Positions 1 through 32,477 of a stretch of DNA of 32,477 bases are shown here, piece by piece. The position numbers and the translations under genes were made by a program. Under the pieces are notes generated by a model. That model was not told the origin of the DNA. It ran no database searches and saw only the letters and a list, made by a program, of their open reading frames with translations. Position 1 is the stretch's first letter; every line of letters starts with the position of its first letter. This DNA is from Fibrobacter sp. (GTDB lineage: Bacteria; Fibrobacterota; Fibrobacteria; Fibrobacterales; Fibrobacteraceae), in contig JAILDK010000129.1 in assembly GCA_024689485.1 (NCBI GenBank), forward strand, positions 1-32,477. Direction: 5' to 3'.

Positions 1-326
1 GCAGAAGCCGTGATTTCACCCGTCGAAGAAACGGTCAAATAAATCACACTGGCGTCCGATAGACCAGAGAGTCTATAGGAATCCGAGGTTTCTGAAGCTG
101 AATAAACCGTAACGGACTTGTTTCCGCCGATGGAATTATTATAGGTTGCTGTATAGTACCCATCTTCCTCTGTCAGGGAATAGGTTTGAGAACTCCCTGA
201 AAAGACGAGGTACAATCCACCCTCTTCCGCCCAATCACTCGGAACGGAAACATAAAACGTCACAGCGCCAAACGCCGACGAAAAGGTCATCAAGGCAAGA
301 GCCCAGACCCACACACACAATCTCAT
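1..326 (-). CDS. Secreted protein, N-terminal part (gene runs off the left edge)
   Basis: The reading frame is open from the ATG at 326 down to base 1, giving 108 codons of an incomplete gene. The start is supported by AGGAGA about seven bases upstream. The first ~20 residues form a signal peptide (hydrophobic VWALALM core, then FSSAFGA). The mature part begins VTFYVSVPSDW and is rich in Ser, Thr, Tyr and Gly with alternating beta-like segments, resembling carbohydrate-binding or adhesive beta-sandwich domains of extracellular proteins. I cannot assign a family. AGA, TTG and TAT codons are commoner here than in the neighbouring housekeeping genes, which suits a surface gene under looser codon selection. 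The catalytic or anchoring part, if any, lies outside the window. Confidence 0.7.
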   Translation of the reverse strand, partial: MRLCVWVWALALMTFSSAFGAVTFYVSVPSDWAEEGGLYLVFSGSSQTYSLTEEDGYYTATYNNSIGGNKSVTVYSASETSDSYRLSGLSDASVIYLTVSSTGEITAS

Positions 327-582
327 CCCAATTTCTCCTTTTCACCCACCAAATAACCAAAACTTTAAACTAGACTAGAGAATTCCTTTTTGACGAAAAT
401 ACATCAAAAGTTTACAAAAAGTTTTTTAATTCGGGTGAATTTGTACCAAAAAGCAAAATTAACGCGTTGAGACCGCCCCAAAATTATACACTCGCCCCTT
501 AAACCGGAATTTTTTACCCCAAATTCCGTGTAGGAAATGTGCAAAAACGTGTAAAGCTTCGCAAAATTGCCGAAAAAACGCC
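327..582. other. AT-rich intergenic region with one inverted repeat
   Basis: No gene is visible between the two minus-strand genes. The region should hold the promoter of the secreted-protein gene; TATTTTCG on the minus strand at 401-394 is a possible -10/-7 box. An 8-bp perfect inverted repeat (CGGAATTT, 505-512, with AAATTCCG, 521-528; 8-base loop) lies downstream of the TauE-like gene. It has no T-run on the minus strand, so calling it an intrinsic terminator would be weak. Confidence 0.35.
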
Positions 583-1350
583 TTAAACGAACAAATCCGT
601 GAGTAAAACAGCCGCCATCACGAGGCTCGCCGCCGAAATAAAGCGCTTGATAAAGACATTCCCCTTCTTTCTCTGCAGACGGCTGCCGAGAAGCCCGCCC
701 AAGATAGAACCCGCGGAAACGCAAATCGCAAGTCCCCATTCCACCTTGCCGATCACAACCAGGCCCAAAGTACTCACAAACAGGAATGTGGACGTCAGCG
801 CATTTTTAATTGCATTCACATGCAACAGGTCATAGCCCGTATAGCGGGAAAGGGCAAAAATCTGAAGAAAACCCACACCGACCTGAATGATGCAGCCATA
901 GATCGAAACCGCAAAGAATCCGAGAAAAGCCGGCAAGGACATTTTTTCAGGAGGCGTCACAGGTGGCTTTCCCAAGAAATCCCTTTTGAGCTGTCCCATG
1001 ATCACCACCAAAAGAATCGCCAAAGCGAGAATTCCCTGAAAAATCTTGTCATCCAACTTCACCAAAAAGAAGATGCCCAAAAGCGCGCCCAGAAGTGTTG
1101 GCCAGAACAAGCGGAAATAAATCTTTTTGTCCAAAAGGCCATGCTTGCACATGCTGATTGCCGATGTCGTATTTCCGAGGAAAAGTCCAATGCGGTTCGT
1201 GCCGTTCGCCACGGTAGGCGGAAGGCCGAGGAAAATCATAATGGGAAGGCTGATGGTACTACCGCCGCCCGCGATGCTGTTGATAGCACTCGTCAGAATG
1301 CCGACGAAGAAAAAGGCGACGTAGAGATACCATTCATAGCCGAAAATCAT
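583..1350 (-). CDS. TauE/SafE (DUF81) family membrane transporter
   Basis: 255 residues, almost entirely hydrophobic, with about seven to eight predicted membrane segments. The N-terminal SAINSIAGGGSTISLP and ANGTNRIG stretches are typical of the TauE/SafE (former DUF81) family of inner-membrane permeases. Known members are linked to export or uptake of sulfite, sulfoacetate and other small organosulfur anions, but the substrate of this protein cannot be read from the sequence. Its ATG overlaps the TGA of the upstream lipoprotein gene by four bases (ATGA), so translation is probably coupled. It is the last gene of the PBP1A-lipoprotein-TauE unit. Family assignment is confident; substrate and any link to cell-wall synthesis are unknown. 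Confidence 0.85.
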   Translation of the reverse strand: MIFGYEWYLYVAFFFVGILTSAINSIAGGGSTISLPIMIFLGLPPTVANGTNRIGLFLGNTTSAISMCKHGLLDKKIYFRLFWPTLLGALLGIFFLVKLDDKIFQGILALAILLVVIMGQLKRDFLGKPPVTPPEKMSLPAFLGFFAVSIYGCIIQVGVGFLQIFALSRYTGYDLLHVNAIKNALTSTFLFVSTLGLVVIGKVEWGLAICVSAGSILGGLLGSRLQRKKGNVFIKRFISAASLVMAAVLLTDLFV

Positions 1351-2564
1351 TTGGAAAGTTCCGATTGCAAGAATTGCTTATTCGAAAGGACCGTGGCACG
1401 ATCTTTATAATCCGGGGCAAACTCAAGACAAGCGTCGAGTTCTGCGATTGCCTTGGAAATTTTGTCCGCCTTGTTCGCCTTTTTATTTTTGGATTCTGCG
1501 AAGAGCGTTGCCGTGCGTTTACGCTTTTCGGTACAATAGCCGACGTACACAGAATCCAGTTCACGCAGAGCTTCTCCGCGGAGGCCGCTCGATTTGAGCT
1601 TGAGAAGCATTTCTTTTGCGGCGGACCACTTTTTGTTTGCAGAAAGCTGCTTCGCTTCTTCGAGAGATTTTTTCGGATCGTGGGACTTCCAGTATTCAGC
1701 GGAAGCGGAAGATTCTTCCATGCGCAGGGAAGAAATTTGAAGCAGCGCCCTTTGAAGCTTGAGCGTATCGACAAAGTCCGAATAACGGAGAATCAAATCG
1801 GAAAGTTTTTGTTCAGCGGCGTCGAAGGCGGCCTTTTCGCGAGCAAGAGTCAGAGCCTCATCTCGACCGAGTTTGACTTTTTCAAAAGTACGAACGTAAG
1901 CGATGTGCGAAAGAGAATCCGTGATGCGGCGGATAGAATCGCTCGGAGCGCTTGCACAAATCGTGTCGGCAAGCACCTTGACTTCTGCGTAAGGCGCACG
2001 ACGCGAGTTCGCATTCACCATGGCGATTAAAAGCTGCTGCAAATCGGCATCTTTTTTCGAATATCCACTGCGGACTTTTTCGCCGATCGATTTTGCCTGA
2101 AACTGCCATTCCTTCCACAGAGGATTCAGTACGGAAAAACGTTCAACGATGGCAGCAGCGGAATCCAAATTCCCCGCCGCGTAAAAAGAATCAGCTCGGG
2201 TCAACGCCATTTGGGCGAGCCTTGGGATTTCTACGTAGATGTCCGGCACTTCGTTTGCAGGCGCCATCGGTTCTGATTCTGGCGTCATCGGTTCATTGGC
2301 AGGTGCAACCGGGGCGAAGGTTTCTGTGTTTTCGGCGGATGCAACGGAAGATTCGGAAGAAGCTTCTTGCGGAGCTGTTTGCGGAGTCTTTTGCGAGGCC
2401 GGTTGCGGTGCGGTTTGCGGTTCCGCAGGCGAAGTGAAGTCTGCGGACTTGGAAGCTTCTGCGGGTTCTGTCGGAACATTTCCCTGTGGAGCCGTTCCCA
2501 CGCAAGCGGTCAAAAAGAGAACGCCCGTGCAGAGGATTGCCGAAAAACGTTTTGTCAAATGCAT
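1347..2564 (-). CDS. Lipoprotein with Pro/Ala/Glu-rich tether and TPR-like helical domain
   Basis: 405 residues. The N-terminus is a lipoprotein signal peptide ending in the lipobox LTAC (lipidated Cys21). Val follows the Cys, so by the E. coli +2 rule it would sort to the outer membrane. Residues ~22-110 are low-complexity (Pro, Ala, Glu, Thr, Ser) with repeated AP/PE units and look disordered. Residues ~110-405 are helical, with TPR-like A/G-rich helix pairs (for example around ADSFYAAGNLDSAAAIVERF and ANKKWSAAKEMLLKL). The gene starts three bases after the PBP1A stop codon and overlaps TauE by four bases. I do not recognise an orthologue. Position and architecture recall the outer-membrane Lpo activators of class A PBPs; this is inference only. 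Other TPR lipoprotein roles, such as scaffolding, remain possible. Confidence 0.8.
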   Translation of the reverse strand: MHLTKRFSAILCTGVLFLTACVGTAPQGNVPTEPAEASKSADFTSPAEPQTAPQPASQKTPQTAPQEASSESSVASAENTETFAPVAPANEPMTPESEPMAPANEVPDIYVEIPRLAQMALTRADSFYAAGNLDSAAAIVERFSVLNPLWKEWQFQAKSIGEKVRSGYSKKDADLQQLLIAMVNANSRRAPYAEVKVLADTICASAPSDSIRRITDSLSHIAYVRTFEKVKLGRDEALTLAREKAAFDAAEQKLSDLILRYSDFVDTLKLQRALLQISSLRMEESSASAEYWKSHDPKKSLEEAKQLSANKKWSAAKEMLLKLKSSGLRGEALRELDSVYVGYCTEKRKRTATLFAESKNKKANKADKISKAIAELDACLEFAPDYKDRATVLSNKQFLQSELSK

Positions 2565-2567
2565 GGA

Positions 2568-5500
2568 TTAAAATTCTCCCGGTTCGATAGGAACAAAGGC
2601 ATTGTCGCCGGTAAAGTCTGCAGGAAGTTCAAATTCGTCTTCTTCCTTCGGAGCAGGGGCATTCTGGGCGGGCAAAGCTTCCGGCGCAAAACTCGGCATC
2701 GAAAGCGAAGTCACGATTCCCGTATTCGCTGCAGTCGCCGCCGCGGTTTCCACCTGAGCCGGAGACGTGTAACCCGGCACATCGAGAAGCGGGATGCTGC
2801 GGACCGATTCCGTTGCCGCATAGACAGGAAGTCCTGTCATCGGATGCACCTGAACTTCACCCCGTTCCGTTCCCAAGCGAAGCGGGATCTTTCCCTTCGC
2901 GAGCATCGAAATATCGAGGAAGTCCACCTTCTCATTTTCCTTGCGAACTTCAACAACCTTTTTAGCAAAGTCCGCCCACTGCGGAAGACCACCCGAAGAA
3001 CCTGCGATACGCGTTCTGCCGGATTTCAGCGGACGGTTATCATCAAAGCCCACATAGCTGCCGATGGCGATGACCGAATCCAAACCGAAGCCGTTCTTTT
3101 GCGGAACGAAAGTCGGAATCGCTCCGAGGAACGCCACGTTGCGGTAATCATTCGTCGTACCGGTCTTTCCAAACGTCGGATAGAGAAGCGTATTTTCTCC
3201 CGACGGAGACTGCATGGTGAGATTCTGATACTGACTGCGAGCGGTACCGTATTGGAAGACCGCGTGAAGCATGACCGCCATCTGTTCCGTGACCGTATCG
3301 GAAAGGACCTTTTTCTTTTCAATGGAATTTTCAAAAATGCGACGACCGTCGCGATCGCGAATTTCCTGGATGAGGCAAGGTTCATTCCATTCGCCGTCGG
3401 CGCACTTGTAAAGATTTCCCGTGAGAAGCGTCTGGTAAGCGGTCGTCATTTCGGCAAGCGGAATTTCATTTACGCCGAGAGGCATGGACAGCACCTCGCG
3501 GAGTTTTCCGTGAATGCCGATTTCCCCGGCGAACTTGGCGAACGCCGCCATGGCGACGGAGCGTCTGAAGTCGGGCCAGTAATAAAGTTCTTCCGCCTTC
3601 GAATAATCGATGTCATCACGTGGAATTCCCATCATCCCGTTCAAACGTCGAATGTCCGAAAGGTTCAGGCTGGGATACACTTCTTCATCGATAAGAGTTG
3701 TCGTGGCTGTCGGATCTTCTGGGTTCAGCGCCTTCAAGTCGCGATCCTTGAGGATCGAGAGGTAACGCAGGAAGTTGTGGTCGAAATTGGCGAAGTATTC
3801 CTTTTGAATCTTGCGATATTTTTTCTTACCGTTTTCGACGTTTCGACCGTAGAACATGTTGCGAAGAGCACGGGCCGCGGCCGGGCGATTTTCGTAGAGC
3901 AGCTTGTCGTAAAGAGCCTTTTGCGCCTTGGCGAATTCGATTTCCTGTTTGGCGGTTTCGTTCAAGTACAAGCCGTGTTTATCGCGAAGGCGTTTGCGGT
4001 AATCGTCAAAGGCTTCGTCGTCGCGCTTTAAGTAGCCCGCGTCTGCAGCGATGCCTGCGAATTCTTCGATGGAAACCTTGTCGAGAAGATGGTCCAAAAG
4101 CCAGATGCTCGAAATATTTTCCGAGCGGACTGCAGCCCAAAGAATGCTGACCGTTTCACCCTTGTTCTTATGATCGGGGCGCGGGAAGTAGAATTCATTT
4201 TCGTACTGGAACAGGTTGAATTCATTTTCGAGTTCATCCAAGTAGTGCCAGTGGTAATTCAGAGCGGCCGCATACAGGAGAGGCTTCCAGCTCGAACCGA
4301 GCTGTCTCTTTGCCTTAAAGGATCTGTCGTAACCCGTATTGTGGAAGCCCGCTTGGCTCGCCACGACTTCTCCGTTCTGCAACGCGACCAGCGCACCCTG
4401 CAAAACCGGTTCCGTTTCAACGAGGCACGGAACAGCTCCGTTCACCTTGACCGAGTCCTTCACACTCACGAGCAAAACGGAACCCTTAGCAAGACGCGGC
4501 GAAAGAACCGTTTTGACATCCGCATTCATCTGCTTGCCAAGATCCGCCAAGTCTGCAGCTCCGACATGTCCGTGCAGCTGACCAAAAGACAGATAGATGT
4601 CCGAAAGGTTTCCCTTTCCATCGTAATTCACCGAATCTACCGCGCCGTACAGATAGTCGCCGGTACGGGCAAAGGCGGCGCGGTTCGGAAGATCGGACTT
4701 TGGCAAAACGAAACCGCCGAGCTTCACCTGCAAGTTCGAAATATTATTCTGCACGGCACGCTTGGCAGCCATCTGGTAGTCCGCATCGAGAGTCGTCACG
4801 ATCTGCAACTGCGCCTTGCGCCAGTCCGAAATGCCTTCTTTTTCAAAAAGAGCCTGATAGAAATCGGAATCAAACTTTTCTTCGATACGTTCGAGCTGCG
4901 TCGAAAGCGAGAATCGGAAGTTGCCATGGTTGAATTCGAGAGGCTTAGCAAGCGCCGAATCCATCTGTTCCTGGGTGATGTAATCTTCTTCGACCATACG
5001 GCCGAGCACATAATTCAAACGGGCCTTGCCGCGTTCAATCGCACGGTCTCTGCGCTGCTGGTTCCGCTGAATGAACGGATCATAATTAAAAGGACCTTTG
5101 ACGGAGCCCGCGATAAAGGCGCATTCCGCCAGAGTCAATTCCTTCAGATCCTTGTTGAAGAAATACTGGGCAGCAATCGCCACGCCCTTACCCGTACCGG
5201 AAACGTGGAACTGGTTCAGGTAAAATTCGAGAATTTCCTCTTTCGAAAAATGCTTTTCCATGCGAAGGGCGTTGATCAATTCCTTCCACTTCGCCTTAAT
5301 GCTCCGTTCTTCACGTCCGTAAATATTCTTGACCGTCTGCTGGGTGAGCGTCGAACCGCCCTGCTGCAAACGTCCGGCGCGGATATTGTTCACCATCGCA
5401 CGGGAAAAGCCCGTAATGTCAAATCCACCATGCTCAAAATAACGCGCATCTTCTGCCGCCACGAGAGCATTCACGATATTTTCCGGAATTTCGCCATAAG

Positions 5501-5735
5501 GCACGTAAATACGGTGGTTTACGTCAAAAAAGGAGCCCAAAAGGCGTTCCCCGTCGCGATAATACACGCGGGATTCCCCCGAAAGCTCCGAAAGAATGTA
5601 TCGACGGTTAAAAATGCCGTCCGGATCCTTCGTCGGCAGAACGCGGAATACAATTATATAGAGGGGAATCAGGCACAGAAGCCCGACAACGAAAAACGCG
5701 ACTGCGATTTTTAAGAGGGTTTTCAAGAATTTCAT
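2568..5735 (-). CDS. Bifunctional class A penicillin-binding protein (PBP1A-type)
   Basis: 1055 residues. It polymerises lipid II into glycan strands (GT51 glycosyltransferase) and cross-links them (transpeptidase) on the periplasmic side. One N-terminal membrane helix spans ~8-31. GT51 motifs are visible: EDARYFEH (catalytic Glu95) and GGSTLTQQ (126-133), followed by the FYLNQFHVSG region (~171-180). The transpeptidase has S481-x-x-K484, S538-E-N540 and K857-T-G-T860. SxN and KTGT lie ~317 residues apart, against roughly 125-185 in E. coli PBP1B/1A as I recall; a charged helical insertion around 565-700 explains this. A Pro/Ala-rich tail follows ~985. The protein is longer than the usual 750-850 residues. 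It heads an operon with the TPR lipoprotein three bases downstream. The start at 5735 places the membrane anchor at the terminus; a clear Shine-Dalgarno sequence is not seen. Confidence 0.95.
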   Translation of the reverse strand: MKFLKTLLKIAVAFFVVGLLCLIPLYIIVFRVLPTKDPDGIFNRRYILSELSGESRVYYRDGERLLGSFFDVNHRIYVPYGEIPENIVNALVAAEDARYFEHGGFDITGFSRAMVNNIRAGRLQQGGSTLTQQTVKNIYGREERSIKAKWKELINALRMEKHFSKEEILEFYLNQFHVSGTGKGVAIAAQYFFNKDLKELTLAECAFIAGSVKGPFNYDPFIQRNQQRRDRAIERGKARLNYVLGRMVEEDYITQEQMDSALAKPLEFNHGNFRFSLSTQLERIEEKFDSDFYQALFEKEGISDWRKAQLQIVTTLDADYQMAAKRAVQNNISNLQVKLGGFVLPKSDLPNRAAFARTGDYLYGAVDSVNYDGKGNLSDIYLSFGQLHGHVGAADLADLGKQMNADVKTVLSPRLAKGSVLLVSVKDSVKVNGAVPCLVETEPVLQGALVALQNGEVVASQAGFHNTGYDRSFKAKRQLGSSWKPLLYAAALNYHWHYLDELENEFNLFQYENEFYFPRPDHKNKGETVSILWAAVRSENISSIWLLDHLLDKVSIEEFAGIAADAGYLKRDDEAFDDYRKRLRDKHGLYLNETAKQEIEFAKAQKALYDKLLYENRPAAARALRNMFYGRNVENGKKKYRKIQKEYFANFDHNFLRYLSILKDRDLKALNPEDPTATTTLIDEEVYPSLNLSDIRRLNGMMGIPRDDIDYSKAEELYYWPDFRRSVAMAAFAKFAGEIGIHGKLREVLSMPLGVNEIPLAEMTTAYQTLLTGNLYKCADGEWNEPCLIQEIRDRDGRRIFENSIEKKKVLSDTVTEQMAVMLHAVFQYGTARSQYQNLTMQSPSGENTLLYPTFGKTGTTNDYRNVAFLGAIPTFVPQKNGFGLDSVIAIGSYVGFDDNRPLKSGRTRIAGSSGGLPQWADFAKKVVEVRKENEKVDFLDISMLAKGKIPLRLGTERGEVQVHPMTGLPVYAATESVRSIPLLDVPGYTSPAQVETAAATAANTGIVTSLSMPSFAPEALPAQNAPAPKEEDEFELPADFTGDNAFVPIEPGEF

Positions 5736-5761
5736 AGCATTTTCCGGAGCTGAACCGGGGT

Positions 5762-5790
5762 AAAAAATAGCTAATCACGGCTTTTTCAAA
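5762..5790 (-). promoter_or_regulatory. Possible promoter of the PBP1A operon
   Basis: On the minus strand TTTG (5790-5787) is followed after 17 bases by TATTTTTT (5769-5762). This resembles the Bacteroidota TTTG / TAnnTTTG promoter, though their usual spacer is nearer 19-21. The predicted transcript would have a leader of about 20 bases before the ATG at 5735. Confidence 0.35.
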
Positions 5791-5798
5791 ATTTGAAC

Positions 5799-5827
5799 TT
5801 GAAATTTCACCGAAAAATATCTAGAAT
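5799..5827 (+). promoter_or_regulatory. Promoter of tRNA-Ser
   Basis: TTGAAA (-35, 5799-5804), a 17-base spacer, then TAGAAT (-10, 5822-5827). Transcription would start near 5834, about eleven bases before the tRNA. Confidence 0.65.
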
Positions 5828-5844
5828 TGTGATCCCCCGAATTA

Positions 5845-5932
5845 GGGAAGGTGGCCGAGTTGGCCGAAGGCGCGTCCCTGCTAAGGACGTATAGGAGTTT
5901 TCCTATCGCGAGTTCGAATCTCGCCCTTCCCG
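5845..5932 (+). tRNA. tRNA-Ser (anticodon GCU)
   Basis: A complete class II cloverleaf can be folded by eye. The acceptor stem is GGGAAGG (5845-5851) with CCTTCCC (5925-5931) and discriminator G5932. The anticodon stem CGTCC/GGACG encloses loop CTGCTAA with anticodon GCT at 5880-5882. A long variable arm (ATAGGA/TCCTAT) is typical of serine tRNAs. The T arm is GCGAG/CTCGC with loop TTCGAAT. The 3' CCA is not encoded, so the CCA-adding enzyme is needed. Confidence 0.97.
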
Positions 5933-5935
5933 CTC

Positions 5936-5975
5936 TTAAAGGTCTCTGCGTAAGCAGGGACCTTTAAGCTTTTTA
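5936..5975 (+). terminator. Intrinsic terminator after tRNA-Ser
   Basis: A 13-bp stem (TTAAAGGTCTCTG, 5936-5948, with CAGGGACCTTTAA, 5955-5967; one G-T pair) and a 6-base loop are followed by GCTTTTT. The minus-strand gene at 5993 ends just beyond, so the hairpin may also serve that transcript, although its minus-strand T-tract is poor. Confidence 0.8.
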
Positions 5976-5992
5976 AAGGGGATTTTTTTCAA

Positions 5993-6697
5993 TTAGACTT
6001 GTGTTTTATTATTCGCTTCCCAGTCCGAGAAGACGAGATATCCATCACGGATAAACTTGATCGGCCAGATTTTAGCCGTTTCCAGGGGATTTTCCGGTTT
6101 ATAAAGGATCGCCGCGCCCGAAAGAAAGTTCAACCAGCGGTTCGGATCAAAGCTTTCGTCCGTAAAATGCGAAAGAAACGGAACAACCCAGGCGTCATGT
6201 GTGCAAAACACGTTGAATTTTCCCGTCGAATGTTCCAAAACGAACTTTAGAAGCGCTTCGGAGCCTTCCTTGACCGGAACAAATCCCGAAAGTCGCCCGT
6301 CTGCGATCCATTTGCAGATCGCCGGGTAAAAGCCTTCGCGCAAATGGCGCATATATTCTTCAAAATCGGCCACGTAGAATTCGGCGAGCGGCTGTAATGG
6401 CGCCACTTTTTCGGGATCTGCAAATTCCGAAGCGCCACAAGCCTTTGCAATCTGGGCAGCGGTCTGCCGGCAGCGGAAAACAGGGCTCGATCCGAAGAAA
6501 TACGGACCGTTCAACGTCGAAAGCTCCTTGCCCGCGGCAAAAGCCTGTTCACAGCCTTTGTCGGTAAGCGGCACATGAGCGCCGTGGTCTGCGTCCTGGG
6601 CGGTAATGTGGCGACGTTCCGCATGGCGCAGCAAAAGGGCGACGCGTTCACCCGGCGCGACACGACTCAGAACCTGTTCCGCCGATAAAAAACTCAT
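5993..6697 (-). CDS. Histidine phosphatase superfamily protein
   Basis: 234 residues from the ATG at 6697, which overlaps the TGA of the PAP2 gene as ATGA. The frame stays open upstream to 6841 but only as a shadow of the PAP2 gene, so the shorter start is preferred. Catalytic landmarks of the branch are LLLRHAERR (Arg24-His25, the phosphoaccepting His), an Arg in SSPVFRCRQTA near residue 78, and the second catalytic His in CTHDAWVVPF near 172. There is no signal peptide, so it is probably cytoplasmic. The family covers phosphoglycerate mutases, sugar phosphatases and Ais-like proteins; the substrate cannot be told. It ends a chain of overlapping genes with PAP2 and RdgB. Confidence 0.85.
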   Translation of the reverse strand: MSFLSAEQVLSRVAPGERVALLLRHAERRHITAQDADHGAHVPLTDKGCEQAFAAGKELSTLNGPYFFGSSPVFRCRQTAAQIAKACGASEFADPEKVAPLQPLAEFYVADFEEYMRHLREGFYPAICKWIADGRLSGFVPVKEGSEALLKFVLEHSTGKFNVFCTHDAWVVPFLSHFTDESFDPNRWLNFLSGAAILYKPENPLETAKIWPIKFIRDGYLVFSDWEANNKTQV

Positions 6698-7254
6698 CCT
6701 TGGAAATATCCCGAAACGAGCGGTGCAAGGGCAAAAATCCAGACCAGATGTCCAATGGCAAAGCTCACCACTCCGAGCACAAAGCCTCCGATGACATCGG
6801 TCAGCCAATGCACGCCGAAATACACGCGGAGAAATCCCCACGTGAGCGGCAAAGCCATCATCACGGCACCCGCAGCCGGAACCGCCAAAAGAACCGTCGT
6901 CGCAATTGCCAGATTGTTCATCGTATGGCCAGACGGAAAACTGTACTTGTCAAGAGGCGGAACCAAAGCCTTAAATTCCGGAATCGCCACAAAAGGACGC
7001 GGACGCTTGGTCGAAAGTTTAACAATCCAGTACAGCGCAAGGGACGCCACCAGCGACGGGAACACCTGAGCCAGAACCTGCGCAAGGAACATCGGACCGT
7101 AAAACGCAAGAATCAAAACGACGATCAACGCCCAAACATAGCCATCGCCCAGGCGCGTATAAAGGCGCAGCCATTTGTCCGCTTTCGCAGAAAGGCGATG
7201 CGTGTACAGATAACGGGAAAATCTTTCGTCGAATGCCACAATCTTTTTAATCAT
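6694..7254 (-). CDS. PAP2-family membrane phosphatase
   Basis: 186 residues with about five membrane segments. The three PAP2 signature motifs are in order: KLSTKRPRP (~81-89), YSFPSGHT (~104-111) and RVYFGVHWLTDVIGG (~144-158), carrying the catalytic His residues. Family members remove phosphate from phosphatidic acid, phosphatidylglycerophosphate or undecaprenyl pyrophosphate on the outer face of the inner membrane. The small size fits PgpB/BcrC-like enzymes, but the lipid substrate is not determined. Its start overlaps the rdgB stop codon by four bases, and its stop overlaps the next start likewise. Confidence 0.92.
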   Translation of the reverse strand: MIKKIVAFDERFSRYLYTHRLSAKADKWLRLYTRLGDGYVWALIVVLILAFYGPMFLAQVLAQVFPSLVASLALYWIVKLSTKRPRPFVAIPEFKALVPPLDKYSFPSGHTMNNLAIATTVLLAVPAAGAVMMALPLTWGFLRVYFGVHWLTDVIGGFVLGVVSFAIGHLVWIFALAPLVSGYFQG

Positions 7255-7883
7255 CGCACTTCCAAAAATGATTGTTCCGAAAGGATCTTTCGAGACTTGA
7301 GAATTTCAATCGCATGACCGCGGTGGCTCAAAGCCTGTTTTTCTTCGAGGGACATTTCCGCAAAGGTCTGCGTCTTTCCGTTCGCCACAAAAAGCGGATC
7401 GTAGCCGAAGCCTTCTTCCCCACGAAATTCTTCGGTGATTTTCCCCGGGCATTCCCCTTCGACATCATCGATTTTTCCATTCGCATGGACAATGCACAAA
7501 TGGCAGACGAAGCGAGCGGAACGGTCGGACGCGCCCGCAAGTTCACGCAAAAGTTTTTCGTTATTCGCCCGGGAATTTCCATGTTCTCCGGCAAAGCGGG
7601 CGCTATGAATGCCCGGTGCACCGCCCAGAGCCTTGACTTCCAAACCGGAATCGTCGGCGATGACCGTCGCCTGGATTTGTTTGGCCTTTAAGAATTCTGC
7701 TACCGCCAAGGCTTTGATGCGAGCGTTTTCTTGGAACGTGGAACCGTTCTCTTCCACATCGATAGAAAAGCCCACTTCCTTCTGCGTTTTAAATTCCAGA
7801 TTCGGATCGGAATTTTCAAATGCCTTGGCAAACTCGCGGACCTTGCCCGCGTTTCCGGTTGCGATGACGACGAGCTTTTTCAC
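7251..7883 (-). CDS. rdgB: Non-canonical purine NTP pyrophosphatase (RdgB/HAM1)
   Basis: 210 residues, normal length for the family (~195-210). The enzyme hydrolyses dITP, ITP and XTP to the monophosphates and keeps deaminated purines out of DNA and RNA. Diagnostic stretches are ATGNAGKVREF at the N-terminus, DDSGLEVKALGGAPGIHSARF mid-protein (catalytic Asp in DDSGL), GYDPLF, and the C-terminal KQALSHRGHA. The cytoplasmic fold is complete. The start overlaps the stop of the upstream 305-residue gene (four bases), which indicates cotranscription. Confidence 0.96.
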   Translation of the reverse strand: MKKLVVIATGNAGKVREFAKAFENSDPNLEFKTQKEVGFSIDVEENGSTFQENARIKALAVAEFLKAKQIQATVIADDSGLEVKALGGAPGIHSARFAGEHGNSRANNEKLLRELAGASDRSARFVCHLCIVHANGKIDDVEGECPGKITEEFRGEEGFGYDPLFVANGKTQTFAEMSLEEKQALSHRGHAIEILKSRKILSEQSFLEVR

Positions 7884-8797
7884 AGGTCCAGCTCCGAAAG
7901 TTTTTTCTGGATTTCCGGAACCTGTTCGAATTTTTCGTGGTACATGGCGCTGACCTTGCGGCAGAGCAGTTCCAAGCGGGAGCGTTCCTTCACATCGTTT
8001 TCGTTCACACGCAAACGGCGGAGCGTTTTTCCGATCAGCTGTACATCGCGCTGGTCCTTGTACGGAGCCATGAACGCGTAAAAGCGGTCGAGGCTTGTCG
8101 AGAACTGTTCTTCGTCAGCGGCCTGGTACAAAAGGTACGGCACGACCTGACGTTCGAGAAGTTCTTGCAGATTGCCGACGAACGTGAGAAGGTTGCCGTT
8201 CCCTGGCAAGAATTCACCCGTTTCCGGTTTGCTCGTAATGAGGCCGTCCGTTTCGATCTGCGAAAGCAGTTCGTTAATGTAAGACTGTTCTTCGGCGTTC
8301 TGCTGTTCCCGGTACTTCGCCTGGTAAAGGATCGGAAGGCTCGTGATACAGAGGTGCGCCTGGCTCATTCCGGAGAATTCGCCGATGTAATAAATGTCCG
8401 CATTCTCTTCGAGGATTTCTTCTTCGTTGTCGTAGAACATGATCTTCGCCGGAACCGGAATGATTTCCATGCTCGAAAGTTCTTCCAGGCGATCCTTGAA
8501 CGAATCGATGTCCAAGCCTTCAGGAAGTTCTCCGCCGGATTCCTTGATATGTTCGATCATATCGGAAATGCCTTTGTCCACGGAAGAGGCTCCCGCTTCA
8601 TGCTGCAAAAAACGCTTGATGCTGTTGTTCTTTTCGAATTCCCCGCGCACAGCGAGAATGCCGTTTCGAACCATCGAAGCAAACGGAATCGGTCCCGCGT
8701 TCTGATCTTTGGACGCCGACGGGGTGATTTTTGCATACACCACCAAGCGGCCGCAAAGCTTTTCGGGATCACCTTTCTTTTGTTGAATGCCTAACAT
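7880..8797 (-). CDS. Conserved-looking cytoplasmic protein of unknown function
   Basis: 305 residues with no signal peptide or membrane segment, so probably cytoplasmic. I do not recognise it. The N-terminal ~60 residues (LCGRLVVYAKITPSASK, GPIPFASMVRNGILAVRG) look like a beta-rich fold. The middle (~100-140) is acidic and helical, followed by KIMFYDNEEEILEENADIYYIGEFSG, then a mostly helical C-terminal half with many Glu, Leu and Gln. It starts three bases after the stop of the upstream lipoprotein gene and overlaps rdgB by four bases, so it is part of the same operon. The codon pattern and tight packing argue for a real gene. No catalytic motif is evident; a structural or regulatory role is as likely as an enzyme. 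Confidence 0.8.
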   Translation of the reverse strand: MLGIQQKKGDPEKLCGRLVVYAKITPSASKDQNAGPIPFASMVRNGILAVRGEFEKNNSIKRFLQHEAGASSVDKGISDMIEHIKESGGELPEGLDIDSFKDRLEELSSMEIIPVPAKIMFYDNEEEILEENADIYYIGEFSGMSQAHLCITSLPILYQAKYREQQNAEEQSYINELLSQIETDGLITSKPETGEFLPGNGNLLTFVGNLQELLERQVVPYLLYQAADEEQFSTSLDRFYAFMAPYKDQRDVQLIGKTLRRLRVNENDVKERSRLELLCRKVSAMYHEKFEQVPEIQKKLSELDL

Positions 8798-8800
8798 CGT

Positions 8801-9286
8801 TTAATCCAGTTTCTTGGCGCTGACGAGTTCGCCGTTTCGAGAAGAGAAGTAAACGGACTTGGAACCCGGATAAGATTTCTTGAAGAAGTCCTGGAACATT
8901 TTCACAGCGGCTTCCTTTTCAAAACCGATTTCGTTTGCGGAATTGTCATCGACGACGATGCCGAAGTTCATGACACCCGGAATGCGACGGTTGATATAGG
9001 CGGCAAATTCTTCATCGGAATTCACCACATCCGTCGGAGCGCGGCTATCGATATCGGAACGCGTGCTGATCGAAAGCGGGTAAAGGTTTCCCGAAACAAG
9101 CTGCGACGTGGCGACGTAAAGAGCGTTGCCCATCAGGATTGCAATCGAATCATTCGGCACATAGCGAATTTCCACGTTGAATTCGCAATCGGAAGACATT
9201 TCCTTGATTTCCAAAGCCGACGGACCGCAAGCGACAAATACGCTAGCCATCGCAACTGTCAAAAGAGCAAGAACGATTTTTTTCAT
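8801..9286 (-). CDS. Small lipoprotein of unknown function
   Basis: 161 residues from the ATG at 9286, which is preceded by AAGGAA and places the signal peptide at the terminus; the frame could be extended to 9316 but would add ten charged residues before it. The lipobox is FVAC, with lipidated Cys about residue 20 followed by Gly. The mature part starts GPSALEIKEMSSDCEFNVEIRYV, contains a second Cys, and ends with a YFSSRNGELVSAKKLD segment. The residues between ~45 and 110 read like an alpha/beta domain that describes a value with a default (VPNDSIAILMGNALYVA), but no family is recognised. It lies between rsmA and the 305-residue unknown gene on the same strand. Confidence 0.8.
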   Translation of the reverse strand: MKKIVLALLTVAMASVFVACGPSALEIKEMSSDCEFNVEIRYVPNDSIAILMGNALYVATSQLVSGNLYPLSISTRSDIDSRAPTDVVNSDEEFAAYINRRIPGVMNFGIVVDDNSANEIGFEKEAAVKMFQDFFKKSYPGSKSVYFSSRNGELVSAKKLD

Positions 9287-9356
9287 AACGATTCCTTTTC
9301 TTTTCAAAATACACAATTTTTAATCCGAGGAAAAAGCCTCTCGTCCGAGGAATGGC

Positions 9357-10139
9357 CTAGTTGGACTTCAAAACATCGTAAAGCTTTAAAAGTTCTTCGG
9401 GAGAAAGTTCTTCGGCGCGTGTCGTCGGCGCAAATTCACAGCGTTCCAGCGCCTGTACAATTTTGGCTTTTTCGTAACGAGAGGAAAGCGAATTCGTGAT
9501 GACCTTGCGCTTTTGCGAAAAAGCGGCCTGAACAAAGTCGAAGAATTCCGGCGGAGCGTCAAGCGGATCGGGGCGCGGCGTAAGAAGCACCGTGGCACTG
9601 TCGACGTTCGGTTTTGGCGTAAAATGTTCGGGGCCGATTTTGCGGAGCATTTTTCCCGTCGCATGCGCGCGGATCCAGACAGAAAGGCTTCCATAGTTTC
9701 GGGAATGCGGTTCTGCACAGAACCGTTCCGCGACTTCATACTGGACCATGCACATAAAGCCGTGCGTCTTTTTCAGTAACGGCATCACTTTCGCGACGAT
9801 GCCCGTGGAGACGTTGTACGGCAAATTGCCCGCGAGCCAGGGCTTTGGATTTTCTTTGAGCCATTCGTCGATCGGGAAGCGGAGAATGTCTTGATTCACA
9901 ATGTGAAAGTTCGGGTTGCCGGCGAACTTGTCTTTGAGATAGGCAACGCATTCCTCGTCGATTTCGACAGCGGTCACCGGAACGCCTTGTGCAAGGAGCG
10001 GTTCGGTCAGCGCACCGTGGCCCGGGCCGATTTCCAGAATGGAATCTCCCGCAGACAGCGGAATGTCCGAGGCAAGCAGGTTTGCAGTCTCTACATCCAA
10101 AAAATTCTGGCCAAAGCGGCGTCGACGATCTCTATCCAT
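9357..10139 (-). CDS. rsmA: 16S rRNA dimethyladenosine transferase RsmA (KsgA)
   Basis: 260 residues, standard size. It uses S-adenosylmethionine to dimethylate two adjacent adenines in helix 45 of 16S rRNA during late 30S assembly. Family signatures are RRFGQNFLDV at the N-terminus, the SAM-binding LEIGPGHGALT (35-45) and the catalytic NLPYN (105-109). The C-terminal FSQKRKVITNSL block is also typical. The ATG at 10139 has no Shine-Dalgarno sequence; a TAAATTTA box (minus strand 10151-10144) ends four bases upstream, which suggests a leaderless mRNA. The 70-base gap to the lipoprotein gene makes cotranscription with the genes below possible but unproven. Confidence 0.96.
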   Translation of the reverse strand: MDRDRRRRFGQNFLDVETANLLASDIPLSAGDSILEIGPGHGALTEPLLAQGVPVTAVEIDEECVAYLKDKFAGNPNFHIVNQDILRFPIDEWLKENPKPWLAGNLPYNVSTGIVAKVMPLLKKTHGFMCMVQYEVAERFCAEPHSRNYGSLSVWIRAHATGKMLRKIGPEHFTPKPNVDSATVLLTPRPDPLDAPPEFFDFVQAAFSQKRKVITNSLSSRYEKAKIVQALERCEFAPTTRAEELSPEELLKLYDVLKSN

Positions 10140-10143
10140 GCTG

Positions 10144-10151
10144 TAAATTTA
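10144..10151 (-). promoter_or_regulatory. TAnnTTT box immediately before rsmA
   Basis: TAAATTTA on the minus strand ends four bases before the rsmA ATG. A start site about 6-7 bases downstream of this hexamer would coincide with the ATG. No Shine-Dalgarno sequence is present. Confidence 0.4.
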
Positions 10152-10155
10152 GATA

Positions 10156-10163
10156 TATATTGA
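10156..10163 (+). promoter_or_regulatory. -10-like TATATTGA box before the 10171 gene
   Basis: TATATTGA ends seven bases before the ATG at 10171. It lies back to back with the rsmA box in a 31-base intergenic gap, so the two polymerase footprints would overlap. Confidence 0.35.
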
Positions 10164-10170
10164 TGAAGCC

Positions 10171-10581
10171 ATGAAACGACGTTCGCAAAATGCAATTCTA
10201 ATTTTCGCAAGTTTATTCTTTGCACTTGCCTTAGGATTCCATGCCCTCGTTGTCTCATCGCAGGCGCCGGCCCATTCAAGTCCAAGCCGCTTTCAAGCCA
10301 ACTTTTCCGAAGAAACTTCCATTTCAAACCCGGACGATCTCGCTTCCGCAACGGCCATTCTCGACTCCCGCAGAACGATTCCGCAAACCTTTTTCCGCGG
10401 ACAGCGCTTTTTGCCGAGTCCGCAAGCCGACGGACGTTACATCGGGTCTCTTCACAAGCTTTCTATCTTGCACGGAAAGCGCCATTCCTTTCCCAAGAAA
10501 GCTCGCATTCCTACGTCGCAGGTTTCCTACTGTACCCCAAAGGCCTACTACGTCTTCGCCCTCGAGCGCATTCTCTGTTGA
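10171..10581 (+). CDS. Hypothetical protein with N-terminal membrane helix
   Basis: 136 residues. A short basic start (MKRRSQN) is followed by a strong hydrophobic helix (AILIFASLFFALALGFHALVV, ~8-28), so it is a signal anchor or uncleaved signal peptide. The rest is polar with no recognised domain and includes several Ser/Pro/Phe-rich stretches and two Cys residues (near 119 and 136). It is read divergently from rsmA across only 31 bases. The Ser/Ala codon choice resembles the neighbours, and the competing frame (10241-10645) looks like a shadow. It could be a small periplasmic protein. Confidence is moderate because no homologue is recognised. Confidence 0.55.
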   Translation: MKRRSQNAILIFASLFFALALGFHALVVSSQAPAHSSPSRFQANFSEETSISNPDDLASATAILDSRRTIPQTFFRGQRFLPSPQADGRYIGSLHKLSILHGKRHSFPKKARIPTSQVSYCTPKAYYVFALERILC

Positions 10582-10645
10582 GAACTCTCTCTTTTTGAAA
10601 AAGTCCCCGTATGAAAACGAAAATGCGGGAAATTTTTGCGCCTAA

Positions 10646-11071
10646 ATGGCCAAAATTCACCATCAAAAAAAAGAGAATGAGATGCAAGAAAATGAACTCG
10701 CGATGCAGAATGCACTCGCCCACAATTCCCACATCAAAATCGAAAAAAAGTTTTTCGGACTGCTGACAAAGATCACCTACACGCCGACAGGAGTTCCCGT
10801 CAGCAAGACTTACCTCGAATACGATTCGACGGTCGGTCCTCAAGCGGAGCAAATTCTGTTTGCACCTAGCACGGAACTTTCCACGCTTTGCAAGCACAAG
10901 CTGAAAATTTCCGAAAACGGGAAATTCCGCTTGTATCTTCTAGCTTCCAAGGATCACCGTTTTGCGGCTCTCCAACTTTCGAAATACAGCGATTTTTCCT
11001 ACGATCCTGTCGGAGAGATCCGTATTCTCGAAGGAGATGACGCACGGCAAATCCTCCAAGCGTTCATCTAG
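10646..11071 (+). CDS. Hypothetical protein
   Basis: 141 residues from the ATG at 10646; an internal ATG at 10682 (129 residues) with purine-rich AAGAGAATGAG upstream is an equally good start. No signal peptide or membrane segment is seen. The centre (KKFFGLLTKITYTPTGVPVSKTYLEYD) reads as beta strands, then a long amphipathic part and a C-terminal DPVGEIRILEGDDARQILQAFI. I do not recognise a family. A hairpin terminator follows directly, suggesting a single-gene unit or the end of a short one with the 10171 gene. Confidence 0.6.
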   Translation: MAKIHHQKKENEMQENELAMQNALAHNSHIKIEKKFFGLLTKITYTPTGVPVSKTYLEYDSTVGPQAEQILFAPSTELSTLCKHKLKISENGKFRLYLLASKDHRFAALQLSKYSDFSYDPVGEIRILEGDDARQILQAFI

Positions 11072-11095
11072 TTCGAAAGAAGTCCCCAAAAGCCG

Positions 11096-11146
11096 GGCTG
11101 CCCGGGCGTCATTTCGAAGACGCCCTCGGCAGCCTTTCTTTTGCAT
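11096..11146 (+). terminator. Intrinsic terminator after the 10646 gene
   Basis: A two-part stem: GGCTGCC (11096-11102) with GGCAGCC (11128-11134) and inner GGGCGTC (11104-11110) with GACGCCC (11119-11125), loop ATTTCGAA. It is followed by TTTCTTTTGCATTT. Confidence 0.7.
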
Positions 11147-11150
11147 TTAA

Positions 11151-11158
11151 TATATTTC
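11151..11158 (+). promoter_or_regulatory. TAnnTTT box immediately before the phosphohexomutase gene
   Basis: TATATTTC ends five bases before the ATG at 11164. No Shine-Dalgarno sequence is present, so transcription may begin at or next to the start codon. No good -35 is visible. Confidence 0.4.
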
Positions 11159-11163
11159 TAGGC

Positions 11164-12621
11164 ATGAAGATTTCCGTAAACGACATGATGAATTCGAGTG
11201 GCGTCGGCTTCGGCACGAGCGGCGCCCGCGGTCTCGTTACCAAGATGACGGACCTCGTGTGCTACAGCTACACCCACGCATTCCTCGCTTACTGCGAAAA
11301 GAACTACCCGTCCGAAAAGACGGTTGCGATTGCAGGCGATTTACGTCCGAGCACAGGCCGCATTCTGCAGGCTCTTGCGACGGCAGCCTTCGACATGGGT
11401 TGGAAGGTCATTTACAGCGGCCGCATCCCGAGCCCGGCGATCGCCCTTTACGGTATCGAAAAGGCTCTCCCGACCATCATGGTCACAGGCAGCCACATTC
11501 CTGCCGACCGCAACGGCATCAAGTTCAACCATCCGAAGGGTGAAATCTCGAAAAAGGACGAAACGGGCATCCGCGCCGAATCCTTCGAAGTCGAAGATTC
11601 CAAGTTCGACGACAAGGGCATGCTCAAGTCCCCGGCAGCCCTTCCGGCAGAAGATCCGACCGCCCGTGAAGATTACACGAACCGCTACATCGCCTTCTTC
11701 GGCGAAAAGGCGCTTTCCGGATTCACCATCGGTATGTACCAGCATTCCGCCGTGGGCCGCGACATCATCACGGACATTCTGACAAAGCTCGGCGCCTACG
11801 TCAAACCGCTCGGACGTTCCGAAACGTTCATCCCGGTCGATACCGAAGCCGTTCGCCCGGAAGACATCGAACTCGGCATCCAGTGGGCAAAGGAAGGTCT
11901 CGACGCGATCACCAGTACCGATGGCGACAGCGACCGTCCGCTCTTTGCAGACGCGACCGGCAAATGGGTCCGCGGAGACGTCCTCGGCATTCTCGCCGCC
12001 GCATCTCTTGGCATCGAACGCATTGCCACTCCGGTGAGTTGCAACACGGCCCTCGAAAAGTGCGGACTTTTTGACAAGACACTCCGCACCCGCATCGGAA
12101 GCCCGTACGTGATCGCCGGCATGCAGGAACTCGACGCCGACGGCAAAACCGTTGCCGGCTACGAAGCCAACGGCGGCTTCCTTCTCGAAACGGACATCAC
12201 CGTGGACGGCAAGACCCTCAAGGCTCTCCCGACCCGCGACGCCTTGCTTCCGCAGCTCGCCATTCTCGTGCGCGCCCGCAAGGAACTCACCGGAGTCGAA
12301 GACCTGTTCAAGGAACTTCCCAAGCGCTTTACCGCTAGCGACCGCGTCAAGGAATTCCCGACCGAAAAGAGCAAGGCGAAAGTCGCCGAAATCGCCGAAA
12401 AGAAGCTCGGTGAAAAATATTTTGGAAATCTCGTCGGAAAGCTCGTCGCCGAAGATTCGACAGACGGCTACCGCATGACCTTTGACCAGGGCGACATCAT
12501 TCACCTGCGTCCGAGCGGCAACGCTCCGGAACTGCGCTGCTACATCGAATGCGATACCGCAGCCCGTGCTGAAGAGCTCAAGGGAAAGGTTCTCGCTATC
12601 ATGCAGGGTTGGAAAGCCTAA
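11164..12621 (+). CDS. Phosphomannomutase/phosphoglucomutase family protein
   Basis: 485 residues, four-domain alpha-D-phosphohexomutase size. It would interconvert sugar 1- and 6-phosphates for nucleotide-sugar or glycogen metabolism in the cytoplasm. Visible landmarks are GTSGARG (17-23), the phosphoserine loop TGSHIPADRNG (Ser110), the Mg-binding DGDSDR (253-258), the sugar-binding segment YEANGGF (333-339) and the phosphate-binding RPSGNAPELR (449-458). The loop is TGSHIP rather than the common TASHNP, and the sugar loop is EANGGF rather than GEESGH or GEMSGH; both occur in one branch of the family that is usually annotated phosphomannomutase. Substrate preference cannot be set from motifs. 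The PorV/PorQ-like gene follows after only a few bases. Confidence 0.9.
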   Translation: MKISVNDMMNSSGVGFGTSGARGLVTKMTDLVCYSYTHAFLAYCEKNYPSEKTVAIAGDLRPSTGRILQALATAAFDMGWKVIYSGRIPSPAIALYGIEKALPTIMVTGSHIPADRNGIKFNHPKGEISKKDETGIRAESFEVEDSKFDDKGMLKSPAALPAEDPTAREDYTNRYIAFFGEKALSGFTIGMYQHSAVGRDIITDILTKLGAYVKPLGRSETFIPVDTEAVRPEDIELGIQWAKEGLDAITSTDGDSDRPLFADATGKWVRGDVLGILAAASLGIERIATPVSCNTALEKCGLFDKTLRTRIGSPYVIAGMQELDADGKTVAGYEANGGFLLETDITVDGKTLKALPTRDALLPQLAILVRARKELTGVEDLFKELPKRFTASDRVKEFPTEKSKAKVAEIAEKKLGEKYFGNLVGKLVAEDSTDGYRMTFDQGDIIHLRPSGNAPELRCYIECDTAARAEELKGKVLAIMQGWKA

Positions 12622-12640
12622 ATTTTATATGTTTAGACTC

Positions 12641-13558
12641 ATGAACTTCAAACATCTCGCTATTTCGACCGTTCTTTGCGCCTGCACCCTTTCGTTTGCA
12701 GGTGGAAAATATTGGAATGTGGACGAAGGCGGTACGACGATGAAGTTCCTTTCCATGTCCACGTCGCCGCGTTCTGCTGCCCTCGCCGGCGCAGGCGTTG
12801 CGACTCCGCAGGGATTTTCGGAAGTTTCCCGCAATCCTCTCGCCACGACATCTTCGAATGCGACTCAGGCGGGCATCGAACACATCGTCTTTTCGAGCAA
12901 TGTCGATGCCAAGCTCACCTCCGTCTACTTTGGACTTCCCTTTGAATATGTGAATACCAGTGCAGCGGTCGAATACCTGGGCTACGGCGATATCGAAGGC
13001 CGTGATGAAGAGGGCTTTAAACTCGAAGATTACGGCGCGATGGCTTGGGCGGTTCAGCTCGGCGTCGGAAGCAAGCCGTCCATTTTCAACTGGGCGCTTT
13101 CCGCAAGATTCGCTTCGCAGACCATCGACAATTCGACGGCAATCGCTGTCCTTGCCGATGGCGGTGCAAGCTTTAAGCTCAACCGTTATATTACTTTCGG
13201 CGCGACCGTGACGAACTTCGGCTGGGTTTCGGAATACGAAAGCGAAGAGGAATCCGCCCCGATGGCTTTGCAGGCGGGCATCACAGGCTCCCATCCGATT
13301 TTCGAGATTTTTGACATTGCCGTCCATGCAGACGCCTACCGCCGTGCCGACTACAATCCGGAATGGCGCTTTGGCGGTGAACTGCTCTATAAAAAGAGCC
13401 TCGCCTTCCGCGCGGGTTACGCCTACCGCGATGAAACGGAAAGCGGAATTTCTGCCGGTTTGGGCATCGTTTTTGGACGATTCCAGTTCGATTACGCCTA
13501 CGCTTCAAGCCCGGTTCTCGACGGAAATCACCTGTTCCACTTGGGCATCGGCTTCTAA
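12641..13558 (+). CDS. PorV/PorQ-like outer-membrane beta-barrel protein
   Basis: 305 residues from the ATG at 12641. The frame stays open to 12482 inside the preceding gene, but MNFKHLAISTVLCACTLSFA is a signal peptide, so this start or the in-frame ATG at 12629 (four residues longer) is preferred. The mature protein shows features of the PorV/PorQ family: an early MKFLSMSTSPRSAALAGAGVA segment, then alternating amphipathic strands, GFFY-like aromatic ends, and a C-terminal strand ending HLFHLGIGF. Family members sit in the outer membrane; PorV acts with type IX secretion in Bacteroidota and PorQ-like proteins occur widely in the FCB group. Whether it serves secretion here is unknown. A terminator follows at 13612. 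Confidence 0.8.
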   Translation: MNFKHLAISTVLCACTLSFAGGKYWNVDEGGTTMKFLSMSTSPRSAALAGAGVATPQGFSEVSRNPLATTSSNATQAGIEHIVFSSNVDAKLTSVYFGLPFEYVNTSAAVEYLGYGDIEGRDEEGFKLEDYGAMAWAVQLGVGSKPSIFNWALSARFASQTIDNSTAIAVLADGGASFKLNRYITFGATVTNFGWVSEYESEEESAPMALQAGITGSHPIFEIFDIAVHADAYRRADYNPEWRFGGELLYKKSLAFRAGYAYRDETESGISAGLGIVFGRFQFDYAYASSPVLDGNHLFHLGIGF

Positions 13559-13611
13559 ATCCCTGCCCAATTTTGCCGAAATTTTGCAAATTTCGCCAAC
13601 TTTCAAAAGAA

Positions 13612-13648
13612 GGACCGTTTTTTCTACCCGAAGACGGTCCATTTTTTT
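13612..13648 (+). terminator. Intrinsic terminator after the PorV/PorQ-like gene
   Basis: GGACCGT (13612-13618) pairs with ACGGTCC (13634-13640), followed by ATTTTTTT. The loop is long (15 bases) but the stem is GC-rich. Confidence 0.7.
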
Positions 13649-13655
13649 ATCTTTC
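13648..13655 (+). promoter_or_regulatory. TAnnTTT box immediately before the thioesterase gene
   Basis: TATCTTTC, directly after the terminator T-run, ends five bases before the ATG at 13661. There is no Shine-Dalgarno sequence. The spacing is identical to that at 11164 and 23903. Confidence 0.4.
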
Positions 13656-13660
13656 GGCCT

Positions 13661-14428
13661 ATGGGATTGACTGAAGATTTTAAACGCTGGTATGATGACG
13701 ACGGCTTCACTTTCCACGCCGAAATGCGCGTTCCTTTTACGCAATGCGGCCCCGACGGAAAGATGATGCTGTTCGATTTTTTGCGTCTAACGACCGACCT
13801 TTCGACGGAAGACATCCGCTTGCGCGGCACGCCTGTGGAATTTTTGACCGAGCACAACATTGCCCGTGTGGTTGTCCGCAGCTCTTTCCACTTCCATCAG
13901 ATGCCGAAGCTCGACGACCGAATCGAATTCATCACCGCAGAAGACAAGTCGGATTCTTTCCAGTTCAATCGTATTTATAAGGTTCTGGATTCCGAAGGAA
14001 AACCGCTGATTTCGGGCATTTCCAAGTGGATGATCACCGCTTACGACACCCGAAAGATTTTACCGACCAAAGCAATCGAAAGTTTCCGCAAACTGAATAC
14101 GCTTTCCCTCGAAAAACCGGAAACGCTTCCCTGCGGAAAAATTCTCGAACCGGAAAACTTGGAAAAAATCGGCGAAGAGACCATTCGACGGTCTCATCTC
14201 GATAGCAACAATCATACAGACAACGCTTACTACGCGGCATTCATCATGAACTCATTACCCGATGAATTTGCCACAAAACCGCTTATTGACTTCCGAATCA
14301 ATTATTCAAAAGAAGCTCTTTACGGCGAGACACTTGAACTTTTCATGGCAAAATCCGCAGAAAACCGAATTGTTGTCGTGGGAAAGAAGCAAGACGATGT
14401 CTCATTTGTAAGCGAACTCAGCTTTTAG
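13661..14428 (+). CDS. Acyl-ACP thioesterase-like hotdog protein
   Basis: 255 residues, the length of the tandem-hotdog acyl-ACP thioesterase family (PF01643). Such enzymes release free fatty acid from acyl-ACP. The N-terminal half (~15-135) carries one hotdog with FLTEHNIARVVVRSSF. The second (~170-255) contains SHLDSNNHTDNAYY (178-191), matching the conserved D-x-N-x-H-x-N-N region that carries catalytic Asp, Asn and His. No signal peptide is present, so it is cytoplasmic. A terminator at its end separates it from the following lipid operon, although the shared theme suggests joint function. Preferred chain length is unknown. Confidence 0.85.
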   Translation: MGLTEDFKRWYDDDGFTFHAEMRVPFTQCGPDGKMMLFDFLRLTTDLSTEDIRLRGTPVEFLTEHNIARVVVRSSFHFHQMPKLDDRIEFITAEDKSDSFQFNRIYKVLDSEGKPLISGISKWMITAYDTRKILPTKAIESFRKLNTLSLEKPETLPCGKILEPENLEKIGEETIRRSHLDSNNHTDNAYYAAFIMNSLPDEFATKPLIDFRINYSKEALYGETLELFMAKSAENRIVVVGKKQDDVSFVSELSF

Positions 14429-14457
14429 TCGTGGCAAGTCCACGGCTTTTTCTATTT
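14428..14457 (+). terminator. Intrinsic terminator after the thioesterase gene
   Basis: GTCGTGG (14428-14434) pairs with CCACGGC (14440-14446, one T-G pair) around a 5-base loop, followed by TTTTTCTATTTT. The stem begins at the last base of the stop codon. Confidence 0.65.
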
Positions 14458-14485
14458 TACGCACCACTTTAATAGGAGAAAAGGA

Positions 14486-15352
14486 ATGGAACTCAATAAA
14501 GACATTGCCGATATTTCTGCCGCAGAAGCAGAAAGCTATAAAGGCAAAAGATTCATTCTGTGCTATCACGACTATAACATCAAGAACTTCGAAAGTGCTC
14601 TTGTCCAGATCGAAAAGATCACGAAAGTCGTGGGTTCCCCCATCTCTATTGCCGTCGTTCCGGCCATCGGAGCTGCCCCGGAAGACGAACGCGAACGTTT
14701 TTGCGAATCCATCGAAAAACTGAAATCCGAAGGTCATGAACTTTTGCTCCACGGCGCACGCCATGCGGCAAACCTCGGTAAGGAACGCTCTGTCTTTGGC
14801 AAGAGCGCTCTCATGTTCTCGAACAACGTCGCCGAATTCGCCGGCTTGAACGAAGAAGAATCCCAGGCTCTCCTCGACCGTTCGATCGCTCTCTGGCACG
14901 CACTCGGACAGGAAGAACTCCCAATCGGCTACGTTCCGCCTGCCTGGTACGACAACAACTATCTTAAAGATCAGATTCTTAAGAAGTTCAAGACGTATGA
15001 AGACCGCACGACGATCTACAAGAAGAGCGACCTGATCGTTTCCGTGAACGAAGACGACGAAAATGCCGCAGAACCGGCCGCAGAACCAGCAGCCGAAAAC
15101 GACGCAGAACAGCCCAAAAAGGAAGAAAACGCCGAAAAGTTCCTTTCCTTCGGCATCAGCTTTGCAGGCCTTCCGGACATTTCCCTCGGCGTGGCGCAGA
15201 CTTCCGCCTGTCTCACGATCCAGGCTCCGATCGGCACTCCGCGTCTGACCATCCACCATGTGGACTTCACTTCCATCGGCGAAAATCGCGTGATGAACCT
15301 CATCCGCTATGCGATGTCAAAGCGTGAAAAAATTTTCTACCGGGATCTCTAA
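14486..15352 (+). CDS. DUF2334-like polysaccharide-deacetylase-fold protein
   Basis: 288 residues with a good Shine-Dalgarno sequence (AGGAG ... AAGGA) before the ATG. The N-terminal part has FILCYHDYN (~24-32; HD metal-type motif) and, later, ELLLHGARHAA (~89-99), together resembling the His/Asp metal site of NodB/DUF2334 deacetylases. WYDNNYLKDQI and the C-terminal LTIHHVDF may complete the site. Residues ~193-215 are an acidic Ala/Pro/Glu low-complexity insertion. No signal peptide is seen, which is unusual for a cell-surface deacetylase, so the substrate may be cytoplasmic. It is the first gene of the operon ending in fabV. Family call moderate; activity unproven. Confidence 0.7.
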   Translation: MELNKDIADISAAEAESYKGKRFILCYHDYNIKNFESALVQIEKITKVVGSPISIAVVPAIGAAPEDERERFCESIEKLKSEGHELLLHGARHAANLGKERSVFGKSALMFSNNVAEFAGLNEEESQALLDRSIALWHALGQEELPIGYVPPAWYDNNYLKDQILKKFKTYEDRTTIYKKSDLIVSVNEDDENAAEPAAEPAAENDAEQPKKEENAEKFLSFGISFAGLPDISLGVAQTSACLTIQAPIGTPRLTIHHVDFTSIGENRVMNLIRYAMSKREKIFYRDL

Positions 15353-15376
15353 TCTCCGGTAAGCGCAGGTTTATTT

Positions 15377-17071
15377 ATGAATCTTCTCTTAAACTTCATC
15401 GATCGTGTGGATTACACTTCGTACGAAGACCTCTACACGAACTTTAAAATCCACGTCCCGGAGAACTTCAACTTCGCTTATGATGTGGTCGACGTTTACG
15501 CCGAAAAAGAGCCGAAAAAAGAAGCTCTTGTCTGGTGCGACGACAACGATGAAAAGCACATCTTTACCTTCAAAGACCTTTCGCTCGCTTCCAAGCGCAC
15601 GGCGAACTTCTTGAAGATGCACGGAATCCAGAAGGGCGACCGCGTCCAGCTGATGCTCCGCCGCCGCTACGAATTCTGGTTCTTCCTCCTCGCCCTGCAC
15701 CGCATTGGCGCGATCGCCGTTCCGGCGACGAACATGCTCTCTGCCGCAGACCTCGAATACCGCTTTAACGCAGCCGAAATCAAGATGGTCGTAGCCTATG
15801 ACGATCCGGCGATGCAGAAGGAAATCGAAACCGCACGCGCCAAGTCTCCGTCCGTGGAAACGCTCGTCGCGGTCGGTCAGCCGCGTCAAGGCTGGACTTC
15901 TTTCTACGACGATTACGAAATTTGCTCGTCCAAGTTCGAACGTCCGACCGGCGAAAACGAAATCAAGAACGATGACATCATGGTCATCTACTTCACCAGT
16001 GGAACCTCCAGCAATCCGAAGATGGTCGCCCACACGTTCACCTATCCGCTCGGTCACATTGTGACGGCGAAGTATTGGCAGAATGTGGTCGACGGCGGAC
16101 GTCACCTGACCGTGGCAGAAACCGGCTGGGCTAAGGCTCTGTGGGGAAAAATCTACGGTCAGTGGCTCGCAGGCAGCGCCGTGTTCACCTATGACATGAA
16201 CACCTTCATTCCGGGCAAGCTTCTCGAAAAGATGGCGGATTACAAGATCACCACTTTCTGCGCTCCGCCGACCGTGTACCGCTACCTGCTCCAGCACGAC
16301 ATTTCCAAGTACGACCTTTCGAGCCTCACCTACTGCGTAACCGCTGGGGAAGCTCTGAACGTGGACATTTACAATCGCTGGCTCGAAAAGACCGGTCACC
16401 GTCTGCGCGAAGGTTACGGTCAAACGGAAGTCACCCTTTCCGAAGGCAATTATCCGTGGATGGATCCGCGTCCGGGTTCCATGGGCAAACCGTCTCCGGG
16501 ATACCGCATTGAAATCGTTCGTCCGGACGGAACTCCGTGCAACGACGAAGAAGTCGGTGAAATCATTATCAAGATCGACGGTGGAAAGCCTTTTGGCATG
16601 TTCGGCGGCTATTACAAGGATGCGGAACGCACCGAAAAGGTTTTTGAAGGCGGCGTTTACCATACAGGCGATACCGCTTGGCGTGACAAGGATGGCTACT
16701 GCTGGTTCATCGGCCGTACCGATGACTTGATCAAGAGCTCCGGTTACCGTATCAGCCCGTTCGAAGTGGAAGAAGTTCTGCTGAAGCATCCGGCGGTGAT
16801 GGAAGTCGCCGTGACCGGTGTGGAAGATCCTTCCCGCGGCCAGGCAATCAAGGCGACGATCGTTCTGCAGAAGGGCTACGAAGCTTCGAAGGAACTAGCC
16901 AAAGACATTCAGCTTTTCACAAAGAAGGTTGCCGCCTCTTACAAGAGCCCGCGCATCATTGACTTTGTGACTGAACTCCCGAAAACGATCAGCGGCAAAA
17001 TCCGCCGCGCCACGATCCGTGAAAAGGACAAACAAGATCAACAAAAGAGCGACGCAGAAAAGGCTAAATAA
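15377..17071 (+). CDS. AMP-forming acyl-CoA synthetase (medium-chain/ACSM-like)
   Basis: 564 residues, full length for the ANL superfamily. It activates a carboxylic acid as acyl-adenylate and transfers it to CoA or another thiol. Visible motifs: YFTSGTSSNPK (205-215, ATP loop), GYGQTE (346-351), TGD (430-432), GRTDDLIKSSGYRISPFEVE (446-465, hinge region) and catalytic Lys541 in KTISGKIRR. The overall pattern resembles medium-chain/short-chain synthetases more than acetyl-CoA synthetase, but substrate choice cannot be proved. It is five bases upstream of the ketosynthase gene and ~25 bases after the DUF2334 gene, so it probably feeds acyl groups to the KAS/FabV enzymes. The ATG at 15377 is preceded by a weak GCAGG. 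Confidence 0.92.
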   Translation: MNLLLNFIDRVDYTSYEDLYTNFKIHVPENFNFAYDVVDVYAEKEPKKEALVWCDDNDEKHIFTFKDLSLASKRTANFLKMHGIQKGDRVQLMLRRRYEFWFFLLALHRIGAIAVPATNMLSAADLEYRFNAAEIKMVVAYDDPAMQKEIETARAKSPSVETLVAVGQPRQGWTSFYDDYEICSSKFERPTGENEIKNDDIMVIYFTSGTSSNPKMVAHTFTYPLGHIVTAKYWQNVVDGGRHLTVAETGWAKALWGKIYGQWLAGSAVFTYDMNTFIPGKLLEKMADYKITTFCAPPTVYRYLLQHDISKYDLSSLTYCVTAGEALNVDIYNRWLEKTGHRLREGYGQTEVTLSEGNYPWMDPRPGSMGKPSPGYRIEIVRPDGTPCNDEEVGEIIIKIDGGKPFGMFGGYYKDAERTEKVFEGGVYHTGDTAWRDKDGYCWFIGRTDDLIKSSGYRISPFEVEEVLLKHPAVMEVAVTGVEDPSRGQAIKATIVLQKGYEASKELAKDIQLFTKKVAASYKSPRIIDFVTELPKTISGKIRRATIREKDKQDQQKSDAEKAK

Positions 17072-17076
17072 GATTT

Positions 17077-18327
17077 ATGAATAAAAGACGAATTGTAATC
17101 ACCGGTATGGGAGCCGTCACTCCGATTGGAAAGTCGGTTCCCTCGATGTGGCAATCCATTCAACAGGGTAAAAGCGGCGTCGCCCCGATTACGCTTTTTG
17201 ATGCAAGCAACTCTTCTGTGAAGATCGCTGCAGAAATCAAGGACTTTAAGCCGGAAGAACACGGAATCGATCCGAAGGAAGCCCGCCGCATGGCTCGCTT
17301 CACGCAGTTCTTGCTCGCCGCCGCAAACGAAGCTGTGGCAGACGCAAAGCTCACCCCGGAAGATCTCGCTGCGGAAAAGACGGGTATCGTCGCCGGTAAC
17401 GGTCTTACCGGTATGGACATTGTCGACGCCTCTTATTCGAAGTATATCGAAAGCGGTAAGCGCAGAGCTTCGCCTTTGGCAATGCCGGAACTGATTGCGA
17501 ACGAAGCCTGTGCAAACGTTTCGATTGCGCTCGGCATTACCGGTTCCGCTTGGACGATTGCAACGGCTTGCGCTTCGGGCACGGATGCTCTCGGCCTCGC
17601 CTTTGACACGATCCGTTCTGGACGTTTGGACATTTGCCTCGCGGGCGGTTCCGAAAGCGGCGTCACCGAATTTTCGATCAAGAGCTTTGCCGGCATGCAC
17701 GCGCTCACCGACAAGTTCAACGACGCGCCGGAAAAGGCTTCCCGCCCGTTCGACAAGGACCGCTCCGGTTTTGTCATGGGTGAAGGCGGCGGCATTCTCG
17801 TTCTCGAAGAGCTCGAACATGCCAAGGCTCGCGGCGCCCATATTTACGCAGAACTCGCTGGCTACGGCGCCTCGGCAGATGCTTACCACATCACAAGCCC
17901 GCGCCCGGGTGGAGAAACCTGCGCCAAGGCTTTGACCCGCGCCATTCAAGACGCAGGCATCGCCCCGACCGATATCGACTATTACAACGCACACGGAACT
18001 TCGACCCACTTGAACGATTCCACCGAAACGGCGATGCTCAAACTCGCTCTCGGCGAACACGCTTACAAGATCAAGGTTTCGAGCACAAAGAGCATGACCG
18101 GTCACTGCGTCGGTGCTGCAGGCGCCATCGAAGCGATCATCTCGACTCTCGCCATCACCAACTCTTACTTCCCGGCTACCATCAACCTGGACAATCCGGA
18201 TGATGACTGCGACCTCGACTACGTGCCGAACGTCGGCGTTTCGGGAAACATCGATTGTGCCGCATCCGCTTCTCTCGGATTCGGCGGTCACAACGGCGTT
18301 GTGATTCTCAAAAAGTTTAGGGACTAA
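17077..18327 (+). CDS. Beta-ketoacyl-ACP synthase, KAS I/II (FabF/FabB-like)
   Basis: 416 residues, normal for a KAS I/II elongating enzyme. It condenses acyl-ACP (or acyl-CoA) with malonyl-ACP. The thiolase-fold catalytic triad is visible: Cys165 in TACASGTDAL, His306 in NAHGTSTHLND and His343 in SMTGHCVGAAGA, with Lys338 just before. The N-terminus MNKRRIVITGMGAVTPIG is typical. It starts five bases after the acyl-CoA synthetase gene and ends ~22 bases before fabV. Whether it is the sole elongating KAS of the cell or a paralogue for imported acyl chains cannot be decided within this window. No fabH, fabD, fabG or acpP is present here, so it is not the standard fab cluster. Confidence 0.95.
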   Translation: MNKRRIVITGMGAVTPIGKSVPSMWQSIQQGKSGVAPITLFDASNSSVKIAAEIKDFKPEEHGIDPKEARRMARFTQFLLAAANEAVADAKLTPEDLAAEKTGIVAGNGLTGMDIVDASYSKYIESGKRRASPLAMPELIANEACANVSIALGITGSAWTIATACASGTDALGLAFDTIRSGRLDICLAGGSESGVTEFSIKSFAGMHALTDKFNDAPEKASRPFDKDRSGFVMGEGGGILVLEELEHAKARGAHIYAELAGYGASADAYHITSPRPGGETCAKALTRAIQDAGIAPTDIDYYNAHGTSTHLNDSTETAMLKLALGEHAYKIKVSSTKSMTGHCVGAAGAIEAIISTLAITNSYFPATINLDNPDDDCDLDYVPNVGVSGNIDCAASASLGFGGHNGVVILKKFRD

Positions 18328-18349
18328 CTCTAGGAACAAGGAAAACATC

Positions 18350-19543
18350 ATGATTATTAAGCCTCTTATTCGTAGCAACATGTGCATTAACGCACACCCG
18401 ATCGGATGCGCCAAGGATGTGGAACATCAGATCGCATACGTGGAAAAGAAGGCAAAAGAACGCGGCACTCTTCCGAACGCTCCGAAGAATGTCCTCGTCC
18501 TCGGCTGCTCTACCGGTTACGGTCTCGCTAGCCGTATTTCTGCTGCATTCGAATGCGGCGCAAACACCATCGGCGTTTCTTTTGAAAAGGAAGGCACCGC
18601 AGACAAGAGCGGTACCCCGGGCTGGTACAACAACATGGCATTTGACCGCGCCGCCAAGGCGAAGGGTCTCGGCGCCATCACGTTCAACGGCGACGCTTTC
18701 TCGGACGAAATGCGCAAGCAGGTGATCGAAGCCTCGAAGCAGTTCGGCAAGTTCGACCTCGTGATCTACAGCGTGGCAAGCGCAGTCCGCGTGGACCCGG
18801 TGACGGGCGAAAAGTACCGCAGCGTTTTGAAGCCGCTCGAAAAGACTTTCTCCGGTGCAACGATGGACGTCGTTTCCGGCAAGTTCTCGATCATCACGGC
18901 TGAAGTCGCAAACGAAGAAGAAAAGCGTCAGACCGTGAAGGTCATGGGCGGTGAAGACTGGGCTCGCTGGATCAAGCAGCTCTCCGAAGCAGGCGTTCTC
19001 GCTGACGGCGTCAAAACCGTTGCCTACTCCTACATCGGCCCGACCTACACCCATGCGATCTACCGCGACGGCACCATCGGCGCCGCCAAGAAGGACATCG
19101 AACGCACCGCTCTTGAACTCGACGCGGAACTCAAGAAGACCTTGAACGGCGAAGCTTACATCTCCGTGAACAAGGGCCTCGTCACCCGTTCCTCCGCAGT
19201 CATTCCGCTGATCCCGCTCTACATCTCCATCCTCTTCAAGATCATGAAGAAGAACGGCACGCACGAAGGTTGCATCGAACAGATGGAACGTCTCTTCGCA
19301 GAACGCCTCTACACGGGCTCCGCAGTTCCGACCGATGCAGAACACCGCATCCGCATCGACGAACTCGAACTCGATCCGAAGGTCCAGGAAGAAGTCGCGA
19401 AGTACATGCCGATCGTCAACGAAGACAACATCGCTGAACTCGGTGACATCGAAGGCTACCGCCATGACTTCCTCGCCACGAACGGCTTCGACATCGAAGG
19501 CGTCGATTACACGCAGGAAGTCACCCGCATGGATACGATCTAA
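18350..19543 (+). CDS. fabV: Trans-2-enoyl-ACP reductase FabV (NADH-dependent)
   Basis: 397 residues, typical FabV length (~395-400). It reduces the enoyl-ACP double bond in the last step of each elongation cycle and is known to be poorly inhibited by triclosan compared with FabI. Key features are the N-terminal IKPLIRSNMCINAHPIGC, the NADH-binding loop GCSTGYG (52-58), SVASAVR (~141-147), and the Tyr-X8-Lys catalytic pair Tyr238/Lys247 in PIYRDGTIGAAKK-type sequence. The gene follows the ketosynthase after ~22 bases with AGGAACAAGGAAA upstream and ends at a strong terminator. Together with KAS it can form two steps of elongation. Confidence 0.97.
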   Translation: MIIKPLIRSNMCINAHPIGCAKDVEHQIAYVEKKAKERGTLPNAPKNVLVLGCSTGYGLASRISAAFECGANTIGVSFEKEGTADKSGTPGWYNNMAFDRAAKAKGLGAITFNGDAFSDEMRKQVIEASKQFGKFDLVIYSVASAVRVDPVTGEKYRSVLKPLEKTFSGATMDVVSGKFSIITAEVANEEEKRQTVKVMGGEDWARWIKQLSEAGVLADGVKTVAYSYIGPTYTHAIYRDGTIGAAKKDIERTALELDAELKKTLNGEAYISVNKGLVTRSSAVIPLIPLYISILFKIMKKNGTHEGCIEQMERLFAERLYTGSAVPTDAEHRIRIDELELDPKVQEEVAKYMPIVNEDNIAELGDIEGYRHDFLATNGFDIEGVDYTQEVTRMDTI

Positions 19544-19573
19544 TCCTCAACGAGATTCCTCTCTTTGAAAAAG

Positions 19574-19597
19574 CCGCCCTTCCAGGGCGGTTTTTTT
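19574..19597 (+). terminator. Intrinsic terminator after fabV
   Basis: CCGCCCT (19574-19580) pairs with AGGGCGG (19584-19590) over a 3-base loop, followed by seven T. It marks the end of the lipid operon. Confidence 0.92.
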
Positions 19598-19631
19598 ATA
19601 TTAAAAATGGAGCTCAAGATGGAGGTAAACC

Positions 19632-19997
19632 ATGGTTCTTGACATTGGACGCATTGACAGCTGGAATGCATCGAAGCATACAGGCACGATCTATTCCGAC
19701 GCCACCCATAAGTCCTACACCGTCGACAAAAGCGCCTTTGGCCGCATTCCCCGCGAACCGATCGTCGGAGACATCGTCACGATCGACACCCTCGTACCGC
19801 GGTCCGTGAACAAAGTCGAAACAGCCCGCATCCGCGGACTCGTCCCCAAAAAGTCGAACTTTGGAACCATCCTCGGCGTAATCCTCTTCTTCGCCGTAAT
19901 CTTCTTCATCTGGAAGTCCGGGGTTCTCGAAGCCTTCGACATCGTAAAAACGGAAACCCCGGTGAAGCTCGAAGCGCCGAGCCTGCTCCACCGCTAA
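19632..19997 (+). CDS. Membrane protein with N-terminal cold-shock-like (OB-fold) domain
   Basis: 121 residues with a near-perfect Shine-Dalgarno sequence (GGAGGT) before the ATG. Residues ~4-66 read as a cold-shock-type OB domain: GRIDSWNASKHTGTIYSD echoes the start of CspA-like domains, followed by KSYTVDKSAFG and VGDIVTIDTLV. A Pro-Lys linker leads to one hydrophobic helix (~79-95, ILGVILFFAVIFFIW), then a short tail (~96-121) that lies on the other side of the membrane. Some proteins pair a cold-shock domain with a DUF1294 membrane domain; here only one helix is present. Nucleic-acid binding is untested; the aromatic RNP residues are only partly kept. Single-gene unit bounded by terminators. 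Confidence 0.75.
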   Translation: MVLDIGRIDSWNASKHTGTIYSDATHKSYTVDKSAFGRIPREPIVGDIVTIDTLVPRSVNKVETARIRGLVPKKSNFGTILGVILFFAVIFFIWKSGVLEAFDIVKTETPVKLEAPSLLHR

Positions 19998-20027
19998 CGG
20001 ATTTCGTTCAAAAGACACGAAAAAGCA

Positions 20028-20065
20028 CAAAAAAAGCCCCCGATATACTCGGAGGCTTATTTTTT
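20028..20065. terminator. Bidirectional terminator between the 19632 gene and tRNA-Gly
   Basis: AGCCCCCGA (20035-20043) pairs with TCGGAGGCT (20049-20057; one G-T-type pair) around a 5-base loop. On the plus strand TATTTTTT follows; on the minus strand a run of seven T follows. One hairpin therefore serves both converging transcripts. Confidence 0.85.
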
Positions 20066-20067
20066 AG

Positions 20068-20139
20068 AGCGGCGGACCGGGATCGAACCGGCAACCATTA
20101 GCTTGGAAGGCTAAAGCTCTACCATTGAGCTACCGCCGC
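20068..20139 (-). tRNA. tRNA-Gly (anticodon UCC)
   Basis: Read on the minus strand: acceptor GCGGCGG (20139-20133) with CCGCCGC (20075-20069), discriminator T20068. The D arm is GCTC...GAGC. The anticodon stem TTAGC/GCTAA encloses CTTCCAA with anticodon TCC at 20107-20105. The T arm is CCGGTTCGATCCCGG. The CCA end is not encoded. Confidence 0.97.
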
Positions 20140-20196
20140 AACGCCCTCAATTATACAAAATTTAGGCTTTTTTCCAAAGGGGGACCCTCCGAAAAG

Positions 20197-20225
20197 TTGA
20201 AGATTTCCCTTGGATTTGCTAAATT
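20197..20225 (+). promoter_or_regulatory. Promoter of the infC-rpmI-rplT operon
   Basis: TTGAAG (-35, 20197-20202), a 17-base spacer, then TAAATT (-10, 20220-20225) with an upstream TG (extended -10); the -10 continues as TAAATTTC. The start site would be near 20232. This places the upstream in-frame ATG at 20210 outside the transcript. Confidence 0.65.
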
Positions 20226-20251
20226 TCCCACTCGAAAATAACCACTATCAT

Positions 20252-20256
20252 GAGGT
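20252..20256 (+). promoter_or_regulatory. Shine-Dalgarno sequence deciding the infC start
   Basis: GAGGT lies seven bases before an in-frame TTG at 20264. No comparable site precedes the ATG at 20282. Confidence 0.55.
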
Positions 20257-20263
20257 AGCATAC

Positions 20264-20899
20264 TTGTATCCTAATCCGCGCATGAGGCAAATGCCGAACC
20301 GTCCTGCTGACGGAACCCGTATCAACGAAGCCATTCACATTTCCCCGGTCCGTGTTATTAAGGAAGACGGAACGCAGGAAGTTCTTGATACGCGCAAAGC
20401 TTTGCAGATGGCAAAGAACGCCGGACTGGACCTGGTGGAAGTCTCGCCGAATGCGAAACCGCCGGTATGCCGTATCATCAACTACAGCAAGTACAAGTTT
20501 GAACAGACCAAGAAAGCGAAGGCAGCCAAAGCCAAGCAGCACGTGGTCAAGCTCAAAGAAGTCAAGATGCATCCGAAGACCGCTGAAAACGATTATCTCT
20601 ATCGTGTGAAGCAGATGCGCGACTTCCTCACGAGTGGTATGAAGGTACGTTTGATTATGCAGTTCCGTGGACGCGAAATGGCGCACATGGACTACGGCCG
20701 CCGACTCATGGAACGCGCCAAGCAAGACTTGGCAGATGTCGGCGATTTGGAAACGGACTCGAGAATGGAAGGCAACACGTTGCTTTACATTTACGGTCCT
20801 AAGCGCGGTGCGACCAAAAACGCTCCGCAAAAGCCCGCAACCGAGCCGAAGGCAGCAGGTGAGGCTACACAACAAACCGAAGAGGTAAACAATGCCTAA
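20264..20899 (+). CDS. infC: Translation initiation factor IF-3
   Basis: 211 residues from TTG at 20264 (205 from ATG 20282). IF-3 binds the 30S subunit, discriminates initiator tRNA and start codon, and blocks premature 50S joining. The N-terminal domain starts with [16 protein letters not shown], followed by [24 protein letters not shown], a Lys-rich linker ([13 protein letters not shown]), and the C-terminal domain ([28 protein letters not shown]). About 30 residues of Lys/Ala/Thr/Glu tail follow the core. The TTG start is preferred because GAGGT is well placed and the longer ATG at 20210 lies upstream of the promoter -10; ATG 20282 remains possible. Non-AUG starts are a known device for infC autoregulation. 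The stop overlaps rpmI by eight bases. Confidence 0.92.
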
Positions 20900-21089
20900 G
20901 ATGAAAACCCACGGTGGTGCTAAGAAGCGCTTCCGCGTGACCGGCAGCGGCCACGTGAAGTTCAAGCGCGCTGGTCTTCGCCACATTCTTACCAAGATGA
21001 CGACAAAGCGTAAGCGCAATCTGCGCAAGGCCGGAACCGTCAAGAAGTCCGATGAATACAGAGTCAAGCGTCTGCTTGTCAAAGCATAA
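20892..21089 (+). CDS. rpmI: 50S ribosomal protein L35
   Basis: 65 residues, exactly the usual size. Starts [28 protein letters not shown] and is very basic throughout, as for bL35. It binds 23S rRNA in the large subunit. It overlaps the 3' end of infC by eight bases with GAGG just upstream, indicating translational coupling in the conserved infC-rpmI-rplT order. Confidence 0.98.
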
Positions 21090-21102
21090 GGAGTAAGTAA
21101 GA

Positions 21103-21456
21103 ATGCCACGTTCTAAGACTAGAGTTCCTTCTCGCGCACGCCGCAAGAACATTCTCAAGGCTGCTAAGGGTTATTACGGCCGCCGCAAGTCGAACATTCG
21201 CCTTGCTAAGGACGCCGTCGCCCATGCAGGTCAATATGCATACGCTCATCGCCGCGACAAGAAGGGCGCATTCCGCACTTTGTGGATCACCCGCTTGAAC
21301 GCTGCTGTGCGTGAATTTGATTTGAGCTACAGCCAGTTCATCCACTTGCTCAGCAAGGCTAACATCAGCATCAACCGTAAGGTTCTCGCTGACCTCGCTG
21401 TGAGCGATCCGGAAGCATTTGCTGCCGTCGTGAAGCAGGTGAAGGCTCAGGCTTAA
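21103..21456 (+). CDS. rplT: 50S ribosomal protein L20
   Basis: 117 residues, standard size. The N-terminal extension ([35 protein letters not shown]) and the globular part with [19 protein letters not shown] are typical of bL20, needed for early 50S assembly. In E. coli and Bacillus L20 represses its own operon by binding the leader or intergenic RNA; no such structure is obvious in the short ~30-base leader here. AAGGAG precedes the ATG. A strong terminator follows. Confidence 0.98.
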
Positions 21457-21481
21457 GCCGAAGAGATTGATTCTCAAAAAA

Positions 21482-21511
21482 ATGCTCCGGTTCCAACCGG
21501 GGCATTTTTTG
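21482..21511 (+). terminator. Intrinsic terminator after rplT
   Basis: ATGCTCCGGT pairs with ACCGGGGCAT (21482-21505; one T-G pair, TCCA loop), followed by TTTTTTG. Confidence 0.92.
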
Positions 21512-21540
21512 TTTTAAACACAAATGAACAAGATCGTTTT

Positions 21541-22773
21541 CTAACCGTGAACGGCCTTTTCAAAATCATCAACGGTGTCAAAAATGCGCCCGGTATTTTC
21601 CACGGTTTGCGTAAATGTCAGCGGACTGTCTTTGACCGAAATCTGAAGGTCCACGATATAGACGCCATTTTCTTTTTTCACTGAATAGCGGTACTTGTTC
21701 GGATAGCAGACTTCGAGTCGTCTCTGCAAATTCGCAAGTCCAATACCACTCTTCACATGTGTCGAAGAAGCCTTGGGAACGATCGTATTTTCCACATGGC
21801 AATGCAGCACGTCGTCCTTTTCCGAAATGGAAATTGCGATGCGGCTCTTTTGCGAAGGATGCACGCCATACTTGATTGCGTTTTCTACCAAAGGCATCAT
21901 CAACAGCGGGGAAACATTCTTCGTCGGATGTTCCAGCTGAGTCTCAAAAGAAAATTCCATATTCGAACCGAAACGCAACTTTTCCAGTTCACAATACTTT
22001 TGCAAAATATCGACTTCCGTTTCAATCGCTACGCTTTTTTCCTTGGTTTCATGCAGCACCTGGCGCAATAGCGACGAAAGGCGCACCATGGATTTTTGCG
22101 CAAGCTTTGGATCGATATCGACCAAAGCCGTGATATTGTTCAGCGTATTAAAAAGGAAGTGCGGTGAAAGCTGCTGTTTTAAGAAGGAAAGATCCGCCTG
22201 CAACATAAAGTTTTCTTGGAGCTTTCGAATGTAGGATTCCTGCGCGTGAATGCCGCCCATACGCACCATCACATTGAAGATGCAGATAATCGCAGTCACC
22301 ACGATAAACACGCAGAAAATACTGAGAACCGTGGAAAAAGATCGGTCCGTTCCCAAGGCTTCGTAAACGCACCCCGCACCGCTTCCCATCGAATAAATCG
22401 CAACGTCGCGAATCAAGATCGAAGCAATCGTATACAGGAAATTGAAGAAGACGAACATCTTGATTCGACGGGCAAAATAATAGCGCGGTACCAAAAACCG
22501 TTGATTCAAAAAGAAGCCGCAAAGGAAGTTCACCGTCACAACCATCGGCACCACAAAAGACTTCCAGGAATACTCCCCCTTTTCAATGCAAGAGGCGGCA
22601 GCGACAAAGCCGATCGACAGAAAGAAAATGCCCATCATCACGCGCATCCAGGTTTCGGATATCGGCTTTTTCTTTAAGAGCCAATCCGGGATTTTACCTA
22701 AAGGCGCTTCGACGGAAGCGATGACGGAAGCATCGGAAGGATTCAGCTTTTCTATGGAAATCGGCTCTGACAT
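21541..22773 (-). CDS. LytS/YehU-type membrane sensor histidine kinase
   Basis: 410 residues. Four hydrophobic segments (~46-62, 73-90, 108-125, 148-170) make a membrane input domain without a recognised ligand fold. The His_kinase domain (PF06580) begins with QQLSPHFLFNTLNN (phosphoacceptor His205). The ATPase part has PLVENAIKYG (N298, N box) and SGIGLANLQRRLEV (~342-355, G box). Kinases of this family usually pair with a LytTR response regulator encoded next door; none is visible here, because rplT lies downstream and a divergent sigma gene upstream. A TATATT box and TTGTCA place transcription at or next to the ATG, so the mRNA may be leaderless. Confidence 0.92.
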   Translation of the reverse strand: MSEPISIEKLNPSDASVIASVEAPLGKIPDWLLKKKPISETWMRVMMGIFFLSIGFVAAASCIEKGEYSWKSFVVPMVVTVNFLCGFFLNQRFLVPRYYFARRIKMFVFFNFLYTIASILIRDVAIYSMGSGAGCVYEALGTDRSFSTVLSIFCVFIVVTAIICIFNVMVRMGGIHAQESYIRKLQENFMLQADLSFLKQQLSPHFLFNTLNNITALVDIDPKLAQKSMVRLSSLLRQVLHETKEKSVAIETEVDILQKYCELEKLRFGSNMEFSFETQLEHPTKNVSPLLMMPLVENAIKYGVHPSQKSRIAISISEKDDVLHCHVENTIVPKASSTHVKSGIGLANLQRRLEVCYPNKYRYSVKKENGVYIVDLQISVKDSPLTFTQTVENTGRIFDTVDDFEKAVHG

Positions 22774-22779
22774 ACCGTC

Positions 22780-22809
22780 AATATAGGGATTTTATGCTCA
22801 AAATGACAA
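22780..22809 (-). promoter_or_regulatory. Promoter of the sensor-kinase gene (predicted leaderless)
   Basis: On the minus strand TTGTCA (22809-22804), an 18-base spacer, then TATATT (22785-22780). The -10 ends six bases before the ATG at 22773, so the expected start site coincides with the start codon. The sequence AATGACAAAAA is repeated at 22802 and 22812 across the -35. Confidence 0.6.
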
Positions 22810-22916
22810 AAAAATGACAAAAAGTCGATAAACATAGACAGAAAAGCGATGAACGTTTTGCCAAAACTAGGGCTCTTTCTGACACTTGCGATTTTCCAAA
22901 GCGTTAGATTTCAAAT

Positions 22917-22935
22917 GTAACGAATCGAACGTTAC
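22917..22935. promoter_or_regulatory. Inverted repeat upstream of the sigma-factor gene
   Basis: GTAACG (22917-22922) and CGTTAC (22930-22935) are perfect inverted repeats around a 7-base centre, ending 18 bases before the ATG at 22954. This is the shape of a regulator-binding site or a small 5' UTR hairpin; which one cannot be told. Confidence 0.35.
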
Positions 22936-22953
22936 GAAACAAAAGAGGTCCTG

Positions 22954-23778
22954 ATGAATTCCATTTATTTCCAATACTTGAATGACATCGCTAAATATCC
23001 GCTTCTCACCCGTGAACAGGAAAAGGTTTTGATTGAACTTTCCGCCAAGGGTAACCGTCGCGCGCAGGATCTCCTCGTCAAGTCCAATTTGAAGTTTGTC
23101 GTGAACATCGCAAACCTTTACAAAGGTCAGGGTCTCGATGTGAACGAACTCATTAACGAAGGCAACATGGGCCTGATCGAAGCCGCTCGTCGTTTCGATC
23201 CGAATCAGAAGATCAAGTTTATCAGCTATGCCGTGTGGTGGATCCGTCAGAACATCACCCGCGCCATTTCCGAAAAGGCTCGCCTTGTCCGCATCAGCGC
23301 GGAAAAGGAACTTGTCCTTCGCCGCTTCAACCGCGTTTCTTCCAAGACCCGTCAGGTCGTGGGCGGAACCCTCACGATTGACCCGGAAAGCCTCGAAGGC
23401 GCTAGCCGCTACAAGGCAAAAGACATTGAAAAGATTTTGATGATGGGCGCCCGCTCCGCATCGCTCGATTCGCCGGTCGGTGAAGATGGCGATTCGACCC
23501 TCGGCGACTGCATCGCTTCGACGGCAGAAGCGACCGACGCTCTTGCCGCCAAGAACAACGAACAGGCTTCCCTCGATTTGCTTTTGAAGGACAACCTCAC
23601 CGATCAGGAACACAAGGTGATTGGCCTTTATTACGGTCTGGATGTGGATGCAGACTTGAATTTGAAGGAAATCGGCAAAATGGTCGGTCTTTCGAAGGAA
23701 CGCGTTCGCCAGGTGAAGGAAAAAGCCTTGGCAAAGCTCCGCACGACGAAAATCGATCAGGTGCTGGACGCCGCATAA
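22954..23778 (+). CDS. RNA polymerase sigma-70 factor (RpoD/SigA-RpoS type)
   Basis: 274 residues with AGAGGT upstream. Regions in order: 1.2 (FQYLNDIAKYPLLTREQE, 6-23), 2.1-2.4 (NLKFVV to FISYAVWWIRQNITRAI, 45-105), region 3 (~110-190) and 4.2 with a helix-turn-helix (LNLKEIGKMVGLSKERVRQVKEKAL, 235-259). Region 1.1 is absent and the protein is short, as in Bacteroidota primary sigma factors and in group 2 factors. It may be the principal sigma of the cell or a stress-type one; the sequence alone does not decide. The gene sits alone between an inverted repeat and a terminator. Its region 2.4 would be expected to read the TAnnTT boxes seen throughout this window. Confidence 0.93.
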   Translation: MNSIYFQYLNDIAKYPLLTREQEKVLIELSAKGNRRAQDLLVKSNLKFVVNIANLYKGQGLDVNELINEGNMGLIEAARRFDPNQKIKFISYAVWWIRQNITRAISEKARLVRISAEKELVLRRFNRVSSKTRQVVGGTLTIDPESLEGASRYKAKDIEKILMMGARSASLDSPVGEDGDSTLGDCIASTAEATDALAAKNNEQASLDLLLKDNLTDQEHKVIGLYYGLDVDADLNLKEIGKMVGLSKERVRQVKEKALAKLRTTKIDQVLDAA

Positions 23779-23830
23779 AAGCAGTCCCCCATCCCCCTTA
23801 CCCAAACGTTTATCTCTCTCCTTTCTTTGA

Positions 23831-23865
23831 AACCCAGCCGATATGGCTGGGTTTTCTCCTTTTTA
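23831..23865 (+). terminator. Intrinsic terminator after the sigma-factor gene
   Basis: AACCCAGCC (23831-23839) pairs with GGCTGGGTT (23845-23853) around GATAT, followed by TTCTCCTTTTT. Confidence 0.88.
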
Positions 23866-23889
23866 AAGCATCGTTCTTTTTTGAAATTG

Positions 23890-23897
23890 TATTTTTA
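23890..23897 (+). promoter_or_regulatory. TAnnTTT box immediately before ctpA
   Basis: TATTTTTA ends five bases before the ATG at 23903. No Shine-Dalgarno sequence is seen, so a leaderless transcript is predicted. Confidence 0.4.
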
Positions 23898-23902
23898 GGG
23901 AT

Positions 23903-25720
23903 ATGAAATCCAAAATGTCTTTTGCACATTGCATTTTCCGCGGGATCACCTTTGCAGGTCTTGCGGCTAGCGTCGCTTTGGCGGCATCCTCCAAGTCCGA
24001 AAAGAAAGCTCCGGGCGATTTTTATGAAGAACTCTCCCGTTTGAACAAGGTCCTTTCGGAAGTCAACCTGAAATACGTCGAAGACGTCGATCCGGCAGAA
24101 GTTTCCGAAGCCGCGATTCAGGGCATGCGAAACATTTTGGATCCGCATACCGCTGTTTTTGCCCCGAAGGATTATGAAGACCTGAAGGTTTCTACCGAAG
24201 GCGAATTCGGCGGTGTCGGCATCACGATCAGTTTGCGTGACGACATTTTGACGGTGATTTCCCCGCTCGCGGGAACTCCGGCGTTCAGCCTTGGCATTCG
24301 TGCCGGTGACCGCATTATGAAAATCGACGGCAAGGATACACGCGGTCTCACTCTCGACGAAGCCGTAGGAAAGCTCCGCGGTAAAGTCGGCACCGATGTG
24401 ACAATCAGCATTGCGCGTTCCGGCGTCAGCGAACTCATGGATTTCACGATTACCCGTGCAAAGATCGTCGTTCATGCGGTTCCGTACAGCGGCATGCTCA
24501 CAAAGGACATCGGCTACATCAAGCTCGCTTCCTTCTCGCTCAAGACCCGTGACGAAGTTGTTGAAGCAATTCAGAAGCTCCAGAAGCAGGGCATGAAGAA
24601 GCTCATCCTCGACTTGCGTTACAATCCGGGTGGACTTTTGAACCAGGCCGTGGAAATCGGCGAACTCTTCTTGAAGAAGGGCAACACGATCGTTTCGACG
24701 CGTGGACGCACTCAAGCGACTGAAAGCCGCGCCCGCAAGGACGGCATCGTTCCGAAGGATGTGCCGTTGGTCGTTCTCGTGAACCAGGGTTCTGCAAGTG
24801 CTGCAGAAATCGTTTCCGGTGCCATTCAGGACTGGGACCGCGGTTTGATCATCGGTAAGACGTCTTTCGGTAAAGGTTCCGTGCAGACGATTTTCCCGCT
24901 CGATAATCAGGGCTACGCTTTGAAGCTCACAACCGCCTTCTACTACCTTCCGTTCGGCCGTTGCATCAACAAGCCGGAGAACGGAATTAAGGGTTTGAAG
25001 ATCCGTGAAGAAGAAGCTCTTGCCGAAGAAGAAGGCGAAGAAACTTCCGCCGACACGACTGCAAAGGCAGAAGCCGATACGGCCAAGGTCGACACGTTCT
25101 TTACAAACGCAGGCCGCAAGATGTACGGCGGTGGCGGTATCACGCCGGACGTCGACGTGGAACTCGATCCGATTCCTTGGGTGGTGCAGGTTCAGGAACG
25201 CATGGCGATGTACTTCAAGTTCGCAGTCAAGATGCGCCCGAGCCTTGAAAAGAGCGGTGCAAAGATCGACGGTGAATGGGTCGTTCCGGATTCGCTCTTT
25301 ACCCAGTTCAAGGACTTCTGCTTAAAGGATACGAACTTCACGAAGATCAAGAGCAATTCCATTGCAACGCTTGAAATTCTTGAAAAGGATTTGATCCGCG
25401 AACAGAACTTTATGGGCGACTCTTCAAAGACGCTCACCGACACGACTTTGAACAAGCAGGTCTCTGCATTGCGCAAGGCTTTGGACGACAACCGTACAAA
25501 GCAGTTCGACGACAACCGTGAATACATTATGAACGGCATCAAGCGCGAACTTTTGACCGCAGTGAAGGGCGACTCCGCAAGCACCGCTTTCACTCTCAAG
25601 AGCGATGCCCAGGTGAACGAAGCGATCAAGTATCTCTCTGACATGGATCTTTACAAGAAGACCATCAGCGCTCCGTCCAAGGCTCCTGCAAAATCCGACA
25701 AGAAGAAGAAAAAGAAGTAA
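23903..25720 (+). CDS. ctpA: C-terminal processing protease, S41 family (CtpA)
   Basis: 605 residues. The N-terminus has a signal peptide or anchor (GITFAGLAASVALAASS, ~14-30), so the protease acts in the periplasm. A PDZ domain spans ~100-185 (FGGVGITISLRDD, AGDRIMKIDG). The S41 core has LDLRYNPGG (~236-244), NQGSASAAEIVSG (Ser299 as nucleophile) and FGKGSVQ (Lys324); the Ser-Lys spacing of 25 equals that of known Ctp/Prc enzymes. An acidic insertion (~367-397) interrupts the region before GGGITPDVDVELDP. A helical C-terminal extension of ~180 residues ends in a run of six Lys. Typical CtpA proteins are 400-450 residues, so the extension is lineage-specific. MlaE follows one base downstream. 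Confidence 0.93.
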   Translation: MKSKMSFAHCIFRGITFAGLAASVALAASSKSEKKAPGDFYEELSRLNKVLSEVNLKYVEDVDPAEVSEAAIQGMRNILDPHTAVFAPKDYEDLKVSTEGEFGGVGITISLRDDILTVISPLAGTPAFSLGIRAGDRIMKIDGKDTRGLTLDEAVGKLRGKVGTDVTISIARSGVSELMDFTITRAKIVVHAVPYSGMLTKDIGYIKLASFSLKTRDEVVEAIQKLQKQGMKKLILDLRYNPGGLLNQAVEIGELFLKKGNTIVSTRGRTQATESRARKDGIVPKDVPLVVLVNQGSASAAEIVSGAIQDWDRGLIIGKTSFGKGSVQTIFPLDNQGYALKLTTAFYYLPFGRCINKPENGIKGLKIREEEALAEEEGEETSADTTAKAEADTAKVDTFFTNAGRKMYGGGGITPDVDVELDPIPWVVQVQERMAMYFKFAVKMRPSLEKSGAKIDGEWVVPDSLFTQFKDFCLKDTNFTKIKSNSIATLEILEKDLIREQNFMGDSSKTLTDTTLNKQVSALRKALDDNRTKQFDDNREYIMNGIKRELLTAVKGDSASTAFTLKSDAQVNEAIKYLSDMDLYKKTISAPSKAPAKSDKKKKKK

Positions 25721-25721
25721 G

Positions 25722-26507
25722 ATGTTTTCGCTGATGGACATTGCCGCTAAGAGCTTGGGACATTACGTTCGCAAGTTCTTTGACTCTGTCCGCGGCTATT
25801 TTGCTTTTATGTGGGAGCTCGGCAAGAACTGCCCGAGTACCATTCACAACTTCCACACGATCGTGGAACAGATGTACGTCACCGGGGTGACGAGCATTCC
25901 TGTTGTCTTTGCGGCAAGCCTTGCCACCGGTGCCATTATGGCGTGGCAGCTCGCTTACCAGTTCGGCGATATGATTCCGCTTGTGTTCGTCGGGATGGCG
26001 GTCGGCAAGTCGGTGATGGTGGAACTTTGCCCGATTCTGACGGCGATGGTTCTCGCAGGCCGCGTGGGCGCTTCGATGTGTTCGGAGCTTGGCACAATGG
26101 CGGTTACGGAACAGCTCGACGCTTACAATGTTCTGGGTTTAAATCCGTATCGCTTTTTACTTGCCCCGCGTTTGATTGCGACGATCATTATGCTTCCGAT
26201 TCTGACGATCATCAGTATTTTCATCGGTATCGTCGGCGGTTATGCAACGGCTGCGCTTTACAAGGAAGTCACGTTCTCGACGTTCTTCTACGGTGTGCGC
26301 ATGTTCTACGAAGACTGGGACTTTGCCGTGGGCTTAATCAAAGCGGCGCTCTACGGCTACTTCATTGCAAGCTACGCCTGTTTCTTTGGATACAACACCC
26401 ATAGCGGCGCAGAAGGCGTCGGTAAAAGCACCAAGGCGACTGTCGTCGCCGGCATGACGAGCATCCTGATCGGGAGCTTTGCCCTTTCGAAATTGCTGCT
26501 TGTATGA
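25722..26507 (+). CDS. mlaE: MlaE-family ABC transporter permease
   Basis: 261 residues with five to six membrane segments. The characteristic motifs are GRVGASMCSELGTMAVTEQLDAYNVLGLNP and the preceding VELCPILTAMVLA. MlaE forms the membrane core of MlaFEDB-type lipid transporters, moving phospholipids between inner and outer membranes. The partner ATPase (MlaF) and substrate-binding MCE protein (MlaD) are not downstream, where DUF721 and gyrB follow at once; they must be encoded elsewhere. The start at 25722 is one base after ctpA; an in-frame ATG at 25734 is possible. The stop overlaps the next start by four bases. Confidence 0.92.
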   Translation: MFSLMDIAAKSLGHYVRKFFDSVRGYFAFMWELGKNCPSTIHNFHTIVEQMYVTGVTSIPVVFAASLATGAIMAWQLAYQFGDMIPLVFVGMAVGKSVMVELCPILTAMVLAGRVGASMCSELGTMAVTEQLDAYNVLGLNPYRFLLAPRLIATIIMLPILTIISIFIGIVGGYATAALYKEVTFSTFFYGVRMFYEDWDFAVGLIKAALYGYFIASYACFFGYNTHSGAEGVGKSTKATVVAGMTSILIGSFALSKLLLV

Positions 26508-26824
26508 GTGCCGAAGAAAACAATCCCAAGCTCCATAAAACACCCCAGCCGACGCATGCGAGCGTGCTGCTTTCGAAGATATTAGCCCAGGGTAACATCG
26601 GTCAAAAGCAAGACCTTTTTGCCCTGTTTTCGAACTTTGAAAACCTGTTCGGAAAGCACCTGGCGGAGCACCTGAAAATCACCGATCTGAAGGACGGAAT
26701 TCTTGTGATAAAAGCCAGCAATTCCGTGTGGAAGAACGAGGCGCTGTACCAGAAAAAAGCTATTATTGATAGGTGCAACGGACTCCTCGGTGCACCCCGC
26801 GTCAAGGGTATCCGTTTTATCTAA
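26504..26824 (+). CDS. DUF721/DciA-type protein
   Basis: 106 residues. The pattern (FENLFGKHLAEHLKITDLKDGILVIKASNSVWKNEALYQKKAIIDRCN) matches the DUF721 fold (KH-like domain). Proteins of this family, including DciA, load or aid the replicative helicase DnaB in bacteria that lack DnaC/DnaI, and are commonly encoded close to gyrB or recF. The N-terminal ~25 residues are polar and disordered. It overlaps mlaE by ATGA and lies ~24 bases before gyrB. DciA function is inferred from family and position, not proven. Confidence 0.85.
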   Translation: MSAEENNPKLHKTPQPTHASVLLSKILAQGNIGQKQDLFALFSNFENLFGKHLAEHLKITDLKDGILVIKASNSVWKNEALYQKKAIIDRCNGLLGAPRVKGIRFI

Positions 26825-26832
26825 TTGTTTGA

Positions 26833-28758
<1,926 letters not shown>

Positions 28759-28766
28759 TCGTGAGC

Positions 28767-29774
28767 ATGAATCCCGCCGAACATCCGTCTTTTCAAGCCG
28801 TGCTGTCTACAGTGCGGGGACAAGTTCAGAATTATCTCGACAAATCCGACGAAGTCATCGCCGAAGTCGCTCGCACTGCACCTGCGGGCGTTTCGGAACG
28901 CATGACAAAGCTGATCGCCCGCAAGGGTAAAAAAATCCGTTCCACGATTCTCGCACTCATCGCGACTTCGGGCGAAACGCCTGCAGACGAATCTCGCATT
29001 GCACACGCCTGTGCAGGCATTGAGCTTTTGCATTTGGCAAGCCTTGTCCACGATGACATCATCGATGAAACGACGATGCGCCGTGGCGAAAGAACCGCCC
29101 ATGTGGAATGGGGCAACAAGGTTGCCGTTTTGATCGGCGACTACATTCTTTCGCAGGCAATGCGCTGCGTGATCGACGAAAAGTCCCGTGAAGTTCCTCT
29201 CACCCTTTCTTCGGCAGCGAACAGCCTGATTGTTGGCGAAATCAGCGAGCTCGATCACACGGGCAATATGAATCTTCCTTTAGAAGATTACAATGCAATT
29301 ATCAAAGGAAAGACCGCGGCTCTCGTGGAAGCGAGTGCAAAGATCGGCGCGACGATTGCGGGCTTTGATGCGGAACGCGTCGAAGCTTGCGGAAAACTCG
29401 GTACGCATTTCGGCCTCGCTTTCCAGATTATCGACGACCTTTTGGACTACGGCATCGGCGCGACGAATCTCGACAAGGCAAAGTTTACCGACATTTCGAA
29501 CGGTCTTGTGACCCTGCCGCTGATCTATTACTTTGAAAGCGTTTCTGCTGAAGAAAAGGCCTCGCTCCAGGCTCTTTTGAAGCGCGCCGCGGAACCGGGC
29601 GTTGCCGAAGAAATCTGCAAGCGCTTGGAAGAAGCCAAGGCTTTTGACAAGGCAAAAGAAACAGCCATGCAGCACATCGCCGACGCAATGGAAATCGCCG
29701 ACACCCTGCCGATGACGGAACACACCTCTTCTCTCAAGTCGTTCCTCTACGCCATGGCGGAACGCGGCAACTAA
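28767..29774 (+). CDS. Polyprenyl diphosphate synthase (trans, long-chain type)
   Basis: 335 residues from ATG 28767; a GTG at 28761 would add two residues and neither has a clear Shine-Dalgarno sequence. It condenses isopentenyl diphosphate onto allylic diphosphates for quinone side chains or similar. Both Asp-rich motifs are present: LVHDDIIDET (near 95) and FQIIDDLLDYG (near 222). KGKKIRS near 55 and GKTAAL near 182 are conserved substrate-binding parts. The length of ~335 is typical of octaprenyl/heptaprenyl synthases rather than farnesyl diphosphate synthase (~300). Product length cannot be read with confidence. The gene follows gyrB by eight bases. Confidence 0.93.
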   Translation: MNPAEHPSFQAVLSTVRGQVQNYLDKSDEVIAEVARTAPAGVSERMTKLIARKGKKIRSTILALIATSGETPADESRIAHACAGIELLHLASLVHDDIIDETTMRRGERTAHVEWGNKVAVLIGDYILSQAMRCVIDEKSREVPLTLSSAANSLIVGEISELDHTGNMNLPLEDYNAIIKGKTAALVEASAKIGATIAGFDAERVEACGKLGTHFGLAFQIIDDLLDYGIGATNLDKAKFTDISNGLVTLPLIYYFESVSAEEKASLQALLKRAAEPGVAEEICKRLEEAKAFDKAKETAMQHIADAMEIADTLPMTEHTSSLKSFLYAMAERGN

Positions 29775-29780
29775 TTCAAT

Positions 29781-31919
29781 TTGAACGACCTGCTTTCAAA
29801 ACTCAACCCGGAACAGCTTTCGGCTGTACAGACAACCGAAGGGTATGTGCGGGTGATGGCAGGCGCCGGCACGGGAAAGACAAAAGCCTTAACCGCGCGA
29901 TACTGCTATCTCGTTTCGGAACTCGGCATTTCGCCAGCGAACATTCTCACCGTCACTTTTACAAACCGCGCCGCAAACGAAATGAAGGCGCGCGTGCGTT
30001 CGATTCTCGGCGATGCAGACTTGGGCTTTATCAGCACAATTCACGCCTTCTGCACGCGTTTTTTGAAGGAAGAAGTCCATCATCTCGGATACCCGAAGAA
30101 TTTTATCATTCTCGATACCGAAGATGAACGGGAAATGCTCCAGCGCATTTTCGCCGACATGAAGATTAGCCTCCGCGACACGACGATGCAGCGGACCATC
30201 GATCAGGTTTTGGAAGCGAAGAAATTCACGCCGGGATACATCACCGGATTCATTCAGATTTCCGCTGAAGAATTGCAGCAGAGCATCGAAAAGGAAAAAG
30301 ACAAGAACAACGAAATCTTCTTGCGCTACCTTTACGAGCAAAAGAAAAACTTCGGCCTAGATTTTAACGACCTGATCAACTTTACCCTGTACATTCTCGA
30401 GAACTTCCCCGAGGTCCGCGAAAAATGGGAAAAGCGAATCGAATATGTTCTGGTCGATGAATTCCAGGATGTGAGCGAAAAGCAGTACAAGATTGCCCGC
30501 ATTCTTTCGGGAAAGCACAAGAACCTTTTTATCGTCGGCGACAGCGATCAGACGATTTATTCCTGGCGAGGTTCCCATGTTCGGCTGTTTCTCGACTTTG
30601 ACAAAAAATATCCGAGCGCAAAGACGATTGTGCTCGCGGAAAATTACCGCAGCACGCCGCAGATTCTGCGGATGTCGAACGAACTGATTTCGCATAACGT
30701 GGTGCGCTTTCCCAAGGAACTTTACGCAGTCCGCGGTGACGGCGCGAAGCCTCTTTACTTTCACAGCAAATCGCCGAAAGAGGAAACGGAATGGATTGCG
30801 AATACCATTCAGACGCTCGTGAAGCAGGGTGCAGCCCTGAGCGATATCGCGGTGCTGTACCGTTCGCATTTTCTTTCGCGCGGTGTGGAAGAGACTTTAA
30901 TTCAGCGGAAGATTCCCTACCGCGTCCTTTCGGGCATTTCTTTTTACGAGCGCCGTGAAATCAAAGATGTCGTCGCTTACCTGCGCATGCTCACGACGCA
31001 AGACGACATCGCCTTTTTGCGGACGATCCATGTTCCAGGCCGTAAAATCGGCAAAAAGAAAATTCAGTTCTTAAAAGAATATGCGAACGCCAATCGCATT
31101 TCGCTTTGGAACGCCTTGCTCGAAAATCAGGACAGCGCCGTATTCAAAGGCACGAACGTCCAAAAGTACATCTACGCGATCAACACGACCAAGAAAGGCC
31201 TTGCCGATAAAAAGCTCGACGACATTCTCGATGAAGTGTTGGACCTTTCCGGCTATACGGAATTCATCCGCATGGACGCGGACCAAGACCGTTTGGACAA
31301 CATCGCAGAATTCAAGCAGAACGTAGAACTTGCGGCAAAAGATCCGGATGAAAACCTGGACACCTTCCTTTCGCGCGTGGCGCTGTATGGGAACCTCGAC
31401 AAAGAAGAACGCAAGAACGCGGTGAAGCTTTTGAGCATCCACGCCGCCAAAGGCTTGGAATTCCGATTCGTCTTTGTCACGGGCCTTGAAGAAGGCGTGT
31501 TTCCAAGTGCGCAGATCGAGACGATGGAAGAGATGGAAGAAGAACGTCGCATTGCCTATGTGGCGTTTACCCGTGCCAAGGAGAGGCTCTTCCTTTCGGA
31601 AAACGAAGGCGGTGGAAGTGCGAACCTGAGCAAGTTCCCTTCGCGATTCATCTTTGATGCGGGCGAAGAGAATTTGGAATTCGTGCATCCGCTGCCCGAT
31701 GATTTAAGGAAGAAGGCTTTAGAGCGTATTCAGCATGACACGGAGCGGCTTGAGCTTTTGCAGAATCTGCTCTTTGTCGGCGACCGGGTGCGGCATACGG
31801 TTTTTGGCGAAGGAACTGTCTTAGAAATCGACGCCAAAAATTCGAGTTACGTAATTCAATTCGATAGACTCGAAACCACTCGAAACCTTCAGTTTACCGC
31901 CAAGCTCGAACGACTTTAA
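29781..31919 (+). CDS. pcrA: UvrD/PcrA-type ATP-dependent DNA helicase
   Basis: 712 residues, 3'-5' superfamily 1A helicase of DNA repair and replication-conflict removal. Motifs in order: LNPEQLSAV (Q motif), AGAGTGKT (27-34, Walker A), FTNRAANEMK (Ia), VDEFQDVS (II), GDSDQTIYSWRG (III), AENYRS (IV), LLSIHAAKGLEF (V) and YVAFTRAKERL (VI). The C-terminal GDRVRHTVFGEGTVLEID segment is the Tudor-like, RNA-polymerase-binding tail of UvrD/PcrA, which separates it from Rep. Translation starts at TTG 29781, six bases after the polyprenyl synthase stop codon, with no Shine-Dalgarno sequence, so expression may depend on coupling. UvrD and PcrA names are interchangeable here. Confidence 0.95.
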   Translation: MNDLLSKLNPEQLSAVQTTEGYVRVMAGAGTGKTKALTARYCYLVSELGISPANILTVTFTNRAANEMKARVRSILGDADLGFISTIHAFCTRFLKEEVHHLGYPKNFIILDTEDEREMLQRIFADMKISLRDTTMQRTIDQVLEAKKFTPGYITGFIQISAEELQQSIEKEKDKNNEIFLRYLYEQKKNFGLDFNDLINFTLYILENFPEVREKWEKRIEYVLVDEFQDVSEKQYKIARILSGKHKNLFIVGDSDQTIYSWRGSHVRLFLDFDKKYPSAKTIVLAENYRSTPQILRMSNELISHNVVRFPKELYAVRGDGAKPLYFHSKSPKEETEWIANTIQTLVKQGAALSDIAVLYRSHFLSRGVEETLIQRKIPYRVLSGISFYERREIKDVVAYLRMLTTQDDIAFLRTIHVPGRKIGKKKIQFLKEYANANRISLWNALLENQDSAVFKGTNVQKYIYAINTTKKGLADKKLDDILDEVLDLSGYTEFIRMDADQDRLDNIAEFKQNVELAAKDPDENLDTFLSRVALYGNLDKEERKNAVKLLSIHAAKGLEFRFVFVTGLEEGVFPSAQIETMEEMEEERRIAYVAFTRAKERLFLSENEGGGSANLSKFPSRFIFDAGEENLEFVHPLPDDLRKKALERIQHDTERLELLQNLLFVGDRVRHTVFGEGTVLEIDAKNSSYVIQFDRLETTRNLQFTAKLERL

Positions 31920-31931
31920 AACGGAGGGACC

Positions 31932-32477
31932 ATGCAAACTTTGATCATGAACTTCACCCGAATTTACGAAGATCAAGAGTTTTGCAAAGGTCCTGACTTT
32001 CAATGGATCCACTGCGAAGAAATGCAGGGGACCGACTGCTACCTGGATCCCGATACCGAAAACGAACTGCGCAAGAAAATCTCCGCATACCCGTTGCGCG
32101 GCCTGCATTTTATCGACTCGGGCAACACGCATTACATGAGCAAGCTTTGGACGGACCGCATTCAAGAACCGTTTACGCTTCTTGTTTTCGACCATCACTC
32201 CGACATGAAGGATCCTCTTTTTGACGGAATCCTTTCTTGCGGCGATTGGATCAAAGCCTCTCTCGATCAAAATCCGAATTTGAAAAAACTGATTCTGCTT
32301 GGAATCGGTGACGATCACGTTTCGGAAATCGATTCTAAATATTTGCCGCGGATGGACATTTTAAAACAAAGCGAATGCATCCATCCGGATTTTGCCCACC
32401 TCTTTACTTTTGACAAGGATTTTTTCAAGTACCCGATTTACATCTCGATTGACAAGGATGTTCTGCTCGAAAAGATC
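31932..32477 (+). CDS. Arginase/ureohydrolase-fold protein, N-terminal part (runs off the right edge)
   Basis: 182 codons are visible from ATG 31932, which has GGAGGG upstream. Ureohydrolase-like landmarks are IDSGNTHYMS (~67-76), FDHHSDM (~93-99, in place of the DxHxD metal motif) and YISIDKDVL (~171-179, in place of SxDxDxxDP). Spacing between the metal motifs is similar to the arginase/agmatinase/formimidoylglutamase family, but the intervening sequence (DPLFDGILSCGDWIK, LILLGIGDDHV) is unusual, so the substrate may differ from arginine or agmatine. The frame is open to the window end. The gene lies 12 bases after the helicase gene. Confidence 0.75.
   Translation, partial: MQTLIMNFTRIYEDQEFCKGPDFQWIHCEEMQGTDCYLDPDTENELRKKISAYPLRGLHFIDSGNTHYMSKLWTDRIQEPFTLLVFDHHSDMKDPLFDGILSCGDWIKASLDQNPNLKKLILLGIGDDHVSEIDSKYLPRMDILKQSECIHPDFAHLFTFDKDFFKYPIYISIDKDVLLEKI

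Follow-up and report, generated by a model that had tools for sequence, protein, structure and literature searches.

The 32,477-nt window analyzed here, a contig of a Fibrobacter sp. genome (JAILDK010000129.1, assembly GCA_024689485.1), encodes a class A penicillin-binding protein (PBP) whose gene is directly followed by that of a tethered lipoprotein, which raises the question of whether the lipoprotein is a partner, and possibly an activator, of the synthase. Three genes lie head to tail on the minus strand: a PBP1A-type class A PBP (2568..5735; 1055 aa), the lipoprotein, a predicted outer-membrane protein and candidate PBP1A partner (1347..2564; 405 aa, ATG at 2564), and a TauE/SafE-family permease (583..1350; Pfam PF01925, E=1.1e-38). 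The PBP stop codon (2568–2570) and the lipoprotein ATG are separated by 3 nt (2565–2567), and the lipoprotein and permease genes overlap by 4 nt. We found no terminator-like site at the PBP–lipoprotein junction, and promoter and terminator scans of the window gave matches only at the level of shuffled sequence. The preliminary description of these genes (a 3-base gap, a 4-base overlap, an LTAC lipobox, a tether and a helical TPR-like domain) proved accurate in all details against the open reading frames, the sequence and AF2 models.

The PBP matched Transgly in Pfam (E=2.5e-54) and PBP_1a_fam in NCBIfam (E=2.1e-112, under the curated cutoff of that family). It carries all of the SxxK, SxN and KTG motifs, and its best Foldseek matches were PBP1A crystal structures, ahead of PBP1B. 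The glycosyltransferase domain occupies residues ~66–265 (4941..5540, minus strand; Pfam Transgly at residues 68–247). Downstream of it, AF2 and alignment place an OB-like domain (residues ~361–439; 4419..4655, minus strand) at the position of the ODD domain of E. coli PBP1A; its predicted topology is strand-strand-strand-helix-strand-strand, and the ODD regions of the PBP1A proteins of A. baumannii and H. influenzae align with it. Motif spacing and AF2 further delimit an alpha-helical insertion in the transpeptidase domain (residues ~556–738; 3522..4070, minus strand), which is 183 residues long, lies between the SxN and KTG motifs and measures ~150–225 residues across the family. The SxxK–KTG spacing is 377 in the window's PBP and 336–414 among 119 family sequences; it is 179–189 in such ordinary class A PBPs from the phylum as could be measured, paralogues from family f1 included, and these lack the insertion (f and g numbers are family and genus labels, the window being f1, g1). 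Searched as separate pieces, the OB domain, the insertion and the transpeptidase matched no Pfam family. The closest PBPs from named genomes were those of F. intestinalis ATCC 43854 (82%), an uncultured Fibrobacter (91%) and F. succinogenes relatives (59–64%), and a genome-contig scan with the PBP as query returned matches from Fibrobacteria records only.

The lipoprotein comprises three parts, all on the minus strand. A signal peptide ends in the lipobox LTAC (2502..2564), with Cys21 predicted to be lipidated and Val, not Asp, at +2. The tether (residues 22–107; 2244..2501), put at ~85 residues beforehand and counted here at 86, is rich in Pro, Ala, Glu, Ser and Thr (16 P, 16 A, 11 E, 10 S, 9 T) and predicted to be disordered (AF2 pLDDT mostly <50); among relatives it ranges from 37 to 195 aa, with a median of 97. 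The remainder is an all-helical domain (residues 108–405; 1350..2243) modeled by AF2 with pLDDT mostly >90, in which AF2 and the family profile locate a canonical TPR at ~113–150. Every intact relative has a lipobox, and Asp occupies +2 in 0/105; we predict an outer-membrane destination from the lipobox without Asp at this position. On the single sequence the TPR signal was weak (TPR_14 in Pfam, E=0.097); the family profile matched consensus TPR proteins at ~113–148 with E=1.6e-7, and one relative passed the TPR_14 gathering score. Judged by this recognizable motif, the lipoprotein is a member of the TPR superfamily. Toward the C terminus, the alignment of relatives and AF2 define a helical hairpin (1428..1535) with the invariant Cys344 (codon 1533–1535) and Cys379 (codon 1428–1430). 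The cysteine pair is present in 106/106 sequences, and in 70 of them these are the sole cysteines past residue 30. Since the two positions are opposed in the predicted antiparallel helices 329–360 and 362–382, a Cys344–Cys379 disulfide is likely.

Relatives of the lipoprotein share 15–88% identity with the window's sequence, and identity between f1 and f3/f4 is only ~15–20%. Membership in three known families was considered and rejected: hhalign matched LpoA over 19 columns only, all of them signal peptide; NlpI aligned over only 33 TPR columns with a probability of 3%; and the BamD model TIGR03302 scored 16.4 bits against a curated cutoff of 81.4. Foldseek found no global match for the lipoprotein model. 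By sequence, the lipoprotein is a new family.

Each protein, and also a 43-sequence lipoprotein profile, served as query against 168 genomes of the phylum; the PBP was scored as present at E <= 1e-90 and the lipoprotein at E <= 1e-7. An orthologous PBP was found in 120 genomes (107/111 in f1, 2/2 in f2, 1/1 in f3 and 10/10 in f4), of which 115 also had the lipoprotein. None of the 48 genomes lacking the PBP contained it, and no match in them was better than 3.7e-4. Three of the five PBP-bearing genomes without the lipoprotein end at contig breaks (G121, G128 and G041). G146 has kept a full PBP and lost the lipoprotein, with TauE directly after the PBP, and in G056 the PBP is present and the profile did not detect the lipoprotein. 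Because the 115 co-occurrences mostly reflect a single inheritance and are not independent, and because some of these sequences went into the profile, their weight lies in long retention and gene order.

Gene order was informative. PBP and lipoprotein genes share one stretch and strand in 92 genomes; the distance between them is −23 to +196 nt in 83 of these and 0.7–2.6 kb in the other nine. The preliminary description had put the pair forward for a check of synteny, and we found it adjacent, and conserved, in four families of one class of Fibrobacterota (f1, f2, f3 and f4). In f2 (G042), the end of the PBP gene coincides with the start of a lipoprotein whose lipobox is LSGC and which retains the conserved cysteine hairpin near its C terminus. 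TauE adjoins the pair in f1 only and does not belong to the class-wide arrangement. As a control, we followed four genes of the window that lie upstream of the PBP, which hold that position in g1 only (3–4 of 5 loci) and are absent from 63 g6, 15 other f1 and 11 outside-f1 loci; since their conservation stops at g1, the linkage downstream does not reflect general synteny. The pairing of PBP and lipoprotein is not chance. Both genes are retained, yet apart, in Fibrobacter G061, G098, G101, G104, G076, G139 and G127. In g4 and g2 the lipoprotein homologue is shorter and unlinked from the PBP, and a gene for an NlpC/P60 lipoprotein (PF00877, E=1e-31) lies directly downstream on the same strand wherever contigs permit (G043 and G046–G054); in G055 this arrangement is apparently split by a contig end. 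In either context the lipoprotein thus remains associated with peptidoglycan metabolism, its neighbor being the PBP or, in g4/g2, NlpC/P60.

Comparative genomics thus offers good support for a dedicated PBP1A partnership of the lipoprotein. A real and conserved pair whose lipoprotein is a regulator of the known Lpo kind is the probable reading; in its full form, a dedicated outer-membrane partner of PBP1A, most likely an Lpo-kind regulator, that arose independently in the class Fibrobacteria, we give it an even chance. By analogy, its closest precedent is LpoP, which in P. aeruginosa combines a disordered tether of 127 residues with a TPR domain that binds the UB2H domain of PBP1B (PMC7267771), and in A. 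baumannii a TPR lipoprotein beside the PBP1B gene activates PBP1B (PMC7943195). The features in common are an outer-membrane lipoprotein, a long disordered tether, a TPR domain and, in A. baumannii, a gene adjoining that of a class A PBP (PMC7267771, PMC7943195). LpoP differs in being proteobacterial, in having PBP1B as its partner via UB2H, and in its folded domain of ~105 residues, as against ~297 in the Fibrobacter lipoprotein; it was absent from the matches listed in a profile search of PDB sequences and from the best 50 in Foldseek, the likeness being that of a shared TPR. Since the A. baumannii lipoprotein was spotted beside the PBP1B gene and then shown to activate, Lpo-like action is plausible here. 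The same case qualifies the earlier remark that no equivalent gene order was known outside Proteobacteria: the layout of TPR lipoprotein and class A PBP is known for A. baumannii LpoP (PMC7943195), within that phylum.

LpoA offers a second comparison. It too is a lipoprotein of the outer membrane, part of it helical and TPR-like, and has as its partner a PBP1A with an ODD domain, which in E. coli is the LpoA dock (PMC3060616). E. coli lpoA, however, lies ~230 kb from mrcA, whereas the Fibrobacter genes are adjacent, and in Fibrobacteria the ODD position is dispensable for pairing. The Fibrobacter lipoprotein looks analogous but unrelated to the E. coli activators. The preliminary description had compared it with Lpo proteins and suggested an independently evolved or highly diverged activator matched to an enlarged PBP. 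The Lpo-like architecture, the OB-like domain and the insertion agree with this; homology to LpoA does not extend past the signal peptide, and the PDB matches listed included no Lpo structure.

From the co-occurrence, conserved gene order, architecture and domain content observed, we infer binding, docking and activation as follows. The lipid on Cys21 would anchor the lipoprotein in the inner leaflet of the outer membrane, and the ~86-residue disordered tether, by analogy with LpoB and LpoP, would cross the peptidoglycan mesh. The TPR-containing helical domain would then contact the periplasmic portion of PBP1A, with the helical insertion of the transpeptidase domain as the candidate site, and this contact would stimulate or license the synthase where the mesh admits the domain.

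Two regions of the PBP were weighed as the docking surface. The ODD-like domain is absent from 14 relatives, belonging to f2 and to g4+g2. Since these sit at two separate places in a tree built from the remaining PBP domains, the domain was probably lost twice. An ODD dock was first favored: the g4/g2 PBPs are without ODD, and before the profile search the lipoprotein seemed missing there. The ODD-less f2 keeps an adjacent lipoprotein and the ODD-less g4/g2 an unlinked one, which refutes the ODD-like domain as a necessary dock. The transpeptidase insertion is present in all PBPs having the lipoprotein. Because it occurs in every partner-bearing PBP, whereas the ODD-like domain was lost twice with the lipoprotein retained, the insertion is the better, and our best, candidate dock. 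Distance-matrix (mirror-tree) correlations gave a partial r of 0.37–0.44 for lipoprotein and insertion, 0.40–0.58 for the TauE–insertion control and about 0 or negative values for lipoprotein and ODD; we set this evidence for an insertion dock aside, its signal being no higher than that of the TauE control. A PBP–lipoprotein complex, whose prediction had been proposed at the outset, was modeled by AF2 as a tandem, the natural in-frame read-through of PBP 330–1055 and the lipoprotein with a 59-row alignment. No interface was seen: this crude run, which covered few natural pairs, omitted the GT domain and gave no error matrix, reached a pTM of 0.58, by our own estimate of the scale (~0.60 for unplaced domains, >0.7 for a confident interface) no confident interface.

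The most serious alternative is an NlpI-like adaptor, an outer-membrane TPR lipoprotein that would bring peptidoglycan endopeptidases to PBP1A and itself be no activator; we consider it possible, though rather unlikely. E. coli NlpI, a TPR lipoprotein of the outer membrane, binds endopeptidases, among them the NlpC/P60 enzyme MepS; it cooperates with the PBP1A/LpoA machinery and leaves PBP1A activity unchanged in vitro (PMC7049810). The g4/g2 homologue, shortened and directly preceding an NlpC/P60 lipoprotein gene on the same strand, has beside it a gene of the enzyme family to which MepS belongs, and its context fits either an Lpo-type synthase regulator that was later re-used or an NlpI-like hydrolase adaptor near PBP1A. 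The NlpC/P60 linkage, however, is limited to g4/g2, and the PBP is the constant neighbor elsewhere; the alignment with NlpI covers no more than a single short TPR-like stretch, and NlpI was not among the top Foldseek matches. NlpI is not known to have a long tether, and long disordered tethers are characteristic of Lpo proteins.

We judge it unlikely that the lipoprotein belongs to another envelope system, as a BamD-like assembly factor or an outer membrane–peptidoglycan scaffold whose place in one operon with PBP1A and TauE serves only co-expression. Such a role would be in keeping with the retention of the gene unlinked in some Fibrobacter, and the envelope proteome of F. succinogenes is rich in TPR proteins, some of them assigned to cellulose-degrading complexes (PMC6851124). 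The best, though weak, resemblances are also to BamD (Foldseek, E=3.7e-3; OM_YfiO, E=0.005, far under its cutoff), itself an outer-membrane lipoprotein with TPRs. But a TM-score of 0.14–0.20 amounts to no global similarity, BamD has another gene context, and the likeness is that of shared TPRs only. Moreover, the linkage to the PBP is held in four families while other neighbors vary, 0/48 genomes have the lipoprotein without the PBP, and TauE stands outside the class-wide pair. That the lipoprotein restrains PBP1A or sets its timing, as a CpoB-like factor, is very improbable: CpoB shares the TPR domain and lowers LpoB stimulation of E. coli PBP1B (PMC7267771), and the present evidence is compatible with either sign of regulation, but CpoB is associated with Tol-Pal and is not known as a tethered lipoprotein, and the tether layout matches activators.

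Against the reading of the lipoprotein as a PBP1A partner stand the pTM of the tandem model (0.58), the loss of the lipoprotein from G146 and the failure to detect it in G056, its unlinking in g4/g2, where it precedes an NlpC/P60 gene, and a mirror-tree comparison that pointed to no dock. As an Lpo-like activator, by analogy, it is likelier than any single rival, if unproven. The most far-reaching version, in which a class A PBP outside Proteobacteria is under a further, independently evolved control from the outer membrane, the lipoprotein docks on a lineage-specific helical insertion of the transpeptidase domain rather than on UB2H or ODD, and one descendant clade has re-used it with an NlpC/P60 endopeptidase, is tentative and, taken as a whole, doubtful.

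Control of peptidoglycan synthases by outer-membrane lipoproteins is documented in the papers cited here for Proteobacteria only (PMC7267771, PMC7943195, PMC3060616), and Typas et al. proposed that unrelated proteins may serve the same function in other phyla (PMC3060616). The Fibrobacterota pair of PBP1A and lipoprotein, together with the partner-specific insertion in the PBP, offers a testable case of convergent evolution of such control, in rumen bacteria for which the envelope plays a central part in degrading cellulose.

In genome G146 (L073:4882-8770) the lipoprotein gene has dropped out cleanly, and 16 nt separate the gene for the PBP1A-type penicillin-binding protein (PBP) from that for the TauE/SafE-family permease. 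This absence is a natural deletion, and the G146 PBP retains both extra domains, the ODD-like OB domain and the helical insertion in the transpeptidase domain, despite the missing gene. Within one Fibrobacter genome group, the lipoprotein gene has been relocated away from PBP (loci L111, L112, L114, L116, L125 and L129), and it mostly lies near a gene for a conserved protein of ~153 aa and a glycosyltransferase-like gene. Four genomes of the window's own family (G068, G115, G110 and G045) carry neither this PBP nor the lipoprotein; their completeness is 62–96%, and assembly gaps may account for the missing genes. Another genome, G112, has two full lipoprotein copies on separate contigs (L180, L194), reflecting either a paralogue or a mixed bin.

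Elsewhere in the window, the ORF at 12482-13558 (+) resembles, by eye, a PorV/PorQ-like outer-membrane protein in its second half. Judged from its sequence, the product of 23903-25720 (+) resembles Prc/Ctp-type C-terminal processing proteases with a PDZ domain. In E. coli, Prc acts together with NlpI, an outer-membrane TPR lipoprotein and adaptor of endopeptidases.

In genera g4 and g2, an NlpC/P60 lipoprotein gene directly follows a shortened lipoprotein homologue (in g4, L093:3396-4841, L090:3705-5119 and L089:3892-5566). A functional link between this homologue and endopeptidases is possible in these genera.
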